Of a DNA stretch of 50,868 bases, positions 1 to 50,868 are shown in pieces (position 1 is the first letter of the stretch; each line of letters begins with the position of its first letter). The position numbers were made by a program, and so were the translations under genes. Source of the stretch: Cumulibacter manganitolerans (GTDB lineage Bacteria; Actinomycetota; Actinomycetes; Mycobacteriales; Antricoccaceae); assembly GCF_009602465.1 (NCBI RefSeq), contig NZ_WBKP01000024.1, forward strand, positions 1 through 50,868. The letters are read 5' to 3'. A model generated the notes under the pieces. It was not told where the DNA came from. It ran no database searches and saw nothing but the letters and a program-made list of their open reading frames with translations.

Positions 1-77
<77 letters not shown>

Positions 78-78
78 T

Positions 79-405
79 TTTGACCCGGCCGCCGCCGCCA
101 TGCAGTTCGCGGCGCAGGCGTGCGCGTGGCGGGCGGGGGAGAGCGAGCAGCAGTACCGCGCGCGGCTCGCGCCGGTCGCGACGCCGGGCGCGGCCGCGGC
201 CTGGCAGCACGGCACCGCGCAGCGGGTGCACTGCCTGCAGCTGAACGCGGCGGTGCTGCACGCGGACGCGGCCTCGGCGAGTGTCGCGGTCACGGCCGTG
301 CAGGTCTACCCGGACCCCGCCGACGCCGAGGGCATGCGGGCCTACCGCTGGAGCGGCACCGTCGCGCTGGCCGCGGACGGCGGCGCGTGGACGGTGACGG
401 GCTGA
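79..405 (+). CDS. C-terminal part of a conjugation-module protein (truncated)
   Basis: The frame is open from the end of the poly-C run to a TGA at 403-405, so only the last ~108 residues are present. The visible part has an alanine-rich start and a segment of the type AAxxFxxxxxxx, then alternating hydrophobic strands ending in a beta-strand-like TVALAADGGAWTVTG. This is reminiscent of the C-terminal halves of TcpC/VirB8-like or small-domain proteins that precede the wall hydrolase in Gram-positive conjugation operons, but I cannot name it firmly. An internal ATG at 100 could be called as a start, but nothing resembles a ribosome site before it. The stop overlaps the next start as TGATG. Its role as a transfer component is inferred from position only. 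Confidence 0.55.
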   Translation, partial: FDPAAAAMQFAAQACAWRAGESEQQYRARLAPVATPGAAAAWQHGTAQRVHCLQLNAAVLHADAASASVAVTAVQVYPDPADAEGMRAYRWSGTVALAADGGAWTVTG

Positions 406-1463
406 TGCCCGCGTCGGTGAAGCTCGCGGTGGCGGCGATCGGCGTGCTGTCGGCGCTGCTGCTGGGCATGATGTTCGCGGTCACCGGCGGCGACAGCGAC
501 GCCGCCTCCAGCGCGAAACAGCCCGGCACCAGCGCGTGCGTGGCCGGGTCCGGGCTGCGCGCGGGCACCGTGCCGAACGGGTGGGAGGCCGACATCCTGG
601 CCGCCGCGCAGACCTCCGGCGTGCCCGGCCCGATCCTGGCCGCGCAGCTGGAGGTCGAGTCGGGCTGGAACCCGAACGCCGCCAGCACCAAGGGCGCGCG
701 CGGGCTGGCACAGTTCCTGCCCGGCACCTGGCAGGCGTACGGTCAAGGCTCGCCGACGGACCCGAAGGCCGCGATCGCCGCCCAAGGCAAGTACATGGCC
801 GCACTCCTGCAGGCCGTCAGCAGCGTCGCGACATCCACCGGTGCCGACAAAGTGGTGCTGGCCCTCGCGGCGTACAACGCCGGGCCCGGGCGGATCACCG
901 AGTACCACGGGGTGCCGCCGTTCGCCGAGACCCAGGCGTACGTGGCGAAGATCCCGGCGCTGGCGCAGCAGACGTACGCCGGTGACTGCACCCAGCAGGC
1001 CGGCGGCGAGGTGGTCGTGCAGGTGGGGCCGGGGCAGTGGGCGAGCCCGCTGCCCGGCGGGATCCTGACCAGCACGTTCAGCATGCGCTGGGGTGTCATG
1101 CACTGGGGCATCGACCTCGCGGTCGCCGGCGGCCAGGTCACCGCCCCGACCGAGCTGCTGATCACGTGGGCCGGTGATCACGGTGACGGGTACGGCACGT
1201 CCGTGGTGGGGCGCACCACCGACGGCACCGACCTGCAGATGCGGTTCGGGCACTGCGCCGCCGGCTCCACCACCCTCACCACCGGCAGCACCGCTCCGGC
1301 GGGCTCGAAGCTGTGCGACATGGGCTCCACCGGGGACTCCACCGGACCGCACCTGCACTTCGAGATCTACACGCCGGGCAGCCCGCAGAACGCGTACGCC
1401 ACGTCGTGCGGGTGCGCCATCGACCCGCTGCCGATCCTCACCGGGAAGGGGATGAGCTTCTGA
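405..1463 (+). CDS. Bifunctional conjugation peptidoglycan hydrolase (lytic transglycosylase + M23 peptidase)
   Basis: A 352-aa protein likely to open the cell wall for the transfer apparatus. An N-terminal membrane anchor spans residues ~5-26. A soluble lytic transglycosylase domain (~58-170) has the catalytic Glu in LEVESGWNP (E85), then GARGLAQF and the typical ALAAYNAGPGRI end. The C-terminal half is an M23 endopeptidase domain (~212-335) with the zinc ligands in HWGID (H233, D237) and GPHLHFE (H316/H318), plus RFGH (H283). Both active sites look intact. The start ATG at 405 overlaps the preceding stop, and its own stop overlaps the next start as TGATG, so the three genes are translationally coupled. 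The SLT-plus-peptidase architecture is known from Gram-positive conjugation systems (CwlT/TcpG-like). It could be annotated simply as an M23 family protein. Confidence 0.88.
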   Translation: MPASVKLAVAAIGVLSALLLGMMFAVTGGDSDAASSAKQPGTSACVAGSGLRAGTVPNGWEADILAAAQTSGVPGPILAAQLEVESGWNPNAASTKGARGLAQFLPGTWQAYGQGSPTDPKAAIAAQGKYMAALLQAVSSVATSTGADKVVLALAAYNAGPGRITEYHGVPPFAETQAYVAKIPALAQQTYAGDCTQQAGGEVVVQVGPGQWASPLPGGILTSTFSMRWGVMHWGIDLAVAGGQVTAPTELLITWAGDHGDGYGTSVVGRTTDGTDLQMRFGHCAAGSTTLTTGSTAPAGSKLCDMGSTGDSTGPHLHFEIYTPGSPQNAYATSCGCAIDPLPILTGKGMSF

Positions 1464-2065
1464 TGCGCACTCCATGGGCAGCGGTCGCGGCTGCGCTCGG
1501 CAGCGTCCTCGTCCTGGGCGCGTGCACCGCCGGCAGCGACGCGCCACCGCCGGCGCGCTCCTCCTCATCCGCGCAGGCCTCGAGCACGCCGCAGCCGCCG
1601 GTGACGAAGCCGGCGCCGATCGATCCGGCGAGCGTGGATACCAGCAACCCGGAGGTGGTGGCCGAGGCGGTCGCGGTCGCGTCGGTCACCTGGGACACCA
1701 CGCTGCACGACTCGGAGTTCGACGCGGCCCGGTCGGTGACCGCGCTGATGACGCCGCAGCTGGCCGCGGCGTACGCGCCGGCCGGCCCGGACGCGCACCC
1801 CTCGACGGATGCGCGGTGGGCGCAGGCCCGCGACCTGCACGCCTACGCCGTGCCCGACGTGCGCACCGCGCAGGACAACCACGCCGCACCACCGGACACC
1901 GCCACGACGGTCTACCGCGTGTACGACGCCACCTGGACGTGGCACGGCGACGGCGGCCAGACGATCCACGACCCGCGCACCCGGTACCTGTACGTGACCG
2001 TGAGCCAGCAGCCCGACGGCCGCTGGCTCGTCTCGACGCTCGACGTCTCCGACGTCGGCGGATAG
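1463..2065 (+). CDS. Conjugation-module lipoprotein, function unknown
   Basis: A 200-aa protein with a clear lipoprotein signal: a hydrophobic segment ending in LVLGAC puts the lipidated Cys near residue 21. A Ser/Pro/Thr-rich linker (to ~50) follows, then a globular domain (~60-200) rich in Trp/Tyr and beta strands, which may be NTF2/SnoaL-like in overall feel. The start overlaps the stop of the wall hydrolase, and the coupling-protein gene begins 12 nt downstream, so it is part of the transfer operon and probably an outer-face accessory of the channel. I see no catalytic motif. Its function is inferred only from context. Confidence 0.75.
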   Translation: MRTPWAAVAAALGSVLVLGACTAGSDAPPPARSSSSAQASSTPQPPVTKPAPIDPASVDTSNPEVVAEAVAVASVTWDTTLHDSEFDAARSVTALMTPQLAAAYAPAGPDAHPSTDARWAQARDLHAYAVPDVRTAQDNHAAPPDTATTVYRVYDATWTWHGDGGQTIHDPRTRYLYVTVSQQPDGRWLVSTLDVSDVGG

Positions 2066-2076
2066 GAGAACCCACC

Positions 2077-3981
2077 GTGAGCTCGACCGAGCAGCAGAGC
2101 ACATACCGGACGCGCCGCCAGCGCGCCGCGGCGATCGGCGGCGCCGCCCTGCTGGTCCTCGGCGCGGTGCTCGCGTGGTCGGTCGGTGGGGGACTGGCCG
2201 CCCTGATCGACGGCGACGGGTTCCGGCCCGCCTACCCGCGGCTGCACCCCGAGGCGTTCCGCGGCGTGCTGCGCGGCGACGACGGCGCGCAGCTGGTCAG
2301 CATCGCCGGCGGCGGCCCCCGCGGCTGGTGGATCGCCGCGGCCGCCGCGATCCTGCTGGTGTGGATCATTCTGGTGGTCCGCCCGCTCGTGCGGCGCGGC
2401 CGCGCCGACCCCCGCCGCAAGGTGCTGCTCAGCGCGCAGACCGCCGCCAAGGAGCTGTCCCTGGCGCAGGTCCGCAAGAACGGCCGCTACACCCGCCCCC
2501 ACCTCACCAGCCGCCGCGGCGCGGGCGCGGAGTTCGGGTACTACCTCGGCCGGCTCGCCGGCTCAAAGCAGGACCTATGGGTCGACTTCGAGAAACGGGT
2601 CCGCATCATCGCCCGGCCCGGCTGGGGCAAGACCTCCCGGCTGCTGGTGCCGATCGCCCGCGGCGTCCCCGGCGCCGCACTCATCGGCTCGGTCAAGGCC
2701 GACCTGTTCGAGCAGACCGTCACCGCCCGCCAGCAGCGCGGCACGGTCCGCGTCGTCGACTTCAGCGCGCCCGCCGACCGGATCGCCGAAGGGTTCCCGG
2801 AGGTCACCTGGAACCCGATCAACGGATGCGAAGACCTCTCGGTCGCGACCCGCCGCGCCGCGGCCCTGGTCGCCGGCAGCGAGGACGGCAACCGCGAAGA
2901 CCACGACGACGCGTTCTGGCGCCAATCCGCCCGCCAGGTCATCGAGGCCTGGCTGCACGCCGCCGCCCTCGCCGGCCTCGGCATCAGCGACGTGCTGCGC
3001 TGGCAGGAGAACATCCGCTCCCCCGAACCGTTCGACATCCTGCGCCAGCACCCCGCCGCCGAGCAGCGGGCCCTGCTGGCGCTGACCAAGCACCTCGACG
3101 ACCGCGCCGAGCGCACCACCAGCTCCGTGGAGCGGTTCATCGTCCTCGCCCTCGGCCCGTTCGCCTCCGCGATCGGGCAACGGTTCGTCGGCGCACCCCA
3201 AGACAGTCTCGATATTCGCCGCGCGATCGCCGAGCACGAGACCATCTACCTGCTCGCCAGCGAGGACACCGCCGGCGCCGCCGCGCCCGTGCTCACCCTG
3301 TTCGCCGAGGAATGGTTCTACCAAGCCCGCGCCCTCGCCGCCTCGAAACCGGGCGGGCGCCTCGCCCCGCCCGCGGTCGCGGTCCTCGACGAGCTGCGCT
3401 GGCTCGTCCCACTCCCCAGCCTGCCCGCGATCGCCTCCCGCGACCGGGCCGCCGGCATCGGCCTCATCTACGCCCTGCAGACCATGCGCCAAGAGGTCGA
3501 GCTGTACGGGCCGAGCTCGGAATCCCTCGAGTCCGGTGCCGTGCAGGTGTCGATCTTCGGCGGCTACGACAAGTCCGCCGCGCAGACCATCACGTCGCAG
3601 GCCGGGCCCGCGCTCGTGCCGACCGTCAGCGTCGGCGGGTCGATGCTGCAGGGCCCGCACTTCACCGACAGCGAGCAGCACCAAGACGCCCTCAACGCCG
3701 CCGACCAGCAGCAGCTCCGCGACGGCGACTCCGTACTGCGCGTTTCCGGGCTACCCCTGGCGTACATGCACACCCCCAGCTTCCGCGAGAACCGCCGCCT
3801 CGCCCGCGCCATCCGCCAGGAAGAACAACAGGTGCAGCAGGCCACGGCGGCCGCGCGCGTGCACGCCGCCGACCAGCGGCAGCGGGAGTACCAGCAGCAC
3901 ACCGCCGCCTACCAGGCCCGCACTACCCGGCCCGAGGCGGACGATACGAGCGCGCGGGGGAGTGAGCAGTCATGGTTCTAG
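2077..3981 (+). CDS. Type IV coupling protein, TraG/VirD4 family
   Basis: A 634-aa ATPase that would bring the relaxase-DNA complex to the transfer channel. Two N-terminal membrane segments lie at ~19-41 and ~83-102. The Walker A motif is ARPGWGKTS (K185/T186), followed by the family's GSVKADL strand. Walker B is AVAVLDELRWL (D438/E439), and the C-terminal region carries the usual TraG/VirD4 sequence AGIGLIYALQTMRQ. I chose the GTG at 2077 because AGGAGA at 2064-2069 sits 7 nt before it; the frame is open further upstream, but that part is a shadow of the lipoprotein gene. The C-terminus (from ~590) is Gln/Arg-rich and probably flexible. It overlaps the next gene by 10 nt. Together with the MobF relaxase at 15453-19577 it marks this as conjugative DNA. 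Confidence 0.92.
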   Translation: MSSTEQQSTYRTRRQRAAAIGGAALLVLGAVLAWSVGGGLAALIDGDGFRPAYPRLHPEAFRGVLRGDDGAQLVSIAGGGPRGWWIAAAAAILLVWIILVVRPLVRRGRADPRRKVLLSAQTAAKELSLAQVRKNGRYTRPHLTSRRGAGAEFGYYLGRLAGSKQDLWVDFEKRVRIIARPGWGKTSRLLVPIARGVPGAALIGSVKADLFEQTVTARQQRGTVRVVDFSAPADRIAEGFPEVTWNPINGCEDLSVATRRAAALVAGSEDGNREDHDDAFWRQSARQVIEAWLHAAALAGLGISDVLRWQENIRSPEPFDILRQHPAAEQRALLALTKHLDDRAERTTSSVERFIVLALGPFASAIGQRFVGAPQDSLDIRRAIAEHETIYLLASEDTAGAAAPVLTLFAEEWFYQARALAASKPGGRLAPPAVAVLDELRWLVPLPSLPAIASRDRAAGIGLIYALQTMRQEVELYGPSSESLESGAVQVSIFGGYDKSAAQTITSQAGPALVPTVSVGGSMLQGPHFTDSEQHQDALNAADQQQLRDGDSVLRVSGLPLAYMHTPSFRENRRLARAIRQEEQQVQQATAAARVHAADQRQREYQQHTAAYQARTTRPEADDTSARGSEQSWF

Positions 3982-4541
3982 AGCACATCCAGCAGCGCCT
4001 GAAGTCAGAAGACCGGTACGACTGCCCGTGGTCGTGGGACTCGCTCACCCCTGAGCTGACCGCTGCGCAGTCGCGTGCACTCGTGGCGTGGGTGCTGGAC
4101 TACAACGAGAACTTCGTCGTCCGCTCCAGCCACCTCATCCCGCAGTGCTGGCCCATCCACCGCGGCCTCGCCCGCGAGATCGCCGCCACCTACAGCCACT
4201 GGATGGCCGTCTTCCACCATCCCACAGCCACCCCGAGTGACGCGACGTACTTCTACGACCGCGTGCTGCCGCCGTTCCAGGACCGCATCAGCCGGTGGCT
4301 CGGCCCCCACGCCGAGAAGTGCCAGGCTGGCACGCACGACGCCGGTTGGGACAAAGACGTCGCTGAGCGCGTCAACAGGGTCCATGACTCGGCCGGCGAC
4401 ACCCTCCGTGCTCTCGACGGTGGGATCGCGCAGTCGCTTGCAACCACCCGCTCAGCGCCCGCGGAAGGCAGTGACGACACGGCCGACGATGCAGCAGTCG
4501 GCTCGAGCCACGGGCGCCTCGGATCGCCTGACGACCCGTGA
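3972..4541 (+). CDS. Conjugative-element hypothetical protein (DUF4913-like)
   Basis: A 189-aa soluble protein translationally coupled to the coupling-protein gene, starting 10 nt before its stop. The central part contains a Trp/His-rich pattern (CWPIHRGLAREIAATYSHW, then a YDRVLPPFQDRI segment and RWLG near 115), which resembles small proteins that follow traG in actinobacterial mobile elements (DUF4913-type). The last ~50 residues are acidic and probably disordered. No catalytic motif or membrane segment is seen. A role in transfer is inferred from the operon only. Confidence 0.65.
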   Translation: MVLEHIQQRLKSEDRYDCPWSWDSLTPELTAAQSRALVAWVLDYNENFVVRSSHLIPQCWPIHRGLAREIAATYSHWMAVFHHPTATPSDATYFYDRVLPPFQDRISRWLGPHAEKCQAGTHDAGWDKDVAERVNRVHDSAGDTLRALDGGIAQSLATTRSAPAEGSDDTADDAAVGSSHGRLGSPDDP

Positions 4542-4743
4542 AGGACACCGAATCAGGTGGCCTCACCGACGAGCTGAGTTCGGCACATGCGTCTCCCGCG
4601 CCTGCGCAATGGCTATTGTCCGAATGGTCCGGGCTCTGCCGGGCCCGATACCGACACATGGTTCCTCAGGATCCATAGCAGGCGTCGCGCCCGAATGCCG
4701 AGGGCTACTGAAGCATGACTCGAGAACAGGAGTTTGATCACTA

Positions 4744-5262
4744 ATGGCCCGGCTGATGATCCATAGGATTCCCGACTGGACCTCGGGTGCGGTGGGGATC
4801 AAGGTAGTCATCGACGGACAACTACAGGCGCAGAACTTGACGCTTCGCCGGCCGGATCTTGATTTGGAGTTGCCTCCCGGGCCGCACACATTCGTGTTTC
4901 GCCAATGGTTTGGAGGAAGCCGCCAACTCCATGTGAACCTGACCAACAGGACCGGGATTCTGGTCTGGGCGAACCCCGATAACGGGCCTCGGCTGTTTCT
5001 CAAGAAGAATCGCGAGGAGTGGGTATACGCCCGGAGGGCGACTGCAGCCGAGATCCGCGACGCACGTGTCGGGGTCGGGAAGGTAGGGAGGCCGCTGCGC
5101 AGCACGATTGTGGCCTTGGTGCTTTGGGTGCTGGCGCTCGGTGCCTGGAATTCCCCGATCCCGGATGGAGGCAAGCTCGTTAGCCTCGTCTGCGCGGTCG
5201 GTATGACCGCCCTGGGTGCGTGGCGATGGTTACTGCAGCTTCGTCGACGTCGATATGGCTAG
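4744..5262 (+). CDS. Small membrane protein of unknown function
   Basis: A 172-aa protein not recognised as a named family. The N-terminal ~75 residues look like a small beta-sandwich (alternating hydrophobic strands, ELPPGPHTFVFRQW), similar in feel to PEGA-type or carbohydrate-binding-like surface domains. Two membrane helices follow near 120-138 and 145-162, and a basic tail (LRRRRYG) is likely cytoplasmic. AGGAG at 4728-4732 lies 11 nt before the ATG. It is separated by ~200 nt from the transfer operon, and its lower GC and more relaxed codon use than the flanking transfer genes suggest separate acquisition. Confidence 0.6.
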   Translation: MARLMIHRIPDWTSGAVGIKVVIDGQLQAQNLTLRRPDLDLELPPGPHTFVFRQWFGGSRQLHVNLTNRTGILVWANPDNGPRLFLKKNREEWVYARRATAAEIRDARVGVGKVGRPLRSTIVALVLWVLALGAWNSPIPDGGKLVSLVCAVGMTALGAWRWLLQLRRRRYG

Positions 5263-5352
5263 TCGCCGCGCAACAGACCGCAGCGAAGAGATTTGAAAAC
5301 TGTCGGAGCTTCCGCATACCGTTTGTCCGAGCACTCAACAGGGAAGACGGTG

Positions 5353-5670
5353 ATGAAGTTTCATGTTGGGCCCACGGAGGGCGGCGCCTACGCATGGTGG
5401 CTTCACGGCGGCAACAACGAGCAGGTTGCCTGGGCCGGTGAGACATTTGCGAGCCAGTCAAACGCCGAGCGCGCGGCGGCCTCCTTCAAGGCGGGCGCGG
5501 CGAACGCTCGGTACGAGATCTACCAGGACGGTGGGTCTCAGTGGCGATGGAGGGCTTGGCGTTCGAGCGACAAGGTGGCAGCCTCAGGGGAAGCGTTCGC
5601 CAGTCGCAACAACGCCGAGCGCGCCGCAGAGAACGTTCGCCAGGACGCAGAGAGCGCTTCGGGTGTTTGA
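5353..5670 (+). CDS. YegP-type DUF1508 protein with two tandem repeats
   Basis: A 105-aa protein with two copies of the ~45-residue DUF1508/YegP fold. Each copy follows the scheme (F/Y)-W-hydrophobic, small-polar turn, VAxxGExFASxxNAERAA. Copy 1 spans about residues 3-50 and copy 2 about 52-98. The family consists of small stand-alone or duplicated domains of unknown function, common in bacteria and on plasmids. I chose the ATG at 5353, which has a purine-rich GGGAAG site a few nt upstream, over further upstream in-frame codons. It is the last + strand gene before the convergent catabolic operon. Confidence 0.75.
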   Translation: MKFHVGPTEGGAYAWWLHGGNNEQVAWAGETFASQSNAERAAASFKAGAANARYEIYQDGGSQWRWRAWRSSDKVAASGEAFASRNNAERAAENVRQDAESASGV

Positions 5671-5786
5671 CAGCTCGTGGCCCCTACATAGTTCGGGGCT
5701 TGGTGGCTCCTCATGTGGGTGAACCGCCCCGGCGTTTCACGAGCGGGAGGCGATCGACGACACCGGCAATGAGTTCGCGTTCGCGT

Positions 5787-6491
5787 TCACTCACCGGAAT
5801 CGTTGACCACTGGCCCGTTCAGGGCGTCGAGTAGATCATCAAACGACCTTCCCTGCGCAGTCGAGCCGCGGTAAAGCATCCCGAGAACGCCGGCCCCGGA
5901 CTGTTTGGGATAGTCGGCAATCTGCCGCGCCATTGCCCTCGCGGCATTCAGCACCGCGTCGTCTTCGACCACGCGCTGAGCGATGCCGAGCCGTTCCAGG
6001 TCCGGTCCGGTTACCCGCTCGCACGTCAGAGCGAGCCGACTGCCGAGAGCGACGGAGTGCCTGTACAGCAGCCACGCCAGGTTCACGGGCGGCATCATTC
6101 CGATCCGTGCCTCCATCACCTCGAGGAAGGCGCTCCGTCCCGCGATGACGATGTCGCCAGCGAAAGTTAGCGCCGCCCCGGCGTTGATCGCGGCTCCCTC
6201 CAGTGCGATCACGAGGGGAGTGTGCATGGCGGCGATCGACCGGTGAAAGGACTGCCACGCCGGCGCGATCTCCGCCACGCCCGGGTCCTTGAGATCGAGA
6301 CCGGAGCAAAGGCTTCCGCCCGCTCCGTGGATCAGGATCGCGCCGACTTCGTCAGCGCGGTTCGCGGAGCCGACTTCAGCGTGCAGCTCGGTAACCAGGC
6401 CCGCCGTCAAGGCATTCCGCCGTTCCGGGCGATTCAAAGTGATCTCGGCAACCGGGCCGTTGCGGACGGCGAGCACCTGCGGCTTGGTCAT
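5787..6491 (-). CDS. Enoyl-CoA hydratase/isomerase family protein
   Basis: A 234-aa crotonase-fold protein that would hydrate a 2-enoyl-CoA made by the upstream dehydrogenase. The fold signatures are the N-terminal ITLNRPERRNALT, the CoA-binding/oxyanion segment GGSLCSGLDL, and EGAAINAGAALTFAGD, where the usual second oxyanion loop (GxAxGGG) reads GAAINAGA. The segment that normally supplies catalytic Glu residues (AFLEVMEARIGMMP) is present but divergent, so the exact reaction (hydratase, isomerase or hydrolase) is open. It is slightly shorter than the usual ~255-260 aa. Its start overlaps the dehydrogenase stop by 4 nt, and it is the last gene of the operon. Confidence 0.85.
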   Translation of the reverse strand: MTKPQVLAVRNGPVAEITLNRPERRNALTAGLVTELHAEVGSANRADEVGAILIHGAGGSLCSGLDLKDPGVAEIAPAWQSFHRSIAAMHTPLVIALEGAAINAGAALTFAGDIVIAGRSAFLEVMEARIGMMPPVNLAWLLYRHSVALGSRLALTCERVTGPDLERLGIAQRVVEDDAVLNAARAMARQIADYPKQSGAGVLGMLYRGSTAQGRSFDDLLDALNGPVVNDSGE

Positions 6492-8788
6492 CTGGGCATT
6501 CCCATCCGTCGCTCGGCGATAATCCTGCGCTGGATCTGATTGGTTCCGCGGGCTATGCGTCGTCCAGGCGACTCGAGCATCACTCGTTGCAGGGTCGTCA
6601 GCTGGTAGCCGTCACCCGTCGGCCGCACGATGCCGTCGACACCCAGTAGACGAGCGGCGTCCAGGCCGAACCGCACGTGGTATTCCGACCAGTTCAGCTT
6701 GTCAACACTGAGCAGATCGTCGGCCGGCTCGCCGCTCCGAATCTGGTCGACCACTCGGCGGCCGTTGTACTTCATCTTGGCGATCTCGAGCCACAGCTCG
6801 ACGAGGTCAGGTGAACCCTCCTCGAGCCGGCCCAGTTCATCCAGGCGCTCGACGAGCATGTCGAACTCACGCAGATATCCGAGGTGCTGCGACGTGATCT
6901 CGCCGGCCCGCTCAGCGCCCAACGTCGTCATTGCCACGTGCCAGCCTCCGTTCAGCTCACCGACGACGTCGTCCAGCGGTACCACCGTGTTTTCGAACCG
7001 CACCTCGTTGAATCCGTAGTCGCCAGGCATCATCCGCAGCGGAGTCACCTGGACTCCGTTGGCGTCCATGTCTGCAATGCAGTAGGTGATACCGCGGTGC
7101 GGCGCCGCATCGACGTCGGTCCGGCAAAGGAGGAAGATCTTGTTAGCGCGGTGCGCTCCTGATTGCCACACCTTCGTTCCGTTGACGACTAGGCCAGCCC
7201 CTTCCTGAACCCCGCGAGTCTCCAGGCTGGCAAGATCGGAGCCATGCTCGGGCTCGGAGAAGCCCTGGCAATAGACGTCCTCACCGGAGAGGATGCGCGG
7301 GAGCAGGCGCGCTTTCTGATCGGCGCTTCCGTGCGATAGCAGGGCGGGCGCGAGCAGCGTCTCGCCCATTCCCATGGTCGGGCGGGGGATGCCGGCTGCT
7401 GCGAACTCCTCATTCACGGCAATGCACTCCAGCTCGTCAAGCGCTCGGCCGCCATACTCCTTCGGCCACGACAGGCAGAGCCACCCGCCGTCGCGCACCC
7501 GATCGATCCAGTCTCGATCTTGCGCGCTGTGCCGGTACGACATCGGCTCGTGCGCGGTGAGCGCCGCAGGGGCGTGTGACCGGTTCTGTGTGATCCACTC
7601 CCGAACCTCGCTGCGAATTGCCGCCGCCGCGTCATCCGCGGCGCTCCACTGGTGCTTCAGTGTGGTGCTCCGGTTCTGTATCTCTGTGGCAAGCTGCGCC
7701 CGTCGCCGGCGGTCGTCGCCACCGAGGACCCGGTTTGCGACCGCCCGCTTGTAGTGCCGATGCAGACCCAGCTCCCATGTGAAGCCAATGCCGCCGTGCA
7801 GCTGGATCACCTCCAGCGCCACGCGGGCGTGAAGACGGTCCGCGACGATCTTGGCCGCCGTGGCCGTCTCCTCCATGGCCGTCAGATCGGCGCCTTGGAG
7901 TGAGTCGACGGCGGCGAACGCGAGCGACCGCGCGGGTTCAATCTCCCGGAACAGATCGGCGGCAGTGAACTTCAGCGCCTGCATTCCGGCCAGCACCTGC
8001 CCGAACTGCTCACGGACCTTGAGGTAGTCGACGGCAGTCCTCAGCAGGTGGTCGCACGACCCGAGGGCCTCCATCGTGGCGAGCGCCAGCGCGACCGCTC
8101 TCGACCGCGTGACGGTATCGCCGGCCTCGTCACCACCGATGACAGCCTCCGCCTTCAGTTCGACCTCCGGTGCAATACCGAGCTGAGTCGTCGTGTCGAG
8201 CGACGGAACGGTGGCGACCTGGAGCTCGTCGGCGCTCAGTGCATCGCTCAGCCAGATCTCCAGCCCTGCGGCCGTCTCCACCGGGATCAGCAAGCGCACG
8301 TGCCCGGCGACGGGATGCCCGATTATGACGTCGGAGTCGGTCCGGCCATCGAACCTGCGCGATGGCAGGACCGATCTGCTCAGCATCGCCCTGCCTGGTG
8401 TCTCGGAGACCCAGACGCGGTCGGTGTAAAGCCAGGTCGGCACCACAGCCTGCTGCGCAGCGATGATTTCTCCGAGCAGTTGGGTGACCGCTACGGACCG
8501 AGCAGCTGTCAGCGCAGCGATACCGGCTTGCGCGGCAGGCATCCCGCCGATCACTGGGCATCGTCCGAGCTCGCTCATCGCTGCGGCAACGTCCCCCCAG
8601 TCGCCGCCCAGGCCACCCATCTCTTCCGGGACCGCTATTGACAACAGTGACAGCTCCGTCGTTACGGACTGCCAAGCGTCGTGCTCGACGAGCTGGTCAT
8701 CGGAGGTGTACGGGCGATCGACGCGTTCGAGGACGGCACGTACCGATCGAGCGAAATCCTGTTGGTCACGAGAAAAGCAGAGGGGCAC
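6488..8788 (-). CDS. Fused double acyl-CoA dehydrogenase
   Basis: A 766-aa protein carrying two acyl-CoA dehydrogenase modules in one chain. The first (about 1-360) has the reduced middle domain and a C-terminal helical part with REQFGQVLAGMQ and QLHGGIGFTWE. The second (about 386-766) has WPKEYGG, the FAD-binding FSEPEHGSDL, TKVWQSGAH and a C-terminal RGTNQIQRRIIAERRMG. Actinobacteria often use pairs of half-active dehydrogenases as heteromers for bulky substrates (steroid side chains, carboxylic acids). Single-chain versions such as FadE34 are known, and this looks like one. It would introduce the 2,3-double bond in the CoA ester made by the CoA-transferase in the same operon. The stop overlaps the hydratase start by 4 nt, and tctA ends 3 nt upstream. 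Confidence 0.88.
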   Translation of the reverse strand: MPLCFSRDQQDFARSVRAVLERVDRPYTSDDQLVEHDAWQSVTTELSLLSIAVPEEMGGLGGDWGDVAAAMSELGRCPVIGGMPAAQAGIAALTAARSVAVTQLLGEIIAAQQAVVPTWLYTDRVWVSETPGRAMLSRSVLPSRRFDGRTDSDVIIGHPVAGHVRLLIPVETAAGLEIWLSDALSADELQVATVPSLDTTTQLGIAPEVELKAEAVIGGDEAGDTVTRSRAVALALATMEALGSCDHLLRTAVDYLKVREQFGQVLAGMQALKFTAADLFREIEPARSLAFAAVDSLQGADLTAMEETATAAKIVADRLHARVALEVIQLHGGIGFTWELGLHRHYKRAVANRVLGGDDRRRRAQLATEIQNRSTTLKHQWSAADDAAAAIRSEVREWITQNRSHAPAALTAHEPMSYRHSAQDRDWIDRVRDGGWLCLSWPKEYGGRALDELECIAVNEEFAAAGIPRPTMGMGETLLAPALLSHGSADQKARLLPRILSGEDVYCQGFSEPEHGSDLASLETRGVQEGAGLVVNGTKVWQSGAHRANKIFLLCRTDVDAAPHRGITYCIADMDANGVQVTPLRMMPGDYGFNEVRFENTVVPLDDVVGELNGGWHVAMTTLGAERAGEITSQHLGYLREFDMLVERLDELGRLEEGSPDLVELWLEIAKMKYNGRRVVDQIRSGEPADDLLSVDKLNWSEYHVRFGLDAARLLGVDGIVRPTGDGYQLTTLQRVMLESPGRRIARGTNQIQRRIIAERRMGMPR

Positions 8789-8791
8789 TGC

Positions 8792-10339
8792 TTAGCCCTC
8801 CTTCGAGGTAGTTGAGGTAGTGAGCTGCTCACTGGGCGTTTCGTCGATTTCCAGTTGCGGACGTGAGGTGGCGCGGTGCCGCAGCACCGCGCGGGCGACC
8901 AGGCCGAGGACGACGAGGCTGACGAGCACGACGAGCACCGGCCGGCCCAGGAAGTAGGTGAGATCGCCGTGGGCGAGCCCGAGTGACTGCCGCAGCGACG
9001 ACTCGAGCGTCGGGCCGAGCACCACCGCGAGGACGAGCGGCGCCGGGTTGATATCGGCCCGCCGAAACCACAGGCCGAGGAGCCCGGAGACGAACATGAT
9101 GCCGACATCGAACATGCTGTTGTTCTCCGAGTACACGCCGACGATGCAGACGCCGATGACGATCGACATCAGAATTCCCGGGGGCACCGATAGCACCCTG
9201 GTGAACAACCCCACGAGCGGCAGGTTCAGCAGGAGAAGCAGCACGTTGGCGACGTACATCGCTGCGATGACCGTCCAGAACACTCCTGGCTGGTCCTGGA
9301 TGAACGTCGGTCCCGGCACGATGTTGTTGAGTAGGAGCGCCGACAGCATCATCGCCATGACCGGCGCGAAGGGGATGCCGAGCACCAGCAGCGGAATGAA
9401 CGCAGCGCCGGCGGCTGCGTTGTTCGCCGACTCAGGACCGGCCACCCCTTCGATCGCGCCCTTGCCGAATTCGTTGCGATGCTTCGAGAAGCGGCGCTCG
9501 ATGACGTACGAGGCGAACGTGGAGATGACGGCAGCCGGGCCGGGGACGAGCCCGAGACCGAATCCGATTCCGGTTCCTCGTGCAATCGCGGGAACGGAGC
9601 GACGAGCCTCGGCACGAGTCGGAAGAAGCTCGCGTAGCTTCGGGGCCTTCACCCGACTGGTCGACCACTTGTCGAGCATCTGGTCGAGCACCTCCGCAAT
9701 GCCGAACATCCCCATTGCCACTGCGACGAAGCTGATTCCTCCGGAGAGCTCGGTGGAGCCGAAGGTGAACCGCGGCACCGAGCCGAGCGGGTCTACTCCG
9801 ACGAGTGAGATGGCTACGCCGAGCACGACCATCAGCACCGACTTGACCATGTGACCCGGGGTCAGCACGCTGAGCATCACCAATCCGGCGACCGTCAGCG
9901 CGAGGTACTCCGGTGGGCCGAGCTGAACCGCGACCCTGCCGAGCGCGGGCGCGACGAACATCAGCCCGACGACGGCCACTGTTCCAGCGACGAACGAGCC
10001 GATCGCGGCGATAGACAAGGCGGCCCCGCCCCGCCCACGTTTCGTCATCTGATAGCCGTCGACGGTGGTCATTACCGAGGCGGACTCCCCGGGCAGGTTC
10101 AGCAGAATCGACGTCGTCGATCCTCCGTACGCGGCGCCGTAGTAGATGCCGGCGAACAAGATCAGCGAGCCGGTAGCACCCAACTGAGGTGTGAGCCCCA
10201 ACAGCATCGCCATGGCGCCGAGCGGTCCGATCCCGGGCAGCACCCCGACGAGGCTCCCGAGCACGACTCCGCCGAGTCCGAGCAGGAGATACTGCCATGT
10301 GAAGAACTGCTCGAAGCCGTTTACCAAATCGGTCAGCAT
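8792..10339 (-). CDS. tctA: Tripartite tricarboxylate transporter, large membrane subunit TctA
   Basis: A 515-aa integral membrane protein, the large permease subunit of a TTT-family secondary transporter that takes up a carboxylate delivered by the TctC lipoprotein. The N-terminus shows the family signature GVLPGIGPLGAMAMLL, and a GIYYGAAYGGSTTSILLNLPG segment follows at about residues 64-84; about 11-12 hydrophobic segments are visible. I placed the start at the ATG at 10339 (MLTDLVNGFEQFF), which fits the family length of ~500 aa; the frame is open for 72 more codons, but those are antisense to tctB. It begins 2 nt after the tctB stop. Confidence 0.92.
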   Translation of the reverse strand: MLTDLVNGFEQFFTWQYLLLGLGGVVLGSLVGVLPGIGPLGAMAMLLGLTPQLGATGSLILFAGIYYGAAYGGSTTSILLNLPGESASVMTTVDGYQMTKRGRGGAALSIAAIGSFVAGTVAVVGLMFVAPALGRVAVQLGPPEYLALTVAGLVMLSVLTPGHMVKSVLMVVLGVAISLVGVDPLGSVPRFTFGSTELSGGISFVAVAMGMFGIAEVLDQMLDKWSTSRVKAPKLRELLPTRAEARRSVPAIARGTGIGFGLGLVPGPAAVISTFASYVIERRFSKHRNEFGKGAIEGVAGPESANNAAAGAAFIPLLVLGIPFAPVMAMMLSALLLNNIVPGPTFIQDQPGVFWTVIAAMYVANVLLLLLNLPLVGLFTRVLSVPPGILMSIVIGVCIVGVYSENNSMFDVGIMFVSGLLGLWFRRADINPAPLVLAVVLGPTLESSLRQSLGLAHGDLTYFLGRPVLVVLVSLVVLGLVARAVLRHRATSRPQLEIDETPSEQLTTSTTSKEG

Positions 10340-10341
10340 GG

Positions 10342-10920
10342 CTATCCCGCCGTCATTGAGCCGAAGGGCAACGGAATGGAGAGCCACATGGCGAAGACCA
10401 GGTAGCCCGCGACATAGAAGCCGATGCCCACCAAGAGCGACGCCCACCAACTGGTGCGCATTATGTAGGCCAGCACGCCGACTACGACCGCGGCCGTGAC
10501 GAGAAGCCCGACGACGCTCGTAGCCAGCAGCACGAACGCAAAGCAGCCGATGCACGCGGCTATCGCGAGCGACGGCGAGAGCCGCGCGGTAAGCGTGGCG
10601 CTGTCCTCCGCCGCCTCGGTCAGCAGCTGGTCATGCGCCCCGGCGAGATCGGGAACAACGACCTCGCTCCCTACCGCGCCGGTGTCGACGTGCGCCGACC
10701 TCCGGGCGCGGAGGCCGGACAGCAGAAGGGACGCGGCGAAGAACACCAGACCGATGCCGATCAGCAGGGGCACGAAGCCACTGCCGGGAGCGGCGAGCGA
10801 GCCGACGCCATAATCGAGCGCGCCGACGATCATGCCGACGCCCAGCACCGTGAGCGCGAGCGTGAGCGAGGCCTCCGCGCGTCGAGTGCTGCCGTGAACG
10901 TCGGGGGCGACGGTGCTCAT
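10342..10920 (-). CDS. tctB: Tripartite tricarboxylate transporter, small membrane subunit TctB
   Basis: A 192-aa membrane protein with four predicted helices (about 17-40, 48-70, 115-150 as two, 158-182), the topology of the TctB subunit. The conserved first helix ends in the short loop GSGFVPLLIGIGL. A longer acidic/Ser-rich cytoplasmic loop (72-112) is unusual, but loop length varies in this family. It is placed between tctC and tctA with a 4-nt overlap to tctC, the standard CBA order. Confidence 0.9.
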   Translation of the reverse strand: MSTVAPDVHGSTRRAEASLTLALTVLGVGMIVGALDYGVGSLAAPGSGFVPLLIGIGLVFFAASLLLSGLRARRSAHVDTGAVGSEVVVPDLAGAHDQLLTEAAEDSATLTARLSPSLAIAACIGCFAFVLLATSVVGLLVTAAVVVGVLAYIMRTSWWASLLVGIGFYVAGYLVFAMWLSIPLPFGSMTAG

Positions 10921-11906
10921 AGGAGTCCGGCCTTCTTGAGCTTCGCGACCGCCTTCAGTTGCTCTTGGGCGACCTTCTTCTGCTCCGGTCCCGAGCGGAA
11001 CACCAGGTCAAGACCGGTCGACGTCGCCGTCTGCTTCAGCTCCGGGGAAGCCAGTGCCTTCTTGACCTGCTTCGCCAGGGTCTCGACGATCGCGTCGGGT
11101 ACGCCGGCGGGTGCGTAGACGCCGTAGCGGGACTCCCACTCGACGTCGATTCCGGACTCGCTCGCGGTCGGCACATCTGGGAGGAAGGGCGAACGGTCGG
11201 ACCCCACGGTCGCTAGAACTCGCATCGTGCCGGCCTTTACCTGGGGGAGCGCTGCCGCGTTCTGGGTCAGCGTGGCGTCGAGGTTGCCGCCCAGAATTGC
11301 CGTCGTCGTGGCCGCGTCACCGTCGTATGCCACGTGCGAGAACTTGACGCCCGCTTTCTCCTCGAGCATGGTGATCGGGATCTCATAGGCCGGTGGGCCG
11401 CCTCCCATGGTGATCTGCCCCGGCTTCGTCTTGGCGTCGGCCAGGAGCTCTTCGATCGTCTGATACGGCGACGATGCGGGAACGGCGACCAGCGGGCCAC
11501 CGGAGGTCACGCCCGCTATGTAAGTGATGTCGGTGACCGGGTCGTAGGAGACCTTCGACATGGCAGGAGTGAGCGAGACCGGTCCGGCAGGTGAGATGGA
11601 GATTGTGTATCCGTCACTCTTGGCGTTGACCATCTCGGTCATTCCGACCAGGCCTGCACCGCCACCCTTGTTGACGACCTGCAGCTGCTGCCCGAGGTCA
11701 CCCTGCTTGTTGACCTGATCGACGATCGCGCGAGCGATGATGTCCGACCCGCCACCTGCCGGGTACGGCACGATGACGTCGATGGTCTTCTGCGGGTAGG
11801 AGTCGGTACTGCTTTCCGAGCTACTGGGAGCGCCGCAGGCGCTCATTAGGCCCGTGGTGGTGACGATGACGGCGGCACTTGCCCGCCGGATGGTTGTCGA
11901 GTTCAT
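10917..11906 (-). CDS. tctC: Tripartite tricarboxylate transporter, substrate-binding lipoprotein TctC
   Basis: A 329-aa extracytoplasmic solute-binding protein of the TctC/Bug family. A lipobox (LMSAC, Cys about residue 24) anchors it to the membrane outer face. The mature part has the Bug signatures IDVIVPYPAGGGSDIIAR and NKGGGAGLVG, then a two-lobed periplasmic binding fold. The family binds carboxylated compounds such as dicarboxylates, amino acids and aromatic acids; the ligand cannot be read from sequence. I chose the ATG at 11906 because a signal peptide follows directly and AGAAGGAAG lies upstream. It overlaps the CoA-transferase stop by 4 nt, which ties substrate uptake to CoA activation. 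Confidence 0.92.
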   Translation of the reverse strand: MNSTTIRRASAAVIVTTTGLMSACGAPSSSESSTDSYPQKTIDVIVPYPAGGGSDIIARAIVDQVNKQGDLGQQLQVVNKGGGAGLVGMTEMVNAKSDGYTISISPAGPVSLTPAMSKVSYDPVTDITYIAGVTSGGPLVAVPASSPYQTIEELLADAKTKPGQITMGGGPPAYEIPITMLEEKAGVKFSHVAYDGDAATTTAILGGNLDATLTQNAAALPQVKAGTMRVLATVGSDRSPFLPDVPTASESGIDVEWESRYGVYAPAGVPDAIVETLAKQVKKALASPELKQTATSTGLDLVFRSGPEQKKVAQEQLKAVAKLKKAGLL

Positions 11907-13135
11907 GATTCTTCCTTCTTGGTGACGAGGGGTGCGGCGGCTTCGCGCCACAACTCCGATGGATCCAGGTCGAGGAGCGCTGTATCGGCGCCCAGTGGCC
12001 GAGGCGGATGCGGATGCGGAGCTACGCCGTCCCACATGAACGGGCTGCCGACGAGGTGGGTCACGGGTCCGTCCCCCGGTGCCTTCAGGAACACCGATCC
12101 TGGGCTGCTGGTCCGGGCCCGAAAAGCGTCCGGGTAGTCACGGATCGAGCCGACCACCACACCGACCGACGAGAGTCTGTTGACGACCTCTTCGCGGTCG
12201 AGCTCGGCGAGCGCGGCCGCTAGTGCGGCATGCAGGGCCGGCCGATGTCGCGCCCGGTCGGTCGATGTGGCAAACCGCGGATCCGCCGCGATGTCCGGCC
12301 TATCGATCGCGTCGCAGAGTGCCTGCCACGGACGCGGCATGTACGCGGAGATCACCACGTAGCCATCACGGACCCGGACGACGTCAGCGGCCGGTGCAGC
12401 GCTCGGCTGACCGTTGCCCTTTCGAACGGGCTCATCGCCCGTGAGGAGCCAGTCCATCCAGCCCGCAGCCTGCAGATGTAAGGCTACGTCCCATAGGGAA
12501 ATGCGGATGTGGGTTCCGCGACCGGTACGGCTGCGCTGCAACAAGGCCGCGGTGACGGCCTGTGCCGCGGCCATCGCCGACGCCGCGTCGACGACCGTGA
12601 ATCCCACGCGCTGCGGCTCATCACCGGCGGAACCGGTCACCCACATGATTCCGGATTCAGCCTGCGCGGCGATGTCGAGGCCTGGGCGACGGCTCAGATG
12701 ACCCTCTTCCCCGAACCCACTGAGGGTAAGGATGACCGCCGACGGGTTGCGTCGGTGGATCTCGCGCGGGGACAGCCCGTACCGCTCGAGTGCTCCCGGT
12801 TTGAGATTGCTCAGCACCACGTCGGCATCCGAGACCAACGCGAGTGCCCTGGGACGATCAGCCTCGGCCGCGAGGTCGAGCTCCACCATCCGTTTGCCGC
12901 GGTTGTAGGCGTTGAACATCGCCGGACCGAGGCCGGCGAGGTTGCGGCAGGCCTCACCGCCTGGCGGCTCGACCTTGACGACGGTTGCGCCCTGATCGAG
13001 CAGGACCTGCGCAGCGCCCGGCACTGCGATGTACTGACCGAACTCGACGATCCGGAAACCCGCCAGCGGTAGCGATCCAGACGAGTCGGCGTTCCTTGCG
13101 TCGTGCTCGGTAAGGCGGGGTTGAACAGTCGACAT
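11903..13135 (-). CDS. CaiB/BaiF-family (class III) CoA-transferase
   Basis: A 410-aa formyl-CoA transferase-like enzyme that would move CoA from an acyl-CoA donor to the imported acid. Characteristic segments are FGQYIAVPGAAQVLLDQGA, VEPPGGE, NRGKRMVELDL and the catalytic aspartate in PGLDIAAQAESG. AGGAG lies upstream of the ATG, and it is the first structural gene after the LysR pair. The direct overlap with tctC argues that its acceptor is the transported carboxylate; the donor may be succinyl-CoA or the pathway end product. It is normal length (family ~380-430 aa). Some members are racemases (alpha-methylacyl-CoA racemase), which is the main alternative. Confidence 0.9.
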   Translation of the reverse strand: MSTVQPRLTEHDARNADSSGSLPLAGFRIVEFGQYIAVPGAAQVLLDQGATVVKVEPPGGEACRNLAGLGPAMFNAYNRGKRMVELDLAAEADRPRALALVSDADVVLSNLKPGALERYGLSPREIHRRNPSAVILTLSGFGEEGHLSRRPGLDIAAQAESGIMWVTGSAGDEPQRVGFTVVDAASAMAAAQAVTAALLQRSRTGRGTHIRISLWDVALHLQAAGWMDWLLTGDEPVRKGNGQPSAAPAADVVRVRDGYVVISAYMPRPWQALCDAIDRPDIAADPRFATSTDRARHRPALHAALAAALAELDREEVVNRLSSVGVVVGSIRDYPDAFRARTSSPGSVFLKAPGDGPVTHLVGSPFMWDGVAPHPHPPRPLGADTALLDLDPSELWREAAAPLVTKKEES

Positions 13136-13182
13136 GCAGTGTGCTCCTGTGCGCGCTCCGTGGCGGGTGGACTTGGTGGGCG

Positions 13183-13212
13183 AGTATGTCCAGCGTCACG
13201 AATATGCGTCAA
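13183..13212 (-). promoter_or_regulatory. Candidate promoter of the catabolic structural genes
   Basis: Read on the minus strand, TTGACG (13212-13207) is followed after 18 nt by CATACT (13188-13183), about 45 nt before the CoA-transferase ATG. It lies in the only gap of any size in the operon (13136-13227), where the LysR proteins would be expected to act. It was assigned by eye, without scoring. Confidence 0.35.
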
Positions 13213-13227
13213 TCACAGGTCAAGCCA

Positions 13228-14184
13228 TCAGCTATTTGCTCCCCTTATAGTGCCTGCGTGGAGGCGCGGACGAGCGGCGTAGCTCCTGGCGGCGACCTCC
13301 ACCGACTGAGCCAGAACGGTGGCGATGAGAGGCCGGCGGTCGTCGGCGCGGGCTACCGTCACGAACCGTCGTACGAACGGCTCGTCGAACAACGCAACCT
13401 TGAGGCCGAGGGCCATGAGCTCCTCGCGATGCATGTACTCGCACAGAAACCCGCCGACACCCCCCAGAGCGAGGTCGGCGAAGGCATACCGATCGGACAC
13501 CCGGGCGCGGATGAACCTGCTCACGAGGGCCGTCCTGGAGCGCAGCACGGCGTAGACGTCACTGGATTCGAAATAGGGCACGACGATGAGCCCGAACTGC
13601 TCGAGGTGAGCGAGGGTCGCGGTTTCCGCGTCGACCTCGGCATACGCGGGAAAGGCGTAGGCGATGTCGGCCACCCCGAGCGGTACCTGGACGGTCCCCT
13701 CCAGCGGGCGCGTCATGTACTCCGTCATGCCGAAATCGGACTCCGCCGCTGCGACGGAGTAGGCGACGTCGGCGACAATCGGACGCCGGGGGGCGCGCAC
13801 TGACATCCGCAGCGCCGGATGTCGAGTCATCAGCCCGGCCAGCAGCTCTGCGCCGAGGCCCTCGGCCAGGGTCGGTGTCGTCTGCACGAAAAGCGAGCCC
13901 GATTCCGCGACCGACGACCTTCGAGCGTCGTCGAGCACTCCGTCCATTGCGCGCAGCGCCTCCGCCGCGGTGTCGGCCATCTCGCGCCCGCGCGCATTCA
14001 GTCGCGCCCCCTGTCGAACGCGTTCGACGAGCCGGGCGCCGGCGAGCCGCTCGACCTGCCGGATCGTGGCGGCGAACGTCGAGGGTGTCACGTACATTGC
14101 CGATGCGGCAGCCGCAAACCCTTCGTGCTCCAGCAACGCGACCAGCGCAGCCAGGTGCCTGCGCTCAATCCCTGCGGCCCTCAC
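13228..14184 (-). CDS. LysR-family transcriptional regulator (operon copy 1)
   Basis: A 318-aa LysR-type regulator. The N-terminal winged HTH (about 8-66) is typical: LVALLEHEGFAAAASAMYVTP-like helices followed by STFAATIRQVERLAGARLVER. The rest is the type 2 periplasmic-binding-like effector domain (about 90-300). It overlaps the following LysR gene by 4 nt and sits 92 nt before the CoA-transferase gene in the same direction. LysR regulators are commonly divergent from their targets; here two are placed co-directionally in front of the operon. It probably senses the transported acid or its CoA ester and switches on the downstream genes. Confidence 0.88.
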   Translation of the reverse strand: MRAAGIERRHLAALVALLEHEGFAAAASAMYVTPSTFAATIRQVERLAGARLVERVRQGARLNARGREMADTAAEALRAMDGVLDDARRSSVAESGSLFVQTTPTLAEGLGAELLAGLMTRHPALRMSVRAPRRPIVADVAYSVAAAESDFGMTEYMTRPLEGTVQVPLGVADIAYAFPAYAEVDAETATLAHLEQFGLIVVPYFESSDVYAVLRSRTALVSRFIRARVSDRYAFADLALGGVGGFLCEYMHREELMALGLKVALFDEPFVRRFVTVARADDRRPLIATVLAQSVEVAARSYAARPRLHAGTIRGANS

Positions 14185-15095
14185 GGGGACGTCGCCTCGA
14201 ACTCACGTTGAGCGATCGCGATGAATTCACGCGCCGTGGGAGAGCGGCCGTCGCGCTCCGTGGCCACCACGACTGTGAGCACCGGCGGGTCCAGAGGCCT
14301 AACCACCCGGGCACCCGAGGCGCGGTAGCCGTCGCCGACTCGCCGTGGCACGAAAAGCACGCCCCTGCCCCGCAGAGCGAGACGAATAAGCAGGCCGTGA
14401 TATCCCGCCCGCAAGATGGTGGCCTCCGCGACGGCCTCCGGGCCAATACGACGCGCTATCGCTCGGCTGATGACGCCGAAGCCGGTCATGCTGAGCAGAC
14501 CGAGGGCCGCAAGGTCATCGACCGTCGGCCTCAGCGGCAGGGTCGCTCTCGGCGGGACGATCGCGACCAACTCGATATCGCCCAAGAGGGTTACCTCGAC
14601 ACCGTCGAGGTTGTCGTCCTCGGTCGTGACCGCCACATCCGCGAGTCCTCCGCGAATGACGTCGAAGGCGTCGGCACCGATCCCGAGCGGCTCCATCTCG
14701 ATCCCTATCTCAGGATGGCTGCGGTGCATCGCGCTCACCAACCGGGCCACGGGCTCACGCATCAAGGTTGGCCGGCACACGGTGCGCAAGGTGCCGAGCC
14801 GCGCTTCACCGACCCGATACGCCGACTGCTCAAGCGCCCGCACCGCTTGCCGGGCACGTCGCGCCGCCGGAAGCAGCTCCTCCCCCGACGCTGTCAACAG
14901 GACCCCACCGGCTGTGCGGCTGAACAGCCGTAGTCCCAGCTTCGCCTCGAGCTTGCTGATCGCCAGGGTCAGGGCCGGTTGTGAAATACCCAGCGCGTGG
15001 GCCGCTGATGTGAAGGACTGGTGGGCTTCGAGCTCGACAAAGTAATCGATCTCCGCACGAGTCAGCGACGTCGACGAGACCGGAGAGACGGGCAC
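14181..15095 (-). CDS. LysR-family transcriptional regulator (operon copy 2)
   Basis: A 304-aa LysR-type regulator with a textbook HTH at about 14-72 (LEAHQSFTSAAHALGISQPA, then KLEAKLGLRLFSRT) and an effector-binding domain to the end. It is the first gene of the operon; its stop overlaps the start of the second LysR gene by 4 nt, so both are made from one message. The two paralogues are clearly different from each other, so this is not a recent duplication. They may form a cascade, heteromers, or respond to two different signals. Confidence 0.88.
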   Translation of the reverse strand: MPVSPVSSTSLTRAEIDYFVELEAHQSFTSAAHALGISQPALTLAISKLEAKLGLRLFSRTAGGVLLTASGEELLPAARRARQAVRALEQSAYRVGEARLGTLRTVCRPTLMREPVARLVSAMHRSHPEIGIEMEPLGIGADAFDVIRGGLADVAVTTEDDNLDGVEVTLLGDIELVAIVPPRATLPLRPTVDDLAALGLLSMTGFGVISRAIARRIGPEAVAEATILRAGYHGLLIRLALRGRGVLFVPRRVGDGYRASGARVVRPLDPPVLTVVVATERDGRSPTAREFIAIAQREFEATSP

Positions 15096-15452
15096 ACGGA
15101 AACCCTAGTCGTAGGACGCTTGCGGCACATACCCTCTGATGTTCGTGGCGGCGCCCCCGCCGCTCGCCGCGCGAGCCAGGCCCGCGGCCCTCCATGTGTC
15201 GGACCCCCTTCGTGGACGTCACACCGCAATTGCAGTAGATCGGGTTTACGCCGGTGTAACGACCGGAGGCGCAGAAAAGGCCCTTTCAAAGCGGTACGAA
15301 TGCTGCTTGCTAAGCAAAGAGTGTCGGCGGCCACGACGAAATTGCCCGGGCGCGGGCCCTGGATCACCGAGCCGGGAGGTGGCTGCAGTACGACTACGGC
15401 GACGGCCCGGTCGTCGACGACGTCAAGACGGTGCTGTTAGTTGGGGGAGTGG
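15096..15452 (+). other. Gap between the LysR operon and the relaxase gene end
   Basis: 357 nt that should hold the promoter of the LysR pair on the minus strand. On the plus strand a ~40-codon open stretch (about 15308-15432) reads with actinobacterial codon use (...WLQYDYGDGPVVDDVKTVLL) but has no start or ribosome site. It may be the tail of a lost gene cut at the insertion point of the catabolic operon. Nothing else is recognisable. Confidence 0.3.
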
Positions 15453-18400
15453 TTAGCCGCGTTCGTAGTCGTGATCCCGCTCGGTCTCGTACCGCGGACC
15501 GTCTGGGTCGTTCATGTGGGCCGGCGCCGTCGAGGTTGTGCCGTAGCCGTCGGCCCGCCGCTCGCTCTCCATGCGCAGGTCGCGGTGCTGCTGCTGCAAC
15601 ATCTCGATCTGGCGGGTCAGGACCGCGATGCTCCGGGCAGCGCTTTCGCGTTCGGCTCGGTCCTCGGTGACGGCTCGCTCGCGCCGCGCTGGGGCGTCGT
15701 GCAGTCCGGCGGATGCGTGCGCGCGCACTTGTGGCCAGTGCTGTGCGTCGGGTAGTCCTGCCGCGGCGTGGCCAGCGTCTGCGGTCATTGCCTGGGCGCG
15801 CTGCTGCGCCTTGTCCCGCTCGGCTCGTGCCGCGGTGACGGCGTGCGCCCATTGTTCGCGTTCCCGCCGCCGCGGCGTGTGTGCCTCGAGCTGCTCGAGG
15901 CGAGTGGAGAGCTCTGCCGCTTCGTCTGCGGCCTGCCGAGCGGCCGCGGCCCGTTCCTCGGCCTGGTCTAGGCGTTCCAGGGTCGCCGTCCACGTCGCGA
16001 CGTCCCGGTCGACCTCCTGCGCGCGCGGCCCCTCATTACCCGCGCCGGCAGCCTGCTCCGCGGAGCGCGCCGCCTGGAACCGGCGTTCGGCACGCGCCGC
16101 GAGCCGCTCAGTGTCGACCAGCCGTGTCTGCAGGTCCTCGACGGAGAGGTCCCCGTACGGCCGTCCGGCCTCGGGCTGTTCGGGCTGGGGCTGAGGTAGC
16201 GCGGTGCGGGCGCGGTTCCACTGCTCCCTGTTCAGGGGGTTGGCTGGTTCGGGGCCGAGCGGTTCGCGTGAGGTGATGTCGTGTGCTTCGCGGTAGGCCG
16301 CGATCATGCCAGCGCGGTGCTGCCAGTCCGCTCGAGCGTCAGGCTCCTGCGGGAGGTCGCCGAGCGCGCTGGACCACGCGGGCCTCCCCACGGCTGCTCG
16401 GGCGCCGAGCTCCGCGGCGCGGTCACGTGCTGCTGCGAGGAGGGCATCGCTGTAGGCGTCGACGCCGCCGGCCGGCAGCCAGTCGCCTGCCTCTGCTGAT
16501 GGTTGTGGCTGCTCCGCCAGTCGGGCGGCAAGTACGCGGGCGGGGGAGTCCGCGCCGGCCATGGGGCGGGACTGGTAGGCGCGGCGCAGGTCCTCGGCAG
16601 CCTGCTCCCCGCGCCAGTGCAGGACCTCGCGCAGGTAGGGCCAGGCGTCGTCGCCGCGCACGTCGGCGGCAACATGCGCCGGCAGCGCCGCGTCGAGGAG
16701 GGCGCCGTCGGTGCCGGCGTGCTCGCGCACGTACCGCCATCGCTGCAGCTGGGTGGTGATGCTGGCGGCCCGCTCGTCCTCTTCGCGGATGGACTCGGTC
16801 GCCGACACGGCAGCATCCGAGTGCTCCAGCACCGCGCGCAGCACAGCCCGTGCCGGCTGGTTCGGGTCCGCGGGGCGTTCGGCCTCGGCATCGAGCAGGT
16901 GCTCGGTGACGGTGTAGAGCTGGTTGCGGCGCCGCCCGCGCGTGGCCGCGACGTACAGCACCTCGCGGGTGAGGGTGTCATCGACCAGGGCGTGCACGTG
17001 GTCGACCGTGAGGCCTTGGGCGCGGTGCGCGGTCATCGCGTACCCGAGCTCGACGTTCGCCTGCACGTACCCGCCGGGCAGCACGCACACTCCGTGCCGG
17101 CCGGTGACCGCCAGCCCGCCGTCCGACCCGAGCTCAGTGATGGTCCAGAGGTCGCCGTTCTTCACGAAGTCCCCGCCGACCCGCAGGGTGCGGTCGTTGC
17201 GGCGGGTGACGATGATGTCGCCGACGCTGGCACGGCTGCCGTTACGCAGCACCACGCCCGGCCCGGTGACGTGGCCGGCGGCGATCCGGTCCGCGCGCAC
17301 CCTCTCGGACAGTGCCTGCACGGTCTGGTTGTCGGTGGCGATCATGACCGACTCCACGTCCCCGGCTTGGTCGCGCTGCCAGGCGGTGTAGATGTCCTCG
17401 AGCATCGCCTCGCGGCTGCCGGAGCGGACCCGGTCGTGCTCGACGTACGCCTCGATGGCTTCGGCGTCCCCGGCGCGCAGTGCGAGGCTGGCCTCGGCCT
17501 CCCACTCGCGCAGCACCCGCTTCCCGGTCACGGGGTCGACGTCGGCGAACCGCCACACCGTGGACAGCTGGGCCGCGCCGACCTCGTTCTGGATCAACCG
17601 GAGGCCGCCGCCGGAGGCGATCGCGGCCAGCTGCCGCGGGTCACCGACCAGCACCACGTGCGCGCCGTCGCGCGTCGCGGCCTGCACCACGCGGTCCAGG
17701 TTCAGGGTGCCGGCCATGCCGGCCTCGTCCACGATCACGAGCTCACCGGGCTGGAACTGCGCGGCCGGCTGCCCGGCGCGCCGCAGCGTGGCCCAGTAGT
17801 CGATGGTGGCGGCCTGGTCCATCCCGGTCTCGGTGCGCAGCACCGACGCCGCGGCCGCGGTCGGGGCGAGGCCGCGCACAGGCCGGCCACCGGCCCGCTG
17901 CCACACGTCCACCAGCGCTCTCATGGTCGTGGTCTTCCCGGTCCCCGCCGGGCCGACGAGCAGCTGCACGCGCCGCTCGCCCTCGGCGAGCTGTCGCACC
18001 ACCGCCAGCTGGTCACTCGCGAGGTCGTGATCACCCAGCACCAGGTCTACCGACGCGGTCGGGAGCCGGGCGGGGGTGTGTTCGCGGGCGGCGTCCAGCA
18101 GCCGCGCCTCGGCCGCCAGCAGGGTGCGGGTGGAGGCGCGTCGCGAGGCGGGGGCCTCCCAGATCGGCGCACCGTCCGCGCGCCGCAGCTCCCCCGGCGT
18201 GCGGACGCGCTCGGGCACGGAGACCTCCACGACGTCCTCCAGGCGCCCCGCGGCGGCCGTGATCGCCGCGATCAGCTCATCGCGGGCCTGTGGCGAGGGG
18301 AGCCGGATGGTCGCGGTGTGCCGCTGCGCGGCGGCGGCGATGTGCCGCTCGGTCCAGTCCGAGCGGCGCTCCTGCAGCTCGGCGACCACCTCGCCGGCGA

Positions 18401-19577
18401 TCCGCGCAATCTCCACCTCACCCAGACGGTCGACGGTCGCCCCTAGCGTGCGGGGGGCCAGGTCCGCCGCGAGCTGCGCACGTTCGGCGGGGGTGAGGAT
18501 GCTCGCGGCGACCCGTTCCCACTCCGCGCGTTCGCTCGCCTCGGTGCTGCCCTTGTCCTTCTCGGGCCGCTGCGCCAGGCAGGCGGCCTGCGCCAGCTCG
18601 TACTGCACCGCCTTCGGTGGCTCGTGCCCATGTGCGTTGCGGTAGTCGCGTACCCGGGCGGCGTAGTCGGCCTCGATCTGCTGGCGTCGCTGGCTGAACG
18701 CGACAATCAGCGCCTCGGGCACCTGCGCGAGCTCGCGGATCGGCGCGACCGCGTCCGCCGGCTGGTCCGACCGGACCCGAAACGACCACCCGAGGCGGCT
18801 GTGCAGCTCGTCCTCCAGGACCCGGTTGTACCGCTCGGAGAACGCCACGTTCGCCTTGTACAGGCCCCGGGAGTCCAGGGTCAGCCACCGCTGCGACCCG
18901 TCCGGCAGGGTCGCGAGGACCTTGTTCGACATGACTAGGTGGGTGTGCAGGTCCGGGTCGCCGGCGCGGCTGGTGCGGTGCGTGAACGCCGCCGCGACCA
19001 ACCCGCTCACGTTCACGTGCCCGACACCGTCGGCACCGGTGCGGGCCGTGATCGCCTCCCGCTCGATCCACGCCAACGTGCTCGCAACGGCCACCTCATG
19101 CGCCGCCTCGATCTCGGCGGCGACCCCGGGAGTCGCTAAGGCCCACGCCACCGACACGCTCTTGACGGGGGAGAAGGTGCTGTCGAACCCGGCCACCGCC
19201 TGCCGCTCACCGCGGCGCTCTTCCTCCGCCCGCACCGCCGCTTCGTCGGCGGGGGACAGCGGGCCCATCTTCGCCAGCCGTGCCGCGATCCGCTCGTCCA
19301 CGGTCGCGAAGATCCGGTACCGCGAACCCAGCTGCTCACCCGTGTCCGGGTGCAATCCGAGCCCGAGCAGGTTCGCCAGCTGCGACTCCCGCACCTCACC
19401 AGACACGCCCACGGCCGCCAGCCCGGCACCCATCCACACCCCGGCCGGGTTGCCGCTGCGCACGTAGTACTCACCCAGCCGCTCGCCGGGCTCCCGCGGC
19501 TCATCCGCGCTAGCCACCATCGCCGTGTAGTAGCGATACCCGTCGCCAGCGCCGATCCGATGCAGGGTCGCCGTCAC
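15453..19577 (-). CDS. MobF-family conjugative relaxase-helicase (TraA/TrwC-like)
   Basis: A 1374-aa protein that nicks the transfer origin, binds covalently to the strand and unwinds it. The relaxase domain (1-~330) has the catalytic tyrosines near the N-terminus (GDGYRYYTAM; Y14/Y16/Y17) and the metal-binding histidine triad FTH...DPDLHTHLVMSN (H200, H211, H213). A superfamily 1 RecD-like helicase follows: Walker A LLVGPAGTGKTTTM (~540-553), Walker B LVIVDEAGM (~612-620), GDPRQLAAI and the late motif TAHRAQGLTVD (~845). The last ~350 residues are long charged helices, probably coiled coil. Length is typical of actinobacterial TraA-like relaxases. It is separated from the coupling-protein gene by the 9-kb catabolic operon. 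It looks intact. Confidence 0.94.
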   Translation of the reverse strand: MTATLHRIGAGDGYRYYTAMVASADEPREPGERLGEYYVRSGNPAGVWMGAGLAAVGVSGEVRESQLANLLGLGLHPDTGEQLGSRYRIFATVDERIAARLAKMGPLSPADEAAVRAEEERRGERQAVAGFDSTFSPVKSVSVAWALATPGVAAEIEAAHEVAVASTLAWIEREAITARTGADGVGHVNVSGLVAAAFTHRTSRAGDPDLHTHLVMSNKVLATLPDGSQRWLTLDSRGLYKANVAFSERYNRVLEDELHSRLGWSFRVRSDQPADAVAPIRELAQVPEALIVAFSQRRQQIEADYAARVRDYRNAHGHEPPKAVQYELAQAACLAQRPEKDKGSTEASERAEWERVAASILTPAERAQLAADLAPRTLGATVDRLGEVEIARIAGEVVAELQERRSDWTERHIAAAAQRHTATIRLPSPQARDELIAAITAAAGRLEDVVEVSVPERVRTPGELRRADGAPIWEAPASRRASTRTLLAAEARLLDAAREHTPARLPTASVDLVLGDHDLASDQLAVVRQLAEGERRVQLLVGPAGTGKTTTMRALVDVWQRAGGRPVRGLAPTAAAASVLRTETGMDQAATIDYWATLRRAGQPAAQFQPGELVIVDEAGMAGTLNLDRVVQAATRDGAHVVLVGDPRQLAAIASGGGLRLIQNEVGAAQLSTVWRFADVDPVTGKRVLREWEAEASLALRAGDAEAIEAYVEHDRVRSGSREAMLEDIYTAWQRDQAGDVESVMIATDNQTVQALSERVRADRIAAGHVTGPGVVLRNGSRASVGDIIVTRRNDRTLRVGGDFVKNGDLWTITELGSDGGLAVTGRHGVCVLPGGYVQANVELGYAMTAHRAQGLTVDHVHALVDDTLTREVLYVAATRGRRRNQLYTVTEHLLDAEAERPADPNQPARAVLRAVLEHSDAAVSATESIREEDERAASITTQLQRWRYVREHAGTDGALLDAALPAHVAADVRGDDAWPYLREVLHWRGEQAAEDLRRAYQSRPMAGADSPARVLAARLAEQPQPSAEAGDWLPAGGVDAYSDALLAAARDRAAELGARAAVGRPAWSSALGDLPQEPDARADWQHRAGMIAAYREAHDITSREPLGPEPANPLNREQWNRARTALPQPQPEQPEAGRPYGDLSVEDLQTRLVDTERLAARAERRFQAARSAEQAAGAGNEGPRAQEVDRDVATWTATLERLDQAEERAAAARQAADEAAELSTRLEQLEAHTPRRREREQWAHAVTAARAERDKAQQRAQAMTADAGHAAAGLPDAQHWPQVRAHASAGLHDAPARRERAVTEDRAERESAARSIAVLTRQIEMLQQQHRDLRMESERRADGYGTTSTAPAHMNDPDGPRYETERDHDYERG

Positions 19578-19777
19578 GCCCGCAGCCTATCCCACATTGG
19601 AATGCCTAAGGTGTGACGGGCTGAATGGCTTCAAAGGGCTTACAGGTAGAGTTGAAGTTGTCGACAGTGCGAATTGGTTGGCGAACCGAAGACGTACGAG
19701 CAGGCCTTGTTAAGTAGCTGAGACAACGAGGCACAACAGGGAACATATTGTGGCCAACACCAGAGGAGGATTCCCGA
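19578..19777. other. Candidate oriT region between relaxase and accessory gene
   Basis: A 200-nt gap, less GC-rich than its surroundings, between the divergent relaxase and coiled-coil/HTH genes. Relaxase genes commonly lie next to their oriT, and this is the only suitable gap. It contains short inverted repeats (for example GGTT-ggcg-AACC near 19675-19686) and several A/T-rich patches. No nic site can be assigned by eye. Confidence 0.35.
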
Positions 19778-20131
19778 GTGGCGACCCATCGGAGCGCAGC
19801 AGTGGCGGCCCGGCAACGCGTCAATGACCACCTGCAGGCGCAGATTGACCGGCTCACTTCTGCCGTTGAAGACGGCATCAAGGCCGTCGAGAACCTCGAG
19901 AAGGTGCAGCGTGAACGCGACGAGCTACTCACCACGCTCGATGCGCAACAGCGCGCCGCCGAAAGCGGTCTCAGCGCTGCCGTCGACGACCTACGGTCGC
20001 TCGGGAAGTCGAAGAAGGAAATCGCGCAGCTGCTCGACATCGACCCGCGCCTGATCCGCAGCCGGCGCCCCTCGTCATCCCCACAGACACGGGCAGCAGC
20101 CATGCCTGAGCAGGCACCATCAAGTACTTGA
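19778..20131 (+). CDS. Small coiled-coil/HTH protein, possible relaxosome accessory
   Basis: A 117-aa basic protein. Residues ~15-75 are a heptad-like coiled coil, followed by a compact helix-turn-helix-like segment (DDLRSLGKSKKEIAQLLDID, ~78-97) and a basic Arg/Ser tail. I chose the GTG at 19778 because AGGAGG at 19764-19769 is 8 nt upstream; a TTG at 19748 is the alternative. It is divergent from the relaxase gene across the likely oriT, where DNA-bending relaxosome accessory proteins are often encoded. That role is inferred from position and predicted shape only. Confidence 0.6.
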   Translation: MATHRSAAVAARQRVNDHLQAQIDRLTSAVEDGIKAVENLEKVQRERDELLTTLDAQQRAAESGLSAAVDDLRSLGKSKKEIAQLLDIDPRLIRSRRPSSSPQTRAAAMPEQAPSST

Positions 20132-20536
20132 GCCGACGGCGTGTTGTGGATGACTGTAAGACGGCTCGCAGACCATTGTTACTGCGCAGCAGCGGTACTG
20201 CCAGCAGTCGATGCGTTGCCATCGCGTAGGCATGTGGCGGCGCGATACACGGGTCCACCTTTAAGCTGCGAGGCCACCGATGCCTGACGGCCGCTGGACT
20301 CCACTTCGAAGGCGTCGCATGTGACGCCGTTTCTAGCGGTCGCGAGTTCATCGAAAACATTGATCCGCTGGGCCTTGGCCGACCTAGATGCGCTTGTTCA
20401 GGCGAATGCTGATCAGGTCTACCTATTGGGAACGAGTAGAGCGCGGCGTGTTTCGAACCCGGAATCCCGGGCTCAAGGGTGCTGCACGGGTGAGCGGCGC
20501 CGTTCGCGCCTGGCTTGGATCTGCTATTATCGCCGC
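20132..20536. other. Boundary between conjugation and metal-resistance regions
   Basis: 405 nt without a convincing gene. Both strands have open frames, but none has a start site or recognisable sequence. The last ~40 nt must hold the promoter of the ArsR-ATPase operon; an A/T-rich TGCTATTAT at 20522-20530 just before the ATG could be its -10 region. A short GTTTCGAACCCGG segment near 20448 looks tRNA-like but is not part of a tRNA. Confidence 0.4.
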
Positions 20537-20947
20537 ATGACGATGAATGCGGATGGGTGTGTCGCATTAGCTGTTGTGGACTTCGATCCTGCGGTCGCGT
20601 TGTTCCACAGCTTGTCCGACAGGACCCGGCTGGCGATCGTGCGCCGACTCGCTGCGGGAGAAGCGCGGGTGGCTGATCTTGTGGCCGAGACCGGTTTGGC
20701 GCAGTCGACGGTGTCGGCGCATGTGGCGTGTCTGCGGGACTGTGATCTGGTGCGGGGGCGACCTGAGGGTAGGCAGGTGTTCTACTCGCTGACGTGCCCC
20801 GAGCTGATGGATGTGCTGTCCTCGGCGGAAACTCTTCTGGCTGCGACCGGTAACGCGGTCGCGTTGTGCCCGGCCTACGGCGCCGATGCCGCCTCCGCTG
20901 CCTCAGCGAAGCAGGCAGTTGCCCACCGCACGGGGAACGCTCGATGA
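20537..20947 (+). CDS. ArsR/SmtB-family metal sensor, CmtR-like cysteines
   Basis: A 136-aa winged-helix repressor. The HTH covers ~45-75, with a Cys pair in the recognition helix (HVACLRDCDLV; C65 and C69) and a further Cys near the C-terminus (C111 in LCPAYG). Mycobacterial CmtR binds Cd/Pb through Cys57, Cys61 and Cys102; the spacing here (4, then 42) almost repeats that pattern. Soft-metal (Pb, Cd, possibly Zn) sensing is therefore likely. I chose the ATG at 20537; the long upstream frame has no ribosome site. It overlaps the ATPase start by 4 nt (ATGA), so it is autoregulated with the whole cluster. C8 and C87 are extra thiols. Confidence 0.85.
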   Translation: MTMNADGCVALAVVDFDPAVALFHSLSDRTRLAIVRRLAAGEARVADLVAETGLAQSTVSAHVACLRDCDLVRGRPEGRQVFYSLTCPELMDVLSSAETLLAATGNAVALCPAYGADAASAASAKQAVAHRTGNAR

Positions 20948-22908
20948 GTGACGCGTGCGGTTGTGACGACGGGCCGGCCACGGGGGAGCAGTCCGGTGAT
21001 GGTGCGCCGGAACGGCTGTGGCAGGTCAGGGAGTTCCAGTTCGCGGCGGTCTCTGGGGTGTTCCTGCTTGCCGCGCTAGTCGCCGGCTGGGCTGACGCCG
21101 CTCGCCCGGTACAGCTCACGCTGGAAGCGGCGGCGTTGTTGGCCGGTGCGTACACGTTCGTGCCCGCCACGCTGAAACGGCTGGCCCGCGGCAAGATCGG
21201 GGTCGGCACGCTGATGACGATCGCCGCGGTCGGCGCGGTCGTCCTTGGCGAGGTCGGCGAGGCCGCGATGCTGGCCTTCCTTTTCTCCATCAGCGAGGGC
21301 CTGGAGGAGTACTCCTTGGCCCGCACCCGCCGTGGTCTGCGGGCCCTGCTGTCGCTGGTCCCCGAACGGGCCACGGTGCTGCGCGGCGGTACCGAGATCG
21401 AGGTGGACCCGGCCGGGCTGCGGATCGGTGACCGGATGCTGCTCAAGCCGGGGGAGCGGGTCGCCACCGACGGGATCATCCGGGAGGGCCGCACCACCCT
21501 CGACGTCTCGGCGATCACCGGAGAATCCATGCCGGTGGAGGCAGGGCCATCGAGCGAGGTGTTCGCCGGGTCGATTAATGGCACCGGTGTGCTCGAGGTC
21601 GAGGTCACCACTACCGCCGAAGACAACTCCCTGGCCCGGATCGTGCGGATCGTGGAGGCCGAACAAACCCGCAAGGGCGCCTCACAGCGCCTCGCGGACC
21701 GGATCGCCAAACCTCTGGTGCCCGGCGTCATGATCGCCGCTGCGCTGATCGCGGTGATCGGCAGCCTGCTGGGTGACCCGTCGACCTGGATTGAGCGTGC
21801 CCTCGTGGTCCTGGTGGCCGCCTCACCGTGCGCCCTGGCGATCTCGGTCCCGGTCGCTGTGGTCTCCGCGGTCGGTGCGGCCAGCAAGCTGGGCGTGCTG
21901 GTCAAGGGAGGCGCGGCACTCGAAGCCCTCGGCCAGGTCCGCGGCGTGGCGCTGGACAAGACCGGCACCCTCACCGCGAACCGGCCCGTCGTCATCGACG
22001 TCGTCACCACAGACGGCGTCAGCCGCGAGCAGGTCCTGCGCCTGGCCGCGGCCCTGGAGGCGCGCAGCGAACACCCCCTCGCCCGGGCGATCCTGGCGGC
22101 CACGGATGACGTCACCGCAGCCGCGGATGTGGAAGCAGTCACCGGAGCCGGGCTCACCGGTCGCCTGCACGGACGTCGGATTCGGCTAGGGCGCCCTGGC
22201 TGGCTCGACGCCGGCCCACTGATCGCGGACGTCGCGCGGATGCAGCAAGCCGGCGCCACCGCAGTGCTGATCGAGCACGACGGCGAGGTCATCGGCGCGA
22301 TCGCGGTCCGTGACGAGCTGCGACCGGAAGCCGCCGAGGTCATCGCACAGCTGCGCCGGGACGGCTATCACGTCGCCATGCTCACCGGTGACAACCACGC
22401 CACCGCCGCCGCGCTAGCCAGCGACGTCGCGATCACCGACGTCCACGCCGAGCTGCGCCCTGAGGACAAGGCCCAGCTGATCCGCCAGCTGCGCACCCAA
22501 CGACCCACCGCGATGGTCGGTGACGGCGTCAACGACGCACCCGCCCTGGCCACGGCCGACCTAGGCATCGCCATGGGCGCGATGGGCAGCGACGTGGCGA
22601 TCGAGACCGCCGACGTCGCGCTGATGGGCGAGGACCTGCGCCACCTTCCGCTGGCCTTCAGCCACGCCCGACACGCTCGCCGGATCATGCTGCAGAACGT
22701 CGGTCTGTCGCTCGGACTGATCATCATCCTGATGCCGCTCGCGCTGCTCGGCATCCTCGGGCTGGCCGCGGTGGTGCTGGTCCACGAGCTGGCCGAGGTC
22801 GTCGTGATCGCCAACGGTGTGCGCGCCGGGCGCACCTCACCGCTCCAAGACACAACGGGTGCGGGCCAAGCCCTGCTCAGATCCGATGCGGCACGGGCGG
22901 CCGCGTGA
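20944..22908 (+). CDS. Heavy-metal P1B-type ATPase (PbrA/CadA/CtpJ-like, SPC motif)
   Basis: A 654-aa exporter of a divalent soft metal. There is no folded N-terminal HMA domain, only a short N-terminal CGC (MSDACGCDDG). Core motifs are TGESMPVE, the membrane metal site ASPCALAI (S294-P295-C296), phosphorylation DKTGT (D338), SEHPLARAI and MVGDGVNDAPAL. CadA/ZntA/PbrA pumps normally carry CPC; SPC, together with a His-Glu pair in the last helix (H614-E615 in LVHELAEVVV), is typical of the P1B-4 group (CoaT/CtpD/CtpJ; Co, Fe, sometimes Zn/Cd). The neighbours (lspA, uppP) instead argue for a Pb-resistance pump like PbrA, so metal identity is open. It is coupled to the upstream sensor and to lspA by 4-nt overlaps. 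Confidence 0.9.
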   Translation: MSDACGCDDGPATGEQSGDGAPERLWQVREFQFAAVSGVFLLAALVAGWADAARPVQLTLEAAALLAGAYTFVPATLKRLARGKIGVGTLMTIAAVGAVVLGEVGEAAMLAFLFSISEGLEEYSLARTRRGLRALLSLVPERATVLRGGTEIEVDPAGLRIGDRMLLKPGERVATDGIIREGRTTLDVSAITGESMPVEAGPSSEVFAGSINGTGVLEVEVTTTAEDNSLARIVRIVEAEQTRKGASQRLADRIAKPLVPGVMIAAALIAVIGSLLGDPSTWIERALVVLVAASPCALAISVPVAVVSAVGAASKLGVLVKGGAALEALGQVRGVALDKTGTLTANRPVVIDVVTTDGVSREQVLRLAAALEARSEHPLARAILAATDDVTAAADVEAVTGAGLTGRLHGRRIRLGRPGWLDAGPLIADVARMQQAGATAVLIEHDGEVIGAIAVRDELRPEAAEVIAQLRRDGYHVAMLTGDNHATAAALASDVAITDVHAELRPEDKAQLIRQLRTQRPTAMVGDGVNDAPALATADLGIAMGAMGSDVAIETADVALMGEDLRHLPLAFSHARHARRIMLQNVGLSLGLIIILMPLALLGILGLAAVVLVHELAEVVVIANGVRAGRTSPLQDTTGAGQALLRSDAARAAA

Positions 22909-23402
22909 CCGCGCGCAGATGGACCCGCCCACGCATCGCGCTGGCGCTCAGCGTCGCATTACTGATCACGCTCGACCTCAGCGTGAAAGCGTGGGCCGCG
23001 CAGGCGCTAGCCGGCGGCGGCACGGTGGGTCTGCACGTGATTGATCTGCGCCTGGTGTTCAACTCAGGAATGGCTTTCGGTCTCGGCGACATCCTGCCCG
23101 CCTGGGTCATTCTTGCACTCACGGGACTGGTCACCGCCGGCCTCGCGGTGCTCATCTGGCGCACCGCAAATAGCGCTACGCTACCTGTGCGGATCGGCCT
23201 GGCCGCGGTGCTGAGCGGAGCGTCTGCCAACCTGCTCGACCGCGCCGCTGACGGAGCCGTGACCGACTACCTGCACACCGGCTGGTTTCCGACCTTCAAC
23301 CTCGCCGACGTCTTCATCACCACAGGCGCCGCCGCACTGGTCATGGCACTGTGGCGAAGCACCGAGCCACCAGGCGCCACCGAGTCGGGTCTAAGAGAAT
23401 GA
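22905..23402 (+). CDS. lspA: Signal peptidase II (LspA), PbrC-like context
   Basis: A 165-aa membrane aspartyl protease that removes lipoprotein signal peptides. It has four helices and the conserved VFNSGMAFGL, NLLDR...GAVTDYL (catalytic D121) and FNLADVFI (D135) motifs. It starts with a GTG that overlaps the ATPase stop (GTGA). In Cupriavidus metallidurans the lead operon pairs the pump PbrA with PbrB (an undecaprenyl-pyrophosphate phosphatase) and PbrC (LspA); here LspA and UppP follow the ATPase in the same way, so this copy is likely an accessory of metal resistance and not the housekeeping enzyme. Confidence 0.92.
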   Translation: MTARRWTRPRIALALSVALLITLDLSVKAWAAQALAGGGTVGLHVIDLRLVFNSGMAFGLGDILPAWVILALTGLVTAGLAVLIWRTANSATLPVRIGLAAVLSGASANLLDRAADGAVTDYLHTGWFPTFNLADVFITTGAAALVMALWRSTEPPGATESGLRE

Positions 23403-23481
23403 GTCAGGTGCCACACGAGCCTGACCGTTCAACGCCAGCCAAGCCGGCCCAGGGTGCGATCGCCCTCACGCCACTGGAGAG

Positions 23482-23610
23482 AGGCTCGAAGGCAATCTGG
23501 GCGGGTGGTCGTATTTCTGGGGGGATCAGGTCCACTTTCACACCGGCTAGTTCGCCACCTTCAACCTCGCCGACGTCCTGATCGCCGAGGTCGCCGGACT
23601 GCTGATCCTC
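23482..23610 (+). pseudogene. Decayed fragment of a second lspA (C-terminal part)
   Basis: In the gap after lspA, one frame reads EGNL...QVHFHTG, stop, FATFNLADVLI. This matches the intact gene's NLLDR...DYLHTGWF, PTFNLADVFI region with a stop codon (TAG at 23548-23550) replacing the Trp. The upstream 120 residues are absent and there is no start. It is a remnant left by duplication or recombination between two related metal clusters. The nucleotide match around FNLAD is clear; the outer limits are approximate. Confidence 0.75.
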
Positions 23611-23747
23611 GCAGCCGGAACGAACGACAGCGGGCTGGCTGACACCCGATCTCCCACGGCCGCACGGTCGCACGTCTGGCCCGATCGCACCGGAGCTGAA
23701 ATCAACCACCGGCTCGTGGCCGCCAGGCCAAGAGAGGACCCCGCATC

Positions 23748-24587
23748 TTGTCCTGGTTCAGCGCCATCGTCCTTGGGCTGGTGCAGGGGCTCACCGAGTT
23801 CCTGCCAATCTCTTCCTCGGCCCACCTGCGCCTGGTGGCTGAGCTCGCCGGTTGGCCCGACCCGGGAGCCGCGTTCACCGCCGTCACGCAACTGGGCACG
23901 GAGACCGCCGTCCTCGTGTACTTCCGGGTCGAGATCACTGCCATCGTCACCACCTGGACGCGGGCCATCTGGGCCCCCAGCCTGCGCTCCGATCCGCGCG
24001 CCCGCTTGGGCTGGTATATCTTGCTCGGCACCTTGCCCATCGCGATCCTCGGCATCGCGTTGCAAGACCCGATCGAGACCGCCTTCCGCGACCTGCGTAT
24101 CGTCGCCGCCACCCTGATCGGCTTCGGCCTGATCCTCGGTCTCGCCGACAGAATCGCGACGAATCAGCAGCCGCTCCACCGAATGATCACCTACCATGCC
24201 CTTGCCTTCGGGTTCGCCCAGGCGCTCGCCCTGATCCCCGGCGTCTCGCGGTCCGGTGGCACTATCACCGCCGGGCTCCTGCTCGGCTACCGCCGCGAGG
24301 CCGCCGCTCGGATCTCCTTCCTGCTTGCCATCCCGGCGGTTCTCGCCTCGGGAACCCTCGAATTGACCAAGATCGGCACCGCCAACACCCCACCGTGGGG
24401 GCCGACCGCTCTGGCCACCCTGGTCTCGTTCGTCGTCGGGTACGCCGTCATCGCCTGGCTGCTGCGTTACCTCACCGACCACCGATTCACCGCCTTCGTC
24501 GCCTACCGCGTCCTTCTGGGCAGCATCGTCCTGGCGCTCCTCGGCATCGGAGGACTCCATCCCGGCACGGCCGCGAACGCCAACTAG
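23748..24587 (+). CDS. uppP: Undecaprenyl-diphosphate phosphatase (UppP/BacA), PbrB-like context
   Basis: A 279-aa membrane phosphatase of the BacA family (usual length ~265-280). The two family signatures are intact: GLTEFLPISSSAHLRL (~14-29) and PGVSRSGGTITAGLLLGYRR (~165-184). It recycles the C55 lipid carrier and releases phosphate outside the membrane. In pbr-type lead resistance, this phosphate is proposed to precipitate exported Pb. The start is TTG at 23748 with AGAGAGG ~11 nt upstream. The 345-nt gap from lspA is filled by the lspA remnant. Confidence 0.92.
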   Translation: MSWFSAIVLGLVQGLTEFLPISSSAHLRLVAELAGWPDPGAAFTAVTQLGTETAVLVYFRVEITAIVTTWTRAIWAPSLRSDPRARLGWYILLGTLPIAILGIALQDPIETAFRDLRIVAATLIGFGLILGLADRIATNQQPLHRMITYHALAFGFAQALALIPGVSRSGGTITAGLLLGYRREAAARISFLLAIPAVLASGTLELTKIGTANTPPWGPTALATLVSFVVGYAVIAWLLRYLTDHRFTAFVAYRVLLGSIVLALLGIGGLHPGTAANAN

Positions 24588-24853
24588 GGACCCTTGAGGA
24601 CCCCAGGCAGCTCAACTCTGTGGGGTTGTGCGGGACGGCTCAACTTCGGCGACGGCGATCGCGCACCGAGGCCCGGCAAGGTCCGTTACTGGCCAAGCCA
24701 CGGGGGCGGCCGGGTAGCGGGCACGCTCGCGAGTTCGCCCAGGGCCAAGGGCCATCGTGCCTGTCGGGGCGACTCCGGCCTCGCACTGCAGGTCAACTTG
24801 CCCGGTCACGGGAAACGGCGCGAGCTTCCGGACAGGGACGACTAAGGTAAATT

Positions 24854-24862
24854 TGATAATCA
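24854..24862. promoter_or_regulatory. Candidate ArsR operator (TGAT-A-ATCA)
   Basis: A short perfect dyad TGATAATCA in an A/T-rich patch (AAATTTGATAATCAT) about 20 nt before the start of the second ArsR gene. ArsR/SmtB zinc sensors typically bind A/T-rich imperfect palindromes overlapping the promoter. The GAGGAG ribosome site follows at 24872-24877. Confidence 0.45.
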
Positions 24863-24882
24863 TCCTGGCGTGAGGAGCGGGT

Positions 24883-25278
24883 GTGGTTCACCAGGCGCCC
24901 GTGGTCGGATCCGGCGCCTGCATCGCGGAACACGTCGCCGGGACCGGGTTTCAGGTCACTTGGCCGCTGCTGGTCTGCGCCGAGGAGTCGGCAAGGATCG
25001 CGGACACCTTCGCGCTGTTGGCCGATCCGGGACGGGTCCGGGTGGTGTTCGCCCTCCTGGACGCCGGTGAGACCCTGCTCTGCGACGTGGCCGAGATGGT
25101 CGAGATGTCATCCTCGGCGCTCTCCCATGCGTTGCGGCTACTGCGCACCGCCGGACTCGTCACCAATCGACGCGACGGCCGGATGGTGCACTACCGCCTG
25201 GCCGACAGCCACGTGCGGCTCCTGCTCGACATCACCCGGGAACACCTCGGGCACACCGCCGGCGCCCGGGGTGTGTGA
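24883..25278 (+). CDS. ArsR/SmtB-family zinc/cobalt-type sensor with complete alpha5 site
   Basis: A 131-aa repressor with a winged HTH at ~65-102 (CDVAEMVEMSSSALSHALRLL). The C-terminal helix reads DSHVRLLLDITREHLGH: D108, H110, H121, H124. This is the exact alpha5 spacing D-x-H-x10-H-x2-H of SmtB/CzrA-type sensors, predicting Zn (or Co) binding between the dimer's alpha5 helices. That differs from the thiol sensor at the head of the cluster, so the zinc exporter part is probably regulated on its own. Start GTG 24883 with GAGGAG 5 nt upstream. The downstream CDF begins within 5 nt of its stop. Confidence 0.87.
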   Translation: MVHQAPVVGSGACIAEHVAGTGFQVTWPLLVCAEESARIADTFALLADPGRVRVVFALLDAGETLLCDVAEMVEMSSSALSHALRLLRTAGLVTNRRDGRMVHYRLADSHVRLLLDITREHLGHTAGARGV

Positions 25279-25282
25279 ACCC

Positions 25283-26191
25283 GTGGGCCACGGGCACAGT
25301 CACGGGCACGGGGGCGCCGCGACGGCGGGGGCCCGCCACCGCACCCCGCTGCTGATCGCGTTCGCGCTGACCGCCGCCTACATGCTCGTCGAGCTCGTGG
25401 TGGGACTGGCCACCGGTTCATTGGCGCTGCTCTCCGACGCCGCCCACATGGGCACCGACCTGCTCGGCCTGGGGATGGCGTTGGCAGCGATCATCCTCGC
25501 GCAGGCCTCGGCTCATCCCCAGCGCACCTTCGGCACCTACCGGCTGGAGGTCCTCGCGGCGCTGGCCAACGGGGTGCTGCTGTTCGGCGTTGCCGGCTAC
25601 GTGCTGTTCGAGGCGTGGCAGCGGTTGACCTCGCCCCCGGAGGTGCCCGGGCTGCCGATGCTGATGGTCGCGGTCGTCGGGCTGATCGTGAACCTGATCA
25701 GCTTCCGGCTGTTGATGGCCGGGGCCAAGGAGTCCCTGAACGTCAAGGGCGCCTACCTGGAGGTCTTTTCCGACATGCTGGGCTCGGTCGGGGTGATCGT
25801 GGCGGCCATCATCATCTTCACCACCGGCTGGCGCTACGCCGACCCGCTCATCGGTGCCGGAATCGGGTTGTTCATCCTGCCCCGCACCTGGCGGCTGACC
25901 GCGCAGGCGCTGCGGATCCTGATGGAGGTTGCCCCGGCCGGTCTCGACGTCGACGAGGTCCAGGACCGCATCCTCCGGCTCCCCGGTGTCGCCGGCGTCC
26001 ACGACCTGCACATCTGGACCGTCACCTCGGGACTGGAGACTGCCAGCGGCCACGTCGTGCTGGCCGAGGACGCCGACCTGCACGCCGTCCTCGACCGGGT
26101 CACCACTCTGCTGGCCGAGGAATACCATGTCACCCACGCCACCATCCAATGCGAGCCGGCCAGCCACGAGGATCATGTCAACCCCATCTGA
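25283..26191 (+). CDS. Cation diffusion facilitator (CzcD/ZitB-like Zn/Cd exporter)
   Basis: A 302-aa CDF transporter. It has a His-rich start (GHGHSHGHG), six membrane helices to ~210 and a C-terminal cytoplasmic domain with HDLHIWTVTSG. The transport site of helix 2 is intact (SDAAHMGTD; H55, D59). In helix 5 the usual HxxxD reads ExxxD (YLEVFSD; E160, D164), which may change metal preference. The GTG at 25283 gives the usual N-terminus; the GTG at 25271, overlapping the ArsR stop, is possible. It is co-transcribed with the zinc sensor. Confidence 0.9.
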   Translation: MGHGHSHGHGGAATAGARHRTPLLIAFALTAAYMLVELVVGLATGSLALLSDAAHMGTDLLGLGMALAAIILAQASAHPQRTFGTYRLEVLAALANGVLLFGVAGYVLFEAWQRLTSPPEVPGLPMLMVAVVGLIVNLISFRLLMAGAKESLNVKGAYLEVFSDMLGSVGVIVAAIIIFTTGWRYADPLIGAGIGLFILPRTWRLTAQALRILMEVAPAGLDVDEVQDRILRLPGVAGVHDLHIWTVTSGLETASGHVVLAEDADLHAVLDRVTTLLAEEYHVTHATIQCEPASHEDHVNPI

Positions 26192-26224
26192 GAGCACCGC
26201 CGCCCGCGCCCATGGGCGCGAACG

Positions 26225-26995
26225 ATGAGCCTGGTAGCGCAAGCCGCGGCGCTGGTCGCCTTTCCCGTCATGGCCGGCGCCGCCGGCGCCACGGTCGCGG
26301 TCTGGAAGGTGCCCGGGCCACGCCTGATCAGCGGCATCCAGCACTTCGCCGCCGGCGTCGTGGTGGCCGCACTTGCCGGCGAGCTGCTGCCCGATTTGCG
26401 CCACGAGGGCAACCTGGGGTGGGCGGTGGCGGGGTTCGCCACCGGCGTCGCACTCGTGCTCGCTCTGGCTGCATACAGTCGACGGTTGGACCAAGGTCAA
26501 GGTTCAAGGCGACCGCAGACGACCGCCGAGCGTCCCGACTTGATTCCGGTCTCGCAGGGTGTGCCCGTCGGCTTCTTGGCCGCGGTAGCGATTGACCTGG
26601 TCATCGACGGCGTACTGATCGGGCTCGGTGTCCGCCTCGGCTCTACCCAGGGCGTCATCCTCACCATTGCGCTCACTTTGGAAATCCTGTTCCTCAGCCT
26701 CTCCCTCGCCGCTGAGCTGGTCGACCGGGGACTCCCGCGGCGCCGGTCCGCGTTGATCTGTGTCGGGCTCACGCTGTGCACTGCCCTGGGTGCCGTCGGT
26801 GCCGCGGCCGCCCTCGGCGGCGTCGGGCCCGCCGTGCTCGCCTTCATGCTGGCCTTCGGTGCCGCCGCACTCCTCTACCTCGCTGTCGAGGAACTCCTCG
26901 TTGAAGCCCACGAACAGACCGAGACCACCCTGCTCAGTGCTATGTTCTTCGCCGGCTTCCTCACGATCTACATCCTGGGCGAACTCGGTCCCTAG
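26225..26995 (+). CDS. ZIP-like membrane protein with altered metal-site helices
   Basis: A 256-aa membrane protein with seven to eight helices and a ZIP-like first half: ISGIQHFAAGVVVAALAGELLP closely follows the ZIP helix II pattern. In true ZIP importers helices IV and V carry HNxPEG and HExPxE-type ligands. Here the equivalent segments read AVAIDLVIDGVLIGLG and ALTLEILFLSLSLAAE, replacing the histidines by Asp/Glu and hydrophobic residues. The final helix has AVEELLVEAHEQ. It may be a divergent exporter or a sensor-like ZIP relative. It is the last gene of the metal operon, 33 nt after the CDF. Confidence 0.72.
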   Translation: MSLVAQAAALVAFPVMAGAAGATVAVWKVPGPRLISGIQHFAAGVVVAALAGELLPDLRHEGNLGWAVAGFATGVALVLALAAYSRRLDQGQGSRRPQTTAERPDLIPVSQGVPVGFLAAVAIDLVIDGVLIGLGVRLGSTQGVILTIALTLEILFLSLSLAAELVDRGLPRRRSALICVGLTLCTALGAVGAAAALGGVGPAVLAFMLAFGAAALLYLAVEELLVEAHEQTETTLLSAMFFAGFLTIYILGELGP

Positions 26996-27089
26996 CCCAC
27001 CCTCGCGACAAATCGCCGCCAACCTACGAGGAACCGTGCCCCTTTGGCCATTCACACTATGTGCCCGGCCGTGGTCGGCGTCACACAGT

Positions 27090-27210
27090 CGTGGTTGGGA
27101 ACTTTGCGCAAGGGCCTGGAGGTACGCGTTGTAGGCGGTGAGGTCCGCATCGCCGCCGGGCGCCGCCTTGCGGTCATACCGCTTCTGCGGGACGTGATCG
27201 GTCCCGACAA
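27090..27210 (-). pseudogene. Fragment of a ctaG-like gene (C-terminal tail)
   Basis: On the minus strand one frame reads KRYDRKAAPGGDADLTAYNA followed by YLQALAQ. This matches the tail of the intact CtaG-family protein at 44957-45937 (SYDRQAARDGDAELLQYNRR). No start, membrane part or further homologous sequence is present, so it is a short relic. It shows that copper/oxidase-assembly sequences once extended to this side of the IS elements. Confidence 0.5.
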
Positions 27211-27564
27211 GACGCCGCCAGACGGGCGTCTGTCACCCTCCCCGACTGAACTGGCACGACCGGGAGTTGATGAGCCGGGAGTTGCCACCTCGGGACCGAC
27301 CGGCTTGGCGCTTAGGCGACGGCGTCTTTCAGACCAGTCCTGTCTGCGCGGACGCACATCCACGTCGACGTCACACCCATCCGCGACTGCGTGAGCCCCT
27401 CATCGATCCACCGCCGTACAACTCGCATCTGCATATCTGACCGTGCTCGGTGGACTGTGGACTGCCGCCACAGGCGAGGATCGGCGATCACCCCGACAGG
27501 CACAACGCGCCGCACGGGTATTAAGGCTGTTCAGTTACGCGTCCGGCCGAGGATGGCGCGAGGT
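27211..27564. other. Non-coding or scrambled stretch before the IS ends
   Basis: About 350 nt between the ctaG relic and the solo IS end. A 67-codon open frame on the minus strand (27312-27515) has no recognisable family and no ribosome site. I see no RNA gene or regulator here. Confidence 0.3.
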
Positions 27565-27609
27565 ACGGTCAAGTCCGCTGGGGTGGTGTACGAGGTTGAT
27601 CCCTCGGTT
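27565..27609 (+). repeat. Solo IS terminal sequence, copy A of a 45-bp direct repeat
   Basis: 45 bp beginning ACGGTCAAGTCC and ending GATCCCTCGGTT. It is repeated at 50738-50782 in the same orientation with two adjacent substitutions (GC versus CG after AAGTCC), i.e. 43 of 45 identical. The second copy lies immediately beyond a transposase 3' end, so this sequence is an IS terminus. Here it stands alone, directly abutting the left end of an IS3-family element. Confidence 0.85.
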
Positions 27610-27657
27610 TGAACCGCCCCGGGATGTCCGGAGACTTCATTAATGGAGGATGAGGTC

Positions 27658-27987
27658 ATGGCACGTCCCACGAAGTATCCCCGCGAACTGCGGGAGCGTG
27701 CGATTCGTATGGTCGCTGAGGCTCTGGAAGAGGGCAGCTACGACAGCGAGTTCACGGCGATCCGCTCGGTGAGCCAGAAGTTGGGTATCAAATCGCCGGA
27801 AAGCCTGCGGCGGTGGATCCGTCAGGGCGAGATCGATGCCGGCTCACGGCCGGGCAAGACCACGCAGGAGCTCGCGGAGATCCGCGAGCTGAAACGGGAG
27901 AATGCCGAGCTGCGACGGGCGAATGAGATCTTGAAGTCGGCCTCGGCTTTCTTCGCGGCGGAGCTCGACCGCCCACACAGGTTCTAG
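27658..27987 (+). CDS. IS3-family transposase OrfA
   Basis: A 109-aa HTH protein starting MARPTKYPRELRERAIRMV, the standard N-terminus of IS3 OrfA. It has a Tnp_1 HTH (~35-60, KLGIKSPESLRRWIRQGEID) and a C-terminal leucine-zipper-like helix (ELKRENAELRRANEILKSAS). I preferred the ATG at 27658 over 27643 because the family starts at this position and GGAGG at 27644-27648 serves it. In intact elements ribosomes slip -1 near the end of this gene to make the OrfAB transposase; the usual join (FFAAELDRP then TQVLVDYI) is visible at ~27961-27975. Confidence 0.9.
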   Translation: MARPTKYPRELRERAIRMVAEALEEGSYDSEFTAIRSVSQKLGIKSPESLRRWIRQGEIDAGSRPGKTTQELAEIRELKRENAELRRANEILKSASAFFAAELDRPHRF

Positions 27988-28223
27988 TCGATTACATCGA
28001 CGAGCACCGCGAGGTGTTCGGGGTCGAGCCGATCTGTCGCGTGCTGAGCGAGCACGGAGTCACGATCGCCCCCTCCACCTACTACGACGCGCGTGATCGC
28101 GCGCCCTCGAAGCGCGCAGTGCGTGACGAGCAGGTCACCGAACTGATCCGCCTGGCGCGCACCAAGCGGTTCGTGCGCCGATACGGGGCGCGCAAGATGT
28201 GGCTGCACTTGCGCCGCGAAGGC
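27961..28223 (+). pseudogene. IS3-family transposase OrfB, 5' fragment only
   Basis: In the frame -1 to orfA the sequence reads TQVLVDYIDEHREVFGVEPI, then CRVLSEHGVTIAPSTYY and YGARKMWLHLRREG. This is the HTH_21 N-terminal domain of OrfB. After RREG (28223) the homology stops; the rve/DDE domain (~200 residues) is missing. The frame continues into unrelated sequence to a stop at 28368-28370. The fragment cannot encode a working transposase. Confidence 0.85.
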
Positions 28224-28373
28224 CCGTCGAGGAAGTTCCTGGCCGCGGGCAGAGCGGCCAAGGCCGCCGCCGAGGGCAAATCCTCCACGGTCCACCCCTG
28301 GGCTTTCGGTCATCGATGGTTGATCCGGCCGGGCCGCGCCCCCTTGTGGGAATTCCGCTGTAATGATTAACAG

Positions 28374-29678
28374 ATGGCACAACTGCCCACAGCCAGTCCT
28401 GCAGATCTTCTTCGCTCCTTGACGACGGTGGTTCTGCCGCCGGTCATCAAGGGCCCTATCGTGCGTCGTCCATGGGCGGTCGGGCTGATGGAACGTCTTG
28501 ATGCCGACTCGAAAGCTGTAGCCGAGATGCAGCGGCTACGGCAAAAGTATGGGCCCGACCCGGTTCTTCTGAACCTCGCGGGCCGACGGTTCGCGCTGCT
28601 CCTCGATCCTGCGGATGTTCATCGGGTCTTGGACGAGTCCCCAGATCCGTTCACGCCGGCCTCTCTGGAGAAGCGGGGCGCCCTGGGTCATTTCCAGCCC
28701 GAGGGCGTTCTGGTGTCCGACCCGAAGGACCGTGCCCAACGCCGTCCCTTCAACGAGAAGGTGCTCAAACCGGGTGAGCAGGTCCATCCGCAAACCGGCT
28801 CGCACATGGCCCAGATCGTGAGCGAGGAGGTCGATGCGCTGCTCGGCCACGTTGACTTCGAGGGCATGCTCGACTGGCCGGTGTACGTGCGCATGTGGCA
28901 GCGGCTCGTACGCCGGGTCGTTCTCGGCAACAGCGCTCGTGACGATGAGCAAGTGACCGACGACCTGCTCACCCTGCGGCGATGGGCGAACTTCTCCTAT
29001 CTCAGCCCGCGCAGGCCCAAGCTGCGAGCTCGCTTCCTCGGCCGCGTGCAGCATTATCTCGACCTGGCCGAGCCTGGCAGCCTCGCGGCGATCGCATCGC
29101 AGATCCCGGACGCGCCGGATGTGGTGCCGCAGCAACAGATCCCGCAGTGGCTTTTTGCGTTCGATGCGGGAAGCTGGGCAAGTATCAGGGCCCTTGCGCT
29201 GCTCACCAACAACCCGGAAGCCCTCAGCCGGGCCAACGAAGACCTGCGAGGTTCTAGCCAGCTGCAGTACCTGCGAGCCACGATGCTGGAATCACTTCGG
29301 CTGTGGCCGACGACGCCGCTGATCTTGCGCGACACCACCCGGGAAACCCGCTGGCGCAACGGAACTCTGCCCGCCGGCGCGTCGATCGTCATCTTCGCGC
29401 CGTTCTTCCACCGCGACGACGAGCGGTTGGCCAACGCGCATTCCTTCGACCCTGAGCAGTGGCTGCGTCCGCGAACGAACGCAGACTGGCCGCTCGTGCC
29501 GTTCAGCGGTGGACCGGCTATGTGCCCGGGACGGGACGTGGTGCTGCAGGTCTCTGCCATGGTGCTAGGGCGACTCGTCGGCGCGCTTAGGTTCACACCG
29601 AACCGGCAGATCGACCACGCCCGAGTTCCTGGACTGCTGGACCCGTTCGCGTTGCGGTTCGCCACTGGCGCTCATTGA
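28374..29678 (+). CDS. Cytochrome P450
   Basis: A 434-aa heme mono-oxygenase. The ExxR motif is ESLRLWP (E306, R309), and the heme loop is PFSGGPAMCPGRD with ligand C384. The I-helix oxygen-activation region reads FAFDAGSWASIRAL, where the usual (A/G)GxxT Thr is replaced by Ser, which occurs in atypical P450s. No redox partner gene is adjacent, so it would use host ferredoxins. Its substrate is unknown. It begins ~150 nt after the truncated IS3 element, in sequence with no function of its own, and is oriented away from it. No link to metal resistance is visible. Confidence 0.88.
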   Translation: MAQLPTASPADLLRSLTTVVLPPVIKGPIVRRPWAVGLMERLDADSKAVAEMQRLRQKYGPDPVLLNLAGRRFALLLDPADVHRVLDESPDPFTPASLEKRGALGHFQPEGVLVSDPKDRAQRRPFNEKVLKPGEQVHPQTGSHMAQIVSEEVDALLGHVDFEGMLDWPVYVRMWQRLVRRVVLGNSARDDEQVTDDLLTLRRWANFSYLSPRRPKLRARFLGRVQHYLDLAEPGSLAAIASQIPDAPDVVPQQQIPQWLFAFDAGSWASIRALALLTNNPEALSRANEDLRGSSQLQYLRATMLESLRLWPTTPLILRDTTRETRWRNGTLPAGASIVIFAPFFHRDDERLANAHSFDPEQWLRPRTNADWPLVPFSGGPAMCPGRDVVLQVSAMVLGRLVGALRFTPNRQIDHARVPGLLDPFALRFATGAH

Positions 29679-30031
29679 AGCTAACCGCGGTTGCTCAGGA
29701 GGGTGCTTCGGGCTCGAGCACGACGAGGTAGAAGGGGGCGCGCAGCTGCTGGTAACCGGCCGGGCTGTGATGCCCTTCGCCTAGCCCAATCTCCGGGAAC
29801 TGAATCGGGCCCTGCAATCGCGTCGCACGGTACTGGTCAGCGGCGAAAGCCTCGCGCTGGTCCCGCCTGCTCGGCATCGGCAAACCGCTCGAACCAGCCA
29901 TGCGTAAAGTGCCGACGGCTGCCGGCTGCACATCGCCCTATCGAACTTCCGCGAAGCCGAGACCCCGAGCATCGTTCGATGCGGGTGGGCTTTTCGAGCC
30001 ACGTTGGGTCCATCACGCATCCACCGAACCG
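29679..30031. other. Gap between P450 and cadD with an unrecognised gene tail
   Basis: 353 nt. A minus-strand open frame (29695-29931, ~78 codons) ends in a sequence with protein-like composition (ATRLQGPIQFPEIGLGEG, then APFYLVVLEPE) but lacks a start region. It is probably the C-terminal relic of a lost gene. A 10-bp palindrome AACCGCGGTT sits at 29684-29693 just after the P450 stop. Nothing else is recognised. Confidence 0.35.
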
Positions 30032-30631
30032 TTAGAGGCCGAAGGCTCCGCCACTGACTAGGATAACGATGCCGAGGCCGATCAGAACGACTGGAAACAG
30101 GACGTGTTCCCAGCGTTCGAGGACTTCGGCGATCGGTCGGCGGGTGGCGACAAACTTGGCCAGCATAACGAGGACTGCGACCAGCAGGAGGAAGACGACG
30201 CAGTAGGCGACCACCGCCCCAGGCCCCACGCTGAGGAATACCGGAACGTAGACACCGATGTTGTCTCCCCCGTTGGCGAAGGTGACCGCGGCGACGGTCC
30301 ACACGGCGACGTTCTTACCCTCGAGCACGGCGTCGTCGTCATCGTCATCGTTTCCCTGCCAGGCTCCCCATGCGGCCCACAGCCCTAGGACCAGGGGTAT
30401 GAGCCCGAAGTACGGGATGGTTTCCTGAGGGAGGAACGCTCCTGCACCTAACGACACGACCACTGCCGCGCCGAGGATGCCTACGAAGCCCAAGTACTGG
30501 CCTGCGATAATCCGGGACGTTGTTCCGCGTTGTCCCGCGCCGCGGGCGAAGAACAGCGAGAGCACGATGATGTCGTCGATGTTGGTGGCTATGAACAGGC
30601 CTATTGCCTGCAGGACCGAGGACAGGATCAC
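30032..30631 (-). CDS. cadD: CadD-family cadmium resistance transporter
   Basis: A 199-aa membrane protein of the CadD family (LysE-like fold, usual length ~200 aa). The N-terminal signature LQAIGLFIATNIDDIIVLSL is intact, and a second FANGGDNIGVYVPVF motif starts the other half. An Asp-rich loop (NDDDDDDAVLEGKN, ~102-115) lies between helices and could bind cations. The GTG at 30631 overlaps the cmtR stop (GTGA), so the two form one operon. It confers Cd (sometimes Zn) tolerance in Gram-positive bacteria. Confidence 0.92.
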   Translation of the reverse strand: MILSSVLQAIGLFIATNIDDIIVLSLFFARGAGQRGTTSRIIAGQYLGFVGILGAAVVVSLGAGAFLPQETIPYFGLIPLVLGLWAAWGAWQGNDDDDDDAVLEGKNVAVWTVAAVTFANGGDNIGVYVPVFLSVGPGAVVAYCVVFLLLVAVLVMLAKFVATRRPIAEVLERWEHVLFPVVLIGLGIVILVSGGAFGL

Positions 30632-30987
30632 GCGTCGGCCTCGGCTTTGCCGCACCCGGGAACCGAACAGACAGGATCGATGCACGGAGCGTTTTCATCC
30701 ACCGCGAGGGTGACCTCGACCAGCGCGCTGAGCGCCCGTGTCAGGTGCGGGTCGGCGATCTCGTACCGCGTTTGGCGACCCTCAGGCTCGGCAACCACTA
30801 TCCCGCAGTTGCGCAGACACGCCAGATGGTTCGACACGTTCGAGCGCGTCAACCCGAGGTCGCGCGCCAGTTCGGCAGGATAGGCCGGCCGGTCCAGCAA
30901 CGTCATGAGGAGCCGTGATCGGGTTGGGTCAGTCAGCGCACGTCCCAACCGATTCATCACATCCAAACGAGTAGCACTAATCAGCAT
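30628..30987 (-). CDS. cmtR: CmtR-type Cd/Pb-sensing ArsR repressor
   Basis: A 119-aa winged-helix repressor. The recognition helix contains SNVSNHLACLRNCGIVV with C57 and C61, and C102 lies in DENAPC. All three positions equal the Cd/Pb ligands of mycobacterial CmtR by residue number. The tail adds C107 and C112 (CSVPGCG), which may modify binding. Its start codon lies inside a palindrome (30981-30994), and it is translationally coupled to cadD. This is the strongest metal-specificity assignment in the window. Confidence 0.93.
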   Translation of the reverse strand: MLISATRLDVMNRLGRALTDPTRSRLLMTLLDRPAYPAELARDLGLTRSNVSNHLACLRNCGIVVAEPEGRQTRYEIADPHLTRALSALVEVTLAVDENAPCIDPVCSVPGCGKAEADA

Positions 30988-30994
30988 ATGCTGA
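30981..30994. promoter_or_regulatory. Candidate CmtR operator overlapping the start codon
   Basis: A perfect 14-bp palindrome TCAGCATATGCTGA spans the cmtR start codon. A related half-site pattern (CAGCATCGGCTGAA) lies just upstream for the minus-strand gene (31001-31014). Binding here would shut off cmtR-cadD. Confidence 0.5.
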
Positions 30995-31490
30995 ACAATA
31001 CAGCATCGGCTGAACCGGGCGCGATGGTCGCCGCTAGGCTCATATCCGATAGTGGACCTCGCCGTTTTTGTCGCCCGGACCGTCGATCCGGCCCGCTGGG
31101 TGCGCCTGCGGCGACGCGACTCTATTAGCGAGCGGGGTACTCATTGCAGCTCGCTAAAGGACGCGAGCGATTGTCCAGCAGCTTTCTGAGGAGTCGAGGT
31201 ACGCACGAGCCCACGCCGGCCGGCCGGTTCGAATGATGGCCACCGACCACTCTCGACAGCCGTTACTTGGATAGTGCCACTATCCAAATATTATTTCCCG
31301 GGGGCGACCCCTGTCTCAGCCTTCGTTACGAGGTCAACCTGGGCGGCGGAGTTGTGCTGCTCGGTATGTGTGTGTCGTTTCTCTTCTTGCTGCGTTTAGC
31401 GATGGCCGCGGTCGGGTACGCCTAGGTTGATGCCCTCGCGGGTACCCGATCGATCCGCCGTCACTGGCGCATGAAGAGAAGGAGAAAGGC
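30995..31490. other. Intergenic region upstream of cmtR and the csp gene
   Basis: Nearly 500 nt without a gene between two divergent promoters. It holds a 9-bp inverted repeat (TTAGCGAGC at 31125-31133, GCTCGCTAA at 31149-31157) and the longer palindrome listed separately. No protein-like frame stands out. Confidence 0.4.
31267..31287. promoter_or_regulatory. Perfect 21-bp palindrome, likely repressor operator
   Basis: Arms TTGGATAGTG and CACTATCCAA around a single central C, in an A/T-rich patch (followed by AATATTATTTCC). The symmetry and context look like a TetR/PadR-type operator overlapping a promoter. No gene for such a regulator lies next to it. The downstream gene is the broken csp, ~200 nt away. 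Confidence 0.5.
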
Positions 31491-31900
31491 ATGAGCCATC
31501 AGGCCGCTTCAATGCTCGAGACCTACCCCAAGACATAGGCAACATCGACAAGCAGAAACTTGCCGGCTGCATTGCGGCTTGTTTTCAGTGCGCCCAAACC
31601 TGTACTGCGTGCGCCGATGCTTGCCTTGCCGAGAACATGGTCGCCCAGTTGACGTCGTGTATCCGCAAGAACCTCGACTGCGCGGACATCTGCGTTGCTA
31701 CCGGACAGGTGCTCTCGCGCCAAACCGGCAACAACGTGCAGGCCACGCGGCTTGTCCTTGAGGCCTGCCGCGTCGCCTGTAAGGACTGCGGCGATGAGTG
31801 TGCGCAGCACGCTGGCGAGCACGAGCACTGCCGGGTGTGCGCGGAGGTCTGCCGTCAGTGCGAGCAGGCCTGCGCAGATCTACTCGCTTCCATCGGCTGA
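31491..31900 (+). pseudogene. Four-helix-bundle copper-storage-type (Csp/DUF326) gene, frameshifted
   Basis: The gene would encode a ~135-aa Cys-rich protein that stores Cu(I) inside a four-helix bundle. The ATG at 31491 has a good AAGGAG site and reads MSHQAASMLETYPKT before a TAG at 31536. One frame over, the sequence continues without gap as DIGNIDKQKLAGCIAACFQC and runs to 31900 with ~18 cysteines in CxxC/CxxxC spacing (CTACADACLAE, CRVACKDCGDEC, CRVCAEVCRQCEQAC). Replacing CCAAGACATA by CCAAGGACATA would restore the frame, so one base is missing at ~31530-31533. This is either a real inactivating mutation or a sequencing error; an 87-aa internal product from the ATG at 31637 would lack the first helix. 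Confidence 0.85.
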
Positions 31901-32094
31901 CGGTGCGGGCTCGACACGTTCCCACGCGTATCTAACTGCTCACAGCAGCGTGGGAGTCGCCGTCAGCGTTCACGAGCGAGATACCTGTCGTTGGTGGCCG
32001 TGCTCGCAATTCGTGGAACTAGAGTGCTCGGCTGCCACGCGCCGTATTAGCCGACGAGACAAGCTATCGGGCCGGAGTCCCGAATAGTCCAGCC

Positions 32095-33267
32095 CTAGCC
32101 GACGGCGATGCCGCGGGCAGCCAGCCAGGCCTGCGGGTTGACGCGCGAGCCGTAGGCGCCCTGCTGGACCTCGAAGTGCAGGTGCGGGCCGGTCGAGTAG
32201 CCGCGGTTGCCGATGTCGGCGATGCGTTGGCCGGCGGTGACCTGCTGGCCGGCGGAGACGTAGTACGCGTTGATGTGCCCGTAGACGGTGACCTCGCCGC
32301 TGGGGTGCTGGATGTAGACCGCGAGCCCGAAGCCGGTGGCCGGTCCGGCGCGCAGGACGGTGCCGGCGCCGGCGGAGAAGATCGGGGTGCCGATCGGGCC
32401 GGCGATGTCGATGCCCTGGTGGAAGGTTCCCCAGCGGCCACCGAATCCGCTGGTGAACGTGCCGGATGTCGGCAGCGCCCATTCGCCGGTGACCTGGCCG
32501 GTGGCGCCGGACGAAGCGTCGGCAGGGGGCGCGGCGACCTGCGTCGCGGACGCGGGCTCGGCGCCCTGCGACGCGGCCGACGCGGCGGCCTGCGCGGCGG
32601 CCTGTGCCTTCAGTGCATCCATCTGAACCTGCGCGGCGGCGAGCTTGGCCTGGCTGTCCGACGAGATCTTCTGGGCCTCGTCGGCCTTGGCCTGAGCGGC
32701 GGCGGCGGCCTCTTCGGCAGCGGTGGTGGCTTCCGCCTGCTTCTTCTGCGCGATCAGCATCTTGTTGATGTTGGCGACCTGGTAATCGGCAACGGTATCG
32801 CCGAAGACTGCCTTGTCGATGAACTCCTGCGGACCGTTGGACGACAGCAGCGTCTGCTCGATCAGGGACATCGGGCCCTGCTTGTACATGTCGGCGGCGA
32901 CGTCGTTGGCCTGCTGCTTGGCGGCCTCGGCCTCGGCCGTCGCCGCGTCCAGATCAGCCTTCGCCTGCGCCGCGGTCTCCTTGGCGACGCTGGCCTGACC
33001 GACGGCCTGGTTGGCGGCGTCCGCTGTGGCGAGCATCGCGGCGTTGAGCTTTTCGATCTCCTGCTGCAGCTGGTTCATCTCGGTGGGGTACTGCCCACCG
33101 GTGCCGCTGCTCTGAGTCGCATCGGGGGATTCGGTCGCCGACGGTGAAGCGGTTGCGGAGGGAGACGAGCTCGAGGACTCTGGTGAGGCGCTGGCGCTGA
33201 GCGGGCTGCCCAGGGCCACCGTGACGGCGGCTAGAGCGCTCACCATTACCATCTTGCGACGATGCAC
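32095..33267 (-). CDS. Secreted coiled-coil M23 peptidoglycan endopeptidase
   Basis: A 390-aa exported hydrolase. It has a signal peptide (~1-27, SALAAVTVALGSPLSASA), a Ser/Pro linker and long coiled-coil helices (~60-240), a layout similar to NlpD/EnvC/RipA-type septal enzymes. An Ala/Gln-rich hinge follows, and the C-terminal M23 domain has all zinc ligands: HQGID (H283, D287), YGHI (H331) and GPHLHFE (H362/H364). I chose GTG 33267 because AGGAA sits 8 nt upstream; two internal ATGs are possible. A GTAAC direct repeat ~160 nt upstream suggests MtrA control. It may repair or remodel the wall and has no direct metal link. Confidence 0.9.
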   Translation of the reverse strand: MHRRKMVMVSALAAVTVALGSPLSASASPESSSSSPSATASPSATESPDATQSSGTGGQYPTEMNQLQQEIEKLNAAMLATADAANQAVGQASVAKETAAQAKADLDAATAEAEAAKQQANDVAADMYKQGPMSLIEQTLLSSNGPQEFIDKAVFGDTVADYQVANINKMLIAQKKQAEATTAAEEAAAAAQAKADEAQKISSDSQAKLAAAQVQMDALKAQAAAQAAASAASQGAEPASATQVAAPPADASSGATGQVTGEWALPTSGTFTSGFGGRWGTFHQGIDIAGPIGTPIFSAGAGTVLRAGPATGFGLAVYIQHPSGEVTVYGHINAYYVSAGQQVTAGQRIADIGNRGYSTGPHLHFEVQQGAYGSRVNPQAWLAARGIAVG

Positions 33268-33423
33268 TTGGGTAATTCCTAACGGTTGCTTCGATGCCTT
33301 GCAGCGAGACGTGCGATAACGAACTGATAAAGACCAACGCGCGGCACTCCCCGATGCGTTAACCCGCAGGGTGCGGACCTTCATGCAGGTCAGGCCGTCA
33401 TCTGAAATGCCGGACATCCAGTT

Positions 33424-33440
33424 GGTAACGATCCGGTAAC
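33424..33440. promoter_or_regulatory. MtrA-like binding site (GGTAAC direct repeat)
   Basis: Two GGTAAC repeats at 33424-33429 and 33435-33440, one helical turn apart (11-bp period), upstream of the M23 gene. Actinobacterial MtrA binds GTAAC-type direct repeats with this spacing and controls wall-hydrolase genes. The target is consistent; binding is inferred. Confidence 0.5.
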
Positions 33441-34034
33441 ACGGTAGCGTCAGTGGAACCCGCCTACAGCGATTGGGCATAGAGAACATTCCGCGAGGGG
33501 CAGATCGACGACGCTACGAGTGTGCGGTCGTGCGCGCTGACCAGCGGTTTCCTCGGCGATCGGGACGCCGAGTGCGACATCGAGCACATTTTGTGCAGAC
33601 AATTGCGTCCGCTCCGGTCGCGCATTACGGGACCCTCATTCGGACCCTTGCGCCGGCGGGTCTTGGCCGGCGCTGCTTGGGAATTCGTTCCCCATGTGGA
33701 TGCCGGCCGAGAACGCCCCGTGCTCATAGCGCACTCGCGGGCCGTCCGCTGACTTACTGGCCAATCCATGTCGTCGGCCCGAACACGTGCCCCGTATTTG
33801 AGCTCACGTGATGGGTCAACTGTTTGGCTTCCTGTCTGGATTGGTCTAATCCAACGGCGGTGCTGCGCCATTTTGACCGGTGTGTCCGTGGTCCTCGCCC
33901 GCTCGGTACCGCCTGTGAGAGGAATCGTCGAACCAGGGCCTTTGTTGAGGACGCTTACGAGGCTGCTGTATCGCGGTCGGGGCTGAAACGTTGAGTTCGG
34001 GCGAAAAGTATGACAACCAGTTGATGCGGCGCAT
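33441..34034. other. Gap between M23 gene upstream region and lgt
   Basis: About 590 nt beyond the M23 upstream region and after the lgt stop. Open frames on both strands have no ribosome sites and no recognisable families. I see no clear terminator, RNA gene or repeat. Confidence 0.35.
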
Positions 34035-35030
34035 CTACTTCTCGTGCTTGGCCGGATCGTCCAGTTGGTCGATCTCTGCTGCACGGTCGGTCTCATCCGT
34101 GATATCGGTTTCATCCGGCGCGTGCTCGGCGAGCGGCGGCTTGTATCCGGTGGGTTCACCCTCAGCGTCCACAAACGCCGGGCGGTCGTCCGTATAGGGC
34201 GTCGCCTCTCGGGTGCCCTTGACCAGGATCAGGTACGCCGCGGCGCCGAGCCCGACGAGCAGCGCCGTCCACACGTTGATCCGCTGGCCGAGAATCAGCT
34301 CGGCGGGGTCGGTGCGCATCTGCTCGATGAAGAACCGGCCGAAGCAGTACAGGCCCACGTACGCCGCGAACACCCGTCCGCGCCCCATCCGGAACCTCTT
34401 GTCCAGCCAGAGCAGCGCCACGCCGAGGAGCGTGTTCCACACCAGTTCGTACAGGAAGGTGGGCTGGAAGGTGCCGACGACGTTGGCCGCGCCGGTTGCC
34501 GGGTCGATGTAGGCGTTGCCGCTCGCATCGAGCTCGTGGATCTCCAGCGCCAGCCAGCCGTCGGACTCGCCGCCGTACAGCTCGTTGTTGAACCAGTTGC
34601 CCAGCCGCCCGATCGCCTGCGCGAAGATCAGCCCGGGCGCGAGCGTGTCGGCGATCGAGCTCATCCGCAGGCCCATCCGCCGCGCGCCGATCCAGGCGCC
34701 GAGCGCGCCGAAGGCGATGGCGCCCCAGATACCCAGGCCGCCTTCCCAGATGTAGAGCGCCTTGATCGGGTCACCGTTCTCGCCGAAGTACGCCGACGGT
34801 GACGAGAGCACGTGGTAGAGCCGCCCGCCGATGATGCCGAAAGGGACGGCCCACAGCGCCAGGTCGAGGATCTCGCCCTGCTTGCCGCCGCGGGCGAGCC
34901 AACGCCGCGAGCTCAACCAGATCGCGAGCACGATCCCGGCGAGGATGCACAGCGCGTACGCCCGCAATGGAAGGCCAAAAAGGTCGATCTGGTTACGGGT
35001 CGGGCTGGGGATCGTGGCCATAAGCGTCAT
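34035..35030 (-). CDS. lgt: Prolipoprotein diacylglyceryl transferase (Lgt)
   Basis: A 331-aa, seven-helix membrane enzyme that attaches diacylglycerol to the lipobox Cys of prolipoproteins. The family signature GRLGNWFNNELYG (141-153) is intact, as are GGRLYHV and the C-terminal RFFIEQMRTDP. A ~60-residue acidic C-terminal tail is typical of actinobacterial Lgt. The start is ATG 35030 or 35021. It lies within the copper block, beside genes for lipoproteins (TlpA, multicopper oxidase and others), so it may be an accessory copy that helps process them. The housekeeping gene is normally near trp genes, which are absent here. Confidence 0.92.
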   Translation of the reverse strand: MTLMATIPSPTRNQIDLFGLPLRAYALCILAGIVLAIWLSSRRWLARGGKQGEILDLALWAVPFGIIGGRLYHVLSSPSAYFGENGDPIKALYIWEGGLGIWGAIAFGALGAWIGARRMGLRMSSIADTLAPGLIFAQAIGRLGNWFNNELYGGESDGWLALEIHELDASGNAYIDPATGAANVVGTFQPTFLYELVWNTLLGVALLWLDKRFRMGRGRVFAAYVGLYCFGRFFIEQMRTDPAELILGQRINVWTALLVGLGAAAYLILVKGTREATPYTDDRPAFVDAEGEPTGYKPPLAEHAPDETDITDETDRAAEIDQLDDPAKHEK

Positions 35031-35088
35031 GCGTGGACGGTTGCCTCTCGTAGGGACTGCACCAGCGCGCCGCCGGCGGATGCAGACT

Positions 35089-35160
35089 GTCGTCGATGAT
35101 CAGCGGCGTGCAGCCCGCGGTCGAGCTGTACGCCGGCGTGCGCGTGATGAAGAAGTGTGC
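35089..35160 (-). pseudogene. Short remnant of a multicopper oxidase gene
   Basis: Read on the minus strand, this 72-nt stretch encodes AHAGVQLDRGLHA and, after a one-base shift, PLIIDD. It matches the intact oxidase at 38967-40445 (HPHTGVQLDRGLYAPLIIDD) at the nucleotide level over its whole length, with scattered changes and a one-base deletion. It sits between lgt and ccdA and has no further homologous sequence. It is a relic of a second copper oxidase gene. Confidence 0.75.
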
Positions 35161-35190
35161 GCAGCTGGGGTGTGTTGGACGTCGATCTGC

Positions 35191-35964
35191 TCATAGCAGT
35201 AAGGACTCCGCGGGGAACCAGCCTTGGATGGTGGCCACGATGCTGGTCCACCAGCCGGTCAGCAGGATGATGCCCAGCAGGATCAGCATCACGCCGCCGA
35301 TCTTCATCAGCGTGCCGGCGTGCCGGCGGGCCAACCCGGAGGCCTTCATCGCCCAGCCGAATCCGGCGGCGATCAGGATGAACGGTAGACCGAGGCCGAG
35401 GCTGTACAGCGCGGTCAGGAAGGCGCCGCGTCCGGCGCTGCCCTCCTGGTAGGAGAGGGTCAGGATCGCGGTCAGTGTGGGCCCGATGCAGGGGATCCAG
35501 CCGATCGCGAAGAACGCACCGAGCAGCGGAGCGCCCAGCAGCCCGGCGGCGGGTAGCTTGTGGAACCGCCATTCGCGTTGCATCCAGGGCAGCTTGCCGA
35601 GGAAGGCGATTCCCATGATGATGATGAGCACGCCCATCACCTGGGTGATCGTTTCCTCGTACTGCCGCAACCACGAACCGGCCTGTCCGAACAGAGCGCC
35701 GTAAGAGACGAATACGGCGGCGAACCCAGCGACGAACAGCGCGGCGCCGAGGATGACCCGTCTACGGGCGGGGCTTCGTTGTGGTGTGGCGCTGGCGCCG
35801 GACTCACCTGCTACTGATGTCACGTACGACAGGTAACCGGGGACGAGTGGGAGCACGCAGGGTGAGGCGAAGCTGACCAGGCCTGCGGCGATCGCCAGCA
35901 GGCTCGCCAGCAGCAGCGAGCCGGAGGTGACCGTCGAGTCGATTGAGGAGGCGAGGGTGGTCAT
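35191..35964 (-). CDS. ccdA: CcdA-type thiol reductant transporter
   Basis: A 257-aa membrane protein of the CcdA/DsbD-core family with six to seven helices, carrying reducing power from cytoplasmic thioredoxin across the membrane. The two redox cysteines are in SFASPCVLPLVPG (C36) and GWIPCIGPTL (C159). I chose the ATG at 35964 (MTTLASS), which overlaps the TlpA-like stop by 4 nt; the longer upstream frame is antisense shadow. Its partner is the adjacent extracytoplasmic thioredoxin lipoprotein. The pair usually serves cytochrome c maturation; here it may keep copper-block thiols reduced. Confidence 0.9.
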   Translation of the reverse strand: MTTLASSIDSTVTSGSLLLASLLAIAAGLVSFASPCVLPLVPGYLSYVTSVAGESGASATPQRSPARRRVILGAALFVAGFAAVFVSYGALFGQAGSWLRQYEETITQVMGVLIIIMGIAFLGKLPWMQREWRFHKLPAAGLLGAPLLGAFFAIGWIPCIGPTLTAILTLSYQEGSAGRGAFLTALYSLGLGLPFILIAAGFGWAMKASGLARRHAGTLMKIGGVMLILLGIILLTGWWTSIVATIQGWFPAESLLL

Positions 35965-36620
35965 TCTGCGAGCAGCTTCTCGATCGTGCTGGTCAGCGAC
36001 TCGACGTCTACGACCGAGACGTACGTGGCGGCGACTTGTCCGTTGGCGTCGATGACGACGGTGGACGGGATCGCGGCGAGCGGGTAGCCGTTCAGCTGTA
36101 GGGCGACCTTGGCGCTCGGGTCGTAGAGGCTCGGGTAGGTCATCCCGACCTGCTGGCTGAATGTCTGGCCTTGTCCTTTGGTGTCGCGTACGAGCACACC
36201 GAGCATCTCCACTCCTTGTGGCTGGTATGTCTGGTAGATCTGTTGCAGGTCCGGTGCTTCGATGCGGCACGGCGCGCACCAGGACGCCCAGAAGTTCATC
36301 ACCACGATCTTGCCGGCATGTTCGTCCAGTGCGTAGGGCTCGCCGGTGAGCAGCTCTCCGGTGATGTTGGGCGCGTCCTGACGATCGTCCTTGGCGACGA
36401 CTTCCCCGGACGGGGTGCCTTCGACGAACCGGAACTCACTGCCGGTCTGTGGGGCGCTGGCGCTAGCGGCGCATCCGGCGAGAAGGGCCATCGCGAGGAT
36501 CGCCGAGACGGTGGTTGCTAGTCGGCGCGCGGCTCGGCTCGTGCGCGCGTTTGCAGTCCCGATCGCGGCACGGCAGGCGACCGGCAGGGTCGTCTTGAAG
36601 GGTTGAGGCACTGTGGTCAT
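35961..36620 (-). CDS. TlpA/ResA-like thioredoxin lipoprotein
   Basis: A 219-aa extracytoplasmic thioredoxin. The lipobox LLAGC (C50) follows a hydrophobic stretch; ~30 residues precede it, so the real start may be slightly downstream. The redoxin domain has FWASWCAPCR (C115, C118) and the cis-Pro loop AAIPSTVVID. It receives electrons from CcdA and reduces disulfides outside the membrane. It is coupled to ccdA by a 4-nt overlap. Confidence 0.9.
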   Translation of the reverse strand: MTTVPQPFKTTLPVACRAAIGTANARTSRAARRLATTVSAILAMALLAGCAASASAPQTGSEFRFVEGTPSGEVVAKDDRQDAPNITGELLTGEPYALDEHAGKIVVMNFWASWCAPCRIEAPDLQQIYQTYQPQGVEMLGVLVRDTKGQGQTFSQQVGMTYPSLYDPSAKVALQLNGYPLAAIPSTVVIDANGQVAATYVSVVDVESLTSTIEKLLAE

Positions 36621-36758
36621 TGGCTTTCTACGTGTACTGCCACGCGCCGGCTGGCGGCATTGTTCTGCGGGCTTCGCGGCTCGTGGTCTTTCATCTGGGT
36701 GCCCGGGCTACGCGGGGTGAGTGGGGGTCGTGTCCGCGGGTGCGAGCAGGCAATAGTT

Positions 36759-37886
36759 TTAACGTTGGGCAGGTTCACCTCCCCACCTGGGTAGTTCAAG
36801 GACGAACGTGGCTCCGCCTTCTCCGGAGTCGAGTGCCCGCAGTCTGCCGCCGTGCGACTCGGCGATCCCGCGTGCGATGGTGAGCCCGACGCCGGACCCC
36901 CTACCGTCTGCGTGTCGGGCGGAGTCGCCGCGGTAGAAGCGTTCGAAGACGTGCTCGAGGTGATCGGTTGGGATGCCTTCGCCGGTGTCGTGAACCGTGG
37001 TGGTGACCTGCTCGTTAGAACTCGTCACATTAAGGGTTACCGATCCGGTCGGGGGCGTGTGTCGCAGCGCGTTGGATAGCAGATTCTCCAACAGCTGTCC
37101 GAGTCGTTCCGGATCGCCGATCACGCGTGGCTCGTGGGTGTGCTCGGGCGTGTGCACATCCAGGGCGACGTTCTTGTCTTTGAAGGCGCCGCGCACGTCG
37201 TCCGCGGTCGCGCGCACGACGGTGCTGAGGTCGATGACCTCGAGGTGAACGGTGAGGCGGTGTTCCTCGGCGCGCGATACCTCGCTGAGATCGCTGGCCA
37301 GGCGGGTGAGCCGGTCTACTTGGGATCGGAACACGCGCAGGGCGTGCGGGTCCCACTCGGTCACGCCGTCCTCGAGTCCTTCCAGGCGCGCGGCCAGGGT
37401 GGCAAGAGGAGTGCGTAGTTCGTGCGCGATATCGGTGAGTAGCCGCCGTCGGGTGGTTTCGGTTGTTTCCAGCTGCAGGGCCATGTGGTTGAACGACTGA
37501 CCGAGGGTGTCGATCTCCGCGCCCTGCCCGGTGTCGGCGACGCGGACGTGGTGCTCGCCCTGGGCGACCGCGTGCGCGGCATCGCTGAGCGCGTGCAGGG
37601 GCTTGGTGATGCGCTGGGTGACGTACCAGGTCACCGCGACCGCGAGAATGAGCGCGGTCAGTAGCGCGGTGCTCAGCGAGACCAGGCTGGAGGAGGCGTA
37701 GGCCTCGTCGATGTGTCCGAGTGTGGCGTCCTCGAGGTGGCCGGCTTGCACGAGGTGCTCGTGGAAGAGCTGTGGCCCGAGTAACGCCGCAACGGCGCCG
37801 GCGGTCGAGACTCCGGCGAGTAGGACGATGGTCTGGGCGATGAACAGTCGTCCACCGATTCCGCTGAGCAGTTGTGGGCGGTTCAT
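36759..37886 (-). CDS. Two-component sensor histidine kinase
   Basis: A 375-aa membrane kinase. Two membrane helices (~13-37 and ~70-90) flank a short external segment with several His residues (FHEHLVQAGH, GHID) that could sense Cu or Ag. HAMP (~90-142), HisKA with the phospho-acceptor DIAHELRTPL (H155) and a HATPase domain (NLLSNALRH, DTGEGI, GSGVGLTI) follow. The start overlaps the response-regulator stop by 4 nt. Resembles CusS/CutS-type kinases; copper as signal is inferred from neighbours. Confidence 0.9.
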   Translation of the reverse strand: MNRPQLLSGIGGRLFIAQTIVLLAGVSTAGAVAALLGPQLFHEHLVQAGHLEDATLGHIDEAYASSSLVSLSTALLTALILAVAVTWYVTQRITKPLHALSDAAHAVAQGEHHVRVADTGQGAEIDTLGQSFNHMALQLETTETTRRRLLTDIAHELRTPLATLAARLEGLEDGVTEWDPHALRVFRSQVDRLTRLASDLSEVSRAEEHRLTVHLEVIDLSTVVRATADDVRGAFKDKNVALDVHTPEHTHEPRVIGDPERLGQLLENLLSNALRHTPPTGSVTLNVTSSNEQVTTTVHDTGEGIPTDHLEHVFERFYRGDSARHADGRGSGVGLTIARGIAESHGGRLRALDSGEGGATFVLELPRWGGEPAQR

Positions 37887-38590
37887 CGCACGACCATGCG
37901 GTAGCCGACCCCGCGGACCGTCTCGATATATCGGGGATCGGCGGCGTCGTCAGCCAGCTTCTTGCGCAGGTTCGCGATGTGCACGTCGACGATGTGGTCA
38001 TCCCCGATCCAGTTTTCGTCCCAGATCTGGTCAAGTATCTGGCGTCGGGTGCGGACCACGGCCGGCTGGGCGCTGAGCGTATCGAGCAGATCGAACTCGG
38101 TCCTGGTCAGCGCGACGGGTGTGCCCTTGAGCAGCACTCGGTGCCCCGCTACATCGACGATGAGCTCGCCGAACTGACGCATGTGCGCGGCGGACGGTTC
38201 GTGGTGCTGCAGACGGGGGCGGCGCAGTACCGCCTGGACGCGGGCGACGAGCTCGCGCAGGCTGAACGGTTTGGTGATGTAGTCATCGGCGCCGACCGAA
38301 AGCCCGATGATCTTGTCCACTTCATCATCACGCGCGGTCACCATGAGCACGTAGCAGTCAGAGAAGGTACGGATCTGACGACACACTTCCACTCCATCCA
38401 GCCCGGGGAGGCCGAGGTCGAGGATCACGACGTCCGGACGCAGCCGCTGCGCTGCCTGCAGTCCCTCTGGTCCGGTGTGCACGACGTTCGCGTCGAGGCC
38501 GGCGCGTTGGAGATACGTCTTGATCATCTCGGCGAGGTCCGCTTCGTCCTCAACGATCAGCACGCTCGGCGAATACCCTTGGGTGGTCAC
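37883..38590 (-). CDS. OmpR/PhoB-family response regulator
   Basis: A 235-aa regulator. The receiver domain has the acidic pair in VEDE, the phospho-acceptor D58 (VILDLGLPG) and K108-type KPF motif. The C-terminal winged helix (~140-235) ends with GVGYRMV. It is transcribed first, then the kinase. The intergenic region to the divergent SHOCT-oxidase operon contains three TCTTG direct repeats (38650, 38673, 38693), a plausible binding array controlling the oxidase operon. Confidence 0.92.
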   Translation of the reverse strand: MTTQGYSPSVLIVEDEADLAEMIKTYLQRAGLDANVVHTGPEGLQAAQRLRPDVVILDLGLPGLDGVEVCRQIRTFSDCYVLMVTARDDEVDKIIGLSVGADDYITKPFSLRELVARVQAVLRRPRLQHHEPSAAHMRQFGELIVDVAGHRVLLKGTPVALTRTEFDLLDTLSAQPAVVRTRRQILDQIWDENWIGDDHIVDVHIANLRKKLADDAADPRYIETVRGVGYRMVVR

Positions 38591-38702
38591 GGCGTCATCC
38601 TCCTTCAGTTCCCCGCGAACTGGCCGCTGCGCGTCCGGTCTTCATGAGATCTTGACCGTTTGCCCGGGGTGGTCTTGAACTGGCCGGTGCAGTCTTGTCG
38701 AC

Positions 38703-38963
38703 ATGATGGGAATGCATGCAGCTACCAGCGGGTGGATGTGGATGCTCATGGTCGTCTGCGTCGTCGGGTTCTGGCTCGCCGCGTGGCTTCTCGTGCGCGG
38801 TGTCACACGCGATCGCGCCCCCCACGCCGCACATGGTGACGACTCGGTGACCAGCAGCGATCCGGCGCGTCTGCTGGACGAGCGGCTAGCACGCGGCGAT
38901 ATCGATCTCGATGACTACCTGGACCGGCGCGGGCTAATCGCCGACTACGCGCCGCGGCGCTGA
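38703..38963 (+). CDS. SHOCT-domain small membrane protein
   Basis: An 86-aa protein: a Met/His-containing start (MMGMHAATSGWMWM), one membrane helix (~10-32) and a C-terminal SHOCT motif (ARLLDERLARGDIDLDDY). SHOCT domains are short C-terminal oligomerisation modules. Its gene ends 3 nt before the oxidase start, so it is the first gene of the copper-oxidation operon and is divergent from the two-component genes. Function is unknown; the Met/His-rich face could contact copper. Confidence 0.78.
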   Translation: MMGMHAATSGWMWMLMVVCVVGFWLAAWLLVRGVTRDRAPHAAHGDDSVTSSDPARLLDERLARGDIDLDDYLDRRGLIADYAPRR

Positions 38964-38966
38964 GTA

Positions 38967-40445
38967 GTGCCTGTGACTGACACTCCATTTCCTGCGCTGT
39001 CTCGACGTCAGGTTCTCCTCGGCGGTCTTGGCGTCCTCGGCGCGGCGGTGCTGGCGGGCTGTTCCGGGCCCGCTTCCTCACCGTCGGTGTCCTCCCGCCC
39101 GTTCGGGGCGGCACCGGCCCTCACGCCCAAACCGGGTCAGAACGTCGTGTCCGCGACCGTGGTTCCCCAGGCGACAACCCTGGATATCGGCGGCACCACC
39201 GTCAACACGTGGGCCTACGCCGATAGCGTGCCCGGCCCGCAGATTCGCGCGACAGCCGGCGATCTGCTGCGCGTGACGGTCGATAACCAGCTGCCAGCGG
39301 ACACCTCCGTGCATTGGCACGGGATCCGGCTTCGCAACGTCGCCGATGGCGTTCCTGGAGTGACCCAGGATCCCATCGGTAAGGGCGAAAAGTACGTGTA
39401 CGAGTTCGAGGCCCCCGACCCAGGCACCTACTTCTTCCACCCGCATACCGGCGTCCAGCTCGACCGTGGGCTGTACGCGCCGCTGATCATCGACGACCCC
39501 GCCGAACCAGGGCAGTACGACCTGGAATGGATCATCGTGCTGGACGACTGGATCGATGGCACCGGAACCACTCCTGACGAGGTTCTTGCGACCCTGACCA
39601 GCGACCAGGGTGGCTCCGGCGGGATGGACCACGGATCGATGCCGATGGGGCCGGCCCCATTCGGTGAGGCCGGTGACGTGACATACCCGCACTACGTGAT
39701 CAATGGGCGCACTCCCGCCGCCCCTACCTCCTTTGACGGGGCCCCCGGTCAACGGGTGCGGATGCGAGTGATCAACGCGGCCTCGGACACGATCTTCGCG
39801 GTGGCGCTCGGCGGGCACACTCTCCAGATCACCCACTCAGATGGCTTCCCCGTCCAACCAGTCCAGACCGCCGCCTTCTATATCGGCATGGGGGAACGTT
39901 ACGACGCCATTGTGACCCTCGGCGACGGGGTGTTCCCGCTCTACGCCGAACCGTTCAACAAGAAAGGGGCCGCCCTCGCGACCGTGCGCACCGCCACCGG
40001 ACAGGCGCCGACCGCCGCGTCCCGTCCCGTCGAGCTGTCAGCGGACGTGCTGGTCGGCTCTGACCTCATCGCCGCGGACTCGGCCCGTCTGCCGTCACAA
40101 GCGCCGGATCGTGAACTCGAGCTATCCCTAGATGGGCAGATGACGCCGTACCAGTGGGGTATGAATGGCGCACCGTTCGGGCAGAATAAGCCGTTGATCG
40201 TCGGCGAGGGTGAGCGGGTCAGGATCAACATCGCCAACAAGACGATGATGGCGCACCCGATCCACCTACACGGGCACACGTTCGCCCTCACCAGTACCGG
40301 CCTACGCAAGGACACCGTGGTCCTGGCACCGATGCAGTCTCAGGCGATCGAGTTCGATGCCGACAACGCAGGCGACTGGGCGCTGCACTGTCACAACATT
40401 TACCACGCAGAGGCCGGAATGATGACCCTGCTGAACTACGGATGA
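38967..40445 (+). CDS. Multicopper oxidase (CueO/CopA-like), Tat-exported lipoprotein
   Basis: A 492-aa cuproprotein that would oxidise Cu(I) to Cu(II) outside the cell. The N-terminus has a twin-arginine motif (SRRQVLLGG) and a lipobox (LAGC), so it is exported folded and anchored. The four copper-binding strings are intact: HWHG, HPHTG, HPIHLHGH and HCHNIYHAEAGM. A Met/His loop (MDHGSMPMG) resembles the Met-rich substrate segment of CueO. The start is GTG 38967 (or 38973). It overlaps the following lipoprotein gene by 4 nt. Confidence 0.93.
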   Translation: MPVTDTPFPALSRRQVLLGGLGVLGAAVLAGCSGPASSPSVSSRPFGAAPALTPKPGQNVVSATVVPQATTLDIGGTTVNTWAYADSVPGPQIRATAGDLLRVTVDNQLPADTSVHWHGIRLRNVADGVPGVTQDPIGKGEKYVYEFEAPDPGTYFFHPHTGVQLDRGLYAPLIIDDPAEPGQYDLEWIIVLDDWIDGTGTTPDEVLATLTSDQGGSGGMDHGSMPMGPAPFGEAGDVTYPHYVINGRTPAAPTSFDGAPGQRVRMRVINAASDTIFAVALGGHTLQITHSDGFPVQPVQTAAFYIGMGERYDAIVTLGDGVFPLYAEPFNKKGAALATVRTATGQAPTAASRPVELSADVLVGSDLIAADSARLPSQAPDRELELSLDGQMTPYQWGMNGAPFGQNKPLIVGEGERVRINIANKTMMAHPIHLHGHTFALTSTGLRKDTVVLAPMQSQAIEFDADNAGDWALHCHNIYHAEAGMMTLLNYG

Positions 40446-41302
40446 GGAACGTGCGACCACTACAGACTGCAGCAATCTCCCTGGCACTAATCGGAACGCT
40501 CGCACTGAGCACCGGCTGCTCCGAACAACGCCCAGCCTCCGCACCCTCGGCCGCCACGACCGCCATGCCCGCGGACACTCACATCCACGGCGCCGTCCGT
40601 GATCCCGCCGACGGCACGCTGCTGATCGCGACCCATCATGGATTATTCAAGGAGTCCGGTGATGGTCTGACCTCCGTCGGGCCCGTCGTTGATCTCATGG
40701 GGTTCGCGCTCGCCCCCGATGGCACGTACTACGCATCTGGGCATCCCGGAATGCAGACCGATCTGCCGCAGCCGCTTGGGCTGGTTCAGTCCACCGACGG
40801 CGGCGCCACGTGGGACGTCCTCTCGCGCGGCGGTGAATCCGACTTCCACGCCCTCGCCGTCGGCGAGGACCAGGTGGTCGGTTACGACGGGGCCCTGCGC
40901 CAAAGCGCCGACGGCAAGGAATGGACGACACACGCGATACCGCAAGAACCGATCTCTCTGGCCATCTCCCCGGATGGTTCCACCGTGCTCGCATCCACCG
41001 GCACTGCAGTGTTGCGGTCCGGCACCGATCTGAGTACCTGGAGCCCGTTACCGGCCGCGCCGCCGGCACTGCTGGTCACCTACGCCGACGACTCCACGAT
41101 CATCGTCCTCGCCCAGGACGGACGGTTGCACCAAAGCGACGACGGTGGCACAACATGGACGGCGGGAACCACCCCGGTTCCCACCCCAAGCTCCCTATCG
41201 GCCACCCGAGTGGATGACACCACCGTCGAGGTCCTCGTGGGCTCAGGCAACCGCGTGCTGAGCACGACCGATCTCGGTGCAACCACCTCGCCCCTCGTCT
41301 AG
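40442..41302 (+). CDS. BNR/sialidase-like repeat lipoprotein (F510_1955-type)
   Basis: A 286-aa lipoprotein: lipobox LALSTGCSE (Cys ~26), then a beta-propeller made of BNR-type repeats (STDGGATWDVLS, SADGKEWTTHA, SDDGGTTWTAG) with HIHG near the start of the mature part. Proteins of this type often follow multicopper oxidases in actinobacterial copper islands and are annotated F510_1955 family glycosylhydrolases, though no glycosidase site is visible. It is coupled to the oxidase gene and may be its surface partner. Confidence 0.82.
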   Translation: MRNVRPLQTAAISLALIGTLALSTGCSEQRPASAPSAATTAMPADTHIHGAVRDPADGTLLIATHHGLFKESGDGLTSVGPVVDLMGFALAPDGTYYASGHPGMQTDLPQPLGLVQSTDGGATWDVLSRGGESDFHALAVGEDQVVGYDGALRQSADGKEWTTHAIPQEPISLAISPDGSTVLASTGTAVLRSGTDLSTWSPLPAAPPALLVTYADDSTIIVLAQDGRLHQSDDGGTTWTAGTTPVPTPSSLSATRVDDTTVEVLVGSGNRVLSTTDLGATTSPLV

Positions 41303-41375
41303 GCGACATCATCACCATCGCGTTACCGGGTACCGCGAACTCGACCCAGAGTCAGCACACATAGAGGAGAAGCTC

Positions 41376-41942
41376 ATGAGCATGAAGAAATACGCGGCCC
41401 TGGCCATTCTGCTGATCAGCGCGCTGGTGACCACCGCGTGCAGCAGTGAGAACGAGCCCGCCGCGAACGCAAACGACAAGCACAACGCGGCCGACGTCAC
41501 GTTCGCAACGGGCATGATCCCGCACCATCAACAAGCCATCGAAATGGCCGACATGGCCCTCGAGCAGGCACAAGACCCCCAGGTGAAGGAACTCGCTGAC
41601 CAGATCAAGGGTGCGCAGCAGCCGGAGATCGACCAGCTCACTGAGTGGCTGACGGCGTGGGACGAACCTGTTCCCAGCGACTCCACCGGCGGCCACTCCG
41701 GACACGACATGTCCGGAATGATGAGCGAGGAGGACATGCAGATGCTGAAGCAGGCCAGCGGGACCGAGTTCGACACGATGTGGCTGGAGATGATGATCGA
41801 GCATCACAAGGGCGCGGTCGAGATGGCTCAGACCGAGCAGTCAGACGGCGAGTACCCCGAAGCCATCGAGATGGCCAAGCAGATCATCAGCAGCCAGCAA
41901 GAAGAGATCGACCAGATGGAGCAGATACTCGCCGCCTCATAG
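41376..41942 (+). CDS. DUF305 lipoprotein, likely copper-binding
   Basis: A 188-aa protein with a signal and lipobox (ALVTTACSS) and a helical DUF305 domain. The two family motifs GMIPHHQQAIEMA (~47-59) and MMIEHHKGAVEMA (~140-152) are intact, and a Met/His loop (HSGHDMSGMMSEEDMQM) sits between them. DUF305 proteins are common in copper clusters and probably chelate Cu through the His/Met groups. ATG 41376 has AGAGGAG ~7 nt upstream. It follows the oxidase and BNR lipoprotein genes by 73 nt. Confidence 0.88.
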   Translation: MSMKKYAALAILLISALVTTACSSENEPAANANDKHNAADVTFATGMIPHHQQAIEMADMALEQAQDPQVKELADQIKGAQQPEIDQLTEWLTAWDEPVPSDSTGGHSGHDMSGMMSEEDMQMLKQASGTEFDTMWLEMMIEHHKGAVEMAQTEQSDGEYPEAIEMAKQIISSQQEEIDQMEQILAAS

Positions 41943-42006
41943 GGCACTACCGGTCACTACCGGCGCGCTCCGTCGAGTGAGAACCCGACACCAACCAGGT
42001 TAGGCC

Positions 42007-42027
42007 GTATACCCCTAGGGGGTATAC
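42007..42027. promoter_or_regulatory. CsoR-type copper operator
   Basis: A perfect inverted repeat: GTATACCCC and GGGGTATAC separated by TAG, 48 nt before the copB start. G/C-tract palindromes of the form TACCCC...GGGGTA are the usual CsoR/RicR-family sites. No csoR gene is present in this window, so a host or off-window regulator would act here. Confidence 0.75.
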
Positions 42028-42074
42028 ACTTCGTGGTGTTGATGAACGGCGAAACCGAAGCGTGAGGATGAGCG

Positions 42075-44237
42075 ATGAACGAATCTGCGACGGCAGCCGG
42101 CACCGCCTCGGGCGGTCATGTCCATCACCAGGACGGGCACGCGCATCACGATGAGCATGTAGAACACGGCCACGCCCGTGCCAGCATGGCCGTCGACTCG
42201 TCGCACGGCAGGCACGGTGGTCATGGCGGTCACGGTGGTCATGGTGATCATGTGGGCCAGTTCCGGCGGCTGTTCTGGGTCATGCTGGTGGTCGCGGTTC
42301 CGGTGATCGCGTTCTCGCCGATGTTCGGGATGCTCGTCGGCTACTCGGTGCCGGGTTGGGCGGTGTGGATCTCGCCGGCGCTGGGCACCGTGATGTACCT
42401 CTGGGGCGGGCAGCCGTTCCTGAGCGGCGCGGTGAGCGAGATCCGGGCGCGCGCGCCCGGGATGATGCTGTTGATCGGTCTCGCGATCACCGTGGCGTTC
42501 GTCGCCTCGTGGGGAGCGAGTCTTGGTCTGCTGCATCACGAGCTTGATTTCTGGTGGGAACTGGCGCTGCTGATCGTGATCATGCTCCTGGGGCATTGGG
42601 TCGAGATGCGTTCGCTCGCGCAGACCACATCAGCACTGGACTCCCTGGCCGCACTGCTGCCCGACGAGGCCGAGCGCGTGGACGGAGATACGACGGTCAC
42701 CGTCCACCCCGCCGAATTGCGGGTCGGCGATGTGGTCGTGGTGCGTCCCGGCGGGCGGGTGCCGGCCGATGGCCGGGTCGTGCAGGGCTCGGCCAGCATG
42801 GACGAGTCCATGATTACCGGCGAGTCCAAACCAGTGCGCCGCGCCGAGGACGATCCTGTTGTCGCCGGCACCGTCGCGACCGACTCGGGTGTGCGCGTGG
42901 AGATCACGGCCACTGGCGAGGACACCGCCCTGGCTGGCATTCAGAAGCTGGTAGCGCAGGCACAGAGCTCGTCTTCGCGGGCGCAGCGGATCGCCGACCG
43001 GGCAGCGGGGTGGTTGTTCTGGTATGCCCTCGCCGCAGCCGTCATCACGGCGGCAGTGTGGTCGCTCGTGGGGCTGCCCGATGCTGGTGTTGTTCGTACG
43101 ATCACCGTGCTGGTGATCGCCTGCCCGCACGCGCTCGGGCTCGCGATCCCTTTGGTGGTGTCGATCGCGACCGAACGCGCGGCCCGTGGCGGGGTACTGG
43201 TGAAGGACCGACTCGCCCTGGAGACCATGCGCAAGGTCGATACGGTGCTGTTCGATAAGACCGGCACGCTCACCAAGGGCGCCCCCGCGGTGATCGAGAT
43301 CGAGGCTGCCGCCGAGCGGGAGGCAGACGAGCTCCTGGCTCTTGCCGCCGCCGCAGAGGCCGACTCGGAGCACCCGTTGGCTCGGGCGATCGTCGCGGCA
43401 GCGCGGCAGCGCGATCTGGTGATCCCTGCCGCGTCCGGGTTCAGCTCGTCGCCGGCAGTCGGCGTCCGCGCAGAAGTCGACGGCCGCACGGTGCAGGTTG
43501 GCGGACCGTACCTGCTCGAGCAGGAGGACGCCAGTGAGCATCCTGTCGCCGCGAAGTGGCGGGAGCAGGGAGCGATCATTCTGCACGTGCTGATCGACGG
43601 CCAGATTGCCGGCGCACTGCGGCTCGCCGACGAGATCCGGCCCGAGTCTCAGGCCGCGATCCACCAGCTGCACGATCGCGGAGCCCAGGTCGTGATGATC
43701 ACCGGGGACGCCGAGACTGTGGCCGCATCGGTCGCCACCGAGCTCGGCATCGATCGTTACTTCGCCGGGGTCCGCCCAGCGGACAAGGCCTCCAAGGTGC
43801 AACAGCTGCAATCCGAAGGGCGGACTGTGGCGATGGTCGGCGACGGCGTGAACGACGCCCCCGCGCTAGCGCAGGCCGACGTCGGTATCGCGATCGGCGC
43901 CGGCACCGACGTGGCCATCGGCTCGGCAGGCGTGATCCTGGCTAGCGACGATCCCCGCTCGGTGCTCTCGGTAATGGAGCTGTCGAGCGCCAGCTACCGC
44001 AAGATGAAACAGAACCTCTGGTGGGCTGCCGGATACAACCTCGTCTCGGTGCCGCTCGCTGCCGGTGTCCTCGCCCCGATCGGGTTCGTGCTGCCGATGT
44101 CGATCGGTGCGATCCTGATGTCAATCTCGACCGTGATCGTGGCGATCAACGCGCAGCTGCTGCGGCGGCTCGACCTTCGCCCCGAGGAGACGCCGCCTGC
44201 TGAGCGCACGTTGAGTCAGACGGCGCGCTCAGAATGA
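42075..44237 (+). CDS. copB: Copper-translocating P1B-3-type ATPase (CopB)
   Basis: A 720-aa copper exporter. The N-terminal ~60 residues are His-rich (HVHHQDGHAHHDEHVEHGH, then GGHGGHGGHGDH) in place of an HMA domain. The membrane metal motif is CPH (C350-P351-H352 in VIACPHALGLAIP), which defines the P1B-3/CopB group, usually Cu(II) or Ag. The phosphorylation site DKTGT (D394), MITGESKP and MVGDGVNDAPAL are intact. It is preceded by a CsoR-type operator. Confidence 0.95.
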   Translation: MNESATAAGTASGGHVHHQDGHAHHDEHVEHGHARASMAVDSSHGRHGGHGGHGGHGDHVGQFRRLFWVMLVVAVPVIAFSPMFGMLVGYSVPGWAVWISPALGTVMYLWGGQPFLSGAVSEIRARAPGMMLLIGLAITVAFVASWGASLGLLHHELDFWWELALLIVIMLLGHWVEMRSLAQTTSALDSLAALLPDEAERVDGDTTVTVHPAELRVGDVVVVRPGGRVPADGRVVQGSASMDESMITGESKPVRRAEDDPVVAGTVATDSGVRVEITATGEDTALAGIQKLVAQAQSSSSRAQRIADRAAGWLFWYALAAAVITAAVWSLVGLPDAGVVRTITVLVIACPHALGLAIPLVVSIATERAARGGVLVKDRLALETMRKVDTVLFDKTGTLTKGAPAVIEIEAAAEREADELLALAAAAEADSEHPLARAIVAAARQRDLVIPAASGFSSSPAVGVRAEVDGRTVQVGGPYLLEQEDASEHPVAAKWREQGAIILHVLIDGQIAGALRLADEIRPESQAAIHQLHDRGAQVVMITGDAETVAASVATELGIDRYFAGVRPADKASKVQQLQSEGRTVAMVGDGVNDAPALAQADVGIAIGAGTDVAIGSAGVILASDDPRSVLSVMELSSASYRKMKQNLWWAAGYNLVSVPLAAGVLAPIGFVLPMSIGAILMSISTVIVAINAQLLRRLDLRPEETPPAERTLSQTARSE

Positions 44238-44292
44238 CAAGTCGGCCCGTTCCTAGACAAAGGTCTCAGGCCAAGATCGGAGAATCGCGCAC

Positions 44293-44619
44293 ATGAAAGT
44301 ACAGGTTCTGTACATCGAAGAATGCCCAAACTGGCAGGAAGTCGGGGCCCTGACCAAGCACGCCTTCGAGACGATCGGCATCGACGACGTACCGATCGAG
44401 TACGTGGCGATTCGCACCGAAGCCGATGCGGGCGCGGTACCGTTCGCTGGATCTCCGACGATCGTGCTCGAGGGGAAGGATTTGTTCCCCCCAGACGGGC
44501 ACACCCGCGCTCTCGCCTGCCGGGTCTATCCCACAGAGCACGGACTCGCGGGAACACCAACCCAGGCGCAGCTCGAAGAGGCCATCCGCTTGCGCATCTC
44601 CAGTAATCCGTCTGCCTGA
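44293..44619 (+). CDS. Small thioredoxin-fold protein (alkylmercury-lyase-like annotation)
   Basis: A 108-aa protein of thioredoxin fold. It starts with a strand followed by YIEECPNWQE, giving a single active Cys (C11) in a CPxW motif, and has a cis-Pro-like AGSPTIVLEGKDLFP and a C-terminal RVYPTEHGLAGTPT. Such proteins are sometimes labelled 'alkylmercury lyase' but lack that enzyme's catalytic domain. It follows copB by 55 nt and may shuttle metal or electrons. It has no second resolving Cys in the motif; C76 is the only other one. Confidence 0.75.
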   Translation: MKVQVLYIEECPNWQEVGALTKHAFETIGIDDVPIEYVAIRTEADAGAVPFAGSPTIVLEGKDLFPPDGHTRALACRVYPTEHGLAGTPTQAQLEEAIRLRISSNPSA

Positions 44620-44956
44620 TTAGCGGTCTGCTCTCGAGCAGGGGTGCGGCAGCGTGCCAGGCAGCGCTGCGTCAGCTGGCTGACGCGCTACATGGCGTTG
44701 AATGAGCGAGGGCGAGTATCCCGGCCTCGGTAGCGGAAAACGAGATGTTGAGACCCGCAGCGCAAGGGCGGCATGGACTACGTCCTGCTCGAGTCGAAAT
44801 CAAAACATAGACATGCCACCACCACTACCGACCGTCGCCGTCGCCGTCGCCCCAGTTTCCTTCCGCCTCCGTTGCCGTACCGATTCACGTCCGCCTAGGG
44901 ACTACACGAGAGACGAGTGCACCGAGCGCTTGCTGGGTCCCTGCGCGTTTGAGTGC
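44620..44956. other. Gap between the thioredoxin-like gene and ctaG
   Basis: About 340 nt between convergent genes. No recognisable gene, repeat or strong terminator is visible; a CACCACCACTACCGACCGTC stretch at about 44818 is merely C-rich. Confidence 0.35.
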
Positions 44957-45937
44957 TCACGCCGGTCGATTCGTCGTGGCATCCGCGCGGGGTTCGGAGC
45001 CGGCCGCGGCGAGTCGAGCGAGGCGCCTGTTGTACTGAAGTAGCTCCGCATCCCCGTCGCGCGCGGCCTGCCGGTCGTACGAGCGCGCGAGGCGTGCATC
45101 GGAGCGGACCCATTGGATCGCGACCACGAGCGCGACGATCAGCGCCGGGATCTCACCGGTCGCCCACGCGATACCGCCGGCGAGGTACTGGTCCCGGATC
45201 GGGTCGATACCCCAACCTGCCGGCGCGGTCAGGGACGTCAGCGCCACCGGGCTAGACATCAGCGCAATCCCAAAGAACGCGTGAAACGGCATCGCGATGA
45301 CCAGCTGCCCGAGCCGGGTCAGCGGTTGCGGGTTCCGCGGGTTGGGATCCACCCCGAGAATCGGCCAGTAATAGAGCAGACCGACCGCGACAAAGTGCAC
45401 CAGCATGTAGAAGTGGCCCCACCACGAGCTCATCAAGAAATCGAACAACGGAGTGAAATAGAGCCCGAACAGACTCAAGATGAACAGTGGCGTGCTGAAC
45501 AGCCCGCTCGAGACAACCTTCGCGAAACGCGAATGAAGGACGGCGAGCACAACACGGCGGGGTCGACCACGCGGTCGCAGCACCCGAAGGGCGAGCGTGA
45601 CCGGCGCGCCCAGCAGCAGAAAGATCGGCGCCACCATGCTCAGCACCATGTGCTGCCCCATATGCACGCTGAACAGCTGCATCGAGTAACCGCCCACGCC
45701 GGTCGAGACAACCAGCAGCATGCTCGCGATACCCCCGGCAAAAGCGATCGTCCGCAGCAGTGGCCACTGCACCCCGCTACTCCGCAGGCGCAGCACCCCG
45801 ACGACATACACCAGCAAGGCCGCGATGCACAGCAGCTCCAATAGCGGGATGGGCTGCGGATGCCACGCCAGCAACCGTCCCAACGTCGGAGGTTGCGTCG
45901 GCATCCACATCGGGAACGAATGCCCTGAATGACCCAT
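44957..45937 (-). CDS. CtaG-family (caa3-type) cytochrome oxidase assembly membrane protein
   Basis: A 326-aa protein with seven membrane helices and conserved His residues in QLFSVHMGQHMVLSM, WWGHFYMLVHF and PFHAFFGIAL. This is the Bacillus CtaG type (DUF1404-like), implicated in copper delivery to the CuB or CuA site of cytochrome oxidase. It starts with a Met/His-containing MGHSGHSFPMWMP. The C-terminal tail (SYDRQAARDGDAELLQYNRR) recurs as a relic at 27090-27210. It is oriented against copB. Confidence 0.88.
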   Translation of the reverse strand: MGHSGHSFPMWMPTQPPTLGRLLAWHPQPIPLLELLCIAALLVYVVGVLRLRSSGVQWPLLRTIAFAGGIASMLLVVSTGVGGYSMQLFSVHMGQHMVLSMVAPIFLLLGAPVTLALRVLRPRGRPRRVVLAVLHSRFAKVVSSGLFSTPLFILSLFGLYFTPLFDFLMSSWWGHFYMLVHFVAVGLLYYWPILGVDPNPRNPQPLTRLGQLVIAMPFHAFFGIALMSSPVALTSLTAPAGWGIDPIRDQYLAGGIAWATGEIPALIVALVVAIQWVRSDARLARSYDRQAARDGDAELLQYNRRLARLAAAGSEPRADATTNRPA

Positions 45938-46008
45938 CGCTCAGCCCCTCACGATCCGACTAGATCCCAGCACTTGGCCGCTCCAGCAGTCTTCCTGCGC
46001 ACCCGCAT

Positions 46009-47085
46009 CTAGACGTGCGCCCCCGCGGGGCTGATGTGGATCACTGCGCTGGTCAACCGCGGCAACCGCTCCAACAGATGCTCTTCCGCGTGGTGCGCGA
46101 TGTCGTGGCCCTCACGAACCGGCAGCTGTGCTGCGACCACGACATCGGCCTCAGCGCGTAGCGTGTGCCCGACCCACCGCAGCCGCAGCTCACGTACCTC
46201 GCGCACACCCTCGACCGTGGTGACCGCCTCGCGCGCGGCGCGCACCAGTTCCGGATCGACCGCGTCCATCAACCGCGCCCCTACCTGCTTGATCGCCGAG
46301 CGCAGCACGCCCAGGATCACTACTGCGATTACCAGTCCGATCACTGGATCGGCCCACGGCAGCCCGACCGCCACCCCGATTGCGCCGAGCACGACGGCCA
46401 GCGACGTGTATCCGTCGGTTCGCGCATGCAAGCCGTCGGCAACCAGCGCCGCCGACCCGATCTGGCGACCCACCCGGATCCGGTACCGCGCAACCAGCTC
46501 GTTACCGATAAACCCGATGACTCCAGCTGCCGCGACCGCCCACACGTAGCTCATTTCCCGCGGGTTCATCAACCGGTTGATGGCCTGCCACGCAGCGAGC
46601 ACGCTCGATAGCGCGATCATCGCAACCACGAAAATCCCCGCGAGGTCTTCGGCGCGCCCGTACCCGTAGGTAAACCGATCGTTCGCTGGACGCCGAGCCA
46701 ACCAGAACGCAATCAGGATCGGCACTGCGGTCACCGCATCCGCGACGTTGTGCAACGTGTCGCCCAGCAGCGCAACGGACGCAGTAAACACCACCACTAC
46801 GGCCTGCAGAACAGCAGTGATCCCCAACGCGGCCAGGCTGATCCACAATGCCCGCCGCCCCCGCGCGTCGGCTTCCAACGCCGAATCGACCTGATCAGCC
46901 GAATCATGCGAATGCCCGCCAACCAGCTCACTGACCGCATGCCGCATCCGTGCCCACCGCCCAGGCGCGGACTCGCCATGCTCATGGGCGTGTCCGCTCC
47001 GGCCATCATCGCTATGCGCACCGGCGGCGCTGGGCGTGCCGATCTCGCGGACCCGGGAGGGGTCGGTATTCAGGCGATGGCTCAC
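46009..47085 (-). CDS. Cation diffusion facilitator exporter (Ni/Co/Zn type)
   Basis: A 358-aa CDF protein with a His-rich N-terminal extension (GHAHEHGES, GGHSHDS) and six helices. The first site is GDTLHNVAD (D109, H112, D116), and the second is ADGLHARTD (D217, H220, D224). A C-terminal domain follows, ending in VIHISPAGAHV. Both intramembrane sites have the full residue sets, unlike the first CDF. Its start overlaps the ArsR stop by 4 nt. With that NmtR/KmtR-like sensor it would export Ni/Co or Zn. Confidence 0.9.
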   Translation of the reverse strand: MSHRLNTDPSRVREIGTPSAAGAHSDDGRSGHAHEHGESAPGRWARMRHAVSELVGGHSHDSADQVDSALEADARGRRALWISLAALGITAVLQAVVVVFTASVALLGDTLHNVADAVTAVPILIAFWLARRPANDRFTYGYGRAEDLAGIFVVAMIALSSVLAAWQAINRLMNPREMSYVWAVAAAGVIGFIGNELVARYRIRVGRQIGSAALVADGLHARTDGYTSLAVVLGAIGVAVGLPWADPVIGLVIAVVILGVLRSAIKQVGARLMDAVDPELVRAAREAVTTVEGVREVRELRLRWVGHTLRAEADVVVAAQLPVREGHDIAHHAEEHLLERLPRLTSAVIHISPAGAHV

Positions 47086-47438
47086 GACACGACACCTACC
47101 CCGCGGTGATGCGGCGGCACGTCGTCCAACAAGTGCTCGACATGCCCGATGGTGTCCACGACGAGCTGGCGCACATGACCGTTCTCCACCCGGTACAACA
47201 CCGAGCTACCGTCGCGGCGAGTCACCACCAACCTGGCCATCCGCATCTTCGCCAGATGCTGCGAGACCGCCGGAATCGGCCGATCCAGCTCGCCGGCCAG
47301 CTCGGTCACCGACTTCTCCTCATCGAGCAACAATCCCGCCAGCTGAAGACGAGTCCGATCCGCCAGAACCCGCAGTACTTCCACCGCAAGCGTGACCAGG
47401 TCGTCGTCCCACACCGGAGGTTGCGTATTTGCGTGCAT
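47082..47438 (-). CDS. ArsR-family nickel/cobalt-type sensor (NmtR/KmtR-like)
   Basis: A 118-aa repressor with the HTH at ~45-75 (VTELAGELDRPIPAVSQHLAKM). The alpha5 helix holds H88, H99 and H102 with the usual spacing (H-x10-H-x2-H); the Asp that normally begins the set is Asn (N86). The tail adds H110-H111 (DVPPHHRG). Extra tail histidines are characteristic of the Ni/Co sensors NmtR and KmtR. I chose the ATG at 47438 over the TTG at 47444 because it lies at the palindrome centre. It controls the coupled CDF gene. Confidence 0.87.
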   Translation of the reverse strand: MHANTQPPVWDDDLVTLAVEVLRVLADRTRLQLAGLLLDEEKSVTELAGELDRPIPAVSQHLAKMRMARLVVTRRDGSSVLYRVENGHVRQLVVDTIGHVEHLLDDVPPHHRGVGVVS

Positions 47439-47446
47439 GCGCAAAT
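47427..47446. promoter_or_regulatory. Candidate ArsR operator over the start codon
   Basis: Arms ATTTGCG and CGCAAAT separated by 6 nt. The dyad covers the start codon of the ArsR-CDF operon, as expected for autorepression. Confidence 0.5.
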
Positions 47447-47808
47447 GCTACTCGGGTCAACACCTCCTAGCATCCGCCACCTCGGGCACCAGGGATTCAG
47501 CGATCGCGGCCGAGGCGCTGGGCACGATAGCTCGCCGAGCCTTGTCGGCGAAAGATCGAAGCGACGAGCCGTTCACTGCCGTGGCTGCGAGGACTTAGCG
47601 GTGCGGTCGACCCTTTGGAGGTAGGTGGCCTGCCGGCGCCCACAATGCCGTGGTGGAAGTTCAACGAGATCTGGAACTCCTGTGTCGATCCATCGCTACC
47701 GATTCCCTCAGGGATTCATCCCGCGGCAGCTCCACCGCAAGCACCCCTAGCTGGACACTCCGCTGAACCGCAGTATTCGCCGACTTCCCGCACCCCACCG
47801 CCGTGGCC
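47447..47808. other. Intergenic stretch left of the dif-like site
   Basis: About 360 nt with no start site, no recognised family and lower GC towards the right end. Short open frames on both strands look random. Confidence 0.35.
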
Positions 47809-47880
47809 GCCTCTGACCGCAAATCACAATATCGACAAACGCCGATAATTAATATTATGACAAAACCCCAGGTCAGAGGC
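47809..47880. repeat. 10-bp inverted repeat flanking the dif-like site
   Basis: GCCTCTGACC at 47809-47818 and GGTCAGAGGC at 47871-47880 are perfect inverted copies, 52 nt apart. The sequence between them is A/T-rich and contains the XerC/XerD-like site. The arms could be accessory-protein sites or a cruciform, or they may mark the ends of a small lost element. Confidence 0.6.
47838..47865 (+). other. XerC/XerD dif-like recombination site
   Basis: A 28-bp site with an 11-bp left arm AACGCCGATAA, a 6-bp core TTAATA and an 11-bp right arm TTATGACAAAA. The layout and the conserved inner half-sites (ATAA / TTATG) match dif, whose E. coli arms are GGTGCGCATAA and TTATGTTAAAT. The site would serve XerCD for dimer resolution, or as a target for elements that move by Xer recombination. 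No recombinase gene is in the window. Confidence 0.65.
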
Positions 47881-48046
47881 CACAAATTCGCGTTCACTAT
47901 ACATGGTCATTGTAGCGTCGGGCTCTCCCACCGCAATCTTCTGGACCTCGGTTACCGCGAGCCATGTGCCTAGCTGGATGGAGGTCCTCCGCTCGTGGCG
48001 CGGCTGCAGCGCCAGCAGGCCTCCCGCACGCGAGGTCGATGCAGAC

Positions 48047-48078
48047 TTGACCTTGACCCTGAGGGCAGGATTTAGGTT
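48047..48078 (+). promoter_or_regulatory. MerR-type promoter (long spacer)
   Basis: TTGACC at 48047-48052 and TAGGTT at 48073-48078 are separated by 20 nt, longer than the 17-nt optimum, as in promoters that MerR proteins activate by twisting the DNA. A second TTGACC at 48053 offers an alternative. It lies directly upstream of the merR-peroxiredoxin gene. Confidence 0.4.
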
Positions 48079-48099
48079 CGTTGCTGACGGAGGTGGGAC

Positions 48100-49047
48100 A
48101 TGCGCATCGGAGAACTCGCGGACCGGGCTGGGGTCTCGGTCAAGGCGATCCGTTACTACGAGCAGATCGGCCTCATCACACCGTCGCGCAGCGACAACGG
48201 GTACCGCTGCTTCGATGAGGATCAGCTGCGCACTGTCGCCGAGATCCGCGCGCTCAGCGAGATCGGCATCACCGCCCACCGCGCCGGGGCGTTCATCGAA
48301 TGCCTGGACGCGGGCCACGAGCACAGCGACGAGTGCGTCAGCTCGCTGGCGGTGTATCGCGACACGATCGCGGAACTGGACCGCATGATCTTCGAGCTGA
48401 CCGCGCGACGTCGTCAACTGCAGCAGCGCCTGCACCAGAGCGCGGGGCGAACATTCGACAAGGAGCCAACGATGACCGACTACACCACACTGCCTGATGG
48501 GCTGCCCGTCCCGGGCGACGACGGCGCGGCCGATCACCTGCCGGGACTGCGGCTGCCCGAGGTCGAGCTGCCGACCAGTGATGGCGGCGTGGTGCGACTC
48601 CACGAGCTGGGGCCAGGCAGGAGCGTGATCTACCTGTACCCGCTGACCGGCCGGCCGGGGGTGGACCTGCCCGACGGATGGGATGCGATCCCCGGTGCTC
48701 GTGGTTGTTCGACCGAGGCCTGCGACTTCCGCGACCACTTCCGTGACCTTCGCGAAGCCGGCGCCGACCAGGTGTACGGGATGTCGAGTCAGAGCCCGGC
48801 CTATCAGGCTGAGGTCGTGCAGAGGTTGTCGCTGCCGTTCTCGATGATCTCCGACAAATCGCTGGCGGTGGCCGACGCCCTGCGCCTGCCCACGTTCGCC
48901 GCCGAAGGCCACGAACGCCTCTACACGCGGCTCACGCTGGTCGTGCAGAACGGGGCAATCGAGCACGCGTTCTACCCGATATTCCCCCCGAACACCCACG
49001 CCCAGCAGGTCGTTGGATGGCTTCAAGCGCATCCGCGCGACCACTGA
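48100..49047 (+). CDS. MerR-family regulator fused to a peroxiredoxin domain
   Basis: A 315-aa two-domain protein. Residues 1-~118 are a MerR regulator: HTH (IGELADRAGVSVKAIRYYEQ), dimerisation helix and cysteines C37, C68 and C79, the last two in a loop (CLDAGHEHSDEC). Residues ~145-315 are a peroxiredoxin-like thioredoxin fold with the peroxidatic-type motif GCSTEACDFRDHF (C203, C208). No stop codon separates the parts. At the junction an AAGGAG with 6-nt spacing precedes an in-frame ATG (48472), so the redoxin can also be made alone from 191 codons. In most genomes such regulators and redoxins are separate neighbours; here they are in one frame. It may couple peroxide or metal sensing to detoxification. 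Confidence 0.85.
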   Translation: MRIGELADRAGVSVKAIRYYEQIGLITPSRSDNGYRCFDEDQLRTVAEIRALSEIGITAHRAGAFIECLDAGHEHSDECVSSLAVYRDTIAELDRMIFELTARRRQLQQRLHQSAGRTFDKEPTMTDYTTLPDGLPVPGDDGAADHLPGLRLPEVELPTSDGGVVRLHELGPGRSVIYLYPLTGRPGVDLPDGWDAIPGARGCSTEACDFRDHFRDLREAGADQVYGMSSQSPAYQAEVVQRLSLPFSMISDKSLAVADALRLPTFAAEGHERLYTRLTLVVQNGAIEHAFYPIFPPNTHAQQVVGWLQAHPRDH

Positions 49048-49145
49048 ATCATCAGACCGGCAGGATCCACCCCACCGGCGCGCCTCGCTGGTACGTTCCG
49101 ATATCCGCGGCCCGCGCCGCCGGGCCCGACCAGAAGTAGACACGC

Positions 49146-50039
49146 ATGTTCACTGGACTCAGTGCCTTTCCCCTCACCCCGCTCACCAACGACGCGGTCG
49201 ACGAAAGCTCGTTCGCGGGCCTTGTTGAACGTCTCGCCGCCGTCGGGGTCGATTCGATCACCACGTTGGGCTCGACCGGTTCCTACGCCTACCTGAGCGC
49301 TCAGGAGCGCGCCCGGGTCGCTCGTGTCGCTGTCGAGCATGCGGCCGACACCCCGGTGGTTGTCGGTATCGGGGCGCTGCGGACTTCACAGGTCCTCGCG
49401 AACCTACGCAGCGCGCAGGACGCGGGAGCCGCCGGTGTTCTGCTTGCCCCGATGACTTACCAACCCCTGAGCGCAGCCGAAGTGCTCGACCTGTTCACCG
49501 CTGTCGCCGAGCACGCCGAAGTGCCGGTGATCGTCTACGACAACCCCACCACGACCCGCTTCACGTTTACCACCGACCTCTACGGCCGGATCGCCGCGCT
49601 GCCTGGAATCGCGTCGATCAAGATCCCCGCCGTACCGGCCGACCCGTGTCAGGCTCGGGCACGCGTCGACGCGATCCGGGCGGTCATCCCCGACCACGTC
49701 ACAATCGGGGTCTCAGGTGACGCGTACGCAGCGGCCGGCCTGACCGCGGGCGCCGACGCCTGGTACTCCGTCCTCGGCGGCACCCTGCCCGAACCCGCAC
49801 TGAAGATCACCCGCGCCGCACAAACCGGTGACCCCACCGGCGCATCAACGCAGTCCAAGCGACTGGCACCACTGTGGTCACTGTTCGATGAGTTCGGCAG
49901 CCTACGCGTCGTCGCCGCAATCGCAGAACACCTCGATCTGGCACCGCACGGGTGCCTGCCCCTGCCAGTCCACGGACTACGCCAGCACCACCGAGACCGC
50001 GTCGCCGCGGTGCTCCACGAGCTCGAGCTCACGCCCTAA
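49146..50039 (+). CDS. DapA/NanA-superfamily class I aldolase
   Basis: A 297-aa TIM-barrel lyase of the dihydrodipicolinate synthase family. The Schiff-base lysine is K159 (IASIKIPAVP), and the catalytic Tyr is Y131 in VIVYDNPTTT. The pyruvate-binding loop reads LGSTGSYAYL, not GTTGE as in true DapA, so the aldehyde partner is likely different and it need not make lysine. Normal length. It stands alone next to the redoxin gene and has no operon partner. Its 3' end overlaps the DUF1016 gene on the other strand by 63 nt. Confidence 0.88.
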   Translation: MFTGLSAFPLTPLTNDAVDESSFAGLVERLAAVGVDSITTLGSTGSYAYLSAQERARVARVAVEHAADTPVVVGIGALRTSQVLANLRSAQDAGAAGVLLAPMTYQPLSAAEVLDLFTAVAEHAEVPVIVYDNPTTTRFTFTTDLYGRIAALPGIASIKIPAVPADPCQARARVDAIRAVIPDHVTIGVSGDAYAAAGLTAGADAWYSVLGGTLPEPALKITRAAQTGDPTGASTQSKRLAPLWSLFDEFGSLRVVAAIAEHLDLAPHGCLPLPVHGLRQHHRDRVAAVLHELELTP

Positions 50040-50717
50040 GGACAGCGATCCACACAGAACCTGCCGCCCGACAAAGCTGAAGCCGCGACCGAACTCCGAC
50101 AGGGTGCGCTGCAGCTGGTCCATCAACGCGCTCTCCAGGTCGCGTTCGTTCGCCGAGTCGGTGAGGTCGAGGAAATCAAAGACATACGGGTCGCGGGTGA
50201 GCTGCTGTGCGAGATCGGACTCCGCCGGCGGCAACCGGTCGACGAAGTTCGAGGGCGCGGAGCCCGACCGGCGGTGCAGCTGGTTCTTGATCTGGTTCAG
50301 CAGCATGTTGCGAGACCAGCCGCGTTCGGCTGCGGCCGCGGCGTACCAGTCGCGGATCTGCGGATCATCGAGGCGGTCGAGCAACACCATGACGTGCCCC
50401 CAGGGCAATTGGCCAGCAGCTTGCTGGCCAATTCCCGAAGGCCACGCGGCGGCCGCCTGGCGCATGTACTTCAGGCTCGACCGAGAGAACCCGCGCATCT
50501 GCGGGAACTCCGCCCGCAGGTCGTCGGCGAGCCGGTCAATCACCCGCGTACCCCAGCCTTCGGCCCCCTGGCGATCCAGGATTGCTCGTCCGATCCGCCA
50601 GTACAGATTCAGCACCGCGGTGTTGACCACGCGATGTGCGCGGTGCTGCGCCGCGCGGACCTCGGCAAGCCGACGTCCATCCGCTGGCCGCCGAGCCGCC
50701 GACTCGCAGTCTCGCAA
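49977..50717 (-). CDS. DUF1016 (YhcG-like) protein lacking its nuclease domain
   Basis: A 246-aa frame. The DUF1016 N-terminal domain is clear: NTAVLNLYWRIGRAIL, LADDLRAEFPQMRGFSRSSL, QLPWGHVMVLLDRL and DWYAAAAAERGWSRNML. Full YhcG-type proteins (~340-380 aa) continue with a PDDEXK nuclease domain containing (L/V)DLLFYH and xIELK. Here homology ends at VGRQV (~50063), and the last ~27 residues are antisense to the aldolase gene, so the nuclease half is gone. The N-terminus is also ill-defined: the frame starts at a TTG ~20 nt from the IS end. It is probably inactive. A perfect 12-bp hairpin (50407-50433) lies within the coding part. Confidence 0.7.
   Translation of the reverse strand: MRDCESAARRPADGRRLAEVRAAQHRAHRVVNTAVLNLYWRIGRAILDRQGAEGWGTRVIDRLADDLRAEFPQMRGFSRSSLKYMRQAAAAWPSGIGQQAAGQLPWGHVMVLLDRLDDPQIRDWYAAAAAERGWSRNMLLNQIKNQLHRRSGSAPSNFVDRLPPAESDLAQQLTRDPYVFDFLDLTDSANERDLESALMDQLQRTLSEFGRGFSFVGRQVLCGSLSLGRELELVEHRGDAVSVVLA
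50407..50433. repeat. Perfect 12-3-12 hairpin inside the DUF1016 gene
   Basis: AATTGGCCAGCA and TGCTGGCCAATT with GCT between. The encoded peptide (GQQAAGQLPWGH) is normal for the family, so the hairpin is probably a by-product of coding sequence. Confidence 0.5.
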
Positions 50718-50737
50718 TCTCGCAATCTCCGAAACTC

Positions 50738-50782
50738 ACGGTCAAGTCCCGTGGGGTGGTGTACGAGGTTGATCCCTCGGTT
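50738..50782 (-). repeat. IS terminal sequence, copy B of the 45-bp direct repeat
   Basis: Matches 27565-27609 at 43 of 45 positions in the same orientation. It lies 11 nt beyond the stop of a minus-strand transposase fragment, the place of a terminal inverted repeat, with the element extending to the right beyond the window. The upstream sequence TCGCAATC is repeated about three times (50704-50728). Confidence 0.85.
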
Positions 50783-50793
50783 GGGCGTGTTGG

Positions 50794-50868
50794 TTAGGCC
50801 GTGAGGGCCTGGAGCTCGGGTTCGGTCACCTCCTCGGCATCGGCGGTGGGGTCGACGGCCTGGGATCG
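50794..50868 (-). CDS. Transposase C-terminal fragment (probably IS256 family), window edge
   Basis: The minus strand is open from the window edge to a TAA at 50796-50794, ending DPTADAEEVTEPELQALTA. Only 24 codons are visible. The acidic/Ala tail directly before an IS end is typical of IS256/Mutator-like actinobacterial transposases, but the family assignment is tentative. The gene continues off the window. Confidence 0.55.
   Translation of the reverse strand, partial: RSQAVDPTADAEEVTEPELQALTA

Follow-up and report, generated by a model that had tools for sequence, protein, structure and literature searches.

A MerR-peroxiredoxin fusion gene as a candidate one-gene, autoregulated oxidant-defence circuit

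The fusion gene and its surroundings

The sequence analysed here (the window) is the 50,868-nt stretch at positions 1-50,868 of contig NZ_WBKP01000024.1 of Cumulibacter manganitolerans (RefSeq assembly GCF_009602465.1), read on the forward strand. At 48100-49047 (+), a single open frame running from the ATG at 48100 to the stop codon encodes a protein of 315 residues that joins a MerR-type regulator to a peroxiredoxin. The original prediction had described a MerR helix-turn-helix and dimerisation helix that continue without a stop into a peroxiredoxin with the motif GCSTEAC (residues 202-208), and both the Pfam matches and the 315-codon frame agree with this description. The N-terminal part carries the winged helix-turn-helix of the MerR superfamily (PF00376 at residues 2-38; E 2.4e-16; 59.7 bits, above the cut-off of 28.2), and the C-terminal part has the AhpC-TSA/Redoxin fold of the peroxiredoxin superfamily, as indicated by Foldseek and by Pfam (AhpC-TSA at 201-287, E 3.7e-12; Redoxin at 149-298, E 5.3e-12; both above the curated cut-offs).

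Based on Pfam, on the predicted structure, and on the match to CueR (4wls, E 6.6e-13), which is the solved structure nearest to the MerR half by sequence, the winged helix-turn-helix (about residues 1-58) and the dimerisation helix (80-115) were assigned to 48100-48444 (+). The structure prediction shows a long helix at residues 80-115, a low-confidence stretch (pLDDT <50 at residues 115-130), and a peroxiredoxin fold in the remainder. The linker, residues 116-130 (48445-48489, +), is predicted to be disordered, and the packing of the two domains against each other was predicted without confidence (pTM 0.56). The first five Foldseek matches were PrxQ/Bcp proteins or a PrxQ/Bcp-type alkyl hydroperoxide reductase, with target-normalised TM-scores of 0.78-0.84. 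None of the curated NCBIfam equivalog models was reached by the fusion protein.

Downstream of the fusion, a gene of the dihydrodipicolinate-synthase family (Pfam DHDPS; 49146-50039, +) is perhaps co-transcribed with it and would be accessory at most. A conserved operon partner was rejected, given that a DHDPS-type gene adjoins the fusion in 3 of the 40 loci checked (the window, L055, and L070) and that every neighbouring family is limited to at most 6 of 81 stretches, indicating that the fusion gene is a stand-alone unit. A DUF1016/YhcG-type nuclease frame (49977-50717, -) overlaps the 3' end of the DHDPS-type gene; the C-terminal domain of the nuclease is truncated, covering 50 of 157 profile positions. 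On the other side of the fusion, positions 36759-47444 hold metal-resistance genes, i.e. those for a histidine kinase, a multicopper oxidase, a DUF305 protein, a P-type ATPase, and a CtaG-type protein, along with a cation-efflux transporter accompanied by an ArsR-type regulator (all by Pfam). The earlier suggestion of Cu is matched by these neighbours in the window but not by any recurrent family among the 81 stretches, and it is one of context only.

Distribution, phylogeny, and invariant cysteines

A search for the same two-domain architecture elsewhere, proposed together with the original prediction, retrieved the uninterrupted fusion in 119 loci corresponding to 103 distinct proteins; the in-frame fusion is therefore real and widespread. 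A frameshift or missed stop at the join was rejected because the same open frame is present in the 119 loci. Eighty of these loci come from named genomes (genome_contigs), where they scored highest among 399 related stretches, and were hence picked for full length, so that the genus, class, and phylum samples described below are less biased. The 103 proteins include L118, cut by a contig end, and L094, whose C-terminal part is out of frame, and exclude L089, whose MerR front is out of frame; L089 and L094 are decayed copies.

Among the named genomes, all 80 best-scoring loci were fused, and their titles name 26 genera, 25 of them actinobacterial. The locus titled Sporosarcina (L106) has 65% GC and is probably a misplaced actinobacterial contig. 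Matches were found in 724 plasmid records, and in six of these the match extends over 80% or more of the query; every one of the six is from Streptomyces (54.5% or 46% identity) and is annotated as 'redoxin family protein' or 'MerR family transcriptional regulator'. In the phylum sample, the full-length fusion was found in 2 of 396 genomes (the window's own and G237). The Streptomyces-type genus of G237 contained 42 matching places in 41 of 392 genomes, comprising 35 full-length fusions, 2 fusions with a broken frame, and 5 peroxiredoxins only. A match was seen in 18 of the 345 genomes of the class sample (7 fused, 11 with the peroxiredoxin alone) and in 9 of 198 genomes of G010's genus, which is probably Mycobacterium sensu lato (5 fused, 4 with the peroxiredoxin alone). 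The opposite expectation raised alongside the original prediction, that homologues would always be two separate genes, was thus not borne out: fused homologues are present in the genus and class samples. In scans covering about 1.5 or 3 kb per side, where the contig allowed, none of the unfused peroxiredoxin loci had an intact MerR gene of the fusion's kind adjoining the enzyme.

Among 61 genomes of the host's near relatives, only the window's own carried the fusion. Its two genus mates gave no match at 1e-20, and this absence suggests that the host gained the gene by acquisition. A phage origin was rejected: when viral_contigs was scanned once, using the window protein as query, no relative was returned.

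A quick tree was built from 158 peroxiredoxin domains. One of its branches, comprising 119 rows (SH-aLRT 91), contained every one of the 109 fused rows along with 10 unfused ones, and the fused/unfused label changed 8 times, compared with 42.1 times in shuffles. The window copy grouped with Leucobacter. This pattern fits a single fusion event followed by several losses of the MerR half, with horizontal spread, and the ten unfused peroxiredoxins inside the fused branch indicate that the enzyme can live without the MerR part. The S. anulatus-type group stands apart in the tree of the MerR domain, which is poorly resolved, and a second, independent fusion event is possible. Two further loci (L092 and L096) have apparent MerR remnants upstream of the enzyme and are decayed copies. 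In another (L093 of G795, ORF 2623-3718), the peroxiredoxin lacks a MerR part and the stop-to-stop frame enters, by eye, from an apparent GNAT acetyltransferase.

Four cysteines are invariant in the 103 fusions: Cys68 in the MerR part (codon 48301-48303, +), Cys79 at the start of the dimerisation helix (48334-48336, +), Cys203, presumed to be peroxidatic (48706-48708, +), and Cys208, presumed to be resolving (48721-48723, +). Cys203 is also present in 49 of 49 unfused relatives and Cys208 in 46 of 49. The next most frequent cysteine column is occupied in 7 of the 103 fusions, a linker cysteine occurs in 11 of them only, and the stretch separating residues 79 and 203 of the window protein is free of cysteines. 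Peroxiredoxins carry the active-site motif PXXX(T/S)XXC and a later Arg. At position C-3, i.e. three residues before the peroxidatic cysteine, where a catalytic Thr or Ser is usual, all 103 fused and all 49 unfused proteins have Ala, so peroxidase activity is not assured; Thr183 is found in 98 and Arg277 in 101 of the 103 fusions. The fusion resembles PrxQ/Bcp proteins (5enu, Mycobacterium tuberculosis BcpB 5epf, and Xanthomonas PrxQ) in its fold and in the two cysteines five residues apart (CX4C), but differs from them in the Ala at C-3, in its fused regulator, and in an insertion of about 15 residues that lengthens the active-site loop before the peroxidatic cysteine, as judged by alignment with the PrxQ motif. 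The PrxQ equivalog models were not reached (PRK09437, 44.2 against 140; PrxQ model, 41.9 against 260).

Promoter, operator, and internal ribosome site

Ahead of the fusion gene lie a -35 hexamer TTGACC (48047-48052, +), a -10 hexamer TAGGTT 20 bp further on (48073-48078, +), and the Shine-Dalgarno sequence GGAGGTG of the full-length protein (48089-48095, +). The pattern TTGAC...TAnnnT was found upstream of 100 of the 103 distinct fused genes, with exactly 20 bp between TTGACC and TAnnnT in all 100; the remaining three (L085, L094, and L152) show near matches. This promoter most often lies 48-53 bases ahead of the start codon. A palindrome fills the 20-bp spacer (family consensus ACCTTGCCCCCGGGGGCAAGGT), and the promoter consensus TTGACCTTGCCCCCGGGGGCAAGGTTTAGCGT contains a perfect 22-bp palindrome; by hand count, the candidate operator of the window (48050-48071, +) matches 6 of the 11 dyad pairs. 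MerR-regulated promoters typically have spacers of 19-20 bp, and an over-long spacer is described as the mark of MerR activation by distortion (PMC9909328). The arrangement expected of the superfamily, a dyad operator within a -35/-10 spacer of this length, is thus present at 20 bp in 100 of 103 genes, and the DNA-binding half of the fusion is evidently in use.

With up to 3 mismatches allowed, and with a pattern written so as to include the window's own site, 48047-48078 was the sole site in the 3.9-Mb window genome, and the reversed-pattern control gave 0. In 12 other genomes, chosen for carrying the fusion, 13 sites were detected, 12 of them upstream of the fused gene, with controls of 0. 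The clearest target of the regulator is therefore its own gene, which appears to be autoregulated, the predicted operator resting on conservation. The thirteenth site (L220, G558:C1:966904-966931) precedes an apparent alpha/beta hydrolase frame and is a possible extra target.

At the junction, an internal Shine-Dalgarno sequence AAGGAG (48460-48465, +) precedes an in-frame ATG (48472-48474). The original prediction had named both elements, which are present as stated, and had given 48464-48474 for the whole, a range that starts too late for the AAGGAG. The possible second product is a free peroxiredoxin of 191 residues (48472-49047, +), to which both the starts of unfused relatives and the statistics of the ribosome site point. 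Among 98 scored fusions, 85 have an in-frame ATG, GTG, or TTG at most 14 codons before the LP..L motif: in 78 the start has a Shine-Dalgarno match of at least 4 bases and in 7 the site is weak, whereas 13 have no start codon. The 98 are the 103 minus L061, L067, L085, L141, and L148, which failed the motif; all five show a junction Met. Matches of at least 4 bases precede 92% of the junction starts (n = 85; a figure that uses the best candidate of each gene and thus somewhat favours the junction), compared with 11% of the other ATGs inside these genes (n = 228) and 93% of main starts (n = 103).

When upstream codons were redrawn synonymously, the share of junction starts with at least 4 bases was 73% (92% observed), and with at least 6 bases it was 24% (52% observed). 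With each of 26 genera represented by a single member and the window added, we counted 27 of 27 with at least 4 bases against 20.6 expected, and 16 of 27 with at least 6 bases against 8.9 expected (P 4e-5 if independent); this set was hand-picked, mostly as the best match of each genus, and its Streptomyces member has the internal start that others lack. The ribosome site proposed at the join is thus better than codon choice predicts. Two unfused peroxiredoxins (L203 and L204) start close to the equivalent position, preceded by a site like GAGGTGAG or GAGGAGGTGA. The internal start looks ancestral and useful, and it has been lost, with the fusion kept, in some genes of Streptomyces, Leucobacter, Leifsonia, and Mycolicibacterium. 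The persistence of fusions without it suggests that the fused protein is a product in its own right and that the free enzyme would be a common but dispensable second one. Sequence signals for two translation products from one autoregulated gene, as in the TipA class, are present in most members, and the conserved internal site suggests that one gene may yield both a fused sensor-activator and a free peroxiredoxin.

A proposed circuit and its competitors

TipA of Streptomyces combines a MerR DNA-binding part and a C-terminal effector in one autoregulated gene (PMC9909328), and has been described as sensor, activator, and neutraliser in a single gene, executed by two translation products (PMC7762955), TipAL and TipAS. 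The fusion has the same layout of DNA-binding part and effector in one gene, but its effector is a peroxiredoxin that would meet an oxidant, whereas TipA binds thiopeptides; the TipAS domain is absent from the Pfam matches of the fusion protein, which is thus not a TipA member despite its TipA logic. We consider it rather probable that the fusion gene is a self-contained, autoregulated oxidant-defence circuit with TipA-like logic and a peroxiredoxin as effector. The case for its autoregulation and for two products comes from comparing sequences, and we infer that the peroxidatic cysteine provides the signal.

In such a circuit, the fused protein would dimerise through the MerR helix, bind the palindrome that lies within its promoter's over-long spacer, and keep this promoter low, as MerR proteins do. 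An oxidant would react at C203/C208 and/or at the MerR thiols C68/C79, and the resulting change, perhaps a thiol-disulphide exchange between the cysteine pairs, would make the MerR part twist the DNA so that transcription starts. Two proteins would be translated from the single transcript: the fused sensor-activator, and a free peroxiredoxin initiated at the internal AAGGAG-ATG. The latter would remove the oxidant and end the signal; lineages without the internal start would work with the fusion alone. This reading is supported by the common architecture of the 103 proteins, the 20-bp operator in 100 of them, the four invariant cysteines, and the Shine-Dalgarno excess at the junction. It is weakened by the Ala at C-3, the loss of the junction start in 13 of 98 genes and its weak ribosome site in 7 more, the 6 of 11 dyad pairs in the window operator, the ten unfused peroxiredoxins in the fused branch, the extra site in G558, and the unsure domain packing.

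The nearest unfused relatives of the MerR part also bear on what is sensed. These are 16 loci (L009-L023 and L098), 42-49% identical to the fusion over most of the MerR part (one at 40%), and in 14 of them a thioredoxin-like WCxxC frame lies directly downstream. A 19-bp-spaced operator with similar CCTTG...CAAGG arms precedes 13 of the 16. All 16 regulators have C68, C79, and a third, C-terminal cysteine. The MerR-thioredoxin pairs thus share with the fusion the two cysteines, the operator arms, and the over-long spacer, but differ in being two adjacent genes, in having a thioredoxin and the third cysteine in the regulator tail, and in the spacer of 19 rather than 20 bp. We found no description of such pairs in our literature search. 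Taken together, the thioredoxin-like genes and operators indicate that this MerR branch goes with redoxins, one of which the fusion ties to the regulator; the role of the lost tail cysteine may have passed to the thiols of the peroxiredoxin.

The main rival to the oxidant circuit is that the MerR half alone senses a thiophilic metal or an electrophile through C68/C79, the peroxiredoxin being a fused effector and not a sensor. The invariance of both cysteines in the 16 unfused relatives, where sensing would occur without a peroxiredoxin, and the position of the window copy among metal-resistance genes speak for it. In MerR, CadR, and ZntR, a cysteine (Cys82, Cys77, and Cys79, respectively) extends into the metal site of the partner (PMC9909328), and the helix register may place C79 at this position; the HMMER alignment, however, sets C79 opposite a valine of CueR. 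The metal sensors CueR, ZntR, and MerR are the best sequence matches of the MerR half, but the fusion lacks their C-terminal metal loop with two cysteines, the window protein having no cysteine between residues 79 and 203, and its scores are all below the cut-offs of their models (CueR, 60.6 against 147.4; ZntR, 53.2 against 167.95; MerR, 42.6 against 150.85). In addition, metal genes are not recurrent neighbours of the 80 other loci, and we regard this rival as unlikely. SoxR and NmlR resemble the fusion in the MerR winged helix-turn-helix, the over-long spacer, and a stress-type role. The fusion differs from SoxR in lacking the four C-terminal cysteines of the [2Fe-2S] cluster (52.7 bits against a cut-off of 116.9), and it scores 46 against 175 with the NmlR model; NmlR/AdhR proteins are not known to have a fused enzyme.

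It is improbable that the gene is an operon remnant in which the stop codon between two genes was lost, the functional protein being a free peroxiredoxin made from the internal start and read-through to the fusion being minor. An internal ribosome site equal in quality to the main start, the similar starts of unfused peroxiredoxins, and the separate adjacent genes of the related MerR and thioredoxin would all fit such a remnant, but the frame is kept though linker length varies, 13 of 98 genes are fused without an internal start, and intact MerR and peroxiredoxin genes occur as separate neighbours at none of the 42 places in 392 Streptomyces-type genomes. More improbable still is a DNA-tethered peroxidase, in which the MerR half would mainly bring the enzyme to DNA or to its own promoter, either to protect or to keep the gene constantly repressed, and oxidants would drive no switching. 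Although a nearly unique operator per genome would fit simple autorepression, the over-long spacer is described as a mark of MerR activation by distortion (PMC9909328) and one site per genome could not protect a chromosome.

Within the favoured oxidant circuit, a more specific version is somewhat doubtful: the C203-C208 disulphide would be passed intramolecularly to C68/C79 of the DNA-bound MerR half, switching on its own gene only, and large amounts of free enzyme made from the internal start would reset the sensor, so that a whole loop of oxidant sensing, response, and shut-off would reside in one horizontally spreading 950-bp gene. If so, a peroxidase would be its own transcription factor, and the economical design of TipA would have been reached again with a redox enzyme. 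Whether peroxiredoxins report directly to bacterial transcription factors is difficult to examine if the enzyme and the sensor are different proteins; in the fusion, they share one chain with four invariant cysteines, a single operator, and almost a single target, and a few point mutants would suffice to test the relay. For applied work in actinobacteria, the fusion gene would be a compact candidate from which to build an oxidant-responsive promoter. In the Prx2-STAT3 relay, a peroxiredoxin passes oxidation to the thiols of a regulator (PMC7481202); such relays involve two proteins, whereas the one proposed here would take place in one polypeptide. Our literature search, which covered mainly open papers and so does not imply absence from print, gave no description of a MerR-peroxiredoxin fusion among the papers listed; the domain combination is already visible in public annotation, under generic names only.
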